64,000 nt of DNA, from positions 1 to 64,000 of the forward strand of contig CAIXDS010000022.1 of the NCBI GenBank assembly GCA_903918195.1, given 5' to 3'. The notes under the pieces were generated by a model, which was not told the origin of the DNA, ran no database searches, and worked only from the letters and a program-made list of their open reading frames with translations. The stretch is from an uncultured Acetobacteraceae bacterium. GTDB lineage: Bacteria > Pseudomonadota > Alphaproteobacteria > Acetobacterales > Acetobacteraceae. Position numbers and translations under genes: made by a program. Of this stretch, positions 1-64,000 are shown one piece after another; the stretch's first letter is position 1; every line of letters starts with the position of its first letter.

Positions 1-1
1 G

Positions 2-193
2 CAGTTGAATATCCAGGATGTGCTGCCGAAGCTGGGGTCCTACTTTACCATTGCCGACCAGGGGGCGGATGCGGTGCTGCTGTTCGATCCGCTTGGGCAT
101 GGCGCTGGCAGCGCTGTTGCGGTGCTGAAGGCGTTGAGCGCCGCGGTCCCAGATATCGGTACGCTGTCGAGCCACAACGCCATTCTGGTATAA
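2..193 (+). CDS. C-terminal end of a probable type I secreted protein (partial)
   Basis: Only the last 60 or so residues are inside the window; the frame is open at the left edge. The tail has a beta-rich pattern with alternating hydrophobic and polar residues (LLFDPLGHGAG, then AVAVLKAL) and ends in a short hydrophobic run, NAILV. This resembles the C-terminal target domain of RTX/hemolysin-like proteins exported by type I secretion in alphaproteobacteria. No glycine-rich nonapeptide repeats lie in the visible part, so the assignment is tentative. The TTG at base 5 is probably internal rather than a start. Confidence 0.45.
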   Translation, partial: QLNIQDVLPKLGSYFTIADQGADAVLLFDPLGHGAGSAVAVLKALSAAVPDIGTLSSHNAILV

Positions 194-267
194 TCGCGAC
201 GGCCGCCCGTTTTTGCGATCCGGCGGGTAAGCGTCTGCACCAGCCCGTCAGGGCTCCCCGCCTGCCT

Positions 268-1194
268 TTACCCCTCGTTCTGCGGCATCGCCGTCGGGAT
301 CACCGTCGTTACGATCGATGCATCCAGGGCCTCGTAATCATGGTACCGGATCGTCGCGTAAAGCTCCGCCCGCGTCTGCATCCGGTCCACCAGCTGATGC
401 GTGCCGCCATGCGCGCGGATGGAGGCGAACAGCTCCTCCTGTGCCTTGGCCGCGACGCGCAGCGAACTCACCGGCCAGATCACCATCCGATACCCCATCT
501 CCTGGAACTCGGCAGCGGTGAAGAATGGCGTGCGGCCGAACTCGGTCATGTTCGCCAGCAGCTTCGCGCCCGGCATGCGGCGGGCGAATTCCACGAACAT
601 CTCGCGCGTGGTCAGCGCCTCGGGGAAAATCGCGTCGGCGCCGGACTCGAGATAAAGCTGCGCGCGCGCCACCGCCCCGTCGATGCCCTCGCTGGCGGCG
701 GCATCGGTGCGGGCGATGATGAACAAATGCCGGCGCGCGCGGCGGGCAGCCGCCACTTTGGCGGCCATGTCGCCTGCATCCGCCAGTTTCTTGTCGTTCA
801 GGTGGCCGCATTTCTTCGGCAGCAGCTGGTCCTCGATATGCACCGCGCCGGCACCGGCATCTTCGAAGCTGCGCACCATGTGCATCACGTTCAGCGCCTC
901 GCCGTAGCCGGTGTCGCCGTCCACCAGCACCGGCAGGGCAGAGGCGCGGGCCACCTGGCGAACAAAGAAACAAACGTCGTCCACCGTGATCACGCCCAGA
1001 TCGGGCAGACCCATCGACGCGCTCATCGCCGCACCTGACAAGTACAGCGCCGCAAACCCGGCATCGCGCGCCTGCAGCGCGGCCATGCCGTTATGGGTGC
1101 CGGGGATTTGCAGAATCTCCGGCCGCTCCAGCAGGGCGCGGAAGCGCGCACCGGCGGGTTCGGCGGGAATGTCATCGGCAACCAGGTAGGTCAT
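268..1194 (-). CDS. prpB: Methylisocitrate lyase
   Basis: Cleaves 2-methylisocitrate to pyruvate and succinate in the methylcitrate cycle of propionate catabolism. The 308-residue protein is the usual length for the isocitrate lyase/PEP mutase superfamily. It shows the signature KKCGH loop carrying the catalytic cysteine, the metal-site stretch DGDTGYG, and the IARTDA strand of the TIM barrel. The start ATG is preceded by a GGAGA ribosome site. It lies 13 bp downstream of the antiporter gene on the same strand, so the two may be cotranscribed. No prpC or prpD is in the window. A related carboxyphosphonoenolpyruvate mutase-type activity is the main alternative. Confidence 0.88.
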   Translation of the reverse strand: MTYLVADDIPAEPAGARFRALLERPEILQIPGTHNGMAALQARDAGFAALYLSGAAMSASMGLPDLGVITVDDVCFFVRQVARASALPVLVDGDTGYGEALNVMHMVRSFEDAGAGAVHIEDQLLPKKCGHLNDKKLADAGDMAAKVAAARRARRHLFIIARTDAAASEGIDGAVARAQLYLESGADAIFPEALTTREMFVEFARRMPGAKLLANMTEFGRTPFFTAAEFQEMGYRMVIWPVSSLRVAAKAQEELFASIRAHGGTHQLVDRMQTRAELYATIRYHDYEALDASIVTTVIPTAMPQNEG

Positions 1195-1207
1195 GGCGGC
1201 GTCTCCG

Positions 1208-2605
1208 TCACGGGAGGAGGTAGAGCAGGGTCAGCAGCGCGAACGGCAGCAGCAGCAGCGCGCACGACCATGCCAGGTAGCCGAAGAACCCCGGCATGCG
1301 CACGCCGCGATGGGCCGCGATGGCGCGCACCATCATGTTCGGCGCATTGCCGACATAGGTCAGCGCGCCGAAAAACACCGCCCCGGCCGACAATGCCCGC
1401 AGCACCGGCGACAGCTCCCCGGTCAGCGTTGCGGGGTCGCTGCCCGCGAGTTGGAAGAACACCAGATAGGTCGGCGCGTTGTCGAGCATGGCCGAGAGCA
1501 TGCCGGCCAGCCAGAAATAGGCGAGCGGCGACGGCCGCCCCGCCGCATCCGAGGTCAGCGCCAGCAGCGGCGCCAGCGGCCCGGCGGGACCGGCCGCCAG
1601 CATGGCCAGCACCGGCCCGATGGTGACGAAGATGGCGGCGAACAGCACGGCCACCTCCATCATCGGCGCCCAGGTAAACAGGTTACGCTGGCGCACCGCG
1701 TGCGGGGTGATCACCAGCGAGGCGGCGGTGATCCCGCCGAACACCAGCATGCCGAGCAGCCGCTCCAGGCCGATGGGCTGGCCGAGCAGCACCAATTCAC
1801 CGGGATGCCAGACGCCCTGGAGCAGCACGGTCGCGACCACCAGCAGCACCAGCGCGGCGTTGCGCCAGCCCCGCACGCGCAGCCGCCGCGCCGGCGGCGG
1901 CGGCGGGTCGCTGCGGGCCAGATGGAGGTCCAGCAGCCAGAAGGAGGCCAGCAGCGGCCCGGCGACGACCAGCAATGGGACGGTCAAATTCTGCAGTGGC
2001 CAGAAAAACGGCACACCCTGCAGGAACCCCAGATAGAGCGGCGGGTCACCGAGCGGGGTCGTGGCGCCGCCGACATTGGCCGCCAGCACGATGAAGAACA
2101 CCACCAGATGGACCTTGCGGGTGCGATGGGCATTGGCGCGCAGCAGCGGGTGGATCAGCACCATGGCCACACCCGTGGTACCCATCACGCCGGCCAGCAC
2201 GGTGCCGAGCGCCAGCAGGGCGGTGTTGCCGGCGGGGGTGCCCCAGGGCCCGCCCTCCAGCAGGATGCCGCCGCCGGCGGTGAACAGCGCCAGCAGCAGG
2301 CTGACGAAGGGGAGGTAGTCCAACAATATGGCGTGCCAGACGTCATGCCAAGCCACCGCCGGCCCGTGCAGCACGAGCAGCGGCAACAGCAAGGCCAGGC
2401 TCCAGGAAGCCGCGATCAGCCCCATGCGCCGATGCCACAGCCGCGGCGCCAGCATCGGCAAGAAGGCGATGGTGAGCAGCAGCCCGGCGAAGGGCAGCCC
2501 CCAGAGCGGCGCCGGCGCCGCCCCGATCGGCCCTTCCGCCGCGGCCCAGGCGGTGGCGGGCCAGAGTGTGGCGGCAGCGATCCCCAGGCCCCATATCATT
2601 GTCAT
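1208..2605 (-). CDS. NhaD/citrate-type sodium:proton antiporter family membrane protein
   Basis: A 465-residue integral inner-membrane protein with an N-terminal signal-anchor and about 12 hydrophobic segments. Stretches such as TTPLGDPPLYLGFLQG and AMLDNAPTYLVFF match the two inverted-repeat active-site regions of the ion transporter superfamily containing NhaD antiporters and citrate carriers (helix breaks with Asn/Asp-Pro). Sodium/proton exchange is the usual annotation for this subfamily; the substrate cannot be read from sequence. It sits immediately upstream of prpB, so carriage of an organic acid is a possible alternative. Confidence 0.75.
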   Translation of the reverse strand: MTMIWGLGIAAATLWPATAWAAAEGPIGAAPAPLWGLPFAGLLLTIAFLPMLAPRLWHRRMGLIAASWSLALLLPLLVLHGPAVAWHDVWHAILLDYLPFVSLLLALFTAGGGILLEGGPWGTPAGNTALLALGTVLAGVMGTTGVAMVLIHPLLRANAHRTRKVHLVVFFIVLAANVGGATTPLGDPPLYLGFLQGVPFFWPLQNLTVPLLVVAGPLLASFWLLDLHLARSDPPPPPARRLRVRGWRNAALVLLVVATVLLQGVWHPGELVLLGQPIGLERLLGMLVFGGITAASLVITPHAVRQRNLFTWAPMMEVAVLFAAIFVTIGPVLAMLAAGPAGPLAPLLALTSDAAGRPSPLAYFWLAGMLSAMLDNAPTYLVFFQLAGSDPATLTGELSPVLRALSAGAVFFGALTYVGNAPNMMVRAIAAHRGVRMPGFFGYLAWSCALLLLPFALLTLLYLLP

Positions 2606-2706
2606 TAGCCGGCAATATTCATCGGTTGGGGAGCCGAGGGGGTCGGTTGCATGCCCCTTCCCCTATATTTAACGTCGGTGGCACGCAACGGAGAACGGCC
2701 GGGACC

Positions 2707-3318
2707 ATGGAAATGTCTGGCGAGCGGCGCATCCAGGCGCCGCGGGATCGGGTCTGGCAGGCCCTGAACGACCCGCTGGTGCTGAAGGCCGCACTCCCCG
2801 GTTGCGAGAGCCTGGAAAAGCTGTCGGACACCGAGATGAAGACCATTGTCGCGATCAAGCTGGGGCCGATCGCGGCCCGCTTCACCGGAAAAGTGAACTT
2901 CACCGATATCGACCCGCCGAACGGCTATCGCATTGCCGGCGAGGGCCAGGGCGGCGTGGCCGGCTTCGCCAAGGGCGGCGCCGATGTGCGCCTGACCGGG
3001 GACGGCGACGCGACCGTGCTGACCTATGACGTGAAGGCGCAGGTCGGCGGCAGGATGGCGCAGCTCGGCGCCCGGCTGATCGACGCCACCGCCCGGCAGA
3101 CGGCGGACGCCTTCTTCACCCGGTTCGCCGACCTCGTGGCCCCGCCGGTTGCCGAAGCGGGGGAAGCAGCAGCGCCGGCCGTTGTGATCGCACCGGCCCC
3201 CAGCAAGCCCGGCCTGCGCGCCATCATCGGCGAGCCGTTCGCCACCCGGCTGGCCGGCGCGATCGCCGTGCTGCTCCTCCTGGTGATTCTGGCCGTGCTG
3301 CTCGGAGGCCGTTTCTAG
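2707..3318 (+). CDS. coxG: CoxG/SRPBCC family protein, membrane anchored
   Basis: 203 residues. Residues 1-150 form a SRPBCC (START-like) domain with the CoxG signature (MSGERRIQAPRDRVWQAL, then ALPGCESLE). A low-complexity Ala/Pro linker follows and then a C-terminal membrane helix. In carboxydotrophs CoxG helps recruit the MoxR/VWA maturation proteins to the membrane during assembly of molybdenum CO dehydrogenase-type enzymes. The ATG at 2707 was chosen because the domain begins there; the frame stays open further upstream but without family similarity. It overlaps coxD by one base (TAGTG) and heads a five-gene operon. Confidence 0.85.
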   Translation: MEMSGERRIQAPRDRVWQALNDPLVLKAALPGCESLEKLSDTEMKTIVAIKLGPIAARFTGKVNFTDIDPPNGYRIAGEGQGGVAGFAKGGADVRLTGDGDATVLTYDVKAQVGGRMAQLGARLIDATARQTADAFFTRFADLVAPPVAEAGEAAAPAVVIAPAPSKPGLRAIIGEPFATRLAGAIAVLLLLVILAVLLGGRF

Positions 3319-4223
3319 TGCTGCCGGCCAGCGTCGCCGATACGGCCTCCCTGCTGGCCGCCGGCGGCTATGTCGCCGACCTCGCCCTGGCCACCACCGT
3401 GCATCTGGCGCTGGCCATGCGCCGGCCGCTGTTCCTGGAAGGCGAGCCCGGCACCGGCAAGACCGAGATCGCCAAGGTGCTCGCCCTCGGCCTGAACCGC
3501 CGGCTGGTGCGGCTGCAATGCTATGACGGGCTCGACCTGTCCGCCGCCGCCTATGAATGGGACCATGCCCGCCAGCTCATGGCCATCCGCATCGCCGAGG
3601 CGACCGGCTCGGCCGACCGGCAGGCGCTGGCCAGCGACATCTACAGCCGCGCCTTCCTGCAGCCGCGTCCGCTGCTCTCGGCCATCGACCCCGACCTGCC
3701 GCCGGCGGTGCTGCTGATCGACGAGCTGGACCGCGCCGACGAGCCGTTCGAGGCGTTCCTGCTGGAGGTGCTGGCCGACTTCCAGTTGACCATCCCTGAA
3801 TACGGCACGGTGCACGCGGCCACGCCGCCGGTGGTGGTCATCACCTCCAACCGCACCCGCGAGGTGCACGACGCCATCCGGCGCCGCTGCCTCTACCATT
3901 GGGTGGATTACCCCGATGCGCGCCGCGAGCGGCTGATCCTGGCCCGCAAGGCGCCCGGCGTTCCGGCGCTGCTGTCGGCCCAGATCGTCGCCTTCGTGCA
4001 GAAGCTGCGCGGCGAGGATCTGTTCAAGCTGCCCGGCGTTGCCGAGACGATCGACTGGGCGGCAGCGCTGTCGCATCTCGACAAGCAGGAGCTTGACCCG
4101 GCGGCGGTGGATGAGACGCTGGGCGTGCTGCTGAAATACCAGGACGACATCGCCAGGGTGAAAGGCGCCGAAGCCGCCCGCCTGGTGACCGAGGCGCGCG
4201 ACGCCGCCGTGCCGCCGGGGTGA
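3318..4223 (+). CDS. coxD: MoxR-family AAA+ ATPase (CoxD-like)
   Basis: 301-residue AAA+ chaperone with Walker A GEPGTGKT at residues 42-49, Walker B LLIDELDRAD, and sensor-1 ITSNRTRE. MoxR/CoxD proteins work with a VWA partner to mature metalloenzymes; CoxD is needed to build the Cu-S-Mo centre in CO dehydrogenase of Oligotropha. The GTG start overlaps the coxG stop, and the end overlaps the CoxE-like gene by 4 bp (GTGA), so the proteins are probably made in fixed ratio. The substrate enzyme is not in this window. Confidence 0.88.
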   Translation: MLPASVADTASLLAAGGYVADLALATTVHLALAMRRPLFLEGEPGTGKTEIAKVLALGLNRRLVRLQCYDGLDLSAAAYEWDHARQLMAIRIAEATGSADRQALASDIYSRAFLQPRPLLSAIDPDLPPAVLLIDELDRADEPFEAFLLEVLADFQLTIPEYGTVHAATPPVVVITSNRTREVHDAIRRRCLYHWVDYPDARRERLILARKAPGVPALLSAQIVAFVQKLRGEDLFKLPGVAETIDWAAALSHLDKQELDPAAVDETLGVLLKYQDDIARVKGAEAARLVTEARDAAVPPG

Positions 4224-5440
4224 GCCCGGCCGCACCCGCCGTGCCGGCTTCGGGCGGCGCGTTTGCCGGCAACATTCTCACCTTTGCCCGTCTGTTGCGC
4301 CGCACCGGGCTGCCGGTGGGTCCGGCCGATGTGCTGGCCGCGCTGGCGGCGGTGCAGTTGGTGGACATCGGCAGCCGCGCGCAGGTGCGCACCGCGCTGC
4401 GCACCGCGCTGATCCATCGCCACGAGCACGCCGAGCTGTTCGATCAGGCGTTTTTCCTGTTCTGGCGCGATCCGCAGGCCGCGCGGGCGGTGGCCGCGTT
4501 CGGGCCGTTCGCGGCGGCGAAGCAAAAGCCGCCCGGGCGCGCGCCCCCGGGCAGCCGGCGTCTGGCCGAGGCACTCGCCCGCCCGAACGAGCAGAAACCG
4601 CGCGAGGAGAGCCGCCGGGAGATCGACGCGGCGATGACAATGTCCGACCGCGAACGGCTGCAAAGCATGGATTTCGAGGCGATGAGTGCCGCCGAGATCG
4701 CCGCCGCAAAGAACGAGATCAAGCGTCTTGCTTTGCCGCTCGACCGCCAGCGCACGCGCCGCCGCCGCGCCGACCCGTCCGGTGCGCAGGTGGATTTGCG
4801 GGCAACGTTGCAGGCCAGCCTGCGCCAGGGCGGCGAGATTCTCGACATCGCCACCAGCCGGCGGGTGATGCGTCCGCCGCCGCTGGTGGTGCTGTGCGAC
4901 ATCAGCGGCTCGATGGGCCGCTACGCGCAAATCCTGCTGCATTTCCTGCACGCCGTCGCGAACGATCGCGACCGCGTACACACCTTCCTGTTCGGCACAA
5001 GGCTGTCCAACGTCACCCGCGTGCTGCGCCACCGCGACGCCGAAATGGCGTTCCAGCTGGTTTCGCACGCCGTACCGGACTGGTCCGGCGGCACCCGCAT
5101 CGGCGAGGCGCTGGGCGCATTCAACCGGCGCTGGGCGCGGCGCGTGCTGGCGCAGGGGGCGGTGGTGCTGCTGGTCACCGACGGGCTCGACCGCGACGGC
5201 GCGGCCGGACTGGCGGAGGCGATGGACCGGCTGCACAAATCCTGTTCCCGGCTCGTCTGGCTGAACCCGCTGTTGCGCTGGGAGGGGTTCGCGCCAAAAT
5301 CACAGGGAATCCGCGCCATGCTGCCGCACGTGGACGAATTCCGTCCGGTTCACAATCTGATCAGCCTGCGCGCGCTGGTCAGCAGCCTCTCTCGCCCGGT
5401 GGTGCCGCGCGACATGGATCGTTGGAGGATGGCGTCATGA
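4220..5440 (+). CDS. coxE: VWA domain protein CoxE
   Basis: 406 residues. The C-terminal half is a von Willebrand factor A domain with the MIDAS motif DISGSMG (DxSxS) and a downstream DGLDRDG. The N-terminal half is the helical region typical of the CoxE/DUF58-like family. CoxE partners CoxD in cofactor maturation of molybdenum hydroxylases. Start is GTG within a GTGA overlap with coxD, and the end overlaps the next gene as ATGA. Function is inferred from family and gene order. Confidence 0.87.
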   Translation: MSPAAPAVPASGGAFAGNILTFARLLRRTGLPVGPADVLAALAAVQLVDIGSRAQVRTALRTALIHRHEHAELFDQAFFLFWRDPQAARAVAAFGPFAAAKQKPPGRAPPGSRRLAEALARPNEQKPREESRREIDAAMTMSDRERLQSMDFEAMSAAEIAAAKNEIKRLALPLDRQRTRRRRADPSGAQVDLRATLQASLRQGGEILDIATSRRVMRPPPLVVLCDISGSMGRYAQILLHFLHAVANDRDRVHTFLFGTRLSNVTRVLRHRDAEMAFQLVSHAVPDWSGGTRIGEALGAFNRRWARRVLAQGAVVLLVTDGLDRDGAAGLAEAMDRLHKSCSRLVWLNPLLRWEGFAPKSQGIRAMLPHVDEFRPVHNLISLRALVSSLSRPVVPRDMDRWRMAS

Positions 5441-5763
5441 GTTTGGGCGAAACCGAGGACGTTTTTGTCGCCGCCGCCGCCTGGTTGAAAGCCGGGGAGC
5501 AGGTAGCGCTGGCGACCGTGACGGAAACCTGGGGCAGTTCCCCCCGGCCCGCCGGCAGCCATCTGGCGGTCACGGCGAGCGGCAAGCTGGCCGGTTCGGT
5601 GTCCGGCGGTTGCATCGAGGGCGCGGTGGCCGAGGCAGCGCAGCGCAGCATCGCCGACGGTATCCCGCAAGTGCTGGAATTCGGCGTCACCAACGAGCGT
5701 GCCTGGGAGGTCGGGCTGGCCTGCGGCGGGCGGGTCAAACTGTTCGTGGAGAAACTGGCGTGA
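5437..5763 (+). CDS. XdhC/CoxI family protein, N-terminal domain only
   Basis: 108 residues matching the N-terminal domain of XdhC/CoxI proteins, with the conserved TETWGSSPRPAGS and SVSGGCIEG stretches. XdhC proteins bind molybdenum cofactor and carry it to, and sulfurate it for, xanthine dehydrogenase-type enzymes. Full-length XdhC also has a Rossmann domain; here that is encoded by the next gene, so the two domains are separate polypeptides. Start overlaps coxE (ATGA) and stop overlaps the next start (GTGA). This split is common in cox-type clusters and is not taken as a frameshift, since each part has its own start. Confidence 0.8.
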   Translation: MSLGETEDVFVAAAAWLKAGEQVALATVTETWGSSPRPAGSHLAVTASGKLAGSVSGGCIEGAVAEAAQRSIADGIPQVLEFGVTNERAWEVGLACGGRVKLFVEKLA

Positions 5764-6464
5764 CGCCCGAGGTCTTCGCCGCCCTGAGTGCGGCGCGCGC
5801 GGCGCAAATTCCGGTGGTACTGGCGACGAAGCTGCCCACCGGCGAGCAGTTTCTGCTTCCCGACCCCGCCGCCCCGGCGGCCCTGGCCGAGGCGGCGGGC
5901 ACCGCGCTGCGCGACGACCGCACCGGCACCGTAACGCTGACGGATGGGACGTTGGCGGATGGGGAATGGTTCCTGCGCGCCTACAACCCGCCCTTGCGGC
6001 TGGTGGTGGTGGGGGCGGTGCACATCGCCCAGGCGCTGGTGCCGATGGCGGCGCAGCTGGGGCTGGCGGTGGTGGTGGTCGATCCGCGCCGCGCCTTCGC
6101 GACCACGGAGCGGTTTCCCAACGTCAGCATCCGCACCGACTGGCCGGACGAGGCGATGGAGGCGCTGGCGCCGGATGCGCGCACGGCGGTGGTGACGCTG
6201 ACGCACGACCCCAAGCTGGACGACCCGGCGCTGGACCGGGCGCTGCGCAGCGAGGCGTTCTACATCGGCTCACTGGGCAGCCGGCGCACCCATGCCGCCC
6301 GCCTCACCCGCTTGCGCGCGCTCGGCCATGACGAGGCCGCGCTGGCGCGCATCCGCGGGCCGGTGGGGCTGGACATCGAGGCGGTGACCGCACCGGAGAT
6401 CGCGCTGTCTGTGCTGGCCGAACTGGTGGCGGTGCGGCGTGGATCGCCACTGGCGGCGAGGTAG
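5760..6464 (+). CDS. XdhC/CoxI family protein, Rossmann (C-terminal) domain
   Basis: 234 residues. The C-terminal two-thirds is the XdhC Rossmann domain: LVVVGAVHIAQAL (dinucleotide-binding-like turn), VVDPRRAFAT, then FYIGSLGSRRTHAAR and the closing GLDIEAVTAPEIALSVLAEL. It presumably acts with the preceding N-terminal half in molybdenum cofactor delivery. The GTG start in the GTGA overlap was chosen because family similarity begins there. It ends the cox-type operon and runs straight into a 12-bp-arm palindrome. Confidence 0.8.
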   Translation: MTPEVFAALSAARAAQIPVVLATKLPTGEQFLLPDPAAPAALAEAAGTALRDDRTGTVTLTDGTLADGEWFLRAYNPPLRLVVVGAVHIAQALVPMAAQLGLAVVVVDPRRAFATTERFPNVSIRTDWPDEAMEALAPDARTAVVTLTHDPKLDDPALDRALRSEAFYIGSLGSRRTHAARLTRLRALGHDEAALARIRGPVGLDIEAVTAPEIALSVLAELVAVRRGSPLAAR

Positions 6465-6490
6465 CAGGCCAGGGCAGCGCCCTGGCCTGC
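6464..6490. terminator. Perfect hairpin between convergent genes
   Basis: Inverted repeat with 12-bp arms (6464-6475 and 6479-6490) and a 3-base AGC loop. It begins on the last base of the XdhC-family gene and ends 8 bp before the cysK stop. It has no U-tract, but a stem this strong between convergent genes probably limits transcription from both sides. It belongs to the dispersed hairpin family reported in the findings. Confidence 0.6.
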
Positions 6491-6498
6491 CTGATGCC

Positions 6499-7479
6499 TC
6501 AGAGCCCTTCAAACAGCGCCGTGGTGTAATACCGCTCCGCGAAGCTCGGAATGATCGCCACGATCAGCTTGCCCGCGTTCTCCGGCCGCTTCGCCAGCTT
6601 CAGCGTCGCCGCCAGCGCGGCGCCCGACGAGATGCCGCCCGGAATGCCCTCGGTCTTGGCGAGCCGCTTCGCCTGGGCAAACGTCTCCTCGTTGGTAACC
6701 TGAATAATCTCATCGATCAGCGAGGTATCCAGCACCGCTGGCACGAACCCGGCACCGATGCCCTGGATCGGGTGCGGCGACGGCGAGCCGCCCGACAGCA
6801 CCGGGCTCGCGGTCGGCTCCACTGCCACCAGCTTCAGCTCCGGCTTGCGCGGCTTCAGCGCCTGGCCGATGCCGGTCAGCGTGCCGCCGGTGCCGATGCC
6901 GCTGACCACGATGTCCACCTTGCCGTCGGTGTCGAACCAGATTTCCTCGGCCGTGGTGATCCGGTGGATTTCCGGGTTGGCGGGATTGGTGAACTGGCCG
7001 ACGATTACCGCCCCCGGCGTCGCCTCCAGCAGTTCCTGGGCACGCGCCACGGCGCCCTTCATGCCCTTCTCCTTGGGCGTCAGCTCCAGCTCGGCGCCCA
7101 GATAGGCCAGCAGCTTGCGCCGCTCGATGGAGACCGACTCGGGCAGCGTCACGATCAGCCGGTAGCCGCGCGAGGCGGCGAAGAACGCCAGGCCGATGCC
7201 AGTGTTGCCCGAGGTGGGCTCGATCAGCACCGAATCCGGGCCAATCTTGCCCTCGCGCTCCAGCGCCAGGATCAGGTTGACACCGATACGGTCCTTCACG
7301 CTGGCGATCGGGTTGAAGAACTCCAGTTTCAGGGCGACATCCGCGACCAGCCCCTCGTCCGCGGCGATGCGCGGGATGCGCACCAGCGGGGTGTTGCCGA
7401 TGGTTTCCGCGATGCTGTCGTAGATGCGCCCACGCAGCGGACGGTCGAAGGTCAGCGGTTTCCGCTCGGTCTGGCTCAT
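6499..7479 (-). CDS. cysK: Cysteine synthase A (O-acetylserine sulfhydrylase)
   Basis: Makes L-cysteine from O-acetylserine and sulfide using PLP. The 326-residue protein has the PLP lysine in IASVKDR (K62), the substrate loop TSGNTGIG, and the phosphate-binding [10 protein letters not shown]. The ATG at 7479 is chosen over an in-frame start at 7536 because an AGGAG site sits just upstream and the upstream extension would overlap the predicted promoter. No cysE or sulfate-assimilation gene is adjacent. It converges on the cox-type operon across the palindrome at 6464-6490. Confidence 0.93.
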
Positions 7480-7508
7480 GTCGTTTTTCTCCTGGCAAGA
7501 TTTACAAT

Positions 7509-7536
7509 TTATTAACGTAGTTATAGGATTGTACAA
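7509..7536 (-). promoter_or_regulatory. Candidate promoter of cysK
   Basis: On the minus strand, TTGTAC (7536-7531) and TAATAA (7514-7509) are separated by 16 bp in a short AT-rich stretch. Start of transcription near 7502 would give a leader of about 23 nt containing the ribosome site. Assigned by pattern only. Confidence 0.4.
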
Positions 7537-7690
7537 CCTCCGTCGGAGAACTCAATCTGCGTCGCACCGCGCCCACCCACGGCACCGCGTGCCGGCCTGG
7601 ATTACAAACTGGCCAGGATTCCCGCCTTGCCGTTTCCAATGAACCGGTCACACTGCGTCGGCACGGGCGTCCAAGGGAGCAATATCAACG

Positions 7691-8257
7691 GTGGCTGAGT
7701 TCTGGATCGAATGGGGACTCCTGGCCTATGCCGGCGCCGCTGCCTGGGCATTCTTTGAGGGCGAGACCTTCGTGCTGCTCGCCGCCGCCGCCGGACACGC
7801 CACCGGTCTGGTCGATCCCTGGTTTTTGATGGTTTCGGTCTGGTTGGGCTCCTTTGCCGGCGACCAGGTCTGGTTCGGGCTGGGGCGCCGCTACGGCATC
7901 CGCTTCGTCCGCCGCTTCCCGGGCGCCGAGAAACGCCTCGCCGCGGCGATCGGCTTCGTCGAGCATTATGGCGACCTGTTCGTGCTGAGCTTCCGCTTCG
8001 CCTACGGAATCCGCAATGTCGCCTCAGCGGCCTGCGGCATGGCCGGCATGAGCTATGTCCGCTTCGCCCTGCTGAATTTCGTCGCCGCCGGCGTCTGGGC
8101 CGGCAGTTCGGTCGCCATCGGCTGGGTGCTGGCCGCCTGGCTGGGCGCCGAGCGCCTCGCCTGGGCGATTGGCCTCGCCGGACTCGCGGTTGTCCTCGGC
8201 CTGGTGTGGAAGTTCACCCGCGTCCGCCGTGCCGCCCTTGCCCAGCCGGCCGGATAA
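7691..8257 (+). CDS. DedA family membrane protein
   Basis: 188-residue polytopic protein with the VTT/DedA domain: the amphipathic re-entrant region FFEGETFVLLAAAAG near the N-terminus, GDQVWFGLGRRYG, and the FRFAYGIRNVASAACGM segment carrying the conserved arginine. DedA proteins act in the inner membrane in phospholipid (undecaprenyl phosphate or phosphatidylethanolamine) translocation and proton-linked homeostasis. GTG start follows an AT-rich leader. It is transcribed toward the LysE-family gene and has no obvious operon partner. Confidence 0.82.
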   Translation: MAEFWIEWGLLAYAGAAAWAFFEGETFVLLAAAAGHATGLVDPWFLMVSVWLGSFAGDQVWFGLGRRYGIRFVRRFPGAEKRLAAAIGFVEHYGDLFVLSFRFAYGIRNVASAACGMAGMSYVRFALLNFVAAGVWAGSSVAIGWVLAAWLGAERLAWAIGLAGLAVVLGLVWKFTRVRRAALAQPAG

Positions 8258-8270
8258 CCCTGCCGGCGCC

Positions 8271-8903
8271 TCAGACCCCCGCCAGCCCGACCGCCGCATT
8301 GCGCAGCGCCGCCGCGGCAAAGGCGAGAAAAACCAGGCCGGACAGGCGCAGCACCGCCGTTTCGTGCCGCCGGTACAAGCGCCGCACCGCCGCCGCCCCG
8401 GCCAGCGTCACCAGCACCACATCGGCCACCAGGAACCCGGCGCAGGCCGCCGCCAGCAGCCATGGCAGCGACGACCAGGCCAGCGAGGCCGCCTCGCTGC
8501 CCAGCAGCGCGGTGAAGGTGGCCAGCGCCACCGGATAGGATTTCGGATTGGTCAGTCCGAACGCCAGCCCCCGCAGCAGCGGTCGCCGCGCCGCCGCAGC
8601 CGGGTCGCCGTCCCCGGACGGCCGCGCCCGCAACGCCCGCACCCCCAGCCAGCCCAGATACAACCCGCAGGCCAGACCGAGCAGATCGAACACCGTGCTG
8701 CCCACCGACCGCACGCCGACGATGGCCAGCAGCGCCAGCGTCGACCACAGCACGTCACCGGCGAAATGGCCGAGAATGAACCCCGCCCCGGCCCGCCGCC
8801 CCTGTGCCGCGCCGATGCCCAGCAGCGCCAGGAACCCGGGTCCCGGCGTCAGCGTATAGGCCGCGCCCGCCAGCGCCGAGGCCAGCAGCAACCCCGCATG
8901 CAT
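8271..8903 (-). CDS. LysE/RhtB family exporter
   Basis: 210-residue membrane protein with the family's N-terminal motif TPGPGFLALLGIGAAQG, five to six hydrophobic segments, and the mid-protein GLTNPKSY motif. LysE/RhtB proteins export amino acids and derivatives. The substrate is not readable. It is 27 bp downstream of the DapA-like gene on the same strand and probably cotranscribed with it. Confidence 0.82.
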   Translation of the reverse strand: MHAGLLLASALAGAAYTLTPGPGFLALLGIGAAQGRRAGAGFILGHFAGDVLWSTLALLAIVGVRSVGSTVFDLLGLACGLYLGWLGVRALRARPSGDGDPAAAARRPLLRGLAFGLTNPKSYPVALATFTALLGSEAASLAWSSLPWLLAAACAGFLVADVVLVTLAGAAAVRRLYRRHETAVLRLSGLVFLAFAAAALRNAAVGLAGV

Positions 8904-8930
8904 CGTTGCTTGCTCTTTCTTTCGAGAGGG

Positions 8931-9821
8931 TCAGGCGGCGCGGCGCGCCTCGATGGCAGTCAGCGCCGCGGCGGTGCGCGCGCCGGCAGCGGCATCCGCC
9001 GGGCGCAGCGGCGGCCGCACCGCCCGCCAGGCCCCGTCCCCGCTGCGCGCCGCCAGCACCGATTTCAACGCCGGGATGAAAGGCTGGCCGTCCAGCAGGA
9101 TGCATGCCTTGCGCAGTGTAGCGTCCATCTTCGCCGGGTTGTCGAACATCGCCCGCACCAGCCCCGGCACCACATTGCCCAGCGCGCTGATCGTGCCGGT
9201 GCCGCCCAGCGCCCGCGCCCGCGGGATATCCACCTCCGCACCCACCAGGCACCCACATGCCGGCGCCGCCTGCCGGAACGCCCGGAAGCTCGCGATGTCG
9301 CCGCTGCTGTCCAGCACACCCGCGACCAGCCGCCCATAGCGCGCCCGCAACCGCCCCAGCACGCCAGCCGGCACGCCGACGCCGGCAACCTCCGGGATAT
9401 GGTGCAGCGTCGCCCGCAGCCGGTCGGAGGCAACGCCGTCGATGATGGCAACGAAGGCGTCCTCCAGTCCCGCCTCGGCAACGTCGCGAAAGAAATACGG
9501 CGGCAGGATCAGGACATGCATCAGGCCCAGCGCGAGCGCGTCGCGCGTCAGGCGCACCGTCTCGGGAATGGCCGGGCCGCCGGTGCCCAGGGCGATGCGT
9601 CCCGACGGGATGCCGGCCTGCAGCAGCGCCTCCACCGCCGCGAGGCGTTCCTGAATGGCGAAGGACGGGCCCTCGCCGGTGATGCCGAACGCCACCAGAC
9701 CGTCGCAGCCGGCGGCGAGCAGCCCCTGGCAATGCCGCACCAGCGCCTCGCGGTCCACCGCGCCGGCAGCGTCGAGCGGCGTGGCGACGGCGACCCACAG
9801 GCCGCGGATCACGTCATGCAT
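8931..9821 (-). CDS. DapA-family (beta/alpha)8 protein lacking the Schiff-base lysine
   Basis: 296 residues with the dihydrodipicolinate synthase/N-acetylneuraminate lyase fold: GITGEGPSF (normally TTGE), LPPYFF, and the strand-6 motif that normally reads G-I/V-K-D-S-S-G. Here that motif is GVLDSSGD, with leucine 170 (codon CTG) at the catalytic lysine position. The proton-relay tyrosine is histidine 140 (LHHIP). The paralogue at 35.9 kb keeps both residues. A normal pyruvate aldolase mechanism is therefore unlikely; it may use other chemistry, bind ligand only, or be decaying. The frame is intact and the gene is followed by a LysE-type exporter. Confidence 0.8.
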   Translation of the reverse strand: MHDVIRGLWVAVATPLDAAGAVDREALVRHCQGLLAAGCDGLVAFGITGEGPSFAIQERLAAVEALLQAGIPSGRIALGTGGPAIPETVRLTRDALALGLMHVLILPPYFFRDVAEAGLEDAFVAIIDGVASDRLRATLHHIPEVAGVGVPAGVLGRLRARYGRLVAGVLDSSGDIASFRAFRQAAPACGCLVGAEVDIPRARALGGTGTISALGNVVPGLVRAMFDNPAKMDATLRKACILLDGQPFIPALKSVLAARSGDGAWRAVRPPLRPADAAAGARTAAALTAIEARRAA

Positions 9822-9999
9822 GGGCTAACTCCCTGGCAGCCGCCAACCTCGCATTCCGGGCGGCACAGGTGAAGAGCGGCGATGCCGGAACGTTTGCCTC
9901 GAAGCAGGGCAGAGGTGCAGGTGCCAGCCGGGACTCGAGGATGTTTCCTGCGGCCCCGCTCTGGTGTCAGATGCGCACCGCAGCGAGAGAGGCAAACGC

Positions 10000-11100
10000 A
10001 TGGCCAACCCACCGCCTGACCCACGCCCGCTGGCCGGGTTGTTTGTCCTCGATTTTTCCACCCTGCTGCCGGGGCCGCTGGCCACGCTCCTGCTCGCCGA
10101 GGCCGGTGCCGAGGTGATGAAAATCGAGCGCCCCGGCAGCGGCGACGACATGCGCCATTTTCCGCCGCACATTCCCGGTGGCAGCGCCGTCTTCGCCATG
10201 CTCAACCGCGGCAAGCGCAGCCTGGCCCTCGACCTCAAGACACCGGAGGCAATCGACCGCCTGCGCCCGAAACTGGCCCGTGCCGATGTGCTGGTGGAGC
10301 AGTTCCGCCCCGGCGTCATGGACCGGCTCGGCCTCGGCTATGAAGCGGTGTCGGCGCTCAATCCCCGGCTGATCTATTGCTCGATCACCGGCTACGGCCA
10401 GCACGGTCCGCGCGCCCAGCAGGACGGGCACGACCTGAACTACATGGCCGATTCCGGGCTGCTCGGCCTGGTCGCCGGCGCGGACGGGGCGCCGGTCCTG
10501 CCGCCGGCGCTGCTGGCCGATATCGGCGGCGGCGCCTATCCGGCGATGATCAACATCCTGCTCGCCCTGCAGGCGCGCGCCCGCACCGGGCGCGGCTGTC
10601 ACCTGGACGTGTCCATGCACGACAACCTGCTGCCGTTCGCCTTCGCCGCCCTCGCCGAGGGGTTCGCCAGCGGCGGCTTTCCCGCCCCCAACACGCTGCT
10701 GACCCATGGCGGCACGCCCCGCTACCAGATCTACCGCATGGCGGATGGCCGCTTCCTGGCCGCCGCCCCGCTGGAAGACCGGTTCTGGCGCGCCTTCTGC
10801 GACGCCGCCGGCCTGCCCGAAACGGCGACCACGGACGACGTGGCCGCCCGCATCGCCGCCCATGACAGCGCCGAATGGAGCCGCCGCTTCGCCGGCCGCG
10901 ACGTGTGCTGCAGCCTCGTCGCCAGCCCCGAGGAAGCTGCCGCCGACCCGCATTTCGCCGCGCGCGGCCTGTTCGCCCACCGGGTCGGTGCCGCCGGCCG
11001 CGCGCTGCCGGCCCTGCCGGTACCGGTCGATCCACAGTTCCGCGCCGCGCCCGGCCTGCGGGAAAGCCCCGCCCTGGGCGAAGCCGACGCGGAAGGCTGA
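10000..11100 (+). CDS. CaiB/BaiF family (class III) CoA-transferase or 2-methylacyl-CoA racemase
   Basis: 366 residues. The N-terminal FSTLLPGPLATLLLAEAGAEV and IERPGSGD stretches and the central GHDLNYMADSG with the catalytic aspartate place it in the CaiB/BaiF family, closest in pattern and length to alpha-methylacyl-CoA racemases. The family transfers CoA between organic acids or epimerises 2-methylacyl-CoA. ATG 10000 is chosen because an AGAGAGG site precedes it; a GTG at 9964 is in frame. Divergent from the DapA-like gene with 178 bp between. Substrate unknown. Confidence 0.82.
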   Translation: MANPPPDPRPLAGLFVLDFSTLLPGPLATLLLAEAGAEVMKIERPGSGDDMRHFPPHIPGGSAVFAMLNRGKRSLALDLKTPEAIDRLRPKLARADVLVEQFRPGVMDRLGLGYEAVSALNPRLIYCSITGYGQHGPRAQQDGHDLNYMADSGLLGLVAGADGAPVLPPALLADIGGGAYPAMINILLALQARARTGRGCHLDVSMHDNLLPFAFAALAEGFASGGFPAPNTLLTHGGTPRYQIYRMADGRFLAAAPLEDRFWRAFCDAAGLPETATTDDVAARIAAHDSAEWSRRFAGRDVCCSLVASPEEAAADPHFAARGLFAHRVGAAGRALPALPVPVDPQFRAAPGLRESPALGEADAEG

Positions 11101-11161
11101 CCCACCCGATGGACGCGGCGCTCACGGACGTGCTGGCCCAGTTCTACGGACGGGGCACATC

Positions 11162-12760
11162 ATGACAGAGGCCGGCGTGACCTACGCCCGGATCGCCCGG
11201 CTGCGCGAGGACCTTGCGGCCCGGCCCGGCAGCGCCGCGGCGCTGTGCGCGCTCGGCAGCGCCCTGTGGCGGGCGGGCCAGCGCGAGGAAGGTCTGACCC
11301 GGCTGCAACAGGCCGTGCAGGCCGATCCCGGCCACGCCGACGGGCTGACCAATCTCGGCAACGCCCTGTCGGCGCTGGGCCGGCCGGAGGAGGCCGAGCA
11401 CCTCTACAGATCGGTGCTCACCGGGCGGCCCGACGATGCCGGGATGCACTTCAACATCGGTTGCGCCTGGCTCGCCGCCGGCGATGGCAGCCGCGCCGAA
11501 GCGGCGTTCCGGGCGGTGCTGGCGCTGCGCCCGGACGATGCGGCGGCACTGAACAATCTCGGCAGCGCGCTGCGCCGGCAGGATCGACCGGCCGACGCGT
11601 TGGATTACTACCGCCGCGCCGTCGCGCTGCGGCCGGACCTGGCGGGGATGCACGGCAATGTCGGCTCGGCGCTGCTCGCCCTCGGCCGCGCCGACGCGGC
11701 GCTGGCGCATCTGCGCACGGCCGCGCGGCTGGCCCCCGACAACGCGGAAGCCTGCAACAATCTCGGCGGCGTCTTGCTGGCGCTCGACCAGGCACCGGAG
11801 GCCGCCGGCTGGTTCCGGCTCGCGGTCAGGCACGACCCGGACCATTGCCAGGCTCGCTTCGGCCTCGGCCTCGCCCTGCTGGCCCAGGGCGCGCTCCGCG
11901 CCGGCTGGGAGGAGTACGAGGCGCGCTGGTTCGACCCCACCTTCACTGCCGACGAGCCCTCATTCGAGCATCCCGCCTGGAACGGCGACGCACCGGTCGC
12001 GGGTCGCACGGTGTTGCTGCACGCCGAGCAGGGATTGGGCGACACGCTGCAGTTCGTTCGCTACGCGCCGTTGCTGCGCGCCCGCGGCGCACGCGTGGTG
12101 CTGCAGGTGCAGGCGCCGCTGACGGCGCTCCTGGCCGATCTCGCCGAACTGGTGATCGCGCGCGATGCCGTCCCGCCGCCATTCGATCTTCACTGCCCGC
12201 TGCTCAGCCTGCCGCGCGCCTTCGGCACCGAACTGCACAGCATCCCGGCTTCTGTTCCCTATCTGCGCGTCCCCCCCGCGCACCAAGCCTTGTGGTCGGC
12301 GCGGCTGGGCAAGCGGCGGCGCCGGCGTATCGGCATTGCCGTTGCGGGCGATGCATCGCATCCCGAGGATGCGCAGCGTTCCATCCCGGCGGAGGCGTTC
12401 CTGGCGGCCTTCGCCGGAGTCGATGCCGAATTGCACGTGCTGCAGAAGCACATCCGCGCCGGCGATGCGCCCGTGCTCGCCGGACTGCACGTGCATGATC
12501 CGCTGATCGAGGATTTCCGCGACACCGCGGCGCTGGTGGCGCTGATGGACCTGGTGGTGACGGTCGACACCGCGCTGGCGCATCTGGCCGGAGGGCTGGG
12601 CGTGCCGGTGTGGGTGCTGCTGCAGCACGGCGCCGATTTCCGCTGGCTGCGCAAACGCACCGACAGCCCATGGTACCCGACGGCGCGGCTGTTCCGCCAA
12701 CCCCATTACGGCGACTGGCGATCCGTCCTCGCCGAGGTGAACGCGGCGCTCCGCAGCTAA
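11162..12760 (+). CDS. TPR-repeat protein with glycosyltransferase-like C-terminal domain
   Basis: 532 residues. Residues 1 to about 240 hold roughly six tetratricopeptide repeats with the typical A-x-x-x-L-G and P-E-x-A spacing (NLGNALSALGRPEEAE, NLGSALRRQDRPADAL). The C-terminal 260 residues resemble the GT-B/glycosyltransferase-9-like domain found in this family: HAEQGLGDTLQFVRYAP, LLSLPRAF, then DTALAHLAGGLGVPVWVLL. Such proteins are common in Acetobacteraceae and Rhodospirillales; targets are unknown. An 18-codon open frame (11109-11165) overlaps the start as ATGA and could couple translation. The stop overlaps the stop of the convergent gene. Confidence 0.72.
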   Translation: MTEAGVTYARIARLREDLAARPGSAAALCALGSALWRAGQREEGLTRLQQAVQADPGHADGLTNLGNALSALGRPEEAEHLYRSVLTGRPDDAGMHFNIGCAWLAAGDGSRAEAAFRAVLALRPDDAAALNNLGSALRRQDRPADALDYYRRAVALRPDLAGMHGNVGSALLALGRADAALAHLRTAARLAPDNAEACNNLGGVLLALDQAPEAAGWFRLAVRHDPDHCQARFGLGLALLAQGALRAGWEEYEARWFDPTFTADEPSFEHPAWNGDAPVAGRTVLLHAEQGLGDTLQFVRYAPLLRARGARVVLQVQAPLTALLADLAELVIARDAVPPPFDLHCPLLSLPRAFGTELHSIPASVPYLRVPPAHQALWSARLGKRRRRRIGIAVAGDASHPEDAQRSIPAEAFLAAFAGVDAELHVLQKHIRAGDAPVLAGLHVHDPLIEDFRDTAALVALMDLVVTVDTALAHLAGGLGVPVWVLLQHGADFRWLRKRTDSPWYPTARLFRQPHYGDWRSVLAEVNAALRS

Positions 12761-13233
12761 GGCAGCTTCCAGGTTGCCTTGTGCCTGACGATGGACATTC
12801 CCCGGCCATCGGGGCCTTTAACAGGCTCAAGAGTGTAGTCCGCCGTTCCCGTCAGTCCGGCATATTTTCCAGTGCCACCGGTGAAAATATGCGATCCCAC
12901 GGCGCCCTTGGCCTCATAGGTCGTGTATATCTCGTCGCCATCCTTGTCGGTGTCCACGCATGTGCCACGGTTGGTAGACTCGGTGCCGATAATCTCGCGC
13001 ATGCCTTGGCAGCGCACGCCCATGGCGTTGAACATGGGCCGACCGTTGTCATTTTGGCTGACACCATAGGTGTCATAGACAATGACCGTGCGGTTGCCAG
13101 CCTTCAACGTGCTGGCGGTCACTGTAACATAGATCGTCGTATATGAATCCGTCCCCTGTTTCGGCAGGTCCGTTGCGTGCGCGCACAGTGGCGTCAGCAG
13201 CAGGCATGACAGGATCGTCAGGCGCGAAATCAT
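12757..13233 (-). CDS. Secreted protein of unknown function
   Basis: 158 residues with a clear signal peptide (basic start, hydrophobic LTILSCLLLTPLCAHA, cleavage before TDLPK). The mature part is beta-rich, ends in tryptophan-containing HKATWKLP, and has two cysteines (GVRCQGM and RGTCVD) that could form a disulfide. GGAGG precedes the ATG. The periplasm or outside is the likely location. The pattern GTGKYAGLTGTADYT recalls the allene-oxide-cyclase-like/DUF3224 barrel, where a G-T-G-x-Y turn recurs, but this is weak. Ends tail-to-tail with the TPR gene. Confidence 0.65.
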   Translation of the reverse strand: MISRLTILSCLLLTPLCAHATDLPKQGTDSYTTIYVTVTASTLKAGNRTVIVYDTYGVSQNDNGRPMFNAMGVRCQGMREIIGTESTNRGTCVDTDKDGDEIYTTYEAKGAVGSHIFTGGTGKYAGLTGTADYTLEPVKGPDGRGMSIVRHKATWKLP

Positions 13234-13380
13234 GGTATTCCTCCCGCGTCGGAATGGTTCTCTTGGGAACCCATAATCGACATTTTTTGACCAAAATGTC
13301 TGGGTGCAGAATCGCGCATTCCCGGCCGTTTGGCAACGGTCGCGGGTGAGACCCGGCGTAGCTCCTTTCGTAGTGGGGTG

Positions 13381-13423
13381 CAGGGGTCCACCGACCCCTG
13401 CCGGGTCCAGGGCAGAGCCCTGG
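13381..13423. repeat. Double GC-rich hairpin downstream of a small membrane-protein gene
   Basis: Two adjacent hairpins: arms 13381-13387/13394-13400, and arms 13407-13413/13417-13423 with an AGA loop. They sit just beyond the stop of the gene at 13430-13684. Same family as the hairpins at 6.5, 23.8, 27.2, 35.8 and 45.6 kb. Likely transcription end or mRNA 3' protection. Confidence 0.6.
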
Positions 13424-13429
13424 CCTGAC

Positions 13430-13684
13430 TTACTTTCCCTTAGCCTTCTCCTCGCGCTCGGCCGGATAAAGCCTGTCCCGGGCAACCGACAGCGCAATAA
13501 AGATAATGATAGCCCCCGCCTCGATCAGCGGCTCGGGCGGCGTGGCGTCATGGGCGACCAGCCAGAGCAAGGCCGCGACCATCATGATCGCGCCGGGTTT
13601 CCACGACAGCCCGGGATAGCCGAGCACGCCCGCGGTTCCCCAAGTGAAGCCGACCGCCATGCCGATCACCGCCAGCTTGTCCAT
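13430..13684 (-). CDS. Small membrane protein, unknown function
   Basis: 84 residues with two or three hydrophobic segments (LAVIGMAVGFTWGTAGVLGY, GAIMMVAALLWLV, LIEAGAIIIFIALSVA) and a basic/acidic tail. GGAGGGG precedes the ATG with good spacing, which supports it as a real gene despite its size. Not recognised as a named family. Confidence 0.6.
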   Translation of the reverse strand: MDKLAVIGMAVGFTWGTAGVLGYPGLSWKPGAIMMVAALLWLVAHDATPPEPLIEAGAIIIFIALSVARDRLYPAEREEKAKGK

Positions 13685-13834
13685 CTGCCGCCCCTCCTTT
13701 TTTTGCGCGGCGATCCTAACGCGGCCGCGACGCCGACAGAAGCGCGGTCTTCCAGCCGATGATCCCCGCCTGTGCCTCGATCCTGCCATATCGCCGTCGC
13801 GCGGCGGACAGGATCGCTCTGCATACTTCGGGTC

Positions 13835-14050
13835 ATGTCGCTGGAGGCGGACGTGAAGGATTTCCTCGAATTGCGGCAGACCGTGCGGGTCGCAGCGGTC
13901 GCCCTCCTGCTGGTCGCGGGCTTCGCCGCACTGTCGGGCGCCGTGGACCGCGGCGCGGTGATGGCGCTGACAGGGATTGGCATGCTGGCGGCCGTGCGGT
14001 CGCCGCGAGCCCGGCCTAATCGTCGGCCGGCCGTCCCCGCAACCGTTTGA
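13835..14050 (+). CDS. Small hypothetical membrane protein
   Basis: 71 residues: a short charged start (MSLEADVKDFLELRQ), two hydrophobic stretches (VRVAAVALLLVAGFAALSGAV and AVMALTGIGMLAAV), then an Arg/Pro-rich tail. Its end overlaps the end of arfB on the other strand by 35 bp. No clear ribosome site; it could be spurious. Confidence 0.35.
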   Translation: MSLEADVKDFLELRQTVRVAAVALLLVAGFAALSGAVDRGAVMALTGIGMLAAVRSPRARPNRRPAVPATV

Positions 14051-14444
14051 CCCCGCCGCGCTGGGCTTTTCCTGCCAGCCGCCTTTCCTTCGACCCGTAT
14101 GTCGGCCTGGTCGGCCGTCGCTTGGGTGGCGGCGGCGCGGCGGCGGCACGGATCAGTTCCAGCAGCCGTTCCAGCGCGTCCTCGCGGTTGCGCTCGCGCA
14201 TGCGATGGCGCTGCGCGGTGATGACCAGCACCCCGTCCTGGGTCAGCCGCCGCCCGGCCAGCCGCTCCAGCCGCGTGCGCACCGCTTCGGGCAACGAAGG
14301 CGAGTGGCGCACGTCGAAGCGCAGTTGCACCGCCGTCTCCACCTTGTTCACGTTCTGACCGCCGGCGCCCGAGGCGCGCATGAAGGTTTCGGTCAATTCG
14401 TCCTCGTCCAGCACGATGCCGTGCCCGACCGCGATGGTGCCCAT
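14016..14444 (-). CDS. arfB: Alternative ribosome-rescue peptidyl-tRNA hydrolase ArfB
   Basis: 142 residues with the class I release-factor GGQ motif at 28-30 (ASGAGGQNVNK), the HSPSLP region, and a basic C-terminal tail (RPTYGSKERRLAGKAQRGG) that in ArfB/YaeJ enters the empty mRNA channel. It hydrolyses peptidyl-tRNA on stalled ribosomes. It lacks the stop-codon-recognition domains of RF1/RF2, which sets it apart from them. ATG 14444 gives the standard N-terminus. Confidence 0.9.
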   Translation of the reverse strand: MGTIAVGHGIVLDEDELTETFMRASGAGGQNVNKVETAVQLRFDVRHSPSLPEAVRTRLERLAGRRLTQDGVLVITAQRHRMRERNREDALERLLELIRAAAAPPPPKRRPTRPTYGSKERRLAGKAQRGGVKRLRGRPADD

Positions 14445-14808
14445 GCAAGTTCCAGGATGTTGTCCGGCGTCACCGGCCGGTGCTTCACAGACCAGCCGCC
14501 GCGCCATGGCCGAAACGGCATGTCGGCGGTGACGACCATTGTCACGGACAGGCATGCCACCGGCGCGGCGCAGTGAACCCTGCTACGGCCCATGGAGGCA
14601 AATCAATGCCGCCTTGCCGGCGCGGCGCAAGGTTACCAATCTGGGCGATTGCATCCGGCGGGTTGCACCCGGGCGGAAGATACAGTACCGCGCAGCCTAT
14701 CCGAGCGGGCGATGCCGCCGGGGTGGCCGATCCCGCCACGAGTCGATAGCCTGATCGCGCCACACTGCACGGCCGGCCCCGCCGCCGGTGTGTCGGGAGC
14801 AGCAGATT
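14445..14808. other. Intergenic region, no gene recognised
   Basis: About 360 bp between arfB (leftward) and the MFS gene (rightward), so it must hold both promoters. A short inverted repeat (CCTTGC...GCAAGG) lies near 14613-14633. No convincing gene or RNA seen. Confidence 0.4.
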
Positions 14809-16152
14809 GTGTCGGCAAGCCATGGGTCCGTTCCAACCAACGGCCACAACGGCACCCCTGCCAGCCAGGCCAGCCTGGGCGGGCTGAGCTGGCTGAATTT
14901 TCTCACCGCGCTGATGCAGACCGGCTTCGGTGCGTTTCTGGCCGTCTACCTCACCAACCAGCAATGGAGCCGCACCGATATCGGCTTCGCGCTCAGCGCC
15001 GGCACGGCGGCGGCAATGGTCAGCCAGGTGCCCGCCGGCATGCTGGTGGACTGGGCGCCCGTCAAGCGCCTCGCGGCAGCCGGCGCGGTGCTGGCCATCA
15101 TGGCGGCCGCCACGCTGATCGCGGCGGTGCCGCTGCGCTGGCCGGTCTACGCCGCGCAGGTGCTGCAGGGTGTGGCGGCGGCGGTGCTGACGCCCGCCAT
15201 CGCCGCCCTCACGCTGGCGCTGTCGCGGCAGGAGAAGCTGGGCGAACGGCTTGGCCGCAATGTCCGCTTCGCCGCCATCGGCTCGGCCCTGGCCGCCGGC
15301 ATCCTGGGGCTGGTCGGCGCCTGGATATCGCTGCGGGGCGTCTTCTGGCTGGCCGCGCTGTGCGGCCTGCCGTGCCTGGTGGCGATCGCGCGCATCCGCT
15401 CTGCCGACATGGAGACGGTGCACCTGCGCACGTCGCACCTGGCGGCCATCCCTCCGCGCCACCGCACCACCCCGCCGAAGCGGATGCTGCAGGTCTGCCG
15501 CGACCCGGCCCTGCTGGTATTCGCCGCCTGCGTGATGCTGTTCCAGCTCGGCAATGCGGCCCTGCTGCCCACCGCCGCGGGCGCGCTCGCCCGGACTTTC
15601 GGCCGGTTGCCCGACCTGGTCGTGCCCGCTGTGATGCCGATGCTGGCGCATGTGCGCCTGCACAGCGACGACCTGCTGGTCGCAGCCTGGATCGTGGTGC
15701 CGCAACTGTTCGCAGCCCTGTTGTCGCCCTGGCTGGGGCGGTATGCTCAGATGCGCGGCCGGCGGCTTGTGCTGCTGGCCGGCTTCGCCGTGCTGCCGCT
15801 GCGCGCTTTGCTGTTCGCCTCCGACGGCAGTCCGGAGGTGATGGTGGCGTATCAGATGCTGGACGGCATCAGCGCCGCGGTGCTTGGTGTCATGATACCT
15901 CTGGTGGTGGCGGACATCACACGGGGCGGCGGCCGGTTTAACCTGGCGATCGGCATTGTTGGCCTGGCCAGCGGGGTCGGCGGCGCCCTCAGCACGGCGA
16001 TCGCCGGCGTGCTGTCGGACCGGATCGGCGAGATTGCCACCTTCCTTGCCCTCGGCGGTGCCGGGCTATGCGCATGCGTTCTACTCGCGGCTGCCATGCC
16101 TGAAACGCGTGACGTGCCCTCCCGTGCCAGCGCCAAGCCACGCCCGGCCTGA
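14809..16152 (+). CDS. Major facilitator superfamily transporter
   Basis: 447 residues with 12 hydrophobic segments in two halves. The loop after TM2 reads AGMLVDWAPVKRLAA, the MFS motif A position (G-x-x-x-D-R/K-x-x-R/K), here with D-W in place of the usual D-R. The second half has the corresponding LGRYAQMRGRRL. GTG 14809 is preferred (GGGAG upstream); another GTG at 14788 is in frame. The substrate cannot be inferred. It precedes the light-sensing module but is separated from it by 549 bp. Confidence 0.75.
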   Translation: MSASHGSVPTNGHNGTPASQASLGGLSWLNFLTALMQTGFGAFLAVYLTNQQWSRTDIGFALSAGTAAAMVSQVPAGMLVDWAPVKRLAAAGAVLAIMAAATLIAAVPLRWPVYAAQVLQGVAAAVLTPAIAALTLALSRQEKLGERLGRNVRFAAIGSALAAGILGLVGAWISLRGVFWLAALCGLPCLVAIARIRSADMETVHLRTSHLAAIPPRHRTTPPKRMLQVCRDPALLVFAACVMLFQLGNAALLPTAAGALARTFGRLPDLVVPAVMPMLAHVRLHSDDLLVAAWIVVPQLFAALLSPWLGRYAQMRGRRLVLLAGFAVLPLRALLFASDGSPEVMVAYQMLDGISAAVLGVMIPLVVADITRGGGRFNLAIGIVGLASGVGGALSTAIAGVLSDRIGEIATFLALGGAGLCACVLLAAAMPETRDVPSRASAKPRPA

Positions 16153-16258
16153 CCAGCACACGCAAGCCCGGGGGCTGCCGGACCCGTGCATGGGGACATG
16201 CAATCGTCGCATCCAAGCCAAGCCGCTTCCGCATGACCCGTCATCCAATGGCCCTCGG

Positions 16259-16333
16259 TGTCAATCCTGCCTGACGCTGGCGTCCTGGCGATAACCCAGT
16301 TCGCACCTGCAACTTTGTCAAGACGCCCAGACA
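16259..16333 (+). promoter_or_regulatory. Candidate PpsR/CrtJ binding sites upstream of ppsR
   Basis: An exact TGTC-N10-GACA palindrome lies at 16316-16333, and a near match (TGTC-N10-GACG) at 16259-16276. PpsR and CrtJ recognise TGT-N12-ACA pairs and bind two sites cooperatively. These lie in the 549-bp gap before ppsR, about 370-440 bp from its start, so autoregulation is possible. About one exact hit per window this size is expected by chance. Confidence 0.35.
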
Positions 16334-16701
16334 TCGCTGAAGTGTCGGACGCATCGCCGGCGGGACGCCGTGCCACCCGGCCGTCTCTGACTTTGCACCA
16401 GGGTGTGAACACCTGATTCATCGGTCGGCGCGCAAGATTGGAATCAGATGAAACGGCCTGCGGGACCGGCGCCTTATCGGATCGGCAACGCAGAATTGTA
16501 TGGCACAAGCCTTGCGGTCGATTGATCGTAGCCTGCGCGCGATGAGCAATTCGTCACCTTGCAATACGTTGCTTGACTATGCGCCGTCTTTCATGCCGTA
16601 CAATTATCGGTTGGCCGTTGCCGAATCGTGCCCTTGATCAATCCTACAGCCCGAATCCCCCGGGCCAGGCGGACCCAACATTCGGGGACAGGTTTCAATC
16701 C

Positions 16702-18138
16702 ATGTCGGAAGATACACGTCCGATCGGCCGAACGCACCGAGACGCCAGGAAATCACCGGGCGACACCACCGTCATGTCCCGCCTGAATGCGGACGAGCCC
16801 GACGTGACCCTCATTCTCGACCTCGACGGGGTCATCCGCGACGCCTCCTGGTCCAGCGCGATTTCGGGCGCCATCCCCGGCGAGGCGATGCGGGAGTGGG
16901 TCGGCCGCCCGTGGGCCGACACGGTCGGCGAGGTCGGCGGCGACGCGGTGCGCCGCATGGTCGAGGACGCCCGCGCCATTGGCGTTTCGGCGTTCCGCCA
17001 GGTCACCCAGCGATTCCCGAGCGGGCTCGAACTGCCGATTGAGTACACCACCGTCCGCCTCGGCGGCCGCGCCGGCCTGATCGCCATCGGCAAGAACCTG
17101 CAGGCGATTGCCGAGTTGCAGTCCCGCCTGATCGCCGCCCAGCACGTCCGCGAGCAGGATTACTGGAAGCTGCGCGAGATCGAGACCCGCTCGCGCCTGT
17201 TGTTCGACGCCTCCAACGAGCCGGTACTGCTGGTCAAGGCGGAAAACCTGCGCATCGTCGAGGCCAACCCCGCCGCAATCCGCGTCCTCGGCCTCGCGCC
17301 TGGCTGGGAGTTCCTGCGCGAGATCGCGCCGAAGGAGCAGGAGCCGTTCCAGGCCATGCTGCTCCGGGTGCGCCAGCAGGGCCGCGCGCCGGGCATGATG
17401 GTGCATATCGGCCCCGACCGGGAGCCCTGGGTGGTGCGCGCCTCGCTGATGGCCGCCGGCCCCGGCCCCGCCTTCCTGCTCCAGCTCGGGCCCGCCGGCA
17501 GCTCCCAGCCCGGCGAGCCGCGCCCGGCAGCGTTGCCGGTCGAGGACATCATCGACCGCCTGCCGGAAGGCTTCGTGGTGGTCGACCACCAGGGCGTCAT
17601 CCGCCGGGCCAACCGCACCTTTCTCGATCTGATCCAGCGCGGCACCGCGGGTTCGGTGATCGGCGAGCGGCTGGGAAACTGGCTGGCGCAGCCGGGTGCC
17701 AACCTTACCGTGCTGCTGGCCAACGTGCACCGGCACGGCAGCGTGCGGATGTTCGCCACCACCATCCAGGGGGACCTCGGCATCGACACCGACGTCGAGA
17801 TCTCCGCGGTCGGCAACGCGGACAGCAAGCCGCAGTATTTCGGCGTCCTGATCCGCGACACCAGCCGCAGCGCGTCCCTGCTCGACGATGAGGGCTACCT
17901 GCGCACGGCGCTGCAGGCCATCACCGAGCAGATCGGCAAATCACCGCTGCTCGAACTGGTCAGGAAGACATCGGCGGCCGTCGAGCGCCACTGCATCGAG
18001 GCGGCGCTGCGGCGATCGGACGGCAACCGCACCGCCGCCGCCGAACTGCTGGGCCTGAGCCGTCAAAGCCTCTATGCAAAGCTGAGCCGCTATGGCTTCG
18101 ATTCCGCGTCGAGCCATCCCGCCGACGACAGCGAGTGA
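16702..18138 (+). CDS. ppsR: PpsR/CrtJ-type transcriptional regulator
   Basis: 478 residues laid out as N-terminal PAS (about 30-135), glutamine-containing coiled linker (about 136-160), PAS1 (165-265), PAS2 (283-390), and a Fis-type helix-turn-helix (425-465; NRTAAAELLGLSRQSLYAKLSRYG). This is the architecture of PpsR/CrtJ, which represses or activates photosynthesis, carotenoid and bilin genes in response to redox, oxygen and light. The only cysteine is C431 at the start of the HTH (ERHCIEAAL), matching the redox-reactive HTH cysteine of CrtJ; the PAS1 cysteine is absent. ATG 16702 gives family length. Next to bphP, as in Bradyrhizobium and Rhodopseudomonas PpsR2. Confidence 0.9.
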   Translation: MSEDTRPIGRTHRDARKSPGDTTVMSRLNADEPDVTLILDLDGVIRDASWSSAISGAIPGEAMREWVGRPWADTVGEVGGDAVRRMVEDARAIGVSAFRQVTQRFPSGLELPIEYTTVRLGGRAGLIAIGKNLQAIAELQSRLIAAQHVREQDYWKLREIETRSRLLFDASNEPVLLVKAENLRIVEANPAAIRVLGLAPGWEFLREIAPKEQEPFQAMLLRVRQQGRAPGMMVHIGPDREPWVVRASLMAAGPGPAFLLQLGPAGSSQPGEPRPAALPVEDIIDRLPEGFVVVDHQGVIRRANRTFLDLIQRGTAGSVIGERLGNWLAQPGANLTVLLANVHRHGSVRMFATTIQGDLGIDTDVEISAVGNADSKPQYFGVLIRDTSRSASLLDDEGYLRTALQAITEQIGKSPLLELVRKTSAAVERHCIEAALRRSDGNRTAAAELLGLSRQSLYAKLSRYGFDSASSHPADDSE

Positions 18139-18177
18139 CCCAGCGAGACTGCCGACGTGCCGCCAGGACATACCGTC

Positions 18178-20355
18178 ATGCCGGCCTTCGGGCAGGCTGA
18201 CCTCTCAAATTGTGAACGCGAACAGATCCACCTTGCCGGCTCGATCCAGCCGCATGGGGCGCTGCTGCTGGTCCGCGAGCCCGACCTCGCGATCGTGCAG
18301 GAAAGTGCCAACGCCGCGCTGTTCCTGAGCCTCCCGGGTCCGCTGGCCGGCCGTCTTCTCAGCCAGCTCGGCGGTGACCTCGCCCGGCAGGTCCGGCCCT
18401 GCCTGGACGATCCGCTGCAGCTTGTTCCGGCCGCCCTGCGCTGCCGCCTGGGCGACCCGGCGGCCGAGTTCGACGCGCTGGTGCACCGCCCGGACGGCGG
18501 CGGGCTGGTGATCGAGCTGGAGCGGGCCGGCCCGCCGGTTGACCTCTCCGCCCCCATCGACGCCGCATTGCACGCCATCCTCGGCGCCCATTCCCTGCGC
18601 ACGCTCGGCGATGTGACCGCCACGATCTTCCGCGAGCTCACCGGCTACGACCGGGTGATGGTCTACCGCTTCGACGACGAAGGGCACGGCGAGGTGTTCT
18701 CCGAACGGCGCCGCCCCGATCTGGAGGCCTTTCTCGGCAACCGCTACCCCGCCTCCGACATCCCGCTGATCGCCCGTCGCCTGTACGAGCGCAACCGGGT
18801 GCGGGTGCTGGTGGATTCCGGCTACCAGCCAGTGCCGCTCATCCCTGCCCTGTCGCCGATCAGCGGCGCCGAACTCGACATGTCGCTGTGCTTCCTGCGC
18901 AGCATGTCGCCGATCCACGTCCAGTACATGCAGAACATGGGCGTATCCGCCACCCTGGTCGCCTCCCTGGTGGTCGGCGGGCGCCTGTGGGGGCTGGTGG
19001 CCTGCCACCATTACCAACCGCGGCTGCCGCATATCGAGGTGCGCACCGCCTGCGAATTGCTGGTCGAGGCGATCGCCACCCGCATCGCCGCCCTGGAGAG
19101 CTTCGCCCAGGCGCAGTCCGAGTTGTTGGTGCGCCGGCTGGAGCAGCGCCTCATTGAGGCGATCTCGCGCGAGGGCGAGTGGCGCAACGCACTGTTCGAC
19201 AGCGCCCAGACCCTGCTGCAGCCGGTCGGCGCCGGCGGGGCGGCGCTGCTGTTCGAAGGCCAGGTGCTGACCGCCGGTGAGGTGCCGGGCACCCGGCACC
19301 TGCGCGAACTCGGCGCCTGGCTGGACGCCCGTCCGCGCGTGCCGCTGTTCGCCACCGCCTCGCTCGGCCTCGACGCGCCGGAATTCGGCCCGCTCGCCGC
19401 CACGGCCAGCGGCTTGCTGGCCGCCGGGGTTTCCAACGCGCCGGGCGAATATCTGATGTGGTTCCGCCCGGAGCAGGTGCGCACCGTCACCTGGGGCGGC
19501 GACCCGTTCAAGCCGGCGCTGGCCGGCGCCGACCCGGGCACGCTGTCGCCGCGGCGGTCCTTCGCGCAGTGGCACCAGCTGGTCGAGGGCACCAGCGAGT
19601 CCTGGAAGCCGGCCGATCTGGCCGCGGCACGGCTGATCAGCGACACCGTGGCCGACGTGGTGCTGCAGTTCCGCGCGGTGCGCATGCTGATCGCCCAGAG
19701 CCAGCTCGACGACGTGCGCCAGCAGGTGCGCCTCGCCGAGCACCCCGTCGTCATTGCCGACGCCGAGGGGCAGATCCTGGTCGGCAACGACGCGTTCCAC
19801 CGCATGCTGCCGAACGCCGGCAACGCCCTGCGCAGCCTCGATGACCTGCCGGCCTGCTTCGCCGAACCGGCCGAAATCCACCGCCGGCTGCAGGACGTGA
19901 TCGCCCATCGCCACACCTGGCGCGGCGAGGTGCGGCTGGAGACCGGCGCCGAGGCACGCTCGCTGCTGGTGCGCGCCGATCCGGTGTTCTCCGCCCCCGG
20001 CCGCGTGCTCGGCTTCGTGTTCCTGTTCACCGACCTCAGCGAGCGCAAGGCCGCCGAAGCGGCGCGGCGGCGCTTTCAGGAAAGCGTGATCGAGCGCAAC
20101 CGCGGCCACATGCGCCACGAGGACCCCGACGTGGTGATGCTCTATCGCCAGATGATGTCCTCGGTGGTCGAGAACGCCCAGCTCGCCGCCCTGGAGATTA
20201 CCGACGGGCTTGACATGGTACGGATGGCGGAGCTGCTGGAAAGCGTCCGCGGCTCGGTGACCCGCGCGGCAGATGTGCTGGAACACCTGATCCACCAGGG
20301 CCGCCGGGCCGCCGGACGCCCCCCTGTCGAGCCCACTGGCGGTGAGGAACAGTGA
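18178..20355 (+). CDS. bphP: Bacteriophytochrome without histidine kinase domain
   Basis: 725-residue red/far-red photoreceptor. The biliverdin cysteine is C12 (SNCEREQIH), followed by the PAS knot and SIQPHG. The GAF domain carries PASDIP (191-196), and the PHY domain has the tongue motif PRRSF (458-462). A PAS domain follows (about 510-620), then a helical tail (625-710). No H-box or ATPase motifs of a kinase are present. Length and layout match BphP of Bradyrhizobium ORS278 and R. palustris BphP1, which act by light-dependent contact with PpsR rather than phosphotransfer. ATG 18178 follows AGGA; a GTG at 18157 is in frame. Overlaps the heme oxygenase gene by one base (TGATG). Confidence 0.92.
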   Translation: MPAFGQADLSNCEREQIHLAGSIQPHGALLLVREPDLAIVQESANAALFLSLPGPLAGRLLSQLGGDLARQVRPCLDDPLQLVPAALRCRLGDPAAEFDALVHRPDGGGLVIELERAGPPVDLSAPIDAALHAILGAHSLRTLGDVTATIFRELTGYDRVMVYRFDDEGHGEVFSERRRPDLEAFLGNRYPASDIPLIARRLYERNRVRVLVDSGYQPVPLIPALSPISGAELDMSLCFLRSMSPIHVQYMQNMGVSATLVASLVVGGRLWGLVACHHYQPRLPHIEVRTACELLVEAIATRIAALESFAQAQSELLVRRLEQRLIEAISREGEWRNALFDSAQTLLQPVGAGGAALLFEGQVLTAGEVPGTRHLRELGAWLDARPRVPLFATASLGLDAPEFGPLAATASGLLAAGVSNAPGEYLMWFRPEQVRTVTWGGDPFKPALAGADPGTLSPRRSFAQWHQLVEGTSESWKPADLAAARLISDTVADVVLQFRAVRMLIAQSQLDDVRQQVRLAEHPVVIADAEGQILVGNDAFHRMLPNAGNALRSLDDLPACFAEPAEIHRRLQDVIAHRHTWRGEVRLETGAEARSLLVRADPVFSAPGRVLGFVFLFTDLSERKAAEAARRRFQESVIERNRGHMRHEDPDVVMLYRQMMSSVVENAQLAALEITDGLDMVRMAELLESVRGSVTRAADVLEHLIHQGRRAAGRPPVEPTGGEEQ

Positions 20356-20966
20356 TGGGTGACATTCCGGATACCGGCGCGCGCATGGCGCTTCGCCAGG
20401 CCACTGCGGCCGCGCATGAGCAGTTGCACCACCTGCCCGCCTTCGCCGCGCTGCAGGCCGGCACTATCGGGCCGGACGCCTACGCTGACCTGCTGCGCCA
20501 GATGCTGGTCTTCCACCGCGCCGTCGAGGACCGGCTGGCGGCTGCGCCGTCGCTGCAGGCCTTCGGCATCGACATCGCCGCGCGCCGGCGCTCCCCGCTG
20601 CTGTTGGAAGACCTTGCCTTCCTCGGTGCCGCCACAACCCCGCTGCGGACGCCGCCGGCGCTGCCCGCACTGCACAGCCCCGCGCAGGCGTTGGGCTGCC
20701 TCTACGTCACCGAAGGCTCGACCCTCGGCGGACGCGAACTGGCCCGTCGGCTGGACCACCTGCTGCCGCCCGGCAGCGCCGAGGGCCGCCGCTTCCTGCT
20801 CGGCCACGGGCCGCGCCACGGCGCGATGTGGCGGGAGTTCTGCGCCGCCCTGGAGCAGTGCGGCGACAGCCCGGAGCGCCGCGCGGACATGATCGGCGCC
20901 GCCCTCGCCGCCTTTGCCGTGTTCGGCGACTGGTTCGGCCCGGCTGCCAACGCAGCGGCGGCCTGA
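20355..20966 (+). CDS. Biliverdin-forming heme oxygenase
   Basis: 203 residues of the heme oxygenase family. The proximal histidine lies in the first helix (ATAAAHEQLHHLPAF), and the distal-helix region reads LYVTEGSTLGGRELARRL. It opens heme to biliverdin, the chromophore of BphP, and is translated directly after bphP (TGATG overlap with GAGG upstream), so photoreceptor and pigment are made together. In related phototrophs this gene is called hmuO or bphO. An iron-acquisition role is less likely given the context. Confidence 0.9.
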   Translation: MGDIPDTGARMALRQATAAAHEQLHHLPAFAALQAGTIGPDAYADLLRQMLVFHRAVEDRLAAAPSLQAFGIDIAARRRSPLLLEDLAFLGAATTPLRTPPALPALHSPAQALGCLYVTEGSTLGGRELARRLDHLLPPGSAEGRRFLLGHGPRHGAMWREFCAALEQCGDSPERRADMIGAALAAFAVFGDWFGPAANAAAA

Positions 20967-20978
20967 GCCAATCCATTC

Positions 20979-21506
20979 ATGCCGGAGTCAGCCGTGCCCG
21001 ATCCCGCCGACACGCCCTGGACGCAGCAGCGGCTGCTGGACGAACTGACCGCGCTGGGCATCCCCTTCGACCATCGGGACCATCCGGCGGTGTTCACCGT
21101 CGAAGCCGCCCGCGAGCACTGGGCCACCCTGCCCGGGCTGCCGGTCAAGAACCTGCTGCTCAAGGATGCCGGCGGCCGGCTCTGGCTGGTGGTGGCGCCG
21201 GCCGAAGACCCGGTCGATCTGAAGGCGCTGCCGAAGCGCATCGGCAGCAAGCGCCTCTCCTTCGCCGGACCGGCCGAGCTGGCCGCCACGCTGGCGGTGC
21301 AAGCCGGCTCGGTCACCCCGCTGGCCGTGGTGAACGACCGCGACCGGCGCGTCAGCATCGTGCTGGACAGCTCGCTCGCAGGCGCGGCCCGCATTCAGGT
21401 GCACCCGCTGGTGAACACCGCCACGATCGCGCTGGCCGGCACCGACGCGGTGCGGTTCCTGACCCATCATGGCCATCCGCCAGCGGTGGTGCAGCTGGAA
21501 GGGTAA
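20979..21506 (+). CDS. Prolyl-tRNA deacylase / YbaK-family editing protein
   Basis: 175 residues of the YbaK/ProX (PrdX) family of free-standing editing domains that hydrolyse mischarged Ala- or Cys-tRNA(Pro). Supporting stretches are HPAVFTVEAA, the catalytic-lysine strand LPVKNLLLKDAGGRLWLVV, GSKRLSFA, and SVTPLAVVND. It lies 12 bp after the heme oxygenase gene and may share its transcript, though the functions are unrelated. Its last ~38 codons (from 21391) are the left edge of a tandem duplication; the second, broken copy is at 22561-22680. Confidence 0.85.
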   Translation: MPESAVPDPADTPWTQQRLLDELTALGIPFDHRDHPAVFTVEAAREHWATLPGLPVKNLLLKDAGGRLWLVVAPAEDPVDLKALPKRIGSKRLSFAGPAELAATLAVQAGSVTPLAVVNDRDRRVSIVLDSSLAGAARIQVHPLVNTATIALAGTDAVRFLTHHGHPPAVVQLEG

Positions 21507-21886
21507 GAAAGCAAGGCCAGCCCCCTGGGGCCGAAATGCCCTTGGCATCGGTTCATTCGGCACGCTGCGGAGGAGATGGATTTCACCGCGCAGCGCCAGA
21601 AACCTGATTGTTGCGATTAATTTGTCTGGCCGAAAGCAAAATATTACAAAATATGCGTCGAATGTTTGTTAATTGATTGTGGTTTCGTAGAGATTTGCTG
21701 TGTCTTATCATTTATTATGTCCGGGAATTCTTGAAGCGCCTCCCCGGGATTGGGTCTTTGCTCTCAACTTTTTTTCTTTTCCGAACCCGCCTGCCGGGCT
21801 AGACTGTTCCGCAATGAAGTGGAATGGTGCCATTTCATCCGGATCGATAGAGCAACGGCGAACCGTCGGACTAAGGAGGGTGCATC

Positions 21887-22543
21887 ATGGCCAAGCGGTT
21901 GATCGTGACTGCAATCGTGTTCTCGTTGATTGTGAGTCCAGCCAGCGCCTGTAAAGGCGCCAAAGTGTTATTTTCAGATGATTTCCGGACAACTGATCCG
22001 GCGTGGCCGATTGATACGAATTCGTCGCTGGCCTCTATTGGTTCCGGGAAATTTACGGTTACACCCGATGCCAATGCCGGTAAATTTACTTCTTGGATAT
22101 TCTTTTACAATGGGTCTCTCTTCGGAGATGCCGATATTTGTGCGACAGTCACTTTTCCAAATACGGATGGCGCCAAAGACGAAGTCGCAGGAATCGCATT
22201 CTGGGGCGTCGATGTCAGCAATGCCTATAGGTTCAATATAACTCCTGGAGGAGTTGCGTCGATCTCGCGGTTGCAGAACGGGAGACTGCTGCTTCCGGTT
22301 CCATGGCGTAAAGCCGACGCGGTAAAAGTAACGCCGGGCGCGGCGAACACACTCCGCGTCACTCTGAACGGCGCGAGTGTATCAACTTATATAAATGACA
22401 AGCTGTTTATCTCTATCAAAGGGCAACCCACAGACGGCGGCGGCCTGATCGGCCTCTCTGCCAGCAAGGGCGAACAAGCGTCGTTTCCCTTCGTGTTTAC
22501 CGATCTGAAGGTTACCAATCTTCCGAAGGCTGATCTCAATTAA
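21887..22543 (+). CDS. Secreted beta-sandwich protein, copy 1
   Basis: 218 residues. A signal peptide (AKRLIVTAIVFSLIVSPASA) precedes a mature start CKGAKVLFSDDF. The mature protein alternates short beta strands (FSDDF..., ICATVTFPNT, GIAFWGVDVSNAYRFNI, TLRVTLNGASVSTYIND, FPFVFTDLKVTNL), the pattern of concanavalin A-like/DUF1080-type folds that bind or cleave glycans. No catalytic acid pair was recognised. The residues before the first mature Cys (ASA) do not fit a lipobox well. GGAGG precedes the ATG. Base composition is much lower in GC than its neighbours, suggesting transfer. Paralogous to 22991-23644. Confidence 0.7.
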   Translation: MAKRLIVTAIVFSLIVSPASACKGAKVLFSDDFRTTDPAWPIDTNSSLASIGSGKFTVTPDANAGKFTSWIFFYNGSLFGDADICATVTFPNTDGAKDEVAGIAFWGVDVSNAYRFNITPGGVASISRLQNGRLLLPVPWRKADAVKVTPGAANTLRVTLNGASVSTYINDKLFISIKGQPTDGGGLIGLSASKGEQASFPFVFTDLKVTNLPKADLN

Positions 22544-22560
22544 ATCAGCATCTGCCGATC

Positions 22561-22680
22561 CGAATCAGGCCGCACCCGTTGCTGAACACCGCCACGGTCG
22601 GGCTGGCCCGCACCGGCGCGGTGCGGTTCCTGACCCGTCCAGGCCGCCCGCTGGCGGTGCTGCGGCGGGAGTGGCGAAGA
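22561..22680 (+). pseudogene. Duplicated 3' fragment of the prolyl-tRNA editing gene
   Basis: Reads RI-RPHPLLNTATVGLART, then GAVRFLT, in one frame. It aligns with the C-terminus of the protein encoded at 20979-21506 (HPLVNTATIALAGT, DAVRFLT). It lacks the start and nearly all of the gene and runs through the original stop position. It is the left boundary of the second duplication unit. Confidence 0.85.
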
Positions 22681-22990
22681 TGGATTTCGCCGCGTGGCGC
22701 CACAGACCCGATCCTTGCGATTAATTTGTTTAGCCTCGGAAAAATGTTGCGAGAAATGCACCGAATGTTCGTTCGCTGATTGCGGTAGCGTGGCGATTTT
22801 CCGCGTCTCGTTATTCTGTTTCGAGAAGAAATTATTGGCATACCGCCATGGGCCGGGTTTTTGCGCGCAACTTTTTGGCTTTTCTGAACCCGATTGCGGG
22901 GCTAGGCTGTTCCGCAATGAAGTGGGATGACGCCAGTTCATCCGGATCGATGAAGCAACAGTGAGATGTTGAACCGAGGTAGGGTGTATC

Positions 22991-23644
22991 ATGACCAAGT
23001 GGTTGATCGTGGCTGCAATCGGGTTCTCGTTGATGACAAATCCAGCGAGCGCCTGTAAGGGCGCCAAAGTGCTATTTTCGGACGATTTCCGGGTAGCCGA
23101 TCCAGCATGGGGGATTGATGCCGCACCCTCGGTGGGTTCCATTGGTTTCGGGAAATTCACGATTGCGCCTACTAACAGCGTTGCCGATTCTGGTTCAATT
23201 ACCACATGGACATTCCTGTACAGCGGCTCTCTTTTTGGTGATGTCGATATTTGTGCGACAATCATTTTTCCAAATACTGACGCAGCTAAAGATCAAGTCG
23301 CGGGAATCGCATTTTGGGGCAGCGATATCAGTAATGTCTATAAGTTCAACATAAGTCCCGCCGGAACCGCATCTATCGTTCGGCGGCAGAACGGGAAAGC
23401 GATATTTCCGGTCGCATGGCGAAAGGCGGACGCAGTGAAGGTAACGCCAGGCGCGACAAACACGCTCCGCGTCACTCTGAATGGTACGAGTGCATCGACC
23501 TATATAAATGACAAACTGTTCATCACAATCAAAGGCCAACCGCCGGAAGGCGGCGCCCAGATAGGCTTCTCCGCCGGCAATGCCGAACACGCGTCGTTTC
23601 CCTTCGTGTTCACCGACCTGAAGGTTACTGATCTTCCTAAGTGA
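22991..23644 (+). CDS. Secreted beta-sandwich protein, copy 2
   Basis: 217 residues, collinear with the protein at 21887-22543: signal peptide (LIVAAIGFSLMTNPASA), mature CKGAKVLFSDDF, then AGIAFWGSDISNVYKFNI, TLRVTLNGTSASTYIND, FPFVFTDLKVTDLPK. It has a few extra residues near residue 65 (TNSVADSGSI). GAGGTAGGG precedes the ATG. Both copies keep full frames and signal peptides, so both are probably expressed. Low GC like copy 1. Confidence 0.7.
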   Translation: MTKWLIVAAIGFSLMTNPASACKGAKVLFSDDFRVADPAWGIDAAPSVGSIGFGKFTIAPTNSVADSGSITTWTFLYSGSLFGDVDICATIIFPNTDAAKDQVAGIAFWGSDISNVYKFNISPAGTASIVRRQNGKAIFPVAWRKADAVKVTPGATNTLRVTLNGTSASTYINDKLFITIKGQPPEGGAQIGFSAGNAEHASFPFVFTDLKVTDLPK

Positions 23645-23764
23645 GTCCATCGACAGGCAGAAGGAGCCGCCGATCCAGCCGCTCTGCCACCGACGCCCGA
23701 AAACGCATCGGTTGCAAGGGCCTCTCCGCCGTCGTGCCGACGACGCGCTGCGCGACGGCGGGGT

Positions 23765-23786
23765 CCAGGGGCAGCGGCGCCCCTGG
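23765..23786. terminator. Hairpin downstream of the isocitrate dehydrogenase gene
   Basis: Arms 23765-23772 and 23779-23786 (8 bp, 6-base loop) lie 3 bp beyond the stop of the leftward gene at 23790-24827. Member of the dispersed hairpin family. Confidence 0.5.
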
Positions 23787-23789
23787 CCG

Positions 23790-24827
23790 TTACCCCAACC
23801 GCCGCACCACCGCCGCCGCGAAATCCGCGGTGGAGGCGGAGCCGCCGAGGTCGCGCGTGCGAATGTTATCCTGCATAAGCACCTGGTCGAGCGCCGCGCG
23901 CAGCCTTGTGTCGAGGTCGGGGCGTCCCGCGTGGTCCAGCATCATGGCGGCGGCCAGCAGCAGGGCCAGCGGGTTGGCGATGCCCTGGCCGGCGATGTCG
24001 GGGGCCGAGCCGTGCACCGCCTCGAAGATCGCCGCGTCCAGGCCGATATTGGCGCCGGGGGCCATGCCCAGGCCGCCGACCAGGCCGGCCATCTGATCGG
24101 ACAGGATGTCGCCGAACAGGTTGGTGGTGACAATCACGTCGAACTGCCACGGGTTCAGCACGAGCTGCATGGCGCAGGCATCGACGATGCGTTCGTCGCA
24201 TGCCACGCGGCCATCGTAGTCACCCGCCACATCGCGCGCGGCCTCCAGAAAGATGCCGGTGAGCGCCTTCAGCACATTCGCCTTGTGGACGATGGTGACA
24301 TTGCGGCGCGCGTGCCGCACCGCGTAGTCGAAGGCATACTGGGCGATGCGCCGCGACCCGGCCTTGGTGTTCACCCCTGACGAAATCGCCACTGCCCTCG
24401 GGTCGTCGCCCACCGGGATGTAGTGCTCGAAAGCGACATACAGCCCTTCCAGGTTCTCGCGGATCAGCACCAGATCGATGTTCTCGTAGCGCCCGCCCGG
24501 TATCATCGTGCGGACCGGGCGAACATTGGCGTACAGCCCGAATTCCTCCCGCAGGCGCACGTTGACCGAGCGGAACCCACCGCCGACCGGCGTGGTGAGC
24601 GGCCCTTTCAGGGCCAGCCGGGTGCGGTGGATGCTGTCCAGCGTGGCCGGCGGCAGCGGGTCGGCGCAGGCGGCGATGCCGGCCAGCCCGCCCTGCTGCA
24701 CGTCCCAGGCGAACGGGGCGCCGAGTGCGTCGAGAACCTGCACCACGGCGTCGGTGATTTCCGGGCCGATGCCATCTCCCGGGATCAGGGTCGCGGGAAT
24801 TTGCGCGCCGTCGTGCTGGGCTGCCAT
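23790..24827 (-). CDS. NAD-type isocitrate/isopropylmalate dehydrogenase family protein
   Basis: 345 residues. Features of the decarboxylating dehydrogenase family: IPGDGIGPEIT near the N-terminus, LKGPLTTPVGGGFRSVNVRLR, the arginine-rich substrate site YANVRPVRT, NLEGLY, the catalytic-lysine region VTIVHKANVLK, and NLFGDILSDQMAGLVGGLG with metal-binding aspartates. LKGPL...RSVNVRLR favours NAD-dependent isocitrate dehydrogenase over LeuB. Converts isocitrate to 2-oxoglutarate in the TCA cycle. ATG 24827 follows AGGAG; the frame is open further upstream without family similarity. Tartrate dehydrogenase-like activity is an alternative. Confidence 0.82.
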   Translation of the reverse strand: MAAQHDGAQIPATLIPGDGIGPEITDAVVQVLDALGAPFAWDVQQGGLAGIAACADPLPPATLDSIHRTRLALKGPLTTPVGGGFRSVNVRLREEFGLYANVRPVRTMIPGGRYENIDLVLIRENLEGLYVAFEHYIPVGDDPRAVAISSGVNTKAGSRRIAQYAFDYAVRHARRNVTIVHKANVLKALTGIFLEAARDVAGDYDGRVACDERIVDACAMQLVLNPWQFDVIVTTNLFGDILSDQMAGLVGGLGMAPGANIGLDAAIFEAVHGSAPDIAGQGIANPLALLLAAAMMLDHAGRPDLDTRLRAALDQVLMQDNIRTRDLGGSASTADFAAAVVRRLG

Positions 24828-25333
24828 CCGATGCCGTCTCCTGCGCCCCGGGAGCGGGGGCCGCCCGGCTGCATTCCCGAGCACGCGGCCGGCGTCAAGT
24901 CGCGGCGGCTGCCGCGGCGATTTTGGATCCGGGCGGCACAACCACGCCTTGCAAGCGTGGCTTTACGTTTGGTGCAGAATATACGGCACAACCTGATATT
25001 TTCATGATTGACTCACGTCCGATAATGGTGGAATAATCTGCCGCGGTCAGGAATTTGACTGGCCAGGAGGCGATTCTCACAATGCCACGACGCGTCACCG
25101 CCGAATGTCCCACGCCCGCCCGGTTCACCCGACCGGGACGGTGTCGCACCTGATCCGCCTGCGCAGAGCCGCCGCAAACCGGCCGGCCTGACCCGACCGG
25201 AGACCGCCCCGGAGACCGCAATGTCTCGCCTGCCCCCCGACCGATGCGCGCTTTCGCGGGCCTCTGCCCAGACTGGCGCTCACATCGCTGAGCGGGTGAC
25301 GGCCGACCCGCTGCCCTGAACGGAGTCTCACCA
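24828..25333. other. Intergenic region with a possible leader peptide
   Basis: 506 bp between the leftward dehydrogenase gene and the rightward ABC transporter genes, AT-richer near 24960-25040. Apart from the short leader frame at 25082-25153 and its hairpin, nothing was recognised; no substrate-binding-protein gene is here. Confidence 0.5.
25082..25153 (+). CDS. Possible 23-residue leader peptide of the ABC transporter operon
   Basis: A short frame with a strong AGGAGG site 10 bp before its ATG. It is rich in Arg, Pro and Thr with two Cys codons (TGT at codons 9 and 21). A hairpin (arms 25119-25124/25132-25137) lies inside its 3' half. The main start is 180 bp further on. The layout suggests translation-coupled attenuation of the transporter genes, perhaps sensing cysteine or arginine. 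It may equally be chance. Confidence 0.3.
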   Translation: MPRRVTAECPTPARFTRPGRCRT

Positions 25334-26344
25334 ATGAGCGCGATCGCAGGCGTCAATCCCGCGACCACCCATGAGCTGTTCGTCCTGGACGAGGATGTGC
25401 CCCGACCCACCCCTCTGCTCGGCTTCGCCGGCCTGGCCTGGTTCGCGGCCGCCACCCTGGTGCTGGCCTGGCCGGACGTGCAGGAAGTTGAACGCACCGA
25501 ATTGCTCGGCACCCTCGCCGCCGGCATCGGCGGCCTGTTGCTGTTAACCTGGACGGTGGGCTGGATCGTCCCCTCGCTTGCCCGCCTCGGAAGCCACTGG
25601 GCGGCCTGGCTGGTGGTGCTGGCCGTGTGGCTGTCGGCCTGGGAGGTGGTCACGGCGAAGCTTGACGCGCTGCCGCTGCCCTTCTTCGCCTCGCCGCAAG
25701 CCTTCCTGGAGGTCTATACCGACGACTACGCCCGCCTGTTCGATTGCCTTTGGCGGTCGATGTTTCTGCATGCCAAGGGCTACGTGATCGGTTCGGCTTT
25801 GGGCTTCGTCTCAGGTGTGGCGCTGGGGATGTCGACCCGGATTGGCTACTGGGTGCATCCGGTGCTTCGCCTGATCGGTCCGCTGCCGGCCACGGCCTGG
25901 ATTCCGCTGGCTTTCTTCATCTTCCCCAGCAGCGCCAGCGCCAGCGTGTTCCTGATCGGGCTGGCCTGCTGGTTCCCCACCACGGTACTGACCTGGTCGG
26001 GCGTGTCGGCCGTCTCAACCGCCTATTACGACGTCGCCCGCACGCTGGGCGCCAGCCAGCGTTTCCTGGTCCTGAAAGTGGCCATCCCGGCCGCCCTGCC
26101 GCACGTGTTCGTCGGCCTGTTCATGGGGCTCGGCTCGTCCTTCGCCGTGCTGGTGGTGGCCGAGATGCTCGGCGTAAAGGCCGGTCTCGGCTGGTATCTG
26201 CAATGGGCCCAGGGCTGGGCCGCCTACGCGAACATGTATGCCGATCTGTTCATCATGGCGCTGATGTGCTCGACCATGATCACCCTGCTGTTCCGCCTGC
26301 GCGACCGGTTGCTCGCCTGGCAGAAGGGGCTGGTGCAGTGGTGA
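25334..26344 (+). CDS. ABC transporter permease (SsuC/TauC/NrtB family)
   Basis: 336 residues: a long N-terminal region with two or three extra hydrophobic segments, then the BPD_transp_1 domain with the EAA loop AYYDVARTLGASQRFLVLKVAIPAALPHV. The pattern (GPLPATAWIPLAFFIF, FAVLVVAEMLG) fits permeases for nitrate, sulfonate, taurine or riboflavin/thiamine precursors. It forms the membrane channel with the next gene's ATPase (GTGA overlap). The periplasmic binding protein is not encoded nearby. Confidence 0.85.
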   Translation: MSAIAGVNPATTHELFVLDEDVPRPTPLLGFAGLAWFAAATLVLAWPDVQEVERTELLGTLAAGIGGLLLLTWTVGWIVPSLARLGSHWAAWLVVLAVWLSAWEVVTAKLDALPLPFFASPQAFLEVYTDDYARLFDCLWRSMFLHAKGYVIGSALGFVSGVALGMSTRIGYWVHPVLRLIGPLPATAWIPLAFFIFPSSASASVFLIGLACWFPTTVLTWSGVSAVSTAYYDVARTLGASQRFLVLKVAIPAALPHVFVGLFMGLGSSFAVLVVAEMLGVKAGLGWYLQWAQGWAAYANMYADLFIMALMCSTMITLLFRLRDRLLAWQKGLVQW

Positions 26345-27156
26345 GCGCCGCCCTCGAATTTGAACCGGACGCCGCCATTGCGGCGCCCGGGGGAGCCCCG
26401 GCGGGTGCGCGGCTGGATGTGCAGGGTGTCAGCCACGGCTACGTGCTGAACAAAGCAATCCTGCCGGTGCTGCACGATATCACGCTGCACGCCAATCCCG
26501 GTGATTTCATCGCCCTGCTCGGCGCCTCCGGCTGCGGCAAATCCACCCTGCTGCGGCTGGTGGCGGGGCTCGACCGGCCGCGCCGCGGCCGGCTGCAAGT
26601 GGATGGCGTGGAAATCACCCGGCCGGACCCGTCGCGCGTCATCATGTTCCAGGACCCCACTTTGTTCCCCTGGCGCACGGTCTGGAACAACGCGGCCCTC
26701 GGCCTGGAGGCGCGCGGCGAACTCAAGCACGGGCGTGCCCGGGTCGATGAAGTGCTGTCCCTGGTCGGACTGGACAATTTCCACCATGCCTATCCGCACC
26801 AGCTCTCCGGCGGCATGGCGCAGCGCGCGGCGCTTGCCCGGGCGCTGGTGAACGACCCGCGGCTGCTGCTGTTGGACGAGCCGCTGGGCAAGCTCGACAG
26901 CCTGACGCGGCTGACCATGCAGGGCGAGATCACCCGGCTGTGGCAGCAGCGCGGCTTCACCGTGCTGATGGTGACGCACGACGTTGAGGAGGCGCTGCAC
27001 ATGGCGCAGCGGGTCATCGTGTTCAGCGAAAGGCCGGCCCGCATCCGGGCCGACCTGCAGGTCGATCTGCCCTACCCACGCCGCCGCGACGACCCCGAAC
27101 TGCTGCGCCTGCGCCGCGAGGCGCTCGGGCTGCTCGGATTGGAGTCGAGCTGGTAG
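26341..27156 (+). CDS. ABC transporter ATP-binding protein (SsuB/TauB/NrtD family)
   Basis: 271 residues with Walker A GASGCGKST, Q-loop MFQDPTLFPWRTVWNN, signature LSGGMAQRAALARAL, Walker B LLLLDEPLGKLD and the switch histidine VTHDVEEAL. The FPWRTVWNN form is typical of nitrate/sulfonate/taurine-type importers. GTG start overlaps the permease stop. The operon ends at a 17-bp-arm hairpin 5 bp downstream. The substrate is unassigned because the binding protein is missing. Confidence 0.88.
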   Translation: MSAALEFEPDAAIAAPGGAPAGARLDVQGVSHGYVLNKAILPVLHDITLHANPGDFIALLGASGCGKSTLLRLVAGLDRPRRGRLQVDGVEITRPDPSRVIMFQDPTLFPWRTVWNNAALGLEARGELKHGRARVDEVLSLVGLDNFHHAYPHQLSGGMAQRAALARALVNDPRLLLLDEPLGKLDSLTRLTMQGEITRLWQQRGFTVLMVTHDVEEALHMAQRVIVFSERPARIRADLQVDLPYPRRRDDPELLRLRREALGLLGLESSW

Positions 27157-27160
27157 ATTA

Positions 27161-27197
27161 GGAAGCAAGGCCAGGGCTCTGCCCTGGCCTTGCTTCC
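27161..27197. terminator. Perfect 17-bp-arm hairpin between convergent genes
   Basis: Arms 27161-27177 and 27181-27197 are perfect complements with a TCT loop. It fills the whole gap between the ABC ATPase gene and the rsmD stop, so it probably terminates both. It is the longest perfect member of the dispersed hairpin family. Confidence 0.75.
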
Positions 27198-27749
27198 TCA
27201 CCCCAGCCCGCCCCAGACCGTCAGCCGGGCGGCGCCGTGCGCCCGGTCCGCCAGCATGGTGCCGGGCAGTTCGATCTCCTCGTCGCGGGCGGTCTCCGCC
27301 ACCACGACCGCTCCGGGCGCGATCCAGCCGGCCCGGCCGAGCGCCGGCAACGCCGCCTGGACAAGACCCTGCCGATAGGGCGGGTCGAAGAAAATCAGCC
27401 TGCAGGGCCGGCCGGGCGGCGGCCTTGTCGCATCGGCGTCCAACACACTGGCGCGGTCGCCGGCCCGGCAGGCATCGATGTTGGCCCGCAGCACGGCGAG
27501 GGCCGCGCGGTCGCGTTCCAGGAAGCTGGCATGGGCCGCGCTGCGCGACAGGGCTTCCAGCCCCAGCGCGCCGGTGCCGGCAAAGACGTCCAGCACATCG
27601 GCGCCCTCCAGCAACTCGCGCCCGCCCCAGGGCGCGTGCAGCAGCATGTCGAACAGCGCCTGCCGCACGCGGTCGGCGGTGGGGCGCGTGGCAGCGCCGG
27701 GCGGAGCGGCGAGGCCGCGGCCTCGCCAGGCGCCGGCGACGATCCGCAC
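27198..27749 (-). CDS. rsmD: 16S rRNA (guanine966-N2)-methyltransferase RsmD
   Basis: 183 residues with the family's opening RIVAGAWRGRGL, RPTADRVRQALFD, SAM-binding VLDVFAGTGALGLEALSR, and catalytic LIFFDPPY. Methylates G966 of 16S rRNA during 30S assembly. GTG 27749 is chosen because the motif begins there and GGAGAA precedes it; it starts 2 bp after the stop of the pseudouridine synthase gene. Both genes modify ribosomal RNA, so the pairing makes sense. Confidence 0.88.
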   Translation of the reverse strand: MRIVAGAWRGRGLAAPPGAATRPTADRVRQALFDMLLHAPWGGRELLEGADVLDVFAGTGALGLEALSRSAAHASFLERDRAALAVLRANIDACRAGDRASVLDADATRPPPGRPCRLIFFDPPYRQGLVQAALPALGRAGWIAPGAVVVAETARDEEIELPGTMLADRAHGAARLTVWGGLG

Positions 27750-27751
27750 CG

Positions 27752-28532
27752 TTATGGCTTCTCCGCCGGCAACTGCTCGCGCAGCACTTTCCCCGACACT
27801 TCCTCCACCGCCCCCCGCTCCAGCTGGCCCAACTGGAACGGCCCGTAGCTCACCCGGATCAGCCGCGAGACCTGCAGGCCCAGATGCGCCATGATTTTCC
27901 GCACCTCGCGGTTGCGGCCTTCGCGCAGCCCGATCGTCAGCCAGCAATTATCGCCCTTGCGGCTGTCCAGCCCGGCCTCGATCGGGCCATAGCGCACCCC
28001 GTCCACCGTCACGCCCTTGGCCAGCGCGGTCAGCGCCTTCGGATCGACCGCACCGAACACCCGCACCCGGTAGCGCCGGATCCAACCGGTCGATGGCAGT
28101 TCCAGGCGACGGGCCAGCGCCCCGTCATTGGTCAGCAGCAGCAGCCCCTCGCTGTTGAGATCGAGCCGGCCAATGCTGACCACCCGCGGCAGCTGCGGCG
28201 GCAGCTTCTGGAACACGGTGGGCCGGCCCTCAGGGTCGCGATGCGTGGTCATCAGGCCGTCGGGCTTGTGGTAGCGCCACAGCCTGGTGCGCTCCGGCGG
28301 ATCGGCCAACTTGCCGTCCACCACCACCAGATCGCCGGCGGTGACGAAGGTGGCGGGGTGGGTCACCACCTCGTTGTTGAGCTTCACCCGCCCCTCGGCC
28401 ACCATGCGCTCGGCATCACGCCGGCTGGCGACACCGGCGCGGGACAGCCATTTGGCGATGCGCTCGCCGGAAGGAGGGGCGCCAGAAGGAGGGGGGCCAT
28501 CGGGGGGGGGGGCCGGCGGGCGGGTTGCTCAT
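27752..28532 (-). CDS. rluB: RluB/RsuA-type rRNA pseudouridine synthase, frameshifted in a poly-C tract
   Basis: Has an S4 RNA-binding domain (ERIAKWLSRAGVASRRDAERMV) and the synthase domain with VSIGRLDLNSEGLLLLTNDG, where the aspartate is catalytic, then EGRNREVRKIMAHLGL. The natural start is ATG 28532, overlapping the previous stop as ATGA, giving MSNPPAG and a proline-rich leader. A run of 11 C (28502-28512, G on the plus strand) puts this start one base out of frame with the S4 domain; 10 C would restore it. In the S4 frame a TGA follows and no ATG/GTG/TTG occurs before 28405, which would cut the S4 domain. Sequencing slip, real mutation or slippage control are all possible. Confidence 0.82.
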
Positions 28533-29251
28533 CCGCGGGCGGCCGCGACCAGGGCGGCGAAGATGCGCGCATCACCGGGGTCGATCAGGAACTCGGGATG
28601 CCATTGCACGCCCAGGCAGAACCGGAAGGCCGGGTCTTCGATGCCCTCGATCACCCCGTCCTCGGCCACCGCATTGACCACGCCGCGCAACCCGGGGTTG
28701 AGCACCGCCTGGTGGTGGGAGGAGTTCACCTGCATTTCCGACGCCCCGACGATGCGGTGCAACAGCGTGCCCGGAATGATATCCACCGCATGCCCGGGCT
28801 CGTGCCGCGGGTTGGGCTGCTCGTGCGCCAGGGCGTCGGGGACGGTGTCCGGAATGTGCTGGATCAGCGAGCCGCCGAGCACGACGGCCAGCAATTGCTG
28901 GCCGCCGCAGATGCCCAGCACCGGCAGGTTGCGTTGCAGCGCGCCGCGCAGCAGCGCCAGTTCGGCCGCGGTGCGGCCCTCCTTCAGGGTGACCGTGTCG
29001 TGCCGGGTGCGGTCGCCATACAGCGCCGGATCGACGTCGAAGGCCCCGCCGGTGACCACCAGGGCATCGATGCAGTCGAGGAAGTCGGCGGCCAGGGCAG
29101 GCAGATGCGGCAGCGCCAGGGGGATACCACCAGCGCCGGCAATGACATCGGCATAGTTGGTGCGCAGCGCGTACCAGGGATAGGTCGCGTAGCCGCCCGG
29201 CTTCTCGGCATCCAGGGTGACACCGATGACGGGTTTTTTCGGGTTGCTCAT
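28529..29251 (-). CDS. Gamma-glutamyl-gamma-aminobutyrate hydrolase family protein (peptidase C26)
   Basis: 240-residue class I glutamine amidotransferase-like hydrolase. It shows the nucleophile elbow GICGGQQLL, the catalytic histidine-glutamate pair GVQWHPEF, and the substrate region VNSSHHQAV. PuuD-type enzymes release GABA from gamma-glutamyl-GABA in putrescine breakdown. No other puu genes are nearby, so the substrate is not certain. Its stop overlaps the start of the pseudouridine synthase gene. Confidence 0.85.
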   Translation of the reverse strand: MSNPKKPVIGVTLDAEKPGGYATYPWYALRTNYADVIAGAGGIPLALPHLPALAADFLDCIDALVVTGGAFDVDPALYGDRTRHDTVTLKEGRTAAELALLRGALQRNLPVLGICGGQQLLAVVLGGSLIQHIPDTVPDALAHEQPNPRHEPGHAVDIIPGTLLHRIVGASEMQVNSSHHQAVLNPGLRGVVNAVAEDGVIEGIEDPAFRFCLGVQWHPEFLIDPGDARIFAALVAAARG

Positions 29252-29297
29252 ATGCCCTTGCTAGCCCTGTGCGCCGGGTGCGGGCAAGAAGCGCCGC

Positions 29298-29744
29298 ATG
29301 ACGCCGATGGAGATTGCGCTGGAGCAAGCCCGGCTCGCCGCCACCCGCGGCGAAGTGCCGGTGGGCGCGGTGGTGCTCGGCGCGGACGGCGCGGTGCTGG
29401 CACGCGCCGGCAACCGCTGCGAGGAACTGGCCGACCCGACGGCGCACGCGGAACTGCTCGCCCTGCGGGCGGTTGCGGCGGCGCGGCGGGAGCCGAGGCT
29501 GCCCGATTGCGACCTGGTGGTGACGCTGGAGCCCTGTCCGCTGTGTGCCGCCGCGATCAGCCTGTTCCGGGTGCGCCGGCTGGTGTTCGGCGCCTACGAC
29601 CCGAAAGGCGGCGGGGTGGAGCACGGGCCGCGCCTGTTTGACGCGCCGGGCTGCCTGCACCGCCCGGAAGTGGTCGGCGGCGTGCGCGAGCGCGAGGCGG
29701 CGGTGCTGCTGCGGGACTTCTTCAGGCCGCTCCGGCCCGGGTGA
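29298..29744 (+). CDS. tadA: tRNA-specific adenosine deaminase / nucleoside deaminase
   Basis: 148 residues with the cytidine/adenosine deaminase zinc site: HAE at 50-52 and PCPLC at 79-83, plus the opening IALEQARLAATRGEVPVGAVV. TadA converts A34 to inosine in tRNA-Arg(ACG). The metal motif here is PCPLCAAAI rather than the PCTMCAGAI usual in TadA, so another nucleoside deaminase is possible. It diverges from the gamma-glutamyl hydrolase gene with a 46-bp gap. Confidence 0.8.
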   Translation: MTPMEIALEQARLAATRGEVPVGAVVLGADGAVLARAGNRCEELADPTAHAELLALRAVAAARREPRLPDCDLVVTLEPCPLCAAAISLFRVRRLVFGAYDPKGGGVEHGPRLFDAPGCLHRPEVVGGVREREAAVLLRDFFRPLRPG

Positions 29745-29953
29745 TGCCGCGACTCCGTGGGGATCAAAGGCGCGCGATGCCGGCGCTTGTGAAGCCACAA
29801 GCTTGCGAAAGAAGGTCTGCTGATCTAATTCGCTTTTTCAACATCATTTGTCTGGAACGGTCCGCGCAGCCGCGGAAGCTTGGCGGCCACCGGCCACCTC
29901 CTGTAGGCAGAGCCTGAGAAGGTGATGCCCCCACCCCAAAACGAGGACGGCGC

Positions 29954-30340
29954 ATGTCGTATGAATACGAGGACCTGAATGACTGGCGCGCCGCCCTGAA
30001 CCATCCCGCGATGGTCGTGGCGCTGCGGCTCGCCAAAATGGTCGCACGGGGGGTGGTGCTGTTCGTCTTTTCCTTCGTCGAGATCCTGGCTGAACTACTC
30101 GCCCCGGTCGTGCTGATTGGTGGGATCGGCTGGGCGCTGCTGCCGGGCGTGCTATCGATGGCGACGCCTGAGGGTCAGGCGCACGACGTGCTGAGCAATG
30201 TAGTGCAATCCATTCCAAGGGAAATCCATTTCGGCCACGTGGCGCTGACGCCGACGGCTTTGATCGTGGACGGGTTGCTTCTCATCGCCGTCGTGGCCCT
30301 GTGCCGCACCTTGCAGGTCATCATCAGCACCGAGGGCTGA
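29954..30340 (+). CDS. Hypothetical membrane protein
   Basis: 128 residues. A polar, acidic N-terminus (MSYEYEDLNDW) is followed by two long hydrophobic stretches (around 40-75) and another near 100-120. No recognised domain. It is preceded by 209 bp in which no gene is seen. It ends 56 bp before the convergent purD stop. Confidence 0.55.
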   Translation: MSYEYEDLNDWRAALNHPAMVVALRLAKMVARGVVLFVFSFVEILAELLAPVVLIGGIGWALLPGVLSMATPEGQAHDVLSNVVQSIPREIHFGHVALTPTALIVDGLLLIAVVALCRTLQVIISTEG

Positions 30341-30396
30341 CGGCGAAGCCCCCGGGTCGCGCATTTCCGTCGGGCGGACCGGAAACGGCCGGTTCC

Positions 30397-31671
30397 TTAC
30401 CCCGCCCCCAGCGCCCGCCAGCCGATGTCGCGGCGGCAGAACCCCTCCGGCCAGTCGATCGCCGCCACGGCCTGATAGGCCGCGTCGCGTGCCGCCTGGA
30501 GATCAGGGCCGGTCGCGCATACCGTCAGCACGCGCCCGCCGGCCGCCACCAGCCGCCCGTTGAGGCGTTGAGTCGCCGCCTGGAACACGGTCACGCCCGG
30601 CATCGCGGCGGCGCACTCCAGCCCGCGAATCCCGGTGCCCTTCACCGGATCGCCCGGGTAGCCGCGCGCCGCCATCACCACGGCGATGGCAACCTCATCG
30701 CGCCAGCGGAGCGAAAACTGCGCGAGGTCACCGTTGCAGGCGGCGAGCAGGGCGGGCAGCAGGTCGGACTGCAAGCGCAGCAGCACCGCCTGGCATTCCG
30801 GATCGCCGAAGCGGGCGTTGAATTCGATCAGCTTCGGCCCGTCCGCCGTCATCATCAGCCCGGCGAACAGGATGCCGCGGAACGGCGTGCCCTGGCGCGC
30901 CAGCTCGGCCAGGGCCGGGCGGACGATGCGCGCCATCGCCGCTTCGGCCAGCGCCGGCGACAGCGCCGGCGGTGGCGAATAGGCGCCCATGCCGCCGGTA
31001 TTCGGCCCGGTATCGCCCTCGCCCACCCGTTTGTGGTCCTGTGCCGCCCCCAGCGGCAGGGCGGTTACGCCGTCGCACAGCGCGAACAGGCTGACCTCCT
31101 CGCCTTCCAGGCACTCCTCGATCACCACCGACCGCCCGGCCTCGCCCAGCGCGTCACGGTCCATGAACGCGGCGATCGCCTCCTCGGCTTCGGCGACGCT
31201 GGTGGCCACCACCACGCCCTTACCGGCCGCCAGCCCGTCCGCCTTCACCACGATTGGCGCGCCGCGGCGGCGGACGAATTCGCGCGCGGCGTGGGCATCG
31301 TCGAAACGTTCCCACAGGGCGGTCGGGATGCCGGCGGCGTCGCAGATTTCCTTGGTGAAGCTCTTGCTGCCCTCGATCCGCGCCGCCGCCGCCGAGGGGC
31401 CGCAGCAGGCGATGCCGGCCGCCCCCATGGCATCGGCGATGCCCGCCACCAGCGGTGCCTCCGGCCCGGGCAGCACCAGATCGACGGCGTTTTCGACCGC
31501 GAATTGCACGAGGGAAGAAAAATCGAGAGCGCCGATCGGCAGGTTCTCGGCGAATTCGGCGGTGCCGGCATTGCCCGGCGCGCACCAGAGTTTCGCAAGC
31601 AGGGGGCTTGCCGCCAGCGCCCAACACAGCGCGTGCTCGCGCCCGCCCGATCCGATCACCAGCACCCGCAT
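30397..31671 (-). CDS. purD: Phosphoribosylamine-glycine ligase
   Basis: Second step of purine synthesis: joins glycine to phosphoribosylamine with ATP. 424 residues, standard length. Motifs are MRVLVIGSGGREHAL, APGNAGTA, LVLPGPEAPLVAG, ATP-grasp VKADGLAAGKGVVVA, DHKRVGEGDTGPNTGGMGAYSP and EFNARFGDPECQ. AGGAGGGTGGC precedes the ATG. Divergent from xseA, with 45 bp between the starts. Confidence 0.96.
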   Translation of the reverse strand: MRVLVIGSGGREHALCWALAASPLLAKLWCAPGNAGTAEFAENLPIGALDFSSLVQFAVENAVDLVLPGPEAPLVAGIADAMGAAGIACCGPSAAAARIEGSKSFTKEICDAAGIPTALWERFDDAHAAREFVRRRGAPIVVKADGLAAGKGVVVATSVAEAEEAIAAFMDRDALGEAGRSVVIEECLEGEEVSLFALCDGVTALPLGAAQDHKRVGEGDTGPNTGGMGAYSPPPALSPALAEAAMARIVRPALAELARQGTPFRGILFAGLMMTADGPKLIEFNARFGDPECQAVLLRLQSDLLPALLAACNGDLAQFSLRWRDEVAIAVVMAARGYPGDPVKGTGIRGLECAAAMPGVTVFQAATQRLNGRLVAAGGRVLTVCATGPDLQAARDAAYQAVAAIDWPEGFCRRDIGWRALGAG

Positions 31672-31716
31672 GCCACCCTCCTTCAAGCGGCGCCGCCTGT
31701 AGCATAGGCTGGCGGC

Positions 31717-33186
31717 ATGAGCGACACGCCCCCCCGCCCGGCCGCCCCCCCGTTGGCAAGCAACATCCCCGAATACACCGTCTCGGAAATCTCCGGCGCG
31801 GTGAAGCGCACGTTGGAGGGCGCCTTCGGACGCGTCCGCGTGCGCGGCGAGATCACCGAACTGAAACGCTACCCGTCCGGCCACATCTATCTGTCGCTGA
31901 AGGACGAGGGCGGCAAGATCGCCGCAGTGGTGTGGAAATCCGCGGTCTCCCGGCTGGGGCTGGAGCCGGAGAACGGCGTCGAGGTGATCGCCCAGGGGCG
32001 GATCACGGCATACGGTGAGCGTTCAACCTACCAGCTGGTGATCGAGCGGCTGGAATATGCCGGCGTTGGCGCGCTGCTGGCGCGCATCGAGGCGCTGCGG
32101 CTGCGGCTGACCGAGGAGGGATTGTTCGACGCCGCCCGCAAGCAGCCGATCCCGCTGCTGCCGCGCGTGGTCGGGGTGGTGACCAGCGAGCGCGGGGCGG
32201 TGATCCAGGACATCCGCACCACCATCCTGCGCCGCTTTCCCCGGCCCATCCTGCTCTGGCCGGTGCCGGTGCAGGGCGAGGGCGCGGCCCAGCAGATCGC
32301 CGCCGCCATCCGCGGCTTCGACGCGCTGGTGGAAGGCGGTCCCGTGCCGCGCCCCGATGTGCTGATCGTGGCGCGCGGCGGCGGCAGTCTGGAAGACCTG
32401 ATGGCCTTCAACGAGGAAGTGGTGGTGCGCGCCGTCGCCGCCTGCCGCATCCCGCTGATCTCCGCGGTCGGGCACGAGACCGACACCACGCTGATCGATT
32501 TCGCCTCCGACCGGCGCGCGCCCACCCCCACCGCCGCCGCCGAAATGGCGGTGCCCGCGCGCGTCGAGCTGGCCGCCGACATCGCCCAGAAAGCAGCCCG
32601 GCTGATCGGGGCGCTGAACCGGCTGACCCAGGAGTGCCGGCTGCGACTGCAGCGCGCCGAACGGGGCTTGCCCGATCTGCCTTCCCTGGTCGGCACTGCG
32701 CGCCAGAGCCTGGACGACCGCGCCGCCAGACTGCTGATGGCGCTGCCCAACCTGGTGCAAGCGCGCCGCGCCGCGCTCGTGGATGTGGAGCGGCACCTGC
32801 CGGCGCCCTGGCAGATCATCGAGGCGCGCCGCAATGCCGTCGCACTGCTGGCGCAGCGGCTGCGGTCGGGGCTGCAGCATGTCGCCGCCCAGCGCCGCGC
32901 CGGGGCGGCGCAAATCATCCACCGGCTGACCGCGGCACCGCTGCGCGCGTCCCTGCGCGAGGCGGGCTCGCGGCTGGACGGAATGGCCGGCCGCCTGGAG
33001 GCAATCTCGCCGGAAGCCGTGCTGAAACGCGGTTTTGTCCTTGTGTTCGACCGGAACGGCGCGCCGGTTGCCACCGCCGGTGCCGTGAAGCCGGGAGCGG
33101 AGCTGCGGCTGCACTTTGCCGACGGCGATGTGCGGGCGGTGGCCGGCGGCAGCGGCAAACAGCGGCAGGGCAGTCTGCCGCTGTAG
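31717..33186 (+). CDS. xseA: Exodeoxyribonuclease VII large subunit
   Basis: 489 residues. N-terminal OB domain (EYTVSEISGAVKRTLEGAFGRVRVRGEIT, SGHIYLSLKDEGG), then the catalytic domain VVTSERGAVIQDI, RGGGSLEDLMAFNEE, SAVGHETDTTLIDFASDRRAPTPTAAAE, then a long coiled-coil region and a C-terminal GAPVATAGAVKPGAELRLHFADG. It forms the single-strand DNA exonuclease with XseB, whose gene is not in the window. Confidence 0.95.
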   Translation: MSDTPPRPAAPPLASNIPEYTVSEISGAVKRTLEGAFGRVRVRGEITELKRYPSGHIYLSLKDEGGKIAAVVWKSAVSRLGLEPENGVEVIAQGRITAYGERSTYQLVIERLEYAGVGALLARIEALRLRLTEEGLFDAARKQPIPLLPRVVGVVTSERGAVIQDIRTTILRRFPRPILLWPVPVQGEGAAQQIAAAIRGFDALVEGGPVPRPDVLIVARGGGSLEDLMAFNEEVVVRAVAACRIPLISAVGHETDTTLIDFASDRRAPTPTAAAEMAVPARVELAADIAQKAARLIGALNRLTQECRLRLQRAERGLPDLPSLVGTARQSLDDRAARLLMALPNLVQARRAALVDVERHLPAPWQIIEARRNAVALLAQRLRSGLQHVAAQRRAGAAQIIHRLTAAPLRASLREAGSRLDGMAGRLEAISPEAVLKRGFVLVFDRNGAPVATAGAVKPGAELRLHFADGDVRAVAGGSGKQRQGSLPL

Positions 33187-33236
33187 CCTGTGGGTCCGAC
33201 CGCTGGCAGCCGGAGCGGAGCACTACGCGCGGCGCA

Positions 33237-33595
33237 CATAAAAACGGCCCGGCGAGCGATCGCCGGGCCGTGCGCACACATGGTGCGTCTGAGTTGGGCG
33301 GTCCAACCAGCATCCATGATGCCGGGGGATCGCCTGGGGGAACTCATCGACGGCATATCCGAAAGTGCCGTCATGTTCAGTATTTCGGGAGACCTGGCGC
33401 CTGGGGCTGCCCTCTGCCTGCAAACCGGAATACCTTGCGTTCTGTGGTCTGTCCTGATTCCTCTGTCTGTTCATGATCGGCGCGGTGAGGAAACATCCTG
33501 CTGCGTGCCGTTCCGGTTTCGTCCGGTGTGGCCCAACATGGCGCATTGAAACGGGTTGCGCGTTGATCGAAATCAAACGGGTTGGTTACCAAACG
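33237..33595 (-). ncRNA. Possible small RNA with intrinsic terminator
   Basis: Reading leftward, a hairpin with 12-bp arms (33271-33260 and 33255-33244, loop of 4) is followed by TTTT, a textbook intrinsic terminator facing away from xseA. No convincing leftward gene feeds it. Upstream, TTGACA (33617-33612 on the minus strand) could be a -35 element, giving a transcript of about 350 nt. It does not look like tmRNA. The call rests on the orphan terminator. Confidence 0.3.
33244..33271 (-). terminator. Intrinsic terminator (leftward)
   Basis: Perfect 12-bp stem with a 4-base loop, then four U residues in the minus-strand transcript (33243-33240 region). On the plus strand the A-tract precedes the stem, so it would work poorly for xseA. 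Confidence 0.65.
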
Positions 33596-33610
33596 GTTTT
33601 GCCGATCCGG

Positions 33611-33630
33611 GTGTCAAGGTCGATTGACAC
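33611..33630. promoter_or_regulatory. Palindrome of PpsR-site form in an AT-rich region
   Basis: GTGTCAA-N6-TTGACAC, a perfect inverted repeat with 7-bp arms. It satisfies TGTC-N10-GACA, the PpsR/CrtJ consensus. Each arm also contains TTGACA, so two divergent -35 elements are an alternative reading. Confidence 0.35.
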
Positions 33631-34103
33631 AAATACAGATCGCTCTGACACGACACATTCCCGATCATTGCGCCGCGGCTTGCAGCATGATCCCCTCATG
33701 ATGGCACGAAATAAACGGCGAGCTTGACCAAATGCCTGTGAATATTACCAATTTTCTTTATGTATTGATTATATTTTGAATTTCGAATATTTTACAGCGG
33801 CATTTCATTGACTGACAACGTGGGCAATTTACTTGGGAATGCACGCCAATGGAACGCAGGAGACACGATCCTGGACCGCTCATCACAGTTTTGTGTGGGC
33901 AGGCGTCAAAAAAATCGTACGTCAATTCTGCATTACACTTCCATCGATCATCCCTCGCAGCCGCGTCCTGTCGCGCCCTGACCGTTTCGCCCGCTGACCG
34001 TCAGGCGGCAAGGCGGAGGCGCCGGGCTGACCCGACCGCTGTGCGCTTGGGCACGGTCAGGATTCTGGTCCATTCTGCCGCCGCCCCAACGCAGGAGGCG
34101 ATG

Positions 34104-34418
34104 ATGCCCACCGTTCCCGTGAAGCTGCTGACCGTGGTTGCCGAATCGGTGCTGGCCGACCGGCTGAGCCGCGCCATCCTGGCGGCGGGAGCGCTCGGCT
34201 TTACCCTCACCCCCGCCAGGGGGGTCGGCGCGCGCAGCCTGCGTTCCAAGACGCTCGGCGGCGACAATGTCCGCATCGAGGTCATCGCGATCGAACCGAC
34301 CGCGCGGAAATTGCTGCCGATGCTGGTGGATGAGTGGTTCCCGCGCTGCGCCGTGGTGGCCTGGCTGTCCGATGTCGAGGTGGTGCGCGGCGAAAAATAC
34401 GCCGGACCGGCGCCGTAG
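34104..34418 (+). CDS. PII-like signalling protein (SbtB/CutA-type fold)
   Basis: 104 residues with the PII pattern: beta-alpha-beta start VKLLTVVAESVLADRLSRAILAAGALGFTLTPARGVGAR, a short T-loop region with RSLRSKTLGGDNVRIEVIA, and the C-terminal VVAWLSDVEVVRGEKY that matches SbtB-like proteins. PII-like proteins bind adenine nucleotides and regulate transporters. No amtB, glnA or bicarbonate transporter is adjacent, so the partner is unknown. The second of two adjacent ATGs is chosen for spacing from AGGAGG. Confidence 0.75.
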   Translation: MPTVPVKLLTVVAESVLADRLSRAILAAGALGFTLTPARGVGARSLRSKTLGGDNVRIEVIAIEPTARKLLPMLVDEWFPRCAVVAWLSDVEVVRGEKYAGPAP

Positions 34419-34436
34419 GGCCGGCAGGCAAGGCCG

Positions 34437-35012
34437 CTACCCGCGCGCCGCCCGCTCGGCGGCATCGGCTGCGTCGGCGAAGCGTTCCTGCAGCCAGGCA
34501 TTCTCCACCCGCAGCCCGGCGGCCACGTCGCGCGCCCATTGCACGTATTCCAGCCGGCGCGACATGCCCCAGTTGGCCGGCGGGCTGACCGCCATGGTCG
34601 CCAGATTGCTGGTCTTGTCCGCCAGCTTGAGAAGCGCGGCACGCGGCGACTTCTCCGCCGCGTGTTCGACCTGCAGGCGCTTGCGCTGCTCCTTGGGCAG
34701 CGATTTGTCATCGGTCGCTTCCATCACCAGGGCGGCCACGTCCTCGCCGAACTCCTGGGCGATGGCGGCGCGGCTGACCGGCTGGTCCTCGATGGCGTCG
34801 TGCAGCAGGGCGGCGACCACCAGGTTAGGATCGTGCCCGCCAGTGGCTTCGGCGACCAGGCGGGCAACCTCCAGCAGGTGATTGATGTAGGGCTCCTGTG
34901 CGGTGCCCTTGCGGCGCTGGGCGCTGTGCCAGTGGGCGGCCCGTTCGGCGGCCTTCAGCACGGTGGTCAGGGTGTTCAGAACATGTCTCCCGGCCGCCGC
35001 CCGGGCGGGCAA
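34437..35012 (-). CDS. HD-domain phosphohydrolase, RelA/SpoT hydrolase-like
   Basis: 191 residues. An HD domain of the SpoT-hydrolase/MESH1 type: AAHWHSAQRRKGTAQEPYINHLLEVARLV (first histidine region), VVAALLHDAIEDQP (HD metal pair), and KLADKTSNLATM. Single-domain proteins of this kind hydrolyse (p)ppGpp or NADPH. Start is uncertain: TTG 35012, directly after the upstream stop, gives the longest form; a GTG inside is also possible. Probably cotranscribed with the metallopeptidase gene. Confidence 0.75.
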   Translation of the reverse strand: MPARAAAGRHVLNTLTTVLKAAERAAHWHSAQRRKGTAQEPYINHLLEVARLVAEATGGHDPNLVVAALLHDAIEDQPVSRAAIAQEFGEDVAALVMEATDDKSLPKEQRKRLQVEHAAEKSPRAALLKLADKTSNLATMAVSPPANWGMSRRLEYVQWARDVAAGLRVENAWLQERFADAADAAERAARG

Positions 35013-35714
35013 TCACCCCACCCGCAGCAGGCGCGGCCCTTGTGCACGAAGCCATTCCACCGCCGCCACGGTGTGCGGCGTGAGGTCCGCCACCAGGGCC
35101 CAAAAGCGCGGGCCATGGTTCATGTGGCGCAGATGCGCCACCTCGTGCGCTGCCACGTAGTCCTGCACGAAGCGCGGCGCCATCGTCAGCCGCCAGGAAA
35201 ACGACAGGTTGCGGTTGGCGGCGCAACTGCCCCAGCGGCTGCGGGTATCCTTCACCGCCACCCGGCGCGGCTGCACCTGGGCGGCCTCCGCCTTGGCGGC
35301 CACCAGCGCCGACATGCCCCGGCGGGCTTCGGCGCGGAAGAAGTCCGCCACCCGGCGGGGCAGGAACGCGGCATCGCCGGTGACCAGGATCTCGCCCTCC
35401 TCCACCCAAACCACCCCGCGGGCTGCCGGCATGTGGCGGATGCGATGGTCGATGCCGTGCAGCGGCACCAGGGCGCCATCGGCGAAGGGGATGGCGCCGG
35501 GCAACGCGGCCAAGCGCTCGGCCACCCACTTGGCGTGGTCCATCAGCAGCGCCATGCCCGCCATTCGCCCGGCACGGGGCGGCAGCGTGACCACCACGGC
35601 ACCGCCGCGCGGGTCGATCCGCAGGCTCACGCGACGCGCCCGCCGGCTGCGCCGCCACTCGACCCGCGCCGGGCCGCCCGGGAGCGAGAGAATTTCTGAA
35701 CTTGCAGAATTCAT
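35013..35714 (-). CDS. YgjP/UPF (DUF45) family zinc metallopeptidase
   Basis: 233 residues. Has the DUF45 signature KDTRSRWGSCAANRNLSFSWRL and the zinc motif HEVAHLRHMNHGPRFW (HExxH, here HEVAH, with a third histidine nine residues on). Related YgjP proteins are SprT/M48-like with poorly known substrates. ATG 35714 is used; a TTG at 35750 with GGAAG upstream is in frame and may be the real start. Confidence 0.82.
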   Translation of the reverse strand: MNSASSEILSLPGGPARVEWRRSRRARRVSLRIDPRGGAVVVTLPPRAGRMAGMALLMDHAKWVAERLAALPGAIPFADGALVPLHGIDHRIRHMPAARGVVWVEEGEILVTGDAAFLPRRVADFFRAEARRGMSALVAAKAEAAQVQPRRVAVKDTRSRWGSCAANRNLSFSWRLTMAPRFVQDYVAAHEVAHLRHMNHGPRFWALVADLTPHTVAAVEWLRAQGPRLLRVG

Positions 35715-35780
35715 CACGCGCAGAGTGGCAAGTCTTGCGGGTGCTAGCAATGACTTCCGTGTGCTTGGAAGACAATTAAG

Positions 35781-35882
35781 GAAGGCCAGGGCTCTGCCCT
35801 GGACCTGCCAAGGGCCGAGAGGCCCTTGGAACCCATTCCCTTAAGTGAAGGGGTCCAGGGGCAGAGCCCCTGGCCTTGCCTT
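35781..35882. repeat. Triple GC-rich hairpin array
   Basis: Three consecutive perfect hairpins: 35786-35792/35796-35802 (TCT loop), 35808-35816/35821-35829 (GAGA loop) and 35855-35862/35866-35873 (AGA loop). It lies between the start of the metallopeptidase gene and the stop of the DapA-like gene. Largest member of the dispersed family with the array at 45.6 kb. Confidence 0.75.
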
Positions 35883-36798
35883 ACTCCGCCACCAGCGTCA
35901 CGCCGCACGCATCGAACGCGGCAAACAGTCTCGCCTCCTGGTCTGCCGACAGCTTCAGAAGCGGCGGGCGGATATTGAGCCAGGACGGATCGCCCGTGTG
36001 GCGCGCCACCAGCGCCTTCAGCCCCGGGATCAGCGCGGTCGAGGTTACCGCGTGGCGGATCGCCGACAGCGTTACCTGCGCGTCCGCCCCGGCCTGGCGG
36101 TCCCAGTTCTGGCAGACCAGCGCCGATACCGCGCTGCCCACATTGGCGGCGGCGGTGACGCAGCCCGCGCCGCCCTCCTGCAACAGGGCGTGCAACGCGC
36201 TGTCGTCGCCGCAATACACCTCGAATCCGTCGCGGGCGTAGTGCTCGGCATACAGCCGCGTGTTGGAAAAATCGCCGCTGGAATCCTTGATGCCCTTCAC
36301 CTTGCCCGGATAGGCTCGCAGCAGGCGCCCGATCAGGTCGAGGTCGAACGGCACCGCCGACTGGGCCGGGAAATGATACAGATAAATGCCGATGTCGCCG
36401 CCGACGCGCTGGATCACCTCGCTGAAATAGGCGAACAGACCGTCATCGGAGGGGTTCTTGTAGAAGAAGGGCGGCAGCAGCAGGGCGCCGCGGCAGCCCA
36501 GTTCCCCGGCCCGCCGGGTCAGCAGCACGGTGTCGGTCAGCGCCGTGGTGCCGGTGCCGGGCAGCATGCGCGTGGCCGGGATGCCGCGCTCGGCCAGCCC
36601 CTCCATCACCGAAAGGCGCTCGGCGATGCCCAGGCTGTTGGCCTCGCCGGTGGTGCCCAGCACGGCCAGCCCGTTGCAGCCATTGGCCAGCAGCCAAGTG
36701 CCGTGCCGCGCCATGCGGTCGAGGTCCACCGACAGGTCGTGGTTCATGGGGGTCAGCACGGCCGCGTTCACGCCGGCGAACAGGGCATCGCGCATCAT
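35881..36798 (-). CDS. DapA-family pyruvate aldolase (dihydrodipicolinate synthase-like)
   Basis: 305-residue (beta/alpha)8 protein with an intact active site: TTGE at 49-52, tyrosine 141 in YLYHFP, and the Schiff-base lysine 171 in KGIKDSSGD. The family condenses or cleaves pyruvate-containing substrates (DapA, N-acetylneuraminate lyase, 2-keto-3-deoxy-sugar aldolases). YHFP in place of YNxP suggests it is not true DapA. GGAGGAA precedes the start, which overlaps the YcgN-like stop (ATGA). Compare with the lysine-less paralogue at 8931-9821. Confidence 0.82.
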
Positions 36799-37298
36799 GG
36801 CGGCAGTTCCTCCGTGGTGGACTTCGCGTCGGGCTGGACCGGCCGGGCACGCGGCACGCGGCCGGGCCACGCGACGATATGGCACTCCAGCGCGCCGGCC
36901 TGCCGTTCGCTGACCGCACGGCCCTGCACCGAGACGCCGGCGCGGTGCACCGTCTCGGGGTCGCCCGAGACCAGGGGATGCCACCAAGCCAGGTCACGGC
37001 CCTCGGCGAGGCGGCGATAAGCGCAGGACGGCGGCAGCCAGTCGATCTCAGCCAGCACTTTCGGCGTCAGGCTGACGCAGTCCGGCACCCGGCGGCGGCG
37101 GCGGGCGTAATCGCTGCAGCGGCAGGAGTCGAGGTCGAGCAGGCGGCAGGCGACGTTGGTGAAGCTGAGAGCGCCGGTGTCCTCGTAGCGCAGCTTGTGC
37201 AGGCAGCAACGGCCGCAGCCGTCGCACAGGCTCTCCCACTCCTCGCGTGTCATCTCGTCGAGGCGGCGGGTCTTCCAGAACGGAGCGGTGCGCGGCAT
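36795..37298 (-). CDS. YcgN/UPF0260 family cysteine-cluster protein
   Basis: 167 residues with the conserved cysteines of the family: [44 protein letters not shown], then [16 protein letters not shown]. The CxxCxxCC cluster probably binds a metal or iron-sulfur centre. Function unknown, though the family is widely conserved in proteobacteria. ATGA overlap with the following aldolase gene indicates an operon. Confidence 0.85.
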
Positions 37299-37349
37299 GC
37301 CTGGGCAGATTACGCCAGCACCGTCATTCCTGCTACTCGCCAGAACCTG

Positions 37350-38024
37350 CTACTCGCCCGAGAAGCGACCCATCACCTCGCGCAGCGGCTGGGCGCCGGG
37401 ATTGCTGCCCTCGCCCTGCAGCACGATTTGCTGGGCGCCGATCGGGTGGCCGTAATAGGCCTCGTTCCAGTCGCTGCGCACGCCGATCAGGCTGCCATCC
37501 AGCGCCACCCCGATGAACAAGCCGCGGGCACGCGAGAAGGCGACAATGTCGGCATTGAAGGCCGCGGTGGTGGAGCCCTGCACGCCTGCGCCGAGGGTGG
37601 CAAAGGCGACCCCGGCATCGGCGCCGATCTTGAACTGGCTGTCCAGCAGGGCATGCAGCCCCTTCTCGGTCAGCACGATGAACAGAATCTCGGAATCCTG
37701 GATGCCGATCTGCAGGCCGAAACTGCCGCTGCCCATGCCGTAGAAGGCGGGCGCGGTCCAACCGGTCTGCAACCGCCCGACCATGACGCAGCCGCCGCCC
37801 TGGCCGCCGAGGAAGAAACCGGCCTTGAACACGCGCGGGCAGATCAACGCCCCGCGGGCGCGGCGGATCAGGCTGCGGCCATCGCCGGAACCGCCCTCGC
37901 CTAGCATCTCCTGCACGGCCAGGGTGGCGCGGTCCACCAGCGTCTGCTGTTCGGTCTGCGCCCGCGCGGCCAGCGGCGACAGAGCCAGCACGGCGGCAAG
38001 CATGGCAACGAGGGGTCGGGTCAT
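37350..38024 (-). CDS. SYLF/Ysc84 lipid-binding domain protein, exported
   Basis: 224 residues. A signal peptide (RPLVAMLAAVLALSPLAARA) precedes a SYLF domain: RRARGALICPRVFKAGFFLGGQGGGCVMV, FYGMGSGSFGLQIGIQDSEILFIVLTEKGL, and the closing SRARGLFIGVALDGSLI with a YYG turn. SYLF domains bind phosphoinositides in eukaryotes; bacterial forms are periplasmic or outer-membrane associated and of unknown role. Confidence 0.82.
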   Translation of the reverse strand: MTRPLVAMLAAVLALSPLAARAQTEQQTLVDRATLAVQEMLGEGGSGDGRSLIRRARGALICPRVFKAGFFLGGQGGGCVMVGRLQTGWTAPAFYGMGSGSFGLQIGIQDSEILFIVLTEKGLHALLDSQFKIGADAGVAFATLGAGVQGSTTAAFNADIVAFSRARGLFIGVALDGSLIGVRSDWNEAYYGHPIGAQQIVLQGEGSNPGAQPLREVMGRFSGE

Positions 38025-38167
38025 GGGGCTGCATTTCCCGGGCTTGGGATCATGGTGACGTCGGGGAGCGAATGGACGCCGCACTGTGCGGCGACGGGAG
38101 GTTGGCGGGCAAGCTTGATGTCGGGTGGCAGGCGATAGGTCAGCGGCGCCGCGCCCGGACGCGGCCT

Positions 38168-38971
38168 TCACGGCGCCGGGGAAGGTTCCGTCTCGTCGCC
38201 GGCGCGCGCCGGCCCGAGCGTACGTATCGACGATCCGCCACGCGGCGGCAGGACCAGGGTGCGAACCGGCGCCTCCTCGGCGGGCGGTGGCGGCGGGGCG
38301 GGCGGATTCCAGCCAAAGGCACGCAGCAATTCGGTATCGGTCAGCGCCCGCGTGGCCCGGCGCGGGTCCGGCGCGGCCAGCACCTTCATCTGCACATAGA
38401 GCCGGCCGAAGCCGAGCGAATGGCGCTTTTCCAACGCCGCGTTCGCCGCGGCAAACAGCAGCCGCGCCAGCGAGGTGAACACATACACCAGCCCGCAACT
38501 CAGCGCTGCCAGGATGGCCGAGCGCAACGTCCACAGCACCACCCCCTGCCAGGCGGCGGCCTCCTGGGTGGCATGGTCGGCGGCGGCACCGGTCAGCCAG
38601 ACCAGCGCCACCACGGCCACCACCACGTCCATCAGCACGCAGCCGGCAGCGCCGATGCCGCACCACAGGGCGCGCTGGCGAAGCTGGATCTGGGCCTTCT
38701 CGACAAACACGTTGAGCGCCGCGATTTCGGCGGTGGCGGTGGGATCGACCTGGGCGCCTGGCTTGGTGGTCTGGCTCGCCTTCTCGAAGCTCTTGCGGGC
38801 GAAGCGGTAGAGTTCGTCGTTCTCCTCGACGCCGGCGCGCACCTGGTCGGAGCCGGTGGTGTGCAGCAGGCGGTCGCGCGCCCGGATGATCCAACCGGGC
38901 GGACCGGCCACCGCCGCCCAGACAGGCAGACCCACAACGACCAGCAGAAGCAGCAGCGTCGCCGTTGTCAT
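38168..38971 (-). CDS. Membrane protein with coiled and proline-rich regions, unknown function
   Basis: 267 residues: an N-terminal transmembrane helix (TLLLLLVVVGLPVWAAVA), a helical cytoplasmic or periplasmic segment with a heptad-like pattern (30-90), two further hydrophobic stretches (about 100-128 and 145-170), and a proline/acidic tail (NPPAPPPPPAEEAP). No family recognised. A 143-bp gap separates it from the SYLF gene downstream. Confidence 0.6.
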   Translation of the reverse strand: MTTATLLLLLVVVGLPVWAAVAGPPGWIIRARDRLLHTTGSDQVRAGVEENDELYRFARKSFEKASQTTKPGAQVDPTATAEIAALNVFVEKAQIQLRQRALWCGIGAAGCVLMDVVVAVVALVWLTGAAADHATQEAAAWQGVVLWTLRSAILAALSCGLVYVFTSLARLLFAAANAALEKRHSLGFGRLYVQMKVLAAPDPRRATRALTDTELLRAFGWNPPAPPPPPAEEAPVRTLVLPPRGGSSIRTLGPARAGDETEPSPAP

Positions 38972-39059
38972 CGCATTTTCCCGGAGCTTTAAGGATGCGC
39001 GCGCGGTTTGATCATCACAATTGATACCGGAGGCCGGCTTCGGCCACAACCTCGCGGCA

Positions 39060-39530
39060 TTACACCGCCTCGGCAAGCAGATGCGTCACCCGCGCGCCGG
39101 TGCCGGCATGGATCAGGCCGGCCAGGATGTCGCGGTGGCACATTTTGTGGTCGCGCTCGAAGCAGAGCAGGCAAGCAGGCGATTCGCGGCTGATCGCCAC
39201 CGCGCGCGCCAGCTCGGCCTGCGGCTCCGGCGCCTGCATGTGGGCGTCGAAGATGCGGTGCATGCTGGCCGCATCGCCCCGCCGCGCCGCCTCGCGGCCT
39301 GGCTTGGGCGTGCCGAGCGCGCGCAGATGGGTGTAATGCAGCCCCGCCGCCAATGCCGCCGCCTCCAACTGGCGGCGGGAGAAGCCGGGCTTGCGGGAAC
39401 TCGGCACCGCACGCACGTCCACCAGATGAGCGACCCCGGCCTGTTGCAGCGCCGCGATGACGCGGTCCACCGTGGTGCCCTCGTAGCCGATCGTAAAAAG
39501 TCCGGGCGTAAAGAGTCCGGGCGTGCTCAC
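39060..39530 (-). CDS. DUF488 family protein
   Basis: 156 residues with the DUF488 pattern: FTIGYEGTTVDRVIAAL, HLVDVRAVPSSRKPGFS, YTHLRALGTP, and the cysteine-rich LLCFERDHKMCHRDILA. The N-terminus holds a 15-bp tandem duplication encoding TPGLF twice (TPGLFTPGLF). GTG 39530 overlaps the stop of the lipoprotein gene (GTGA). Function unknown; some members are linked to nucleic-acid or metal chemistry through the FERxxxxCHR motif. Confidence 0.82.
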   Translation of the reverse strand: MSTPGLFTPGLFTIGYEGTTVDRVIAALQQAGVAHLVDVRAVPSSRKPGFSRRQLEAAALAAGLHYTHLRALGTPKPGREAARRGDAASMHRIFDAHMQAPEPQAELARAVAISRESPACLLCFERDHKMCHRDILAGLIHAGTGARVTHLLAEAV

Positions 39531-39832
39531 TGGCGGGGCAGTTCCACGCCGCCGCCCTCCCCGGGACCGCCGCGCTGCAGCATGCAGCGTTGAACCGCCT
39601 GACGCTTCGCTGCCGCCAGCCGCTGGTTCCAGGCCAGTGACGCGTAGTTTACCGATCCGGCGGCGGTGGCCAACACGTCCTTGACCAGGGGATCGTCGAA
39701 GGCGGCGCGTTCGCACTCGCCGCGCAGCGTATCGGCCGAAGTGTTGTTATAGACAGCATAGGGGCGGCTGAACGGCTTGCTGACGCAGCCGGCGATCAGC
39801 AGCAGACCGGCGAGAAGCAGAAAAAATCTCAT
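39527..39832 (-). CDS. Small lipoprotein, unknown function
   Basis: 101 residues with a lipoprotein signal (RFFLLLAGLLLIAGC; lipobox IAGC). The mature part has a second and third cysteine (GECERA, QRCMLQ) and ends in a glycine-rich tail. It is translationally coupled to nudC upstream (ATGA) and the DUF488 gene downstream (GTGA). No known domain. Confidence 0.65.
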   Translation of the reverse strand: MRFFLLLAGLLLIAGCVSKPFSRPYAVYNNTSADTLRGECERAAFDDPLVKDVLATAAGSVNYASLAWNQRLAAAKRQAVQRCMLQRGGPGEGGGVELPRQ

Positions 39833-40767
39833 GGTGCCGCCATCCAGTCCTCGATCAGCCGCCGGGCGATGCTGTCCGGGCGCGGCAGGCTGAAACCGTG
39901 CGCCTGGGGGTCGCGGATCTGCGCGCGGGAAAACCAGCGCGCGTCCTGCAATTCGGTCGGGTCGATGGTGATCTCCTCCGAGAGCGCTTCGGCATGGAAG
40001 CCCAGCATGATACTGGCCGGGAAAGGCCAGGGCTGGCTGCTGTGATAGTGCACCCGCCCCACCCGCACGCCGGACTCCTCCGCCACCTCGCGCGCCACCG
40101 CCTCCTCCAGGCTTTCGCCCGGCTCCACGAAGCCGGCCAGGGTCGAATACATCGTGCTGGCCGGGAAGCGGCTGGAATGGCCGAGCAGGGCGCAGTCGCC
40201 ACGGTACACCAGCATGATGACGGCCGGGTCGGTGCGCGGGAAATGGCTGGCCTCGCACGCCGTGCAGTGCATCAGGTGGCCGGCGCTGCGCGCCTCGCAG
40301 GGCGCACCGCAGACACCGCAGAAGCGGTGGCGGCTGCGCCAGTGCAGCAGCCCGCGCGCATGCGCAAGCACCGAGGCGTCGGCGCCGGGCAGCACGCCGG
40401 CCACCGCCCGCAGATCGATGAAGCTGCCGGGTTCGCCCGGCAGCAGCGACAGCGGGTCCTCGGCGGCACTGATGTCCACGGCGAACACGGGATGCTCGCC
40501 CTGCAGCCCGAGGAAGGCCCACGCACCGCCGACCGCCTCACCCGGCCGGCGCAGCAAGGCAGCCGCGGCGCCGTAAAGGAACACCGCCTCCGGCCGGCCC
40601 GTCTCCACCGCGCGCATCAGGTTGCGGCTGCGCCAGACCGGCACGAACAGTGTTTCCGCATGATCCAGGGCGGCGGCGACCCAGACCGCATCCTCGCGCC
40701 GCCCGGCCGCGCGGTCGAGCAGGCTGCCCGTGTACGTGTTGGGTCGGGTGGCGAGGATCGGGGTCAC
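39829..40767 (-). CDS. nudC: NADH pyrophosphatase / NAD-capped RNA decapping hydrolase
   Basis: 312 residues. A zinc ribbon (FCGVCGAPCEARSAGHLMHCTAC) precedes the Nudix domain with the box GFVEPGESLEEAVAREVAEESGV, and the NudC-specific SQPWPFPASIMLGF follows. It hydrolyses NADH to NMNH and AMP and removes NAD caps from RNA. GTG 40767 is the best-fitting start, but its ribosome site is poor. Its start lies close to the divergently read SRP RNA promoter. Confidence 0.9.
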   Translation of the reverse strand: MTPILATRPNTYTGSLLDRAAGRREDAVWVAAALDHAETLFVPVWRSRNLMRAVETGRPEAVFLYGAAAALLRRPGEAVGGAWAFLGLQGEHPVFAVDISAAEDPLSLLPGEPGSFIDLRAVAGVLPGADASVLAHARGLLHWRSRHRFCGVCGAPCEARSAGHLMHCTACEASHFPRTDPAVIMLVYRGDCALLGHSSRFPASTMYSTLAGFVEPGESLEEAVAREVAEESGVRVGRVHYHSSQPWPFPASIMLGFHAEALSEEITIDPTELQDARWFSRAQIRDPQAHGFSLPRPDSIARRLIEDWMAAP

Positions 40768-40828
40768 GGGGAATCCATCGGGCGAAGCAGCCGCACGACC
40801 CTGCCACGCGGTTCGTGCACCGGCAACC

Positions 40829-40857
40829 TTGCGCCCGGACGCAGGATGGATGATATG
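40829..40857 (+). promoter_or_regulatory. Candidate promoter of the SRP RNA gene
   Basis: TTGCGC (40829-40834) and GATATG (40852-40857) are separated by 17 bp, and the RNA begins about 8 bp later. Position relative to the RNA 5' end supports it. Confidence 0.45.
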
Positions 40858-40864
40858 TGTCCGC

Positions 40865-40961
40865 GGGAGGTCGGCGGCGGACGGGCGCCTCGCCAACCCG
40901 GTCAGGTCCGGAAGGAAGCAGCCGCAACGAGTTTCCGCTCGGGTCGTTTGTCCGGCCTCCC
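40865..40961 (+). ncRNA. ffs: Signal recognition particle RNA, small bacterial type (4.5S)
   Basis: Contains the invariant apical-loop core GGTCAGGTCCGGAAGGAAGC (40900-40919), where Ffh binds, flanked by complementary arms. The 5' end (40865-40874) pairs with the 3' end (40952-40961) including one G-U pair, giving a single long hairpin of about 97 nt. With Ffh it targets nascent membrane proteins. The ends are estimated from base pairing. Placement just before dnaX is common in alphaproteobacteria. Confidence 0.93.
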
Positions 40962-41018
40962 ACCCGCCCTCCCCTTTGACCCTGAGGCCGCCGCGGCGGC
41001 CGGAGCCCGGCCCCGCGC

Positions 41019-42929
41019 ATGTCCGGCCTGTTCCAGGACGACCCGCCCCCGGCCGACGCCCTGCCCCCACCGCCCGCCGGACCGGGGCTGTTCGGCGAGG
41101 CCCTGCCCGCAGCGCCCCCCGCGGCGGCGCCCTATCGGGTGCTGGCGCGGAAATACCGCCCGACCAGCTTCAACGACATGATCGGCCAGGAGGCGATGGT
41201 GCGCACGCTGCGCAACGCCTTCGCCGCCGGCCGGGTGGCGCATGCTTTCATGCTCACCGGCGTGCGCGGAGTGGGCAAGACCACCACCGCCCGCATCATC
41301 GCCCGCGCGCTCAACTGCATCGGCCCGGACGGCAGCGGCGGCCCCACGGTGGACCCGTGCGGCGTGTGTCCAAACTGCACCGCCATCCTGGCCGACCGAC
41401 ATCCCGACGTGACCGAACTGGACGCCGCTTCCAACAACGGCATCGACGAGGTGCGCGCCATCGTCGATGCGGTGCGCTTCCGCCCCATGCAGGCGCGCAC
41501 CCGCGTGTTCATCCTCGACGAAGTGCACATGCTGTCGAAGCCGGCCTTCAACGCGTTGCTGAAAACGCTGGAAGAGCCGCCGCCGCATGTGAAGTTCGTG
41601 TTCGCCACCACCGAAATCCGCCGCGTGCCGGTGACCGTGCTGTCGCGCTGCCAGCGGTTTGACCTGCGCCGCATCTCGGTGGCCGAACTGTCCGCCCATT
41701 TCGCCGCCATCGTGGCGAAGGAGGGCGTCGCCGTTACGACCGAGGCGCTGACCATGATCGCCCGCGCGGCCGACGGCTCGGCGCGCGACGGGCTGTCGCT
41801 GCTCGACCAGGCGATTGCCCAGGCGGAACCGGGGGTGCCGATCGGCGCGGATATGGTTGCCGACATGCTGGGGCTGGCCGATCGGGCATCGGTGTTCGAC
41901 CTGTTCGAGGCGCTGATGGCAGGCAAGCCGGCCGATGTGCTGGCCGTCACCGACCGCGCCTACGCCCACGGTGCCGACCTCGGCGTGCTGCTGCAGGATT
42001 TGCTGGACCTGGTGCACACGCTGTCGCGGCTGAAATCGGTGCCGGCCCTGCGCGAGTCGGCCGAGTTGCCGGAAGCCGAACGCACAAGGGGCGCGGCCCT
42101 CGCCGAACGCCTGTCAATGGCTACCCTGGGACGGGCCTGGCAGATGCTGCTGAAGGGCATCGGCGAGGTGGAGGCGGCGCCGGACCGGCGGGCGGCGGCC
42201 GAGATGGTGCTGATCCGGCTGTGCCATGTGGCCGAGCTGCCGTCGCCGGGCGAACTGGTGCGCCGCCTGTCGCAGCTGCCACCAGCGGCGTCGGGTGCCA
42301 ATTCACCTGCCCCGGGGGCGCCCGGCCCCGCTACGCCGCGCGCGTGGGCGCCGCCATCCGGCAATGGCGGGCCAGCGCGTGCTGTCGCCAATGGGGGCGC
42401 GGTGGCGGCTGCGGCCCCCGCATCGGCGCCGCAACTGGCAGGCTTCCGCGACGTCGCCGCCCTGGTGGCCGAGCGCCGCGACCCGATCCTGCACGGCCAC
42501 CTCGTGCACTCCGTCCATCTGGTGCGCTTCGCCCCGCCGGTGATCGAGCTGCGCCCCGAGCCCGACGCCCCGCGCGACCTCGCCGCCCGCCTGGCCGCGG
42601 TGCTGACGGACGCCACCGGCACGCGCTGGACCATCGCGCTGTCGGCGGCACCGGGCGAGCCGACGCTGGCCGACCAGGGCAGCGCCGCCGATAGCGCCCG
42701 CCGGGTCGCCGCCGCGGCGCATCCGCTGGTGCGGGCCATTCTGGAGGCCTTTCCCGGCGCGCGCATCGAGGCGGTGCACGACGCCCGTGCCGACGCCTAT
42801 GGGCTTACCGCAGAGCCGGTGCTCGGCGGGCAGGCCGAATTCGACGGCCCTGAATTTGCCCCACCAGATGCCGAGTTTGTCGACGCCGACTTCGTGGACG
42901 CCGGGTTCGCGGACGGCCCCCCCCGATGA
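41019..42929 (+). CDS. dnaX: DNA polymerase III subunits gamma/tau
   Basis: 636 residues. Clamp-loader ATPase with RKYRPTSFNDMIGQEAMVRTL, Walker A TGVRGVGKTTTA, the zinc site (LNCIG...DPCGVCPNCTAI), Walker B FILDEVHMLSKPAFNALLKTLEEPP, and SRCQRFDLRR. A Pro/Ala-rich linker and a tau-type C-terminal domain follow. It bridges polymerase cores in the replisome. No clear slippery site was noted, so a separate gamma form is not predicted here. First of dnaX-ybaB-recR. Confidence 0.96.
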   Translation: MSGLFQDDPPPADALPPPPAGPGLFGEALPAAPPAAAPYRVLARKYRPTSFNDMIGQEAMVRTLRNAFAAGRVAHAFMLTGVRGVGKTTTARIIARALNCIGPDGSGGPTVDPCGVCPNCTAILADRHPDVTELDAASNNGIDEVRAIVDAVRFRPMQARTRVFILDEVHMLSKPAFNALLKTLEEPPPHVKFVFATTEIRRVPVTVLSRCQRFDLRRISVAELSAHFAAIVAKEGVAVTTEALTMIARAADGSARDGLSLLDQAIAQAEPGVPIGADMVADMLGLADRASVFDLFEALMAGKPADVLAVTDRAYAHGADLGVLLQDLLDLVHTLSRLKSVPALRESAELPEAERTRGAALAERLSMATLGRAWQMLLKGIGEVEAAPDRRAAAEMVLIRLCHVAELPSPGELVRRLSQLPPAASGANSPAPGAPGPATPRAWAPPSGNGGPARAVANGGAVAAAAPASAPQLAGFRDVAALVAERRDPILHGHLVHSVHLVRFAPPVIELRPEPDAPRDLAARLAAVLTDATGTRWTIALSAAPGEPTLADQGSAADSARRVAAAAHPLVRAILEAFPGARIEAVHDARADAYGLTAEPVLGGQAEFDGPEFAPPDAEFVDADFVDAGFADGPPR

Positions 42930-42945
42930 TTGGGAGAACTGACCG

Positions 42946-43269
42946 ATGAAGAACATCGCCGGCCTGATGAAGCAGGCTGCCCAGATGCAGAAGAAGATGG
43001 AGGAGATGCAGGTCGCGCTGGAATCCACCACGCACGAGGGCGTGGCCGGTGCCGGCATGGTCGCGGTTACGCTCAGCGGCAAGGGCGAGCTGAGGGCGGT
43101 GCGCATCGACCCCAAGCTGGCCGACCCGAACGAGATGGAGTTGCTGCAGGACCTGCTGGTGGCCGCCCACGCCGATGCGCGCCGCAAGCTGGAGGCGGCG
43201 GCCTCGGAGGAGATGCAGAAGGTCACCGGCGGTCTCAACCTGCCGGCCGGCATGAAGCTGCCGTTCTGA
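42946..43269 (+). CDS. ybaB: YbaB/EbfC nucleoid-associated protein
   Basis: 107 residues, YbaB/EbfC family: [15 protein letters not shown] helix, [10 protein letters not shown]-type strands ([20 protein letters not shown]), then [25 protein letters not shown]-binding dimer of the nucleoid. It starts 16 bp after dnaX and precedes recR, the usual order. Confidence 0.93.
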
Positions 43270-43312
43270 CCGGCGGGAGTCCCGGTCACGGGCGCCGCGG
43301 CGCCGGACAAAG

Positions 43313-43906
43313 ATGGGCGGCCCCGAAGTCGAACGCCTGATCGGATTGCTGGCGAAGCTGCCGGGCCTCGGCCCGCGCAGCGCGCGCCGGGCGGCGTTGC
43401 GCCTGCTGCAGCAACCCGAGACCCGCATGCTGCCGCTGGCGGCGGCGCTGGCCGAAGCGGCGCGCGCGGTGCGGCCGTGCGGCCAGTGCGGCAACCTGGA
43501 CAGCCGTGACCCCTGCTCGATCTGCGCCGACCCGCACCGCGACCGCTCGGTCGTCTGCGTGGTCGAGGGCGTGGGCGATTTGTGGGCGCTGGAGCGGGCG
43601 CATGTGCACCAGGGGCTGTACCACGTGCTCGGCGGCACGTTGTCGGCGCTGGCCGGCACGCGGCCGGAGGACCTCAACATCGCTCCGCTGCTGGCGCGCG
43701 TGGCCGACGGGGGCGTGGCGGAGGTCATTCTCGCGCTGGGTGCCACGGTGGACGGCGCCACCACGGCGCATTGGCTGACCGACCGGCTGAAGCCGTTCGG
43801 CGTGATCGTCAGCCGCGTGGCCCAAGGCGTGCCGATCGGCGGCGCGCTGGATGTGCTGGACGACGGCACCCTGGCCGCGGCCCTGCGCGCACGGCGGCCG
43901 TTCTGA
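43313..43906 (+). CDS. recR: Recombination mediator RecR
   Basis: 197 residues: helix-hairpin-helix LPGLGPRSARRAALRLL, zinc finger CGQCGNLDSRDPCSIC, and a Toprim domain (VCVVEGVGDLWALER, GGTLSALAGTRPEDLNI, then RVAQGVPIGGALDVLDDGTLAAAL). With RecO/RecF it loads RecA at single-strand gaps. Third gene of the dnaX-ybaB-recR cluster. Confidence 0.96.
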   Translation: MGGPEVERLIGLLAKLPGLGPRSARRAALRLLQQPETRMLPLAAALAEAARAVRPCGQCGNLDSRDPCSICADPHRDRSVVCVVEGVGDLWALERAHVHQGLYHVLGGTLSALAGTRPEDLNIAPLLARVADGGVAEVILALGATVDGATTAHWLTDRLKPFGVIVSRVAQGVPIGGALDVLDDGTLAAALRARRPF

Positions 43907-44047
43907 GCGGGGCGATGGAATGCGGCCGGAGATGACCGGGGAGAGCTATTCCATTCGTTTTCCAGACCATCTTGCGGGGCGCGGCGCAACTGGTTTATCA
44001 GGAAATGAAATAAATCGCATGCAGTGGCGCGGCCACGGAGCAAAGAG

Positions 44048-44527
44048 ATGACTGGGACAACTGAGACGACTGTGCATAAGCTTTACAAGGTCTCCGGGAC
44101 CATCATGGGGCTTGGGCCGACCGAGAACTCGCCTCAACGTATTTACTATAACTACATCTGGATACGCGAATCCAGCGAGCGTGACCTGACCATCCACCAG
44201 GTGAGTGCGACGCAGGAGATGAGCACCCTCCTCACGGTTGGCGAGGCGGTCACTCTCTACCTTGTGCAGAGTCCTTCGAAGCACAAATGGATGTTTGCGC
44301 TCGATGCCGGGACACGCCAGGTGGATGGTATCGATGCGATCGGGGCGGACCAGCAGAAGGCGTTCAAGTCGGCGATCAAGTTCCTGATCCTGTCGATTCC
44401 GCTCTGTCTCGTCCTGGTCGGGTTCGTCCTGCTCCCGCTGACGATTCGCGGCATGATCATGCTCTCCAGGGCGCCGAAGCCGAAGGACATGCGTGCATTC
44501 CTGGCCGCCAATCGCCCGGCTGGATGA
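44048..44527 (+). CDS. Hypothetical membrane protein
   Basis: 159 residues. A soluble N-terminal region (about 1-105) of mixed strands is followed by one or two membrane helices (FLILSIPLCLVLVGFVLLPLTIRGMIML) and a basic tail. ATG 44048 is preceded by GGAGCAAAGAG. No family recognised. Its base composition is a little lower in GC than its neighbours. The 140 bp upstream hold nothing recognised. Confidence 0.55.
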   Translation: MTGTTETTVHKLYKVSGTIMGLGPTENSPQRIYYNYIWIRESSERDLTIHQVSATQEMSTLLTVGEAVTLYLVQSPSKHKWMFALDAGTRQVDGIDAIGADQQKAFKSAIKFLILSIPLCLVLVGFVLLPLTIRGMIMLSRAPKPKDMRAFLAANRPAG

Positions 44528-44674
44528 CGGCCTGAGGGTCTGGCCGTCCTGCGGCGCCACCGGAACCCACGCCGCCCGGACCGGTTGGTCCCGGCCCCGG
44601 TTGGTCCTTGCCAGGGTGGGCGCGTGCCTGGGGTTCTGCTAGAGCGCGCCGCAAGGACTGAGGGGACCGATCAG

Positions 44675-45562
44675 GTGAGCCAGACGGAACGGATCGCGGC
44701 CGGCAGTATTGCGGTGGGCCTGGCGGTGCTCGGCCTGAAGTTCCTCGCCTGGCGGGTGACCGGCAGTGCCGCGTTGTTCTCCGACGCGGTCGAAACCGTG
44801 GTGAATGTGGTTGCGGCGCTGCTGGCCTTCTTCGCCCTGCGCGTCTCCGCCAAGCCGGCCGACGAAAACCACCCGTACGGCCACCACAAGGTCGAGTTCC
44901 TGTCGGCGGTGTTCGAAGGCGCGCTGATCGTGGTGGCGGCCATCGCGATTTTGCAGCACGCCTGGGACGTCTACCTGCATCCCTCGCCCATCGAGGCGCC
45001 GCTGCGCGGCATGCTGCTGAACGGGTTGGCGACGCTGCTGAACCTGGGCTGGGCCATGAAGCTGCTGCACACCGGCCGGCAGACGCGCTCGCCGGCACTC
45101 ATGGGCGACGGGCGGCACCTGATGGCCGACGTGGTGACCTCGTCCGGCGTGCTGACCGGGGTGGGGCTGGTGGTGCTGACCGGCATCGGCTGGCTCGATC
45201 CGCTGCTGGCGGCGCTGACCGCGTTGTATATCCTGACCTCCGGGGCCTTCCTGATTCGCGACTCGGTAGGCGGGCTGATGGATGCCGCCCCGCCTGCGGA
45301 TGTGGTGGAGCGTATCCGCCGGCTGGTCGCCGAGCACGCCGAGGGCGCCATCGAGGCGCATGATCTGCGCATGCGCCATGCCGGCCCGACCACCTTCCTG
45401 GAGTTTCACCTGGTGGTGCCGGGTGCGATGACGGTCGCCGACGCCGACCTGATCTGCGACCGGGTCGAGGCGGCGCTGAAGGCCGACATGCAGGGAATGC
45501 TGATCACCATCCATGTCGAGCCCGAAAACAAGGCCAAGCACCAAGGTGTGCTGGTTCTTTGA
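44675..45562 (+). CDS. Cation diffusion facilitator family metal exporter
   Basis: 295 residues with six hydrophobic segments and the CDF metal sites: SDAVETVVN in TM2 and GDGRHLMADVVTSSG (HxxxD) in TM5. The loop DENHPYGHHKVEFLSAVFEG is the typical family signature. The cytoplasmic ferredoxin-like domain has HDLRMRHAGPTTFLEFHLVVPG. It exports Zn(II), Fe(II) or Co(II)/Ni(II) in exchange for protons. GTG start follows GAGGGG. Confidence 0.88.
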   Translation: MSQTERIAAGSIAVGLAVLGLKFLAWRVTGSAALFSDAVETVVNVVAALLAFFALRVSAKPADENHPYGHHKVEFLSAVFEGALIVVAAIAILQHAWDVYLHPSPIEAPLRGMLLNGLATLLNLGWAMKLLHTGRQTRSPALMGDGRHLMADVVTSSGVLTGVGLVVLTGIGWLDPLLAALTALYILTSGAFLIRDSVGGLMDAAPPADVVERIRRLVAEHAEGAIEAHDLRMRHAGPTTFLEFHLVVPGAMTVADADLICDRVEAALKADMQGMLITIHVEPENKAKHQGVLVL

Positions 45563-45579
45563 TGGAATTTCGGAGGGGT

Positions 45580-45648
45580 CCAGGGGCCTCAGACCCCTGG
45601 TGGGGTGCAGGGGCAAAGCCCCTGCCGGGGTCCGGGGCAGCGCCCCGG
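45580..45648. repeat. Triple GC-rich hairpin array
   Basis: Three perfect hairpins in a row: 45580-45586/45594-45600, 45607-45614/45618-45625 (AAA loop), 45632-45638/45642-45648 (AGC loop). It sits between the cation facilitator stop and the uptake operon start, right where a B12 riboswitch might have been expected. Confidence 0.75.
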
Positions 45649-45663
45649 CTGCAACGGTTGGCG

Positions 45664-46407
45664 ATGTTGCTGCTATTGGAAGCGCTATTGTTGCACCCAG
45701 CGTACGCCGCAAGGGTCGTCTCGCTCAACCTGTGCACCGACGAATTTTTGCTGCTTTTGGCACCGGAGCAGGCCGTAGCGGTGAGCTTCCTGGCCAACGA
45801 GCCCTCGATGTCGGTGGTGGCCGGGGTGGCACGTCACGTGCCGCAGGTGCGGGCGGATGCCGAGGCGGTGCTGGACCTGCATCCCGACCTCGTACTGGCC
45901 GGCCCGTATGGGGCGCAGACCACGCTGGCGTTGCTGGAGCGCCGCGGGACGCGAGTGGAGCGGCTGGCGATGCCGCAGGATTTCGCCGCGATCCGGGCCG
46001 AGACGCGCCGGGCGGCGGCGCTGCTGGGGGTGCCGGCGCGCGGTGAGGCGCTGCTGACCGACATGCAGGCCCGGCTCGATGCGGTGCGTGCGCCGGTGGT
46101 CCGGGCGCGGGCGGTTTTTCTGCAGGCACGCGGCTATGCGGCCGGGCCGGGATCGCTGGCCGATGCGGTGCTGCGCGCTGCTGGTCTGGCCGATGCCGGA
46201 GCCGGCGGGCAACCGGGGCTGGAAGCGCTGGTGATGCATCCGCCCGATCTGCTGGTGACCGCGACAGCGCCGGATTTTCCCTCCCTGGGCACCGACCTGC
46301 TGCGCCACCCGGCGCTGAAGCAAATACCCAGGCGCGAGGTGGCACCGGCGCTGGTGCTGTGCGGCGGGCCGTGGACAGCGGGCGCGGTGGCGGCCTTGGC
46401 GCAATGA
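45664..46407 (+). CDS. ABC transporter substrate-binding protein, helical-backbone metal receptor (BtuF-like)
   Basis: 247 residues. Signal peptide (LLLLEALLLHPAYA), then ARVVSLNLCTDEFLLLL, VRADAEAVLDLHPDLVLAG and GQPGLEALVMHPPDLLV, the pattern of BtuF/FhuD-type periplasmic receptors with two lobes joined by a long helix. It captures cobalamin or a chelated metal and passes it to the permease below. ATG 45664 fits the signal peptide; the frame continues upstream through the repeat array. Confidence 0.78.
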   Translation: MLLLLEALLLHPAYAARVVSLNLCTDEFLLLLAPEQAVAVSFLANEPSMSVVAGVARHVPQVRADAEAVLDLHPDLVLAGPYGAQTTLALLERRGTRVERLAMPQDFAAIRAETRRAAALLGVPARGEALLTDMQARLDAVRAPVVRARAVFLQARGYAAGPGSLADAVLRAAGLADAGAGGQPGLEALVMHPPDLLVTATAPDFPSLGTDLLRHPALKQIPRREVAPALVLCGGPWTAGAVAALAQ

Positions 46408-47354
46408 CGCGCTGGCTGGCGCTGGCTGTCGGGTGTCTGCTCGTCGCCTCGCTGCTGACCGGAGCGGCCGGGCCGGGGGTGCCGGACACGCTGATCCTGT
46501 GGCAGATCCGGCTGCCGCGCACGGCGCTGGCGGCGCTGGTGGGCGGCGGGCTCGGGCTGTCCGGGGCGGTGCTGCAGGGGGCGCTGCGCAACCCGCTGGC
46601 CGATCCGGGGCTGCTCGGCATCGGCGGCTGTGCCGGGCTGGGGGCGGTGCTGGCGTTCTACTGGGGGGTGTCGGCAGTGTTCGCGCCGGCCTTGCCGCTG
46701 GCCGGGCTGGCGGGAGCGGCGGTGGGCTGCGCCTTCCTGCTTGGTTTTGCCGGGCGGGCGGCGAGCGGCCCGTCGCTTATCCTGGCGGGGGTCGCGCTGT
46801 CGGCGCTGGCGGCGGCGCTGCTCGCCCTGGCGCTGACCTTGGCGCCGAACCCGTTTGCGCTGGCGGAAATCACCTTCTGGCTGATGGGCGGCCTGGAAGA
46901 CCGCACGCTGACCCATCTGCTGCTCGCCGCCGGTCCGATCGCGCTTGGCTGCCTGACGCTGCTGCGACTCGGGCGCGGGCTGGACGGGCTGGCGCTGGGC
47001 GATGAGGTCGCGGCGAGCCTGGGCGTGCCGGTGGGGCGCACCCTGCGCCTGGCAGCCGCAGGGGTGGCGCTTGCGGTGGGGGCCGGAGCGGCGGTGGCGG
47101 GCGGCATCGGGTTCGTCGGGCTGGTGGTGCCGCATCTGTTGCGGCCATGGCTGGGCGAGCGACCGTCGTCGCTGCTGCTGCCGTCGCTGCTGGGCGGGGC
47201 GGTTCTGCTGCTGGCGGCCGATCTGCTGGCGCGGGCGGCGCCGTTGCTGCTGCCGCTGCACCAGGAGCCGCGGCTGGGCGTGCTGACGGCGCTGCTGGGC
47301 GCGCCGTTCCTGGTCCGCATTGCCCGCCAGGTGGCGCCGGGGGGCATGACATGA
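46404..47354 (+). CDS. FecCD/BtuC-type ABC transporter permease
   Basis: 316 residues with eight to ten membrane segments. Family signatures are LPRTALAALVGGGLGLSGAVLQGALRNPLADPGLLGIGGCAGLGAV and GGIGFVGLVVPHLLRPWLG. It forms the channel for vitamin B12 or siderophore-type substrates. ATGA overlaps at both ends place it in a coupled operon with the receptor and ATPase. Confidence 0.88.
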   Translation: MTRWLALAVGCLLVASLLTGAAGPGVPDTLILWQIRLPRTALAALVGGGLGLSGAVLQGALRNPLADPGLLGIGGCAGLGAVLAFYWGVSAVFAPALPLAGLAGAAVGCAFLLGFAGRAASGPSLILAGVALSALAAALLALALTLAPNPFALAEITFWLMGGLEDRTLTHLLLAAGPIALGCLTLLRLGRGLDGLALGDEVAASLGVPVGRTLRLAAAGVALAVGAGAAVAGGIGFVGLVVPHLLRPWLGERPSSLLLPSLLGGAVLLLAADLLARAAPLLLPLHQEPRLGVLTALLGAPFLVRIARQVAPGGMT

Positions 47355-48037
47355 TCGCGCTGCGGACGGTGCGGGTGCGGCTGACCGGGCGCGATGTTCT
47401 GCATGACATCGATTTCACCGCCCGCGCGGGCGAAATGGTGGCGCTGTGCGGACCGAACGGGGCCGGCAAATCCACCCTGCTGCGGGCGCTGGCCGGATTG
47501 CTGCCGGAGGGGCGCGCGCCGGACCCGCGCCGGGTGGCGTATCTGCCGCAGGGCGCCCGGTGCGCCTGGGGCATGACGGTGGCGGAGGTGGCGGCGCTCG
47601 GCCGCATCCCGCACGGCGATGCCGACCCGGCGCCGGTGGAACGCGCGCTGCAAGCCTGCGGCCTGAATGGCCTGCGTGATTCGCGGGTGGATCGCATTTC
47701 CGGCGGGCAGGCGCGGCGTGCCATGCTGGCGCGTGTCCTGGCGACGGAGCCGCAGGTGATGCTGCTGGACGAACCCACGGCCGATCTCGATCCGGCGGCG
47801 GCGCATGAAATGATGGCGTTGTTGCGCACCCTGTCGCGGCAGGGTGGCTGCGTGCTGACGGTGCTGCACGCGCTCGATCTGGCGCTGCGTTATGCCGACC
47901 GGGTGGTCGTGCTGGCAGCCGGGCGGATCGTGGCGGATGCCCCGCCCGAATCGGTCCTGCCGGCGGCGGCGGCGGCGTTCGGCCTGCCCTGGGGCTTCGA
48001 CCCGTCACCGCGGCTGCTGCCGCCTTGTCAGTCATAG
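47351..48037 (+). CDS. BtuD/FecE-type ABC transporter ATP-binding protein
   Basis: 228 residues: Walker A GPNGAGKST, Q-loop YLPQGARCAWGMTVAEVAALGR, signature ISGGQARRAMLARVL, Walker B VMLLDEPTADLDP, and H-loop VLHALDLAL. It energises the BtuC-like permease. The next gene, tonB, starts just past its stop. Confidence 0.87.
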   Translation: MIALRTVRVRLTGRDVLHDIDFTARAGEMVALCGPNGAGKSTLLRALAGLLPEGRAPDPRRVAYLPQGARCAWGMTVAEVAALGRIPHGDADPAPVERALQACGLNGLRDSRVDRISGGQARRAMLARVLATEPQVMLLDEPTADLDPAAAHEMMALLRTLSRQGGCVLTVLHALDLALRYADRVVVLAAGRIVADAPPESVLPAAAAAFGLPWGFDPSPRLLPPCQS

Positions 48038-48042
48038 CGTCC

Positions 48043-48732
48043 GTGCGGCGTCAGCGCCGGAACCGCGGGCTGGCCTGGGCGGTCGGCATCTCGGCCGCCC
48101 TGCATGTGGCGGTGGTCGTCAGCATACTGGAATGGCCGGAACTGCTGCCTAGCCCGCCGCCGCCTCCCCCCGACCAGGAAGCGACGGTCGAGGTGGTGAT
48201 GGGCGACAGCGCGGAGGCGAACGGCGCGGAGGCGCCGGCCCCGGTCACGCCTCCGGTCCCGGCGACAGTGCCGGTCCCGCAGCAGGCCCCGGCGGAGCCC
48301 GCACCGCCGCCGCCGCAGGCACCGGAACCGACGGCCGAAGCGCCGCCGCCGGTGCCGGCCACCCCGCCGACGCCGACCCCGTCGGCCAGACTGTCCTGGC
48401 AGGCCACGTCACTGCTTGGCAACGGCACGGTGGGCGCCTCGGAGATCGTCGGCGACCGGCTGCGGAGGGCGGAGGGAGACCGGGGCAACATCCCGCCCGG
48501 CTACCCGCCGGAATCGTCGCGGCTTGGCGAACAGGGCGTGGTGCTGTTGCGCATGCTCATCGGCGCGGACGGGCTGGTGCAGGCGGTCCAGGTGCTGCAG
48601 ACCTCGGGCTATCCGCGGCTCGACCAGACCGCGCGGACGGCGATCGCACGATGGCGGTTCACGCCGGCGATGGAGAACGGACAGCCGGTCGAATCGGTGC
48701 AGGATCTGCCTGTGCACTTCCGGCTGAACTGA
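48043..48732 (+). CDS. tonB: TonB family energy-transducing protein
   Basis: 229 residues: a short basic N-terminus, one transmembrane helix (WAVGISAALHVAVVVSIL), a long proline-rich periplasmic spacer (about 45-125), and a C-terminal TonB domain (YPPESSRLGEQGVVLLRMLIGADGLVQAVQVLQTSGYPRLDQTARTAI, then WRFTPA). It passes proton-motive energy from ExbB/ExbD to an outer-membrane receptor. The start is uncertain: GTG 48043 is used, TTG 48025 is also in frame, and neither has a good ribosome site. exbBD and the receptor are not in the window. Confidence 0.88.
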   Translation: MRRQRRNRGLAWAVGISAALHVAVVVSILEWPELLPSPPPPPPDQEATVEVVMGDSAEANGAEAPAPVTPPVPATVPVPQQAPAEPAPPPPQAPEPTAEAPPPVPATPPTPTPSARLSWQATSLLGNGTVGASEIVGDRLRRAEGDRGNIPPGYPPESSRLGEQGVVLLRMLIGADGLVQAVQVLQTSGYPRLDQTARTAIARWRFTPAMENGQPVESVQDLPVHFRLN

Positions 48733-48746
48733 AACGGGGGAAAGCG

Positions 48747-49307
48747 ATGATACGGATCGACCGGGTCACGACCCGCGGCGGTGACAGCGGCGAGACGTCG
48801 CTTGGCGACGGAACGCGGGTGGCGAAGGACGTGCTGCGCATCGAGGCGCTGGGAGCGGTGGACGAGGCAAATGCGTCGCTGGGCCTGCTGCGGCTGCATC
48901 TGGACGCGGATGCCGAGGCCGATGCCATGCTGGGGCGCATCCAGAACGATCTGTTCGATGTCGGCGCCGATCTGTGCGTGCCCGGGGAGCAGGGCGAGCG
49001 GCTGCGGCTGACCGAAGCGCCGGTCCTGCGGCTGGAACAGGAAATCGCGGCGATGTCGGCGCCGCTGCCGGCGCTGACCAGTTTCGTGCTGCCGGGCGGC
49101 ACGCCGGGGGCGGCGCAGGCGCATGTGGCGCGCACGGTGGTACGGCGGGCGGAACGGCGGGTCGTGTCGCTGGCGCGGGCAGAGGCCCTGAACCCGCTGC
49201 TGGTGCGCTACCTCAACCGGACATCGGACCATCTGTTTGTCCTCGCGCGGCGGCTGAATGCGGCGGCGGAGGGGGATGTACTGTGGGTCCCGGGGGCCGG
49301 GGGGTAG
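48747..49307 (+). CDS. Cob(I)alamin adenosyltransferase, PduO type
   Basis: 186 residues with TTRGGDSGETSLGDGTRVAKD (ATP site), EALGAVDEANASLGL, IQNDLFDVGADLC, and the active-site RTVVRRAERRVVSLAR...NRTSDHLFVLAR. It adenosylates cob(I)alamin to coenzyme B12. Placed after the ABC genes and tonB, it is the best evidence that the operon imports cobalamin. GGGGGAAAG precedes the ATG. Confidence 0.92.
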   Translation: MIRIDRVTTRGGDSGETSLGDGTRVAKDVLRIEALGAVDEANASLGLLRLHLDADAEADAMLGRIQNDLFDVGADLCVPGEQGERLRLTEAPVLRLEQEIAAMSAPLPALTSFVLPGGTPGAAQAHVARTVVRRAERRVVSLARAEALNPLLVRYLNRTSDHLFVLARRLNAAAEGDVLWVPGAGG

Positions 49308-49370
49308 CGGCAGCACGCCGGGGGACCGAGGAGAACAGAACCCGGTCCCCGCCCCTCTGCCGGCGAGCGG

Positions 49371-49655
49371 TCAGGTTCTCGGCAAAGGCTTGCGCGCCGG
49401 TGCGGGTCCGGCCGGCTTGCGTTCGGGCGATTCGGCCACCGGCGGTGGAGCAGGCGGCAGCTCTGGCTCAGCCGTGACGGCGGGGGCCGGCGGCGCTGCA
49501 TCCGTCTCGGCGGCCACCGGCTCGGCCGGACGGGACTCGGCCATCAGGATTTCCAGGGCGGTGTACCAGAACTCGTCGGAACGCCCATGCGGGTAGCCGG
49601 CCTCCTCCCACAGGCGATAGGCCAATTCGCGATGGCGCTGCTCGTGATCGGACAT
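49371..49655 (-). CDS. DUF2934 domain protein
   Basis: 94 residues. The first 40 match DUF2934 (HRELAYRLWEEAGYPHGRSDEFWYTALEIL). The rest is an Ala/Pro/Glu-rich disordered tail. GGAGAG precedes the ATG. Function unknown. Confidence 0.8.
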   Translation of the reverse strand: MSDHEQRHRELAYRLWEEAGYPHGRSDEFWYTALEILMAESRPAEPVAAETDAAPPAPAVTAEPELPPAPPPVAESPERKPAGPAPARKPLPRT

Positions 49656-49789
49656 GTTCTCTCCTTCCTCCTCATTCAGCGATGAAACGCGCCGCCGGGA
49701 CGGCTCAGGTCGGGTCCGGCACGACAGGGTGCCTTTGGTACGAGCATGCACCTGAACGGCCGGCGGCTCCAGAGTCCGCCGGGCCGGGC

Positions 49790-50899
49790 TCAGAACGTGA
49801 CCACCGAACGGATGCTCTCGCCGCGGCGCATGAGGTCGAACCCTTCGTTGATCTGCTCGAAGGGCAGCACATGGGTGATCAGGTCGTCGATGTTGATGCG
49901 CCCGTCCATGTACCAATCGACGATGCGCGGCACGTCGGTGCGCCCCCGTGCGCCGCCGAACGCCGTGCCCATCCACACCCGGCCAGTGACCAGCTGGAAT
50001 GGCCGGGTGGAGATTTCCTGCCCGGCCCCGGCGACGCCGATGATGATGCTCTTGCCCCAGCCGCGATGGGCGCATTCCAGGGCCTGGCGCATCAGGGTGG
50101 TGTTGCCGATGCACTCGAAGCTGTAGTCGGCGCCGCCTTTGGTGAGGTTCACCAGATAGGGTACCAGGTCGCCCTCGACCTCCTTCGGGTTGACGAAGTC
50201 GGTCATGCCGAATTTTTCGGCGATGGCGCGGCGGGCGGGGTTGATGTCCACGCCGACGATCTGCTCGGCGCCGACCAGACGCAGGCCCTGGATGACGTTC
50301 AGCCCGATGCCGCCCAGGCCGAACACCACGGCGCGGGCGCCGGCCTCAACCTTCGCCGTGTTGATGACGGCGCCGATGCCGGTGGTCACGCCGCAGCCGA
50401 TGTAACACACCTTCTCGAACGGCGCGTCCGGGCGGATTTTCGCCAGGGCGATCTCGGGCAGCACGGTGAAGTTGGCGAAAGTCGAAGTGCCCATGTAGTG
50501 GTAGATCGGCGCGCCCTCGCAGGAAAACCGGCTTGAGCCGTCGGGCATGACGCCCTTCCCCTGGGTCGCCCGCAAGGTGATACACAAATTGGTCTTGCGG
50601 GACAGACAATATTCGCACTGCCGGCATTCCGGCGTGTAAAGCGGGATGACGTGGTCGCCCTTCTTCAGGCTGCTCACGTTCTTGCCCACGTCGACCACCA
50701 CGCCGGCGCCTTCGTGGCCAAGAATGGCCGGAAAAATGCCTTCCGGATCGGCGCCGGAGAGGGTGAATTCATCGGTGTGGCAGATGCCGGTGGCCTTGAT
50801 CTCCACCAGCACCTCGCCCTCGCGCGGGCCTTCCAGGTCCACGGTCTCCAGGCTGAGCGGAGCGCCGGCGGCGCGGGCAACGGCGGCACGGGTTTTCAT
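49790..50899 (-). CDS. adhC: S-(hydroxymethyl)glutathione dehydrogenase / class III alcohol dehydrogenase
   Basis: Oxidises the glutathione adduct of formaldehyde with NAD, the main formaldehyde detoxification route. 369 residues. Catalytic zinc ligands C40 and H62 (with GHEGAG), structural zinc C92, C95, C98, C106 (ECRQCEYCLSRKTNLC), and the nucleotide fold VFGLGGIGLNVIQG. GYIGCGVTTG-type loop is present (CYIGCGVTTGIGAV). GGAGGAGG precedes the ATG. No S-formylglutathione hydrolase is adjacent. Also called frmA. Confidence 0.94.
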   Translation of the reverse strand: MKTRAAVARAAGAPLSLETVDLEGPREGEVLVEIKATGICHTDEFTLSGADPEGIFPAILGHEGAGVVVDVGKNVSSLKKGDHVIPLYTPECRQCEYCLSRKTNLCITLRATQGKGVMPDGSSRFSCEGAPIYHYMGTSTFANFTVLPEIALAKIRPDAPFEKVCYIGCGVTTGIGAVINTAKVEAGARAVVFGLGGIGLNVIQGLRLVGAEQIVGVDINPARRAIAEKFGMTDFVNPKEVEGDLVPYLVNLTKGGADYSFECIGNTTLMRQALECAHRGWGKSIIIGVAGAGQEISTRPFQLVTGRVWMGTAFGGARGRTDVPRIVDWYMDGRINIDDLITHVLPFEQINEGFDLMRRGESIRSVVTF

Positions 50900-50987
50900 G
50901 GGACGGTCCTCCTCCAGGCGGTTGGGCGCATGGTGCGGGGGATGCGAGCGCGGATCAACCGGGGGAGTGAATGCACACAGCACGTGC

Positions 50988-51025
50988 AATGCCCGGACAT
51001 TACCTTGCACGGACAATGCCCGGAC
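50988..51025 (+). promoter_or_regulatory. Operator-like direct repeats before the toxin-antitoxin pair
   Basis: AATGCCCGGAC occurs at 50988-50998 and again at 51015-51025, 27 bp apart centre to centre, each preceded by GCA or ACA. A TATATG box follows at about 51027. Ribbon-helix-helix antitoxins of the TacA type repress their own promoters through repeated sites, so this is a likely autoregulatory operator. Confidence 0.5.
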
Positions 51026-51079
51026 GATATATGATCGCGCCCTGAACCATCGGGGCCACCCCAAGGAGATAAGCGACCG

Positions 51080-51367
51080 ATGAACATCGTTCCGGACAAG
51101 GAGACAAAAGCCGAACGGCTGGAAGTCCGGCTGACCCCGTCCACCAAGGCCCTGCTCACGCAGGCCGCCCAGGCCCGGCAGACCACGATTACCGAGTTCC
51201 TTGTCTCCAGCGCCGTCAAGGCAGCGGAAGACGTGGTGGCGTCGCCGAAAGTGTTCTTTGCCAACGACGCCGGCTGGGCCGCACTGCAGCGACTGCTTGA
51301 CGACGAGCAATACCAACCCAGCGCCGCAGCCGTCGCCCGACTCGGACGGGGCCAGCAACGGGATTGA
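51080..51367 (+). CDS. DUF1778 (TacA-type) antitoxin
   Basis: 95 residues. Ribbon-helix-helix N-terminus (AERLEVRLTPSTKALLTQAAQARQTTITEFLVSSAVKAAE), then a C-terminal segment (FFANDAGWAALQRLLDD) that in this family wraps and blocks the acetyltransferase toxin. Overlaps the toxin region at its stop. AAGGAG precedes the ATG. Confidence 0.9.
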   Translation: MNIVPDKETKAERLEVRLTPSTKALLTQAAQARQTTITEFLVSSAVKAAEDVVASPKVFFANDAGWAALQRLLDDEQYQPSAAAVARLGRGQQRD

Positions 51368-51372
51368 AGAAG

Positions 51373-51903
51373 ATGACGCCGGACGTGTCCGGGCTCCGCC
51401 TGCTGCCCCTGCATCATTCGCACGCCCTGGACGATTTCGAGTCCGGTTCACCGGCCCGCGATACCTGGTTGCGTACCCGCGCGCTGTCCAACCAGGACTC
51501 GGGCGATGCCATGACGCGAGTCGCAGGCCTCGGATTGCGTGTGGTTGCCTTCTACGCGCTCTCCACCGCGGCCGTTCTGCGGTCGGTCTTGCCCGGCAAG
51601 CTGCGGCGGAACGCAGCGGACCCGGTGCCGGCTCTGCTGATCGGCCAGTTGGCCGTGGACATTCGCTATCAGGGATGCGGAATCGGCGCGATTTTAGTCC
51701 ACGACGCGATGCGCAACGCCCTGCTGGTGTCGCAGTTGGCCGGATGGCGGCTGCTGGCCGTGGCGCCGGACGGCGAGAGAGCGGTGGATTTCTGGTCGAA
51801 GTTCGACTTCGTCGTTGTCCCGGGAATTTCGCCTCCCCTCATGGCGCTGACGCAGACGATGGTGCGCCGGCTGATGGCGGCTGCCGCACCGCCGCCGTCC
51901 TGA
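51373..51903 (+). CDS. GNAT-family (TacT-type) toxin
   Basis: 176-residue acetyltransferase. The acetyl-CoA loop is YQGCGIGAILVHDAMRNAL (R/Q-x-x-G-x-G/A type) following LIGQLAVDIRY. TacT toxins acetylate the amino group of aminoacyl-tRNAs and stop translation. The helix that usually reads FYxxxGF is FWSKFDF here, so the conserved tyrosine is tryptophan and the glycine is aspartate; activity may be altered. ATG 51373 is used; TTG 51364 overlaps the antitoxin stop. Confidence 0.87.
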   Translation: MTPDVSGLRLLPLHHSHALDDFESGSPARDTWLRTRALSNQDSGDAMTRVAGLGLRVVAFYALSTAAVLRSVLPGKLRRNAADPVPALLIGQLAVDIRYQGCGIGAILVHDAMRNALLVSQLAGWRLLAVAPDGERAVDFWSKFDFVVVPGISPPLMALTQTMVRRLMAAAAPPPS

Positions 51904-51927
51904 CCACCGACGAATTATGCGGCAGAA

Positions 51928-52566
51928 TTACCGGTCCGGCTCGTTCGCCAGCGCAAGCCCCGCCATCGCGGCGCCGCAGGCCGCGCCCAGATAGGCGCCG
52001 GCCACGATGTCGCCGAGGAAGTGGTAATCGGCGCCGATCAGGCCGATCGCCACCAGCAACACCGGCAACACCCACAGCAGGCGCAGGCGCGGCCAAGCGT
52101 AGGCCAGCACCATCATCGCCGCACTGATCGTCGTCGTGTGGCCGGAGGGGAACGACGCCCAGCCGTTGCCACCGTGAAACGGGAAGAAGCCGAACACGCC
52201 GTCGTTGATCCAGGACGGGTTGTGGTTGGTCCAGGTCTCGGGCCAGGTGCGGCCGAAGGCGTATTTCAACTCCTCCTTCGCCGCCCAGGAGACGAACGCG
52301 GCGAGGCACGCCACCACCACCGCCCGCCCGGCCCGCCCCGGCCGCCAGCCCAGCAGCCAAGCCAGGCCCGCCGCCGCCAGAACGACCGCCGAAACGGCCA
52401 GCAGCCCTTCGGAAATCCGGGTCAAATCAACGAATATCGCGATGCCGCGCGTGGTGGCGGCGGCCCAGGACGAAACCGGCCGGTCGAGCAGCAGGATGAT
52501 CAGCGGCACCAGCACGATGCCGGAAAGGGCCGCCAGCCGCGCGGTGCGGCGCCCGGGGGCGCTCAT
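51928..52566 (-). CDS. PAP2-family membrane phosphatase
   Basis: 212 residues with about five membrane helices and the three PAP2 motifs: KYAFGRTWP, SFPSGHTTT, and ADYHFLGDIVAG (histidine plus aspartate). Members remove phosphate from undecaprenyl pyrophosphate, phosphatidate or lipid A at the periplasmic face. LKYAFGRTWP with a long loop recalls lipid A phosphatases, but the substrate is not certain. A GTG at 52575 is an alternative start. Confidence 0.82.
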   Translation of the reverse strand: MSAPGRRTARLAALSGIVLVPLIILLLDRPVSSWAAATTRGIAIFVDLTRISEGLLAVSAVVLAAAGLAWLLGWRPGRAGRAVVVACLAAFVSWAAKEELKYAFGRTWPETWTNHNPSWINDGVFGFFPFHGGNGWASFPSGHTTTISAAMMVLAYAWPRLRLLWVLPVLLVAIGLIGADYHFLGDIVAGAYLGAACGAAMAGLALANEPDR

Positions 52567-52780
52567 GCGGCGCACGCGCCGGCGGGTTGCAGTGCTGCGG
52601 CGATCGTCCGGTTAGGTCGCTGCCAGTTCCCGCGCAAAACCCACCCCCACCCGATCCTGACTGCTACGCTCCGGACCTGAAGCACGATCCACCCTGAATG
52701 CGCGGCAGGTTAGCGGGCAAGCTGTGGTTGGTGAAGCGTATTGTTGCCGAAGGGGATCATGCGCCTTCGCCGAAGACGAG

Positions 52781-55018
52781 ATGCCGCGCGCAGGACGCTT
52801 CCGGCAGCGCCGGGCGGACTGTATATCCTGGTGGTGTGAAACCGTTCCTGCCCTGTGCGCCGTTCCGGGCGCGATCGCCCTGAGCCCGGTCATCCTGACC
52901 GGCTTCGCCCTGGTCGTCGCCGCGCTGCTGGGCCTGGGTGCCGCGAGCGCGGTCGTGCACCACCATATTCCCGCCGGCGCCACGCGCCGGCGTGCCGCCG
53001 CTGCTGCCGCCCTCGCCTCGCGCCGCATCGCGGCACTCGGCAGCCTGGGAGTGTGCGGCCTGGGGTTCCTGCTGGTCCTGACCTACCTGCTGGCCGGTGC
53101 CGGCACGGCCACGATCACCCTCCCGCTCGGCCTGCCCGGCCTTGGCGTGCCGGGCCTTGGCGTAGCGGGCGGGAACCTGCTTGACGGCACCCGCTACGAC
53201 GGGGGGATCACGCTGGCGCTGGACGGGCTGTCCGGCTTCTTCCTGCTGCTGCTAATGGCGGCCGGGGCGGCTGCCTCCGCCGCCGCGCTGGATGGCCCCG
53301 GCGACACCGACGCCACCGCCCCGTTCCTTCCCGTCTTCCTCGCCGCCATGGCGCTGACCCTGCTGGCAGGCGATGCCTTTGCCCTCGTGCTCGGCTTCGA
53401 GCTGATGTCGCTGGCCTCCTTCGCGCTGATACTGACCCACCATGACGACGCCACGGTGCGCGCGGCGGCGCTGCTGTATATCGGCATGGCGGCGCTGGGG
53501 GCCGCGTGCCTGATCCCGGCGCTGGCGCTGCTGGCCGACGGCGCCGGCTGGGATCTGCGCTTCGCCGCCATCCGCGCCCTGCCGCCGGAGGGCTGGCGGG
53601 CCACCCTGGTGTTCGTGCTGGCGCTGGTGGGGGCCGGGTCCAAGGCCGGGCTGGCACCGCTGCATGTGTGGCTGCCGCCCGCCCATGCCGCCGCCCCCGC
53701 GCATGTCTCGGCCCTGATGTCGGGGGCCATGACCAAGGTCGCGCTGTACCTGCTGGTGCGCGTGTTGTTCGACCTGTGCGGGCCGGCGCAGCCGGTCTGG
53801 TGGGGGGTACCGCTGCTGGTGCTGGGCGCCGGCGGCGCCGTGCTGGGCGGGCTGCGCGCCAACCTGGAGAACGACATCAAGGCGCTGCTAGCCTGCTCGA
53901 CGGTGGAGAATATCGGCCTGATCGTCATCGGGCTCGGCGTGGCGCTGGCGGCCCGCGGCGCGGACCTGTCCACCCTGGCGGCGCTGGCGCTGGGCGGCGC
54001 CCTGCTGCATGCGCTGGCGCACGGATTGTTCAAATCGCTGCTGTTCATCGCCGCCGGCGCGGTGCAACACGGCGCCGGCACCCGGCTGCTGGTGCGGCTG
54101 GGCGGGCTGATCCATCGCATGCCGGTGACCACCGTCTGCGTGCTGGTCGGCGCGGCGTCGCTGGCCGGGCTGCCGCCCAGCGCCGGCTTCGCCGGTGAAT
54201 GGACGCTGTTCCAGGCCGTGCTGGGCGGGCCGCGCATTGGTAACCTGGGGCTGCAGATCCTGATCTGCGTGGTGGCCGCATTGATGGCGCTGGCGGCGGC
54301 GCTGGCCGCCGCCGCCGCGGTGCGGCTGGTGGGGGTGGCGTTCCTGGGCCGGCCGCGCTCGCCACGCGCCGCCGCCGCCGATGAGGCCGGGCCGCGGACG
54401 CGCGACGCGCTGACCGGCCTGGCGGTGGCGTTGGCGGTGGTGGGGCTGTTTCCCGGGGCCGTGTTGTCGCTGGCCGAACCCGTCCTGCGGCGGCTGGTAT
54501 CGGCCGGCTTGGACGACCGCGCCGGGCTGCTGGAGGTCGCGGCGCAGGCCGGCATGCCGGGCTATTCGGCCGCCGGCATCGCGCTGCTGGGGGCGCTCGC
54601 GGCGGGACTGGTGCTGTGGCTGGTGCGGACCCTCACCACGCCAGGCCATCGGGACGCGCCGGCCTGGGATGGCGGCTTCGGCGCGCCGCCGCCCTGGCTG
54701 CCCTTCGGCGATCCGCTGACCCAGTACGGGGGGGCGAGCTTCGCCCAGCCGCTGCGGCGCGCGCTCGGGGGAGCGCTGCTGCAGGCGGACGAAATCGTGG
54801 ACATGCCCGCGCCGGGCGAGACGCGGCCGGCGCGCATCACGGTAGAGCTGAGCGATCCGGCGGCGTGGTGGCTGTTCCGCCCGGTGGCGGAGCTGCGCGC
54901 GCGCCTGTCGGCGTTTGCCGATGCCATCCAGTTCCTGACCATCCGGCGCACCCTGTCGTTAATGTTCACGGTGCTGGTCTTGTTCCTCGCCGTGGTGGCG
55001 CTGATGGAGCAGCTCTGA
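52781..55018 (+). CDS. hyfB: Hydrogenase-4 component B-like (HyfB/NuoN-type) membrane subunit
   Basis: A proton-antiporter-like subunit with about 16 hydrophobic segments. Core motifs are LGFELMSLASFALI (conserved glutamate), GSKAGLAPLHVWLPPAHAAAPAHVSALMSGAMTKV (lysine helix), and LACSTVENIGLI. The start is unclear: the membrane region begins near 52890 with no ATG/GTG/TTG close by. ATG 52781 is provisional, giving an atypical Arg/Cys-rich leader; a CTG at 52880 is possible. First gene of a six-gene operon for a membrane-bound complex I/hydrogenase relative. Confidence 0.82.
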   Translation: MPRAGRFRQRRADCISWWCETVPALCAVPGAIALSPVILTGFALVVAALLGLGAASAVVHHHIPAGATRRRAAAAAALASRRIAALGSLGVCGLGFLLVLTYLLAGAGTATITLPLGLPGLGVPGLGVAGGNLLDGTRYDGGITLALDGLSGFFLLLLMAAGAAASAAALDGPGDTDATAPFLPVFLAAMALTLLAGDAFALVLGFELMSLASFALILTHHDDATVRAAALLYIGMAALGAACLIPALALLADGAGWDLRFAAIRALPPEGWRATLVFVLALVGAGSKAGLAPLHVWLPPAHAAAPAHVSALMSGAMTKVALYLLVRVLFDLCGPAQPVWWGVPLLVLGAGGAVLGGLRANLENDIKALLACSTVENIGLIVIGLGVALAARGADLSTLAALALGGALLHALAHGLFKSLLFIAAGAVQHGAGTRLLVRLGGLIHRMPVTTVCVLVGAASLAGLPPSAGFAGEWTLFQAVLGGPRIGNLGLQILICVVAALMALAAALAAAAAVRLVGVAFLGRPRSPRAAAADEAGPRTRDALTGLAVALAVVGLFPGAVLSLAEPVLRRLVSAGLDDRAGLLEVAAQAGMPGYSAAGIALLGALAAGLVLWLVRTLTTPGHRDAPAWDGGFGAPPPWLPFGDPLTQYGGASFAQPLRRALGGALLQADEIVDMPAPGETRPARITVELSDPAAWWLFRPVAELRARLSAFADAIQFLTIRRTLSLMFTVLVLFLAVVALMEQL

Positions 55019-55058
55019 TGCCGCGCCGCGGCCGCCGGCCGCGACCGGGAGAACGCGG

Positions 55059-56018
55059 GTGACCAGCTTGATCGGTCTGGCGACGCTGTTGCTCCATGTC
55101 GCGTTGATGCTGGCCCTGGCGCCGTTGCTGGTGGGCTTCATCCGCACGATCAAGGCGCGCGTGCTCGGGCGGGTTGGGCCGCCGGTGGTGCAGCCCTGGC
55201 GCGACCTGCTGCGGCTGGCGCGCAAGCAGCCGGTGGTCGCCGAGAACGCCTCCTGGCTGTTCCACGCCGCGCCCGCCGCGGGGTTCGCCGCCACCCTGGC
55301 CGCCGCCGCGCTGGTGCCCGGCTTCGCCCTCGGCATGACCACCGCGCCGCTCGCCGACCTGCTGGTGATCGCCGGCCTGCTGGCCCTGGCGCGCTGCTTG
55401 CTGGCGCTGGCCGGGCTCGATATCGGCACCGCGTTCGGCGGCATCGGCGCCTCCCGCGAAATGACCTTCGCCGCCTTCGCCGAGCCGGCGATGATGCTGG
55501 TGATCTTCACCCTCGGCCTGCTCATGGGCACCACCAACCTCGACGCCATCGCCCTGGTGCTGCGCGAGGTGACGGTGGGGCTGCGGGTGTCGCTCGGGCT
55601 CGCGCTGGTGGCGATCGTGGCGGTCGCCATCGCCGAGAACAGCCGCCTGCCGGTCGACAACCCGGCCAGCCACCTGGAACTGACCATGGTGCATGAGGCC
55701 ATGGTGCTGGAGTATTCCGGCCGCCATCTGGCGCTGATCGAGGCAACCGCGGCGCTGAAGCTGCTGCTGTGGATGACGCTGATCGCCACCATCTTCGCCC
55801 CGTTCGGCACGGCCACACCGGAGTCCGGCCCGCTGGTCTGGCTGTTCGCCCTGCCGCTCTGGGCGGTCAAGGTCGGCGCGCTGGCGGTGGTTCTGGCGCT
55901 GTTCGAATCGGCGATCGCCAAGATGCGGGTATTCCGCGTGCCGGAGTTCCTCGGCATCGCGGTGCTGCTCGGGCTGCTGGCGGCGGTATTCCTGTTCGTC
56001 AGCCAGGGGATTGCATGA
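55059..56018 (+). CDS. hyfC: Hydrogenase-4 component C-like (HyfC/NuoH-type) membrane subunit
   Basis: 319 residues, NuoH/HyfC family: ARVLGRVGPPVVQPWRDLLRLARK (quinone-site loop), GIGASREMTFAAFAEP, and AENSRLPVDNPASHLELTMVHEAMVLEYSG. It links the peripheral arm to the membrane arm. GTG start 40 bp after hyfB; overlaps the next gene as ATGA. Confidence 0.9.
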   Translation: MTSLIGLATLLLHVALMLALAPLLVGFIRTIKARVLGRVGPPVVQPWRDLLRLARKQPVVAENASWLFHAAPAAGFAATLAAAALVPGFALGMTTAPLADLLVIAGLLALARCLLALAGLDIGTAFGGIGASREMTFAAFAEPAMMLVIFTLGLLMGTTNLDAIALVLREVTVGLRVSLGLALVAIVAVAIAENSRLPVDNPASHLELTMVHEAMVLEYSGRHLALIEATAALKLLLWMTLIATIFAPFGTATPESGPLVWLFALPLWAVKVGALAVVLALFESAIAKMRVFRVPEFLGIAVLLGLLAAVFLFVSQGIA

Positions 56019-56701
56019 TGGGCGGCCTGCAACCCGGCTTCGGCGCGATCGGCTATGATCTGGCGCATCTGCTGGGTGGGGCGGTGCTGGTACTGTCCTT
56101 CGCGCTGCTCTACCAGCGCCGGCTGACCGCGGTCATCAACATCTACGCCATGCAATCCTGGGTGCTGGCGGCGGCGGCGGCCTGGCAGGGCTGGGTGCAG
56201 TCCTCGGCGGAGCTGTATGTCGCGGCCCTGATCGCCCTCGGCGTCAAGGGCCTGGCGATCCCGCTCGCGCTGCACCGGATCGTGCGGCGGCTGCATATCC
56301 ACCGGGCGGTGGAAACGGCGCTGGGCATCTTCCCCAGCATGGCGGTGGGGGTGGCACTGGTGGCGCTGGCGATCATGGTGGTGCTGCCGACCACGATGCA
56401 AACGCAGGTGCTCACCCGCGAGGACCTCTCGCTCGCCCTGTCCGTGGTGCTGCTCGGCCACCTGATGATGATCACCCGGCGCACCGCGCTGACCCAGGTG
56501 ATCGGCTTCATGTCGATCGAGAACGGGCTGATCCTGGGCGCGGTCGGCGTGCAGGGCATGCCGCTGGTGGTGGAGCTGTCGGTTGCCGTTCTGGTGATGG
56601 TGGGCGCGGTGGTGTTCGGCGTGTTCTTCTTCCGCATCCGCGAGAACTTCCAGAGCCTGGACGACAGCCATCTCGACCAGGTCGGCGGGGCGCACCGGTG
56701 A
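56015..56701 (+). CDS. hyfE: Hydrogenase-4 component E-like (HyfE) membrane subunit
   Basis: 228 residues, mostly hydrophobic. The NuoK-like core reads IGFMSIENGLILGAVGVQGMPLVVELSVAVLV with its glutamates, plus LYQRRLTAVINIYAMQSWVLA at the N-terminus. Start ATG overlaps the hyfC stop; end overlaps hyfF as GTGA. Confidence 0.88.
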   Translation: MMGGLQPGFGAIGYDLAHLLGGAVLVLSFALLYQRRLTAVINIYAMQSWVLAAAAAWQGWVQSSAELYVAALIALGVKGLAIPLALHRIVRRLHIHRAVETALGIFPSMAVGVALVALAIMVVLPTTMQTQVLTREDLSLALSVVLLGHLMMITRRTALTQVIGFMSIENGLILGAVGVQGMPLVVELSVAVLVMVGAVVFGVFFFRIRENFQSLDDSHLDQVGGAHR

Positions 56702-58176
56702 ACGAGCTTCGCATCATCATCGGCATGCTGCGCGAGTTGTTCTCGCTGCCCGGGCTGGTGGTGGTGGTGCCGCTCGCGACCGCCGCCTGGCTGAGCTTCG
56801 TCACCGATGCGCGCCGCGGCGCCTGGATCAACGCCGGCGCCGCGACCCTCGCCTTCCTGCTCGCCTGCGCGCTGCCGTGGGAGCCGACCACGGGCACGCT
56901 GCTGCTGGTCGAGCCGCTCGCCGCGCACATGGCCATCCTGACCTCGTTCATCGGCATGAGCACGGCCTGGTTCAGCCGCGACTACATCGCCGTCGAGGCG
57001 ACAGAGGGCCGTCTCGATCCGATGCGCCTGCGCGATTACCATGCGCTGTTTCAGACCTATCTGGGCTTCATGCTGCTGGCCCTGCTGTCCAACAACGTGC
57101 CGGGAACCTGGGGCTCGATCGAGGCGGCCACCATCGCCTCCGTTCTTGTCGTCGGCCTGCCGCGCACCGCCGCCGCCGTCGAGGCATCGTGGAAGCAGTT
57201 GCTCATTTGCGGCGTCGGCATTTCGATGGCGTTCTTCGGCACCACGCTGCTCTATTTGGCCGCCGTGCCGGTGCTGGGCTCCGGCCTGCCGGCGATGAGC
57301 TGGAGCCAGTTGCCCGCCGCCGCCCCCGCCTTCCCCGCCGCCATGCTGAACCTCGCCTTCGTGTTCATGCTGCTCGGCTACGGCACCAAGGCGGGGCTGG
57401 TGCCGCTGCACGCCTGGATGCCGGACGCGCATGCCGAGGGGCCGACACCGGTTTCGGCGGTGCTGTCGGGGTCCATCCTCAACGTCGCGCTGTTCGTTAT
57501 TCTGCGGCTGCGCGGGCTGCTGGACGCCAACCCCGACGCCATCGCGCCCGGACCGCCGATCATGGCGCTGGGACTTGCGAGCGTGCTGCTGGCCTCGTTC
57601 AGCCTGTGGCCGCGGCGCGACGTGAAGCGGTTCTTCGCGTTCTCGACCATCGAGCAATCGGGCGTGGCGGCCTTCGCCTTCGGGCTGGGGGGGGCGGCGG
57701 CGACCTTCGCGGGATTGCTGCACCTGACCCTGCACACGCTGACCAAGGCGGCGGTCTTCCAATGCGTCGGCCGCGCCGTGCAGCTCAAGGGCGGGCAGAA
57801 CTTCACCGATATCGGCGGGCTGCTGGTGCGCCATCGGGCGCTCGGGCTGACGCTGGCCGCCGGCATCGTGGCGGTGGCGGGGCTGCCGCCGTTCGGCCTG
57901 TTCGCCAGCGAGTTCCTGGTGCTGCTGGCGACGGTGCGCGAGCTGCCCTGGCTGGTGGCGCCGCTGGCGCTGGGGCTGGTGGTGGGGGGCTGGGCGCTGG
58001 CGATGCGGCTGATTTCGCTCTGCCTCGGCCCACCGACGCCCGATCGCGGCGCGGCGCCGGGATGGATCGCCCTGGTGCCGGCCTGGGTGCATCTGGCGGT
58101 CGTGCTGGTGCTGGGCCTGGCCATGCCGGGCCGGGTCGCCGCCTGGTTCGCCGCCATCGCCGAGGCGGCGCCATGA
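56698..58176 (+). CDS. hyfF: Hydrogenase-4 component F-like (HyfF/NuoL-type) membrane subunit
   Basis: 492 residues, about 14 helices. Antiporter-like motifs are LGYGTKAGLVPLHAWMPDAHAEGPTPVSAVLSG and FAFSTIEQSGVAAFAFGLGG, with LHLTLHTLTKAAVFQCVG. GTG start in a GTGA overlap; its stop overlaps hyfG (ATGA). Likely one of two ion-pumping modules of the complex, with HyfB. Confidence 0.9.
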   Translation: MNELRIIIGMLRELFSLPGLVVVVPLATAAWLSFVTDARRGAWINAGAATLAFLLACALPWEPTTGTLLLVEPLAAHMAILTSFIGMSTAWFSRDYIAVEATEGRLDPMRLRDYHALFQTYLGFMLLALLSNNVPGTWGSIEAATIASVLVVGLPRTAAAVEASWKQLLICGVGISMAFFGTTLLYLAAVPVLGSGLPAMSWSQLPAAAPAFPAAMLNLAFVFMLLGYGTKAGLVPLHAWMPDAHAEGPTPVSAVLSGSILNVALFVILRLRGLLDANPDAIAPGPPIMALGLASVLLASFSLWPRRDVKRFFAFSTIEQSGVAAFAFGLGGAAATFAGLLHLTLHTLTKAAVFQCVGRAVQLKGGQNFTDIGGLLVRHRALGLTLAAGIVAVAGLPPFGLFASEFLVLLATVRELPWLVAPLALGLVVGGWALAMRLISLCLGPPTPDRGAAPGWIALVPAWVHLAVVLVLGLAMPGRVAAWFAAIAEAAP

Positions 58177-59681
58177 GCACCGCCGGCACCATCATCCGTA
58201 CCGCCCCCACCGAGTCGTGCCAGCCCTGGCCGCGCCATAAGCTGCTGGGCGAAGAATGGCGGGCCATGGCGGCATCGCTCGGCGAGGCGGGGGCGCCGTC
58301 GCTGCTGGCGCTGTGGGCCGACACGGCGCGGGTTTATGTGCTGCTGCACGATGCCGATGCGGCCGGCTGGCTGGTCGCCTCGACCAGCGTGGATGACGGG
58401 CGCTATCCGGCGCTGTCACCGCGGCGCCCGTCGGCGACCTGGTTCGAGCGCATGATCCACGATCTATGGGGCCACGAGGCGTCCGGCGGACGCGACCTGC
58501 GGCCCTGGCTGGAGCACGGGCGCTGGCCGGTGACGGTGCCGATGTCGTTGCGGCCGCTGGCACGGGAGTCGCCGGCCGAGCCGCCGGAGTTCCTGCCGGT
58601 GGAGGGGGAAGACTACCACCAGATACCGGTCGGACCGGTGCATGCCGGCATCATCGAGCCCGGGCATTTCCGTTTCTCCGCCCTGGGCGAGACGGTGGCG
58701 CGGCTGGAGATCCGGCTGGGCTGGCTGCACAAGGGCACGCTCGCCCTGATGCGCGGCAAGTCGCCGCGGGTGGCGGCGCGCTTCGCCGCCCGGCTGTCGG
58801 GCGACACCACGGTCGCCCATTCGGTGGCCTTCGCCCGTGCCGCCGAGGCGGCCAGCGGCACCGAAGTGCCGCCGCGGGCGGCGGCGCTGCGGGCGGTGAT
58901 GACCGAGCTGGAGCGGGTGGCCAACCACCTGAGCGATTGCGGAGCGATCGCCGGTGACGCCGCGTTCGCCTATCTCCCGGCGCGGTTCGGCTGGCACCGC
59001 GAGGCTCTGCTGCGCGCCGCCGCGGTCGCGTTCGGCCACCGGCTGATGATGGACGTGGTGGTCCCGGGCGGGGTGACCGCCGACATCGTGCCGGGCGGGA
59101 CGGAGGCGATCCTGCGCGCGCTGGCGCCGCTGGAGGACGAACTGCCCGAACTCATCCGCGTCTATGACGGGTTTTCCTCCCTGCTGGACCGGACCGTGGG
59201 CACCGGGATCGTGACGCCGGCGCTGGCCGGCGAATTCGCCGCCGGTGGCTTCGTGGGGCGGGCCTCCGGGCGGGCAATCGATCTGCGGCGCACGCCAGGC
59301 TACCCGCCCTATGACCGGCTGGCCTTCGAGGTGCCGGTGCAGCAGGAGGGCGATGTCGATGCGCGCGTGCGCATTCGCTTTGCCGAAATCGGCGCGAGCC
59401 TGAACCTGCTGCGGACGCTGCTGATCGAGTTGCCGGAGGGCGGGGTGTCGGTGCCGCTGCTGCTGGGCTCGGGCGAGGGCATCGGCTGGGCGGAGGGGTT
59501 CCGCGGCGATATCTGGCACTGGCTGCGGCTGGACGGCGGGCAGATCGCCGCGGTGTTCATGCGCGACCCGAGCTGGCTGCAATGGCCGCTGCTGGAGGCC
59601 GCCATCCACGACAACATCGTCGCCGACTTCCCGCTGTGCAACAAATCGTTCAACTGCTCCTATTCCGGGGTGGATTTGTAA
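58173..59681 (+). CDS. hyfG: HyfG-like large subunit lacking [NiFe] ligands (Ehr type)
   Basis: 502 residues: an N-terminal NuoC-like part (1-125) fused to a NuoD/HycE-like domain. HycE has CxxC pairs near AHSVA and at the C-terminus to hold nickel-iron. Here the first region is LSGDTTVAHSVAF (209-220) with no cysteine, and the C-terminus reads FPLCNKSFNCSYSGVDL, without the DPCxxC form or the cleavage site motif. The quinone/metal helix ELERVANHLSDCGAIAG is kept. A working hydrogenase is therefore unlikely; it fits the energy-converting-hydrogenase-related (Ehr) class of unknown electron donor. Confidence 0.85.
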   Translation: MSTAGTIIRTAPTESCQPWPRHKLLGEEWRAMAASLGEAGAPSLLALWADTARVYVLLHDADAAGWLVASTSVDDGRYPALSPRRPSATWFERMIHDLWGHEASGGRDLRPWLEHGRWPVTVPMSLRPLARESPAEPPEFLPVEGEDYHQIPVGPVHAGIIEPGHFRFSALGETVARLEIRLGWLHKGTLALMRGKSPRVAARFAARLSGDTTVAHSVAFARAAEAASGTEVPPRAAALRAVMTELERVANHLSDCGAIAGDAAFAYLPARFGWHREALLRAAAVAFGHRLMMDVVVPGGVTADIVPGGTEAILRALAPLEDELPELIRVYDGFSSLLDRTVGTGIVTPALAGEFAAGGFVGRASGRAIDLRRTPGYPPYDRLAFEVPVQQEGDVDARVRIRFAEIGASLNLLRTLLIELPEGGVSVPLLLGSGEGIGWAEGFRGDIWHWLRLDGGQIAAVFMRDPSWLQWPLLEAAIHDNIVADFPLCNKSFNCSYSGVDL

Positions 59682-60202
59682 TGGTCTGGCGGCGTGTGCT
59701 GGCCACCCTGCGGCACGGCCCGGCAACCCTGCCGGCGGCGCGGCTGGACGACGCGGCAACCCGCCGGATGGCCGACCGGCTGGAGGCGGCTGCACAGCGC
59801 ACGCTGGGGCGGAGTCTCGCCATCCGGCAGGTGGACGCCGGCAGTTGCAATGGCTGCGAGCTTGAGCTCCACATGCTGAACTCGATCGTCTACGACCTGG
59901 AACGGTTCGGCCTGCGCTTTGTCGCCAGCCCGCGCCATGCCGACGTGCTGCTGGTAACCGGCCCGCTGACCCACAACATGCGCGAGGCGCTGCTGCGCAC
60001 CTGGATCGCCATGCCCGATCCGAAATGGCTGGTGGCGGTGGGCGATTGCGCCAGTGACGGCGGCGTGTTCAAGGGCAGCTACGCCATCGCCGGCGGGGTG
60101 GACGCGGCGCTGCCGGTGGACCTGCTGATCCGCGGCTGCCCGCCGGCACCGGCACAGCTGCTGAACGGGCTGCGGACGCTGCTAGAGGCGAATGCGGACT
60201 GA
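59681..60202 (+). CDS. hyfI: HyfI/NuoB-like iron-sulfur subunit
   Basis: 173 residues with the four cysteines for the N2-type [4Fe-4S] cluster: AGSCNGCELELHML, GDCASDGGVF, and IRGCPPAPAQLL. Start overlaps the hyfG stop (TAATG). It would pass electrons at the junction of the peripheral and membrane arms. A broken copy of residues ~62-107 lies at 61826-61939. No HyfA/HyfH ferredoxin, formate dehydrogenase or hyp maturation gene follows. Confidence 0.9.
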   Translation: MVWRRVLATLRHGPATLPAARLDDAATRRMADRLEAAAQRTLGRSLAIRQVDAGSCNGCELELHMLNSIVYDLERFGLRFVASPRHADVLLVTGPLTHNMREALLRTWIAMPDPKWLVAVGDCASDGGVFKGSYAIAGGVDAALPVDLLIRGCPPAPAQLLNGLRTLLEANAD

Positions 60203-60232
60203 GCGGACTCCCGGCCTGACACGAGATGGAAA

Positions 60233-61807
60233 ATGACCGTTCATCAGATTGCTCATGCCCGCGAACTTGCCAGCACCGGCCGCCGCGACGAGGCAGTTGC
60301 GTATCTTGTTGCCGCAAGCACGGCCAATCAGCAAAGTGCCGCGCTGCAGGTCGAACTCGGCCATCTGCATCTGGCAACCAACGCGTTTCGCGAAGCTGAC
60401 AAATGCTTCCTGCAGGCGCTCAGGATCGAGCCGGAAAACGCGACTGCCTGTCTGGGACGCAGCGCCGCGTTGCTGGGACTGCAGCGCGCCACTGAGAGCC
60501 TGGCCGAGATTGATACCGCTCTGCACCTGGAGCCGGGGCGGGCGGAGTTCCACACCCATCGCGGCCATGTCCTGTGCCGCCTGGGACGGCTGGAGGATGC
60601 GGAGCGGGCCTACCGGCACGCGCTCGACCTGGACCCGACCGATGCGACCGCCTGTTTCGTGCTGTTCCATGTGCTGGAGCACCGCCAGCAGGTCGCCGAC
60701 GCCATTGTGCTGCTCCGCCGCTTCGCCGCCGAGAACCCGACGGAGATCAAACTTCGTCTTCATCTCGCCCGCCTGCTGGATAAATCCGGCGATCGCGACG
60801 CGACGATCGCCGCCCACCGCGAGGTGCTGGCACGCGACGGCAGCAATGTGGAGGCCCGCGCCGCATTGGCGCGCCTGAACCCGCCGACATGGGCGGATGG
60901 CTGGACCGGCGCACCGCCGGCCGTGCGCAGCGAAAATGCGCTGCCCACGCTCGCCGTGATAACGATGGTCTACAATGAACTTGACTATCTGCCGATCTGG
61001 ATTCGCCATTACGCGCGCGCGGTCGGCGCGGAGAACTGCTTCATCCTCGACCACGGTTCCGACGACGGCAGCACGGCGAACCTCGGCGCCGTCAACGTCC
61101 TGCGCATTCCACGCTCGCCGCTCGACGACGAGCGGCGCACCGCTGCGGTGTCGGACCTCGCCGCCTCATTGCTGCATTGGTATGATTTTGTCGCCTATGC
61201 CGACTGCGACGAGATTCTCGTCGCCCACCCTGCCCGATCGGCATCGCTGCGGCATTTCTGCGCCCGCCTGACCTCCGGCACGACCACGGCGTTCGGTCTG
61301 AACGTGCTCCACCGGGTGGGGAAGGAGGACGCGCTTGACCCGGAGATGCGGATATCACCGCAGCGGCGCTGGGCCTTTCCCGCCTCATCGATGGCAAAAC
61401 CGCTGCTGACGGGCGAACCCATCCGGTGGGCACCGGGGTTCCATTCCTACAACGGCCCGCCGCGGTTCGAAGGGCTGTTCAATTTCCACCTGGCCTATGC
61501 GGACCACACCCTCGCGACCCGCCGCCAGGCAAAGCGCCGGGAGACGCCGATCAAAGGCAATCCACCCCCCGCCAGCCATCACCACCTGGCCCCGGATTCG
61601 ACGATTCTCAGGTGGATGACGGAGTGGTCCGACATGCAGGAGCGCCGGGACGCCACCCTGGACGAACACTGCCCGGCCTATTTCGACTATGTCGCGAATA
61701 TTATGCAATCATATGGGCGTTACAAAAACCATATGTATAAAATTGACCTGGGATTGTGGAGCGACATGTTGTGGAACATTCCGGATTGCTTTTTACATAG
61801 TTTCTAG
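60233..61807 (+). CDS. TPR-repeat glycosyltransferase (GT2/GT92-like)
   Basis: 524 residues. Residues 1-215 hold about five tetratricopeptide repeats (LGHLHLATNAFREADKCFLQAL; HRGHVLCRLGRLEDAERAYRHAL). Residues 240-500 are a GT-A glycosyltransferase of the DUF4422/GT92 style: LAVITMVYNELDYLPIWIRHYARAVG, CFILDHGSDDGS, and the metal-binding YADCDEIL. It has no signal peptide. Substrate unknown; surface polysaccharide or protein glycosylation is likely. It lies between hyfI and a hyfI fragment, so it may have been inserted. The 3' end is AT-richer. Confidence 0.78.
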   Translation: MTVHQIAHARELASTGRRDEAVAYLVAASTANQQSAALQVELGHLHLATNAFREADKCFLQALRIEPENATACLGRSAALLGLQRATESLAEIDTALHLEPGRAEFHTHRGHVLCRLGRLEDAERAYRHALDLDPTDATACFVLFHVLEHRQQVADAIVLLRRFAAENPTEIKLRLHLARLLDKSGDRDATIAAHREVLARDGSNVEARAALARLNPPTWADGWTGAPPAVRSENALPTLAVITMVYNELDYLPIWIRHYARAVGAENCFILDHGSDDGSTANLGAVNVLRIPRSPLDDERRTAAVSDLAASLLHWYDFVAYADCDEILVAHPARSASLRHFCARLTSGTTTAFGLNVLHRVGKEDALDPEMRISPQRRWAFPASSMAKPLLTGEPIRWAPGFHSYNGPPRFEGLFNFHLAYADHTLATRRQAKRRETPIKGNPPPASHHHLAPDSTILRWMTEWSDMQERRDATLDEHCPAYFDYVANIMQSYGRYKNHMYKIDLGLWSDMLWNIPDCFLHSF

Positions 61808-61825
61808 AGTGATTTTGTAAATTAG

Positions 61826-61939
61826 ATCCACAGGCTGCATTCGATCGTTTATTACCTCGAACGGTTTGGCCTGCGCTTCGTCGCCAGCTCCCGCCATGCC
61901 GACGTGCTGCTGGTGACTGGCCCGCTGACCCACACCTGA
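61826..61939 (+). pseudogene. Internal fragment of the hyfI-like gene
   Basis: Reads LHSIVYYLERFGLRFVASSRH, then ADVLLVTGPLTHT and stop. This matches residues about 62-107 of the HyfI-like protein (LNSIVYDLERFGLRFVAS) with a handful of changes at DNA level. It has neither start nor the cysteine motifs. Remains of a duplication that spans the glycosyltransferase gene. Confidence 0.85.
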
Positions 61940-62112
61940 CCGCGAGCCCACGTCAAAGTGCGGGTATCACGCTCGGAAGAGCCGGTAGCCTTCCCTCCCC
62001 CGACTGCCCTGGCCGATCCGACACTGGTTAAGACAAGGTCATGCATGGCATAATACGATAGTAAGACATTGTTGCGTCTGGTTGGTGAAAGACAAAAAAA
62101 GGGGAGATCGTC

Positions 62113-63999
62113 GTGCAATCTCGGCTCAGGCTGGCGGTCGTACCGGGCGTATCGTCCGTGCTGCCGCGCGACCGATTGGTTTCGGCCGACACGGCAGCGC
62201 GATCCGTTCGGTCGGGCCAGAATGTTTTTGTCGGCACCGGCTGCGCTGAACCGAGCGGGCTGGTGCGCGCCCTGGAAACATTACGCCCGGGCCCTGAGGA
62301 CATCGAACTGCTCAGCGTCTTCCCGGTCGGAGGTTTCGATCCGGCGCCAGGCGCACGCCATCACCGCAACCGCTTTTTCATCGCCGGCGGCGAGCGTGGG
62401 ACGGCCAGCGCGGCGATGATTGATTACGTCCCGATCAGCCTCGATGAGGTTGCCGCCCTGGTCGCCGAGGGCCGCCTGACGGTGGACGTCGCGATGGTTC
62501 AGGTTACTCCCCCCGACGCGCGCGGCTACGCCAGTCTCGGTATCGGCGTCGACCTCGCACCGGCTGTATTGGCCATGGCGAAGCGGGTCATCGTCGAGGT
62601 GAACCCCGCGATGCCGCGCACCCATGGCGACAGCCTGATCCATCTCGGCCGGGTCGACATGCTGGTCGAGACGGACCGGCCGCTCGGCGAGTTCGTCCAT
62701 CCGCCGGGCGATGAAACCATGACCCGGATCGCCACCTACGTCGCGGCCATCATCGAGGACGGCTCGACGTTGCAGATCGGCATGGGCGCCTTACCGAACC
62801 AGGTGCTGTCCCTGCTCGGCACCCGCCGCGACCTCGGCATCCACACCGATCTGCTCACCGACGGCGTGATCGATCTGCTCCAGGCCGGCGCCGTCACCGG
62901 CCGGCGCAAGGGCCTCTTTCCCGAGCGCATCGTCGCCAGCTACTGCCTCGGAACCCGCCGCCTTTACGACCTTGTCAACGACAACCCGCTGTTCTGCTTC
63001 CTGCCAATCGAGCAGGTCTGCGCGCCCGAGGCGCTCGCGCGCATGGGGTTGCTGGTGTCGATCACCGAAGCGCGCGCGATCGACCTCGCCGGCCAGGTGT
63101 GCGTCGACCACCTGACCGGCACGTTCGCGGGCGGGCCGGCCACCCAGGCCGCGTTTCTGCATGCCGCCGCGCGCTCGCCCGGTGGCAAGCCCATCATCTG
63201 CATGCGGGCGACGGCGGCCGACGGAACGTCACGCATCAAGCCGGCGCTGGAGGAAGGCGACACGGTCGGCATTGCGCGTGCGGACGTGCACTACGTCGTT
63301 ACTGAGTTTGGCATTGCCCATCTGTGCGGTCGCTCGGTGAGTGAGCGCGCGCTCGCGCTGATCGGCGTGGCCCATCCCGATCACCGCGCGGCGCTGCTGG
63401 AGGCAGCCAAGCAGCGAGGCCTGGTCGACTCCCGCCAGACGCTGCCGTCGAGGCGCGCCTACGCCGTTCAGGATGAGCGGCGCGTTCGATTGAAAAACGG
63501 TCGGGAGACCCTGCTCCGCCCGGCGCGCCCGATCGACGCGCCGGCCCTGCGCGCGTTATTTCATCAACTGAGCGCAACCGACACCTATTTGCGCTTTGGC
63601 CAGCCGATACGCAGCCTGCCGTACGCCACCATGCAGGCCCTGTGCAACGTCAACGAGGAAACCGACATTGCCTTCGTCGCCACGGTCGGCCCCCGCGAGC
63701 ACGAGACGGTGATCGGCAGTGCCTGTTATTTCCTCAACCCGGCAACCAAACTGGCCGAGGCCGCCTTCATGGTGGCACCGGACTGGCAGGGCACCGGCCT
63801 GGGAAGCGCGTTGCAGCAGCGACTACGCGAGCACGCGATCGGCCAGGGGGTGCTTGGCTTCATTGCTGAAACCCTGCCGCAAAACGAGCGGATGCTGCGC
63901 CTGGCCAAGTCCGCCCCCGGCCGCACCAAAGTCGAGTACGACGACGAGGGAGTGAGGGTCACGACCTGGTTTTCGGAGCAGCACGCGCAGGGTGGGTAA
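62113..63999 (+). CDS. Acetyl-CoA hydrolase/transferase fused to a GNAT domain
   Basis: 628 residues. Residues 1-440 are an acetyl-CoA hydrolase/CoA-transferase (Cat1/AbfT-like): GTGCAEPSGL, VQVTPPDARGYASLGIG, LQIGMGALPNQVL, HTDLLTDGVIDL, and VVTEFGIAHLCGRSVSERA. Residues about 470-625 are a GNAT acetyltransferase (RLKNGRETLLRPARPIDAPALRALF, then DWQGTGLGSALQQRLREHA). The fusion is known in proteobacteria; it may link CoA-ester turnover to protein acetylation. GTG start with GGGGAG upstream. The stop is complete one base before the window edge. Confidence 0.88.
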   Translation: MQSRLRLAVVPGVSSVLPRDRLVSADTAARSVRSGQNVFVGTGCAEPSGLVRALETLRPGPEDIELLSVFPVGGFDPAPGARHHRNRFFIAGGERGTASAAMIDYVPISLDEVAALVAEGRLTVDVAMVQVTPPDARGYASLGIGVDLAPAVLAMAKRVIVEVNPAMPRTHGDSLIHLGRVDMLVETDRPLGEFVHPPGDETMTRIATYVAAIIEDGSTLQIGMGALPNQVLSLLGTRRDLGIHTDLLTDGVIDLLQAGAVTGRRKGLFPERIVASYCLGTRRLYDLVNDNPLFCFLPIEQVCAPEALARMGLLVSITEARAIDLAGQVCVDHLTGTFAGGPATQAAFLHAAARSPGGKPIICMRATAADGTSRIKPALEEGDTVGIARADVHYVVTEFGIAHLCGRSVSERALALIGVAHPDHRAALLEAAKQRGLVDSRQTLPSRRAYAVQDERRVRLKNGRETLLRPARPIDAPALRALFHQLSATDTYLRFGQPIRSLPYATMQALCNVNEETDIAFVATVGPREHETVIGSACYFLNPATKLAEAAFMVAPDWQGTGLGSALQQRLREHAIGQGVLGFIAETLPQNERMLRLAKSAPGRTKVEYDDEGVRVTTWFSEQHAQGG

Positions 64000-64000
64000 G

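Follow-up and report, generated by a model that had tools for sequence, protein, structure and literature searches.

The operon hyfB-C-E-F-G-I of an uncultured Acetobacteraceae bacterium raises a question of function. It encodes a hydrogenase-like complex without [NiFe] ligands, yet the genetics of a relative tie this kind of operon to H2 uptake and evolution, and the conflict is its main interest. According to the ORF calls, the six coupled genes lie on the (+) strand at positions 52781-60202 of the window, the 64,000-nucleotide stretch of DNA analysed here.

52781..55018, + strand: HyfB/HyqB, antiporter-like membrane subunit, 745 aa (Pfam Proton_antipo_M, 3.6e-49)
55059..56018, + strand: HyfC/HyqC, NuoH/HycD-like membrane subunit (Pfam NADHdh, 1.2e-34)
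56015..56701, + strand: HyfE/HyqE, small membrane subunit (NCBIfam hydrogenase 4 membrane subunit, 1.4e-21)
56698..58176, + strand: HyfF/HyqF, second antiporter-like membrane subunit (NCBIfam hydrogenase 4 subunit F)
58173..59681, + strand: HyfG/HyqG, large subunit, 502 aa, with 30-kDa-like and 49-kDa-like domains (Pfam)
58797..58823, + strand: N-terminal site of HyfG, S209-S217, SGDTTVAHS against HycE CGICGFAHS (alignment)
59625..59678, + strand: C-terminal site of HyfG, D485-L502, DFPLCNKSFNCSYSGVDL against HycE DAPLIIGSLDPCYSCTDR (alignment)
59681..60202, + strand: HyfI/HyqI, NuoB-like small subunit, 173 aa (Pfam Oxidored_q6, 1.7e-30)
61824..61934, + strand: broken hyfI fragment (codons 63-98, 87 % identical), outside the working operon

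Subunits and former active-site positions

Four of the five gene joins overlap by 1-4 bases each and the HyfB-HyfC gap is 40 bases, which confirms the coupling and gene order given in a preliminary description of this DNA. The reading frames of the window copy are intact, with an alternative GTG start of HyfB possible at 52724. HyfG matches Complex1_49kDa (8.3e-33), NiFeSe_Hases (4.5e-8) and Complex1_30kDa (2.6e-5) in Pfam, a scan that covered 49 of 55 called ORFs for the window's other genes. Among the hydrogenase 4 models of NCBIfam, subunit B is the best match of HyfB at 545.8 bits (cut-off 667, not reached), HyfE scores 77.4 bits against a cut-off of 136 and has no Pfam match at E<=0.001, and HyfF, at 533.9 bits, barely exceeds its cut-off of 533.

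Alignment with E. coli HycE places S209, T212, S496 and G499 of HyfG at the ligand cysteine positions. The only cysteines of HyfG are residues 16, 256, 489 and 495, of which C495 sits one residue ahead of a ligand position and C489 and C256 lie off the ligand positions. Both cysteines of either [NiFe] pair are retained in 0/119 family members, the window included; 116/119 have cysteine at none of the four positions and 3/119 have a single one. The 119 rows comprise 102 of a closer and 17 of a distant subgroup, counting the window and the second copy from its genome and leaving aside E. coli (L168/L169), the very diverged L165/L166 and the true HycE of L167; they draw on two sources of loci, in both of which the same species may occur. 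The preliminary description, which reported no CxxC pair at either site and named an alignment restoring the pairs as one possible refutation, thus stands on this point.

In place of the ligands, the former active-site segments hold strongly conserved polar residues, R207-x-S-G-D-S/T-T and D485-F-P-x-x-N-x-S-F-N-x-S-Y-S-G-x-D-L. D211 occurs in 119/119 members and S209 in 116/119; in the C-terminal segment D485, S492, G499 and D501 are invariant (119/119) and N494 is found in 118/119. Alignment with E. coli NuoCD puts I161 and G210 of HyfG at the columns of a His and a Tyr that we take to be the quinone ligands of complex I; neither His at 161 nor Tyr at 210 occurs in any family member (0/119 each). 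The nearest PDB relative of HyfG is HycE (7z0s_E; 3e-50 by sequence, 4.4e-31 by fold). The predicted fold has a mean pLDDT of 85.6 from a 41-row alignment, with values <50 at residues 152-166, 173-187 and the last four, so that pocket geometry cannot be read from it.

The small subunit keeps its N2 ligands and the membrane arm its coupling residues. Cysteines 56, 59, 123 and 153 of HyfI form an N2-type [4Fe-4S] site, conserved in 113/113 family rows for the first three and 112/112 for C153, in agreement with the earlier statement that all four are kept. Channel-type residues E207, K288, K367, H414, K418 and E473 of HyfB are each present in 89-91 of 91 rows, D100, E142, E207 and E283 of HyfC each in 99/99, and E142, K231, H238 and H342 of HyfF in 113, 111, 113 and 112 of 113, respectively. 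This conservation is consistent with the proposed retention of putative ion-pumping modules, although conserved channel-type residues cannot prove pumping.

The remaining cysteines of HyfG had been proposed to hold another metal, at C489/C495 with C256, and such a new metal or redox site could be the catalytic centre. The absence of the CxxC motifs was already reported in 2012 by the authors of the Hyq work on Azorhizobium caulinodans, who highlighted three cysteines as fully conserved among the HyqG compared (PMC3357923). In the closer subgroup C489 and C495 co-occur in 85/102 members, and 79/102 also have a cysteine at 256 or 260. Over the whole family, C489 is found in 91/119, C495 in 96/119 and C256 in only 10/119; 86/119 have both C489 and C495, and 18/119 have neither. 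At least one is missing in 16/17 of the distant subgroup, where only 1/17 has both and 7/17 have I...L, as in INKSFNLSYSG. The candidate third cysteine, at column 260 in 93/119 members (equated with Cys-258 of A. caulinodans through C259 of Rhizobium johnstonii), is Ala in the window, which thus has two of the three highlighted cysteines, C489 and C495. The adjoining D485, S492, G499 and D501 are invariant irrespective of cysteine presence. An early cysteine comparison drew on the best 80 of 580 loci found and was weighted to close kin. On the family counts we reject the metal site as a family-wide feature and consider it quite improbable as the catalytic centre, which shifts the focus onto the conserved Asp/Ser/Asn/Gly pocket.

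Relatives and genomic distribution

The Hyq 'endo-hydrogenase' of A. caulinodans (hyqRBCEFGI) is the same kind of complex, with published genetics (PMC2650096, PMC2930871, PMC3357923). It and its named orthologues, such as that of Rhizobium leguminosarum bv. viciae, share with the window six subunits in identical order, a large subunit without CxxC pairs and a small subunit with the N2 cysteines. R. johnstonii 3841, presumably the strain formerly classed as R. leguminosarum, carries the operon on pRL11, and its HyqG has SGDSTVAY and LCNKSFNCSYSGHDL. A second complete BCEFGI operon lies on contig C92 of the window's genome (L010/L172); it is 54 % identical to the window copy in HyfG and 65 % in HyfI. 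The window HyfG is 51-52 % identical to two rhizobial HyqG and falls in a separate clade, whereas the C92 copy is 61-63 % identical and shares with them a 21-row clade (SH-aLRT 99 in a quick tree).

The preliminary description recognized an Ehr-type pattern, a group-4-like large subunit without Ni-Fe ligands joined to antiporter-like subunits, and this assignment is borne out: Ehr complexes as described in PMC10284858 and PMC6349859 likewise lack [NiFe] ligands and have Mrp antiporter-like subunits. In those accounts Ehr is placed near group 4f, or its proposed partner is a formate dehydrogenase that includes NuoE/NuoF-like subunits; by comparison with the descriptions, no such partner adjoins the window operon. 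The large subunit of an At. ferrooxidans hyfBCEFGI operon was classed as a non-hydrogenase in a HydDB-based re-analysis (PMC7735108). E. coli hydrogenase-3 and -4 (HycE, HyfG; formate hydrogenlyase) share the gene names, and HycE is the nearest solved structure. Unlike HycE, the window HyfG has neither CxxC pairs nor a C-terminal extension, and unlike the E. coli complexes the operon has no ferredoxin-like subunits and no adjoining formate dehydrogenase. With complex I (NuoCD, NuoB, NuoH, NuoL/M) the window complex has a homologous core and the N2 cluster in common; in contrast to complex I, the operon has no NADH module and the quinone-site His and Tyr are replaced. The window operon is thus a new member of a large known Hyq/Ehr family and not a stray degenerate hydrogenase.

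Among 398 genomes sampled from the window's phylum, 62 carry the operon, a count that leaves out two partial matches (G144 and G345, 250.8 and 220.6 bits) and the diverged G039, G295 and G363. Besides the window, 88 of 118 family loci have clear matches to all six subunits, in the order B-C-E-F-G-I in 88/88; at the other 30 at least one subunit has no clear match, and many of these are short contigs.

The reported lack of maturation genes holds locally but not genome-wide, as HypD is encoded on contig C114. Further nickel-hydrogenase large-subunit matches occur in the same genome on contigs C114, C160 and C20, the last with both CxxC pairs. HypD is missing from 39/62 operon genomes; it is missing from 12/21 with the closest type of operon, and those 12 are listed as at least 96 % complete. 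Genomes with HycE-type enzymes have HypD in 10/10 and both CxxC pairs in 10/10 (L167 among them), a difference in HypD from the operon genomes with a Fisher p of 0.00017, relatedness ignored. HypD is mildly associated with the operon (23/62 against 71/336 other genomes, p = 0.009), which runs against full independence and leaves the 39 genomes without HypD unaffected.

The operon shows a weak link to nitrogen fixation, with nifH above the cut-off in 11/62 operon genomes against 27/336 others (Fisher p = 0.03) and in 6/21 of the closest type (p = 0.009), relatedness ignored in both. The other 51/62 have no nifH above the cut-off, contrary to a 2010 Hyq paper that describes the operon as generally absent from non-diazotrophs (PMC2930871). 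In the operon genome G291, nifH is in two pieces, each below the cut-off.

Neighbouring genes and regulation

Pfam and NCBIfam scans of neighbouring ORFs found no HyfA/HyfH-like ferredoxin subunit and no formate dehydrogenase, as the preliminary description had noted. Nor was a recurrent redox-partner gene found among 115 upstream and 127 downstream proteins (242 of 290 selected ORFs scanned with Pfam, lying within 4.2 kb of no more than 51 loci). Among the 25 most frequent families listed, the commonest were HTH/cupin regulators upstream (7/115) and ABC/AAA ATPases downstream (4/127). An alcohol-dehydrogenase-like cluster was rejected as a partner; it flanks 11/116 loci, including the window, in scattered positions and orientations, and we read it as a common, paralogue-rich family. 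The largest upstream clusters are transporter genes, read as TRAP type, at up to 27/116 loci; those listed come mostly from Roseomonas-like relatives.

A SulP permease (L137), a hexapeptide protein read as a gamma-carbonic-anhydrase (L157) and a published hyf cluster of A. caldus, reported to adjoin a beta-carbonic anhydrase, prompted the idea of a link to CO2/bicarbonate. It was dropped because, among 1083 flank ORFs, neither protein had a further blastp match and a rough beta-CA motif had none. For related operons in other organisms, redox partners have been reported, which tells against the reading favoured below: the core-genome hyf of A. caldus follows a formate dehydrogenase at a distance of a few genes, formate dehydrogenase genes co-occur with the operon in Nitrospira, and a CO dehydrogenase adjoins hyf in Ca. 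N. nitrosa.

Unlike Hyq, the window operon has no hyqR upstream: the space separating HyfB from the PAP2 gene is too short for one. NifA and sigma-54 motifs are absent from the 700 bases ahead of the window HyfB and the 900 ahead of the C92 copy, and a strict sigma-54 motif occurs at 0/88 loci covered (the HycE locus L167 and 87 of the family). In R. johnstonii a single TGT-N10-ACA stands 281 bases ahead of the HTH gene, and no sigma-54 motif was found there. In the loci scanned, NifA/sigma-54 control was not found as a family trait, and the idea was rejected.

Function of the complex and the H2 question

We consider it probable that the operon encodes a six-subunit Hyq/Ehr ion-pumping redox complex, minimal and complex-I-like, and not a [NiFe] hydrogenase; the window copy would most likely be an oxidoreductase that pumps ions. 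Redox chemistry in the HyfG/HyfI pocket, its sole metal relay being N2, would drive, or be driven by, ion translocation through HyfC-E-F-B. Since neither a flavin nor a ferredoxin subunit belongs to the complex itself, we tentatively propose HyfG/HyfI as the docking site of a soluble low-potential carrier, with a quinone or other small molecule as second partner, in a reaction that may be reversible. This is the least certain step, and more doubtful than probable. A role for quinone finds no support in the sequences, the quinone-site His and Tyr being absent from all 119 members.

The genetics of A. caulinodans point elsewhere. At 20 uM O2, deletion of hyq led to about 15-fold more H2 evolution. 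A hupSL mutant evolved H2 at a high microaerobic level, which fell from 61,000 to 14,000 units once hyq was also deleted, and such evolution persisted in a nifK hupSL mutant (PMC3357923). In nodules, H2 leaked only from a hup hyq double mutant (PMC2930871). H2 recycling was reported despite deletion of the entire 20-gene hup/hyp operon, and complete recycling was claimed, with data not presented, for Rhodocista centenaria, which has hyq and no hup/hyp (PMC2650096, PMC2930871, PMC3357923). Taken as direct, these deletion phenotypes would mean that H2 is handled by the complex, as a working reversible H2:quinone oxidoreductase with non-[NiFe] H2 activation in HyfG; the strongly conserved pocket segments and the occurrence of the operon without HypD would fit. 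Against this, no H2-activating metal site is known and the former active-site segments hold no family-wide cysteine. The Hyq authors themselves thought a Ni,Fe site unlikely and treated any catalytic site in HyqG as speculative (PMC3357923), and we found no purified-protein assay in the portions of the Hyq literature consulted. We regard a working hydrogenase of this kind as unlikely. Slightly less credence goes to the proposal that Hyq/Ehr turns over H2 without nickel, Hyp maturation or a family-wide large-subunit cysteine ligand, by a fourth H2-activation route or by chemistry at or near N2, coupled to the ion pump.

Two further readings carry very little weight. An ordinary [NiFe] group-4 hydrogenase of the formate hydrogenlyase type, its ligands misread, would agree with the hydrogenase 4 annotation models, a nickel hydrogenase family match of 32.9 bits and the record of one relative as 'nickel-dependent hydrogenase large subunit'. 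The S, T, S and G aligned to the HycE ligands refute it at the sequence level, and the genomes without HypD and the lack of HycB/HycF-like and FdhF genes among the neighbouring ORFs scanned also oppose it, leaving it barely credible. Decay to a functionless operon is hardly more probable. Very diverged large subunits do occur in three small genomes from the same family as the window, and in the L166 operon, the one compared subunit by subunit, most of the channel-type residues are gone from the membrane subunits (in alignments of about 20 % identity). Set against these are residues invariant over 119 members, a gene order kept at every complete locus, the A. caulinodans deletion phenotypes and the intact frames of the window.

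In our literature searches, the Ehr papers, where function is unknown, and the Hyq papers, where the complex is an H2:quinone oxidoreductase, did not overlap. If Hyq handles H2, it must work without [NiFe]; if it does not, another explanation has to be found for the H2-recycling pathway published for nitrogen-fixing symbionts. The sequences make this conflict testable, in a widespread and complete proton-pump chassis that has no agreed substrate.

Architecture of the operon and its subunits

The six hyf genes of the preliminary description are found, and coupled, in the operon:

52781-60202, forward strand: hyfB-C-E-F-G-I (BCEFGI)

All six match hydrogenase-4 and complex I models (Pfam, NCBIfam), with HyfF alone clearing the cut-off among the NCBIfam hydrogenase-4 models, by a narrow margin. 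In the large subunit HyfG (502 aa), a 30-kDa-like domain is fused to a 49-kDa-like one. The top solved relative of HyfG is HycE, the large subunit of E. coli hydrogenase-3, both by sequence (7z0s_E, 3e-50) and, using an AlphaFold2 model of HyfG, by fold (4.4e-31, TM 0.84 over the query). The small subunit HyfI has the four N2-cluster cysteines first ascribed to it (C56, C59, C123 and C153); across the family, the first three are each present in 113/113 sequences and C153 in 112/112. Since the family alignments show these ligands to be conserved, along with charged residues in HyfB, HyfF and HyfC, the complex looks, by homology, built for coupling a redox step to ion movement.

The former active site of HyfG

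The four [NiFe] cysteines of HycE align with S209, T212, S496 and G499 of HyfG. Our family sample comprised 119 members: the window protein, its paralogue on contig C92 of the same genome and sequences from 117 further loci. Of the 119, 102 are closer relatives and 17 more distant ones. No cysteine occupies any of the four positions in 116 members and a single one does in the other three; no member has a pair, whereas both pairs are kept in 10/10 HycE-type control hits. Alignment with HycE therefore fails to restore the cysteine pairs, and the earlier claim of a large subunit without CxxC pairs stands. I161 and G210 occupy the columns of a His and a Tyr of complex I, which we take to be its quinone ligands; both His and Tyr are missing in 119/119.

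Five HyfG residues (D211, D485, S492, G499 and D501) are invariant in the sample, and E162, R207 and N494 are each kept in 118/119. Since the former active-site segments are so strongly constrained, we read them as probably selected for a chemical or binding role that does not involve Ni-Fe.

Cysteines outside the ligand positions fared differently. The 2012 paper on Hyq, the "endo-hydrogenase" of Azorhizobium caulinodans, describes three cysteines as completely conserved among the compared proteins of HyqG, the HyfG counterpart (PMC3357923). This no longer holds in the 119-member sample. C256, C489 and C495, singled out in the preliminary description, are not conserved family-wide (10, 91 and 96 of 119). 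Loss of both C489 and C495 in 18/119 removes a family-wide cysteine site; only one of the 17 distant members has both. Column 260, four residues past C256, holds Cys in 93/119 and also in HycE, whereas the window HyfG has Ala.

Nickel cofactor and redox partner

Among 398 genomes of the window's phylum, the operon family (counted at 450 bits or more) occurs in 62, and HypD, a [NiFe] cofactor synthesis protein, exceeds its cut-off in 94. HypD was found in 10/10 genomes with a ligand-bearing HycE and in 23/62 with the operon family. Of the 21 genomes carrying the closest type (>600 bits), 12 lack it; all 12 are listed as at least 96 % complete, and three of them are single-contig assemblies (G139, G217, G287). 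Because HypD is absent from so many operon-bearing genomes, the family probably does not need the [NiFe] cofactor. The window's own genome encodes HypD and other nickel hydrogenases elsewhere, outside the window.

Beside the operon, no dehydrogenase or ferredoxin gene was seen to recur among the 25 most frequent Pfam families listed for its flanking proteins (115 upstream, 127 downstream); single cases may occur. The commonest listed families are HTH/cupin regulators upstream (7/115) and ATPases downstream (4/127). The nearest genes in the window encode (Pfam/NCBIfam):

an alcohol dehydrogenase, with a match to the model for S-(hydroxymethyl)glutathione dehydrogenase
a PAP2 protein
a TPR-glycosyltransferase

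However, related operons of Acidithiobacillus and Nitrospira are reported to have formate or CO dehydrogenase genes nearby (PMC5596200, PMC3826726); Nitrospira are described as carrying hyfBCEFGI, with CO dehydrogenase adjoining it in Ca. N. nitrosa (PMC5596200).

Directly upstream of relatives' operons lie, in one case each, a SulP permease (L137 15799-17526) and a hexapeptide, gamma-carbonic-anhydrase-like gene (L157 15806-16360). They recall A. caldus, for which hyf clusters are reported, one beside carbonic anhydrase (PMC3826726). Within the window, CoxG, AAA ATPase, CoxE and XdhC-like genes stand in a row at 2566-6461, ~46 kb from the hyf operon; genes of this set are accessory to an aerobic molybdenum enzyme of the CO dehydrogenase type.

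Variants and relation to Hyq and Ehr

Contig C92 (L010, L172) carries a second complete BCEFGI operon. A quick tree places the two copies in different clades. That of the window belongs to one of 20 rows (SH-aLRT 100), with Acetobacteraceae among its named members; that of C92 groups with rhizobial HyqG, the R. johnstonii 3841 sequence among them, in one of 21 rows (SH-aLRT 99). Two broken hyfI pieces lie downstream of the operon and suggest past duplication or rearrangement around it:

window 61824-61934 (L175 3825-3935), direct: codons 63-98, 87 % over 111 bp
contig C22:67349-67412 (L175 9350-9413), inverted: codons 116-137, 95 % over 65 bp

Small genomes of the window's family (G039, G295, G363) encode a very diverged large subunit (L166 8464-15301, also L165). 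At L166 the six-gene order and all four N2 cysteines are retained, but none of the four membrane subunits has a Pfam match and channel-type residues are mostly lost (retained: HyfB 3/12, HyfF 2/11, HyfC 6/20); judged from sequence, this complex may still carry out redox chemistry but have lost pumping. A seven-gene variant is seen at two of the 91 loci that were checked (L160 2193-6174, L161 2090-6012): two HyfB-type genes stand in tandem ahead of HyfC, giving three antiporter-like subunits in all.

In the window's genome, two nifH genes exceed the cut-off (contigs C212 and C385), and two weaker, sub-cut-off nifH-like genes on C195 are read as bchL/bchX; the organism is perhaps a phototrophic diazotroph.

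Our literature search found, among the matches listed, no paper joining Hyq with the energy-converting hydrogenase-related (Ehr) complexes. The founding Ehr paper is reportedly that of Marreiros et al. from 2013. The A. caulinodans Hyq operon is described as comprising seven genes under NifA control, its deletion slowing diazotrophic growth (PMC2650096). Nodules are reported to leak H2 in the hup hyq double mutant only (PMC2930871), and H2 uptake and evolution in culture to depend on Hyq, although its authors describe HyqG as lacking both CxxC motifs and consider a Ni,Fe site unlikely (PMC3357923). H2 genetics and sequence evidence point in opposite directions. Ehr is reported in hot-spring comammox Nitrospira (PMC10284858) and in Margulisbacteria and relatives, where formate dehydrogenase is the proposed partner (PMC6349859); HydDB is reported to class At. 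ferrooxidans hyfBCEFGI as a non-hydrogenase (PMC7735108).

The finding is real and, in essence, was already published for relatives in 2012. New here are the larger-sample test, which removes a family-wide cysteine site, the HypD survey with HycE genomes as control, the conservation of the HyfG pocket, the absence of a recurring partner among the commonest flanking families, and an explicit connection of Hyq with complexes of the Ehr type.
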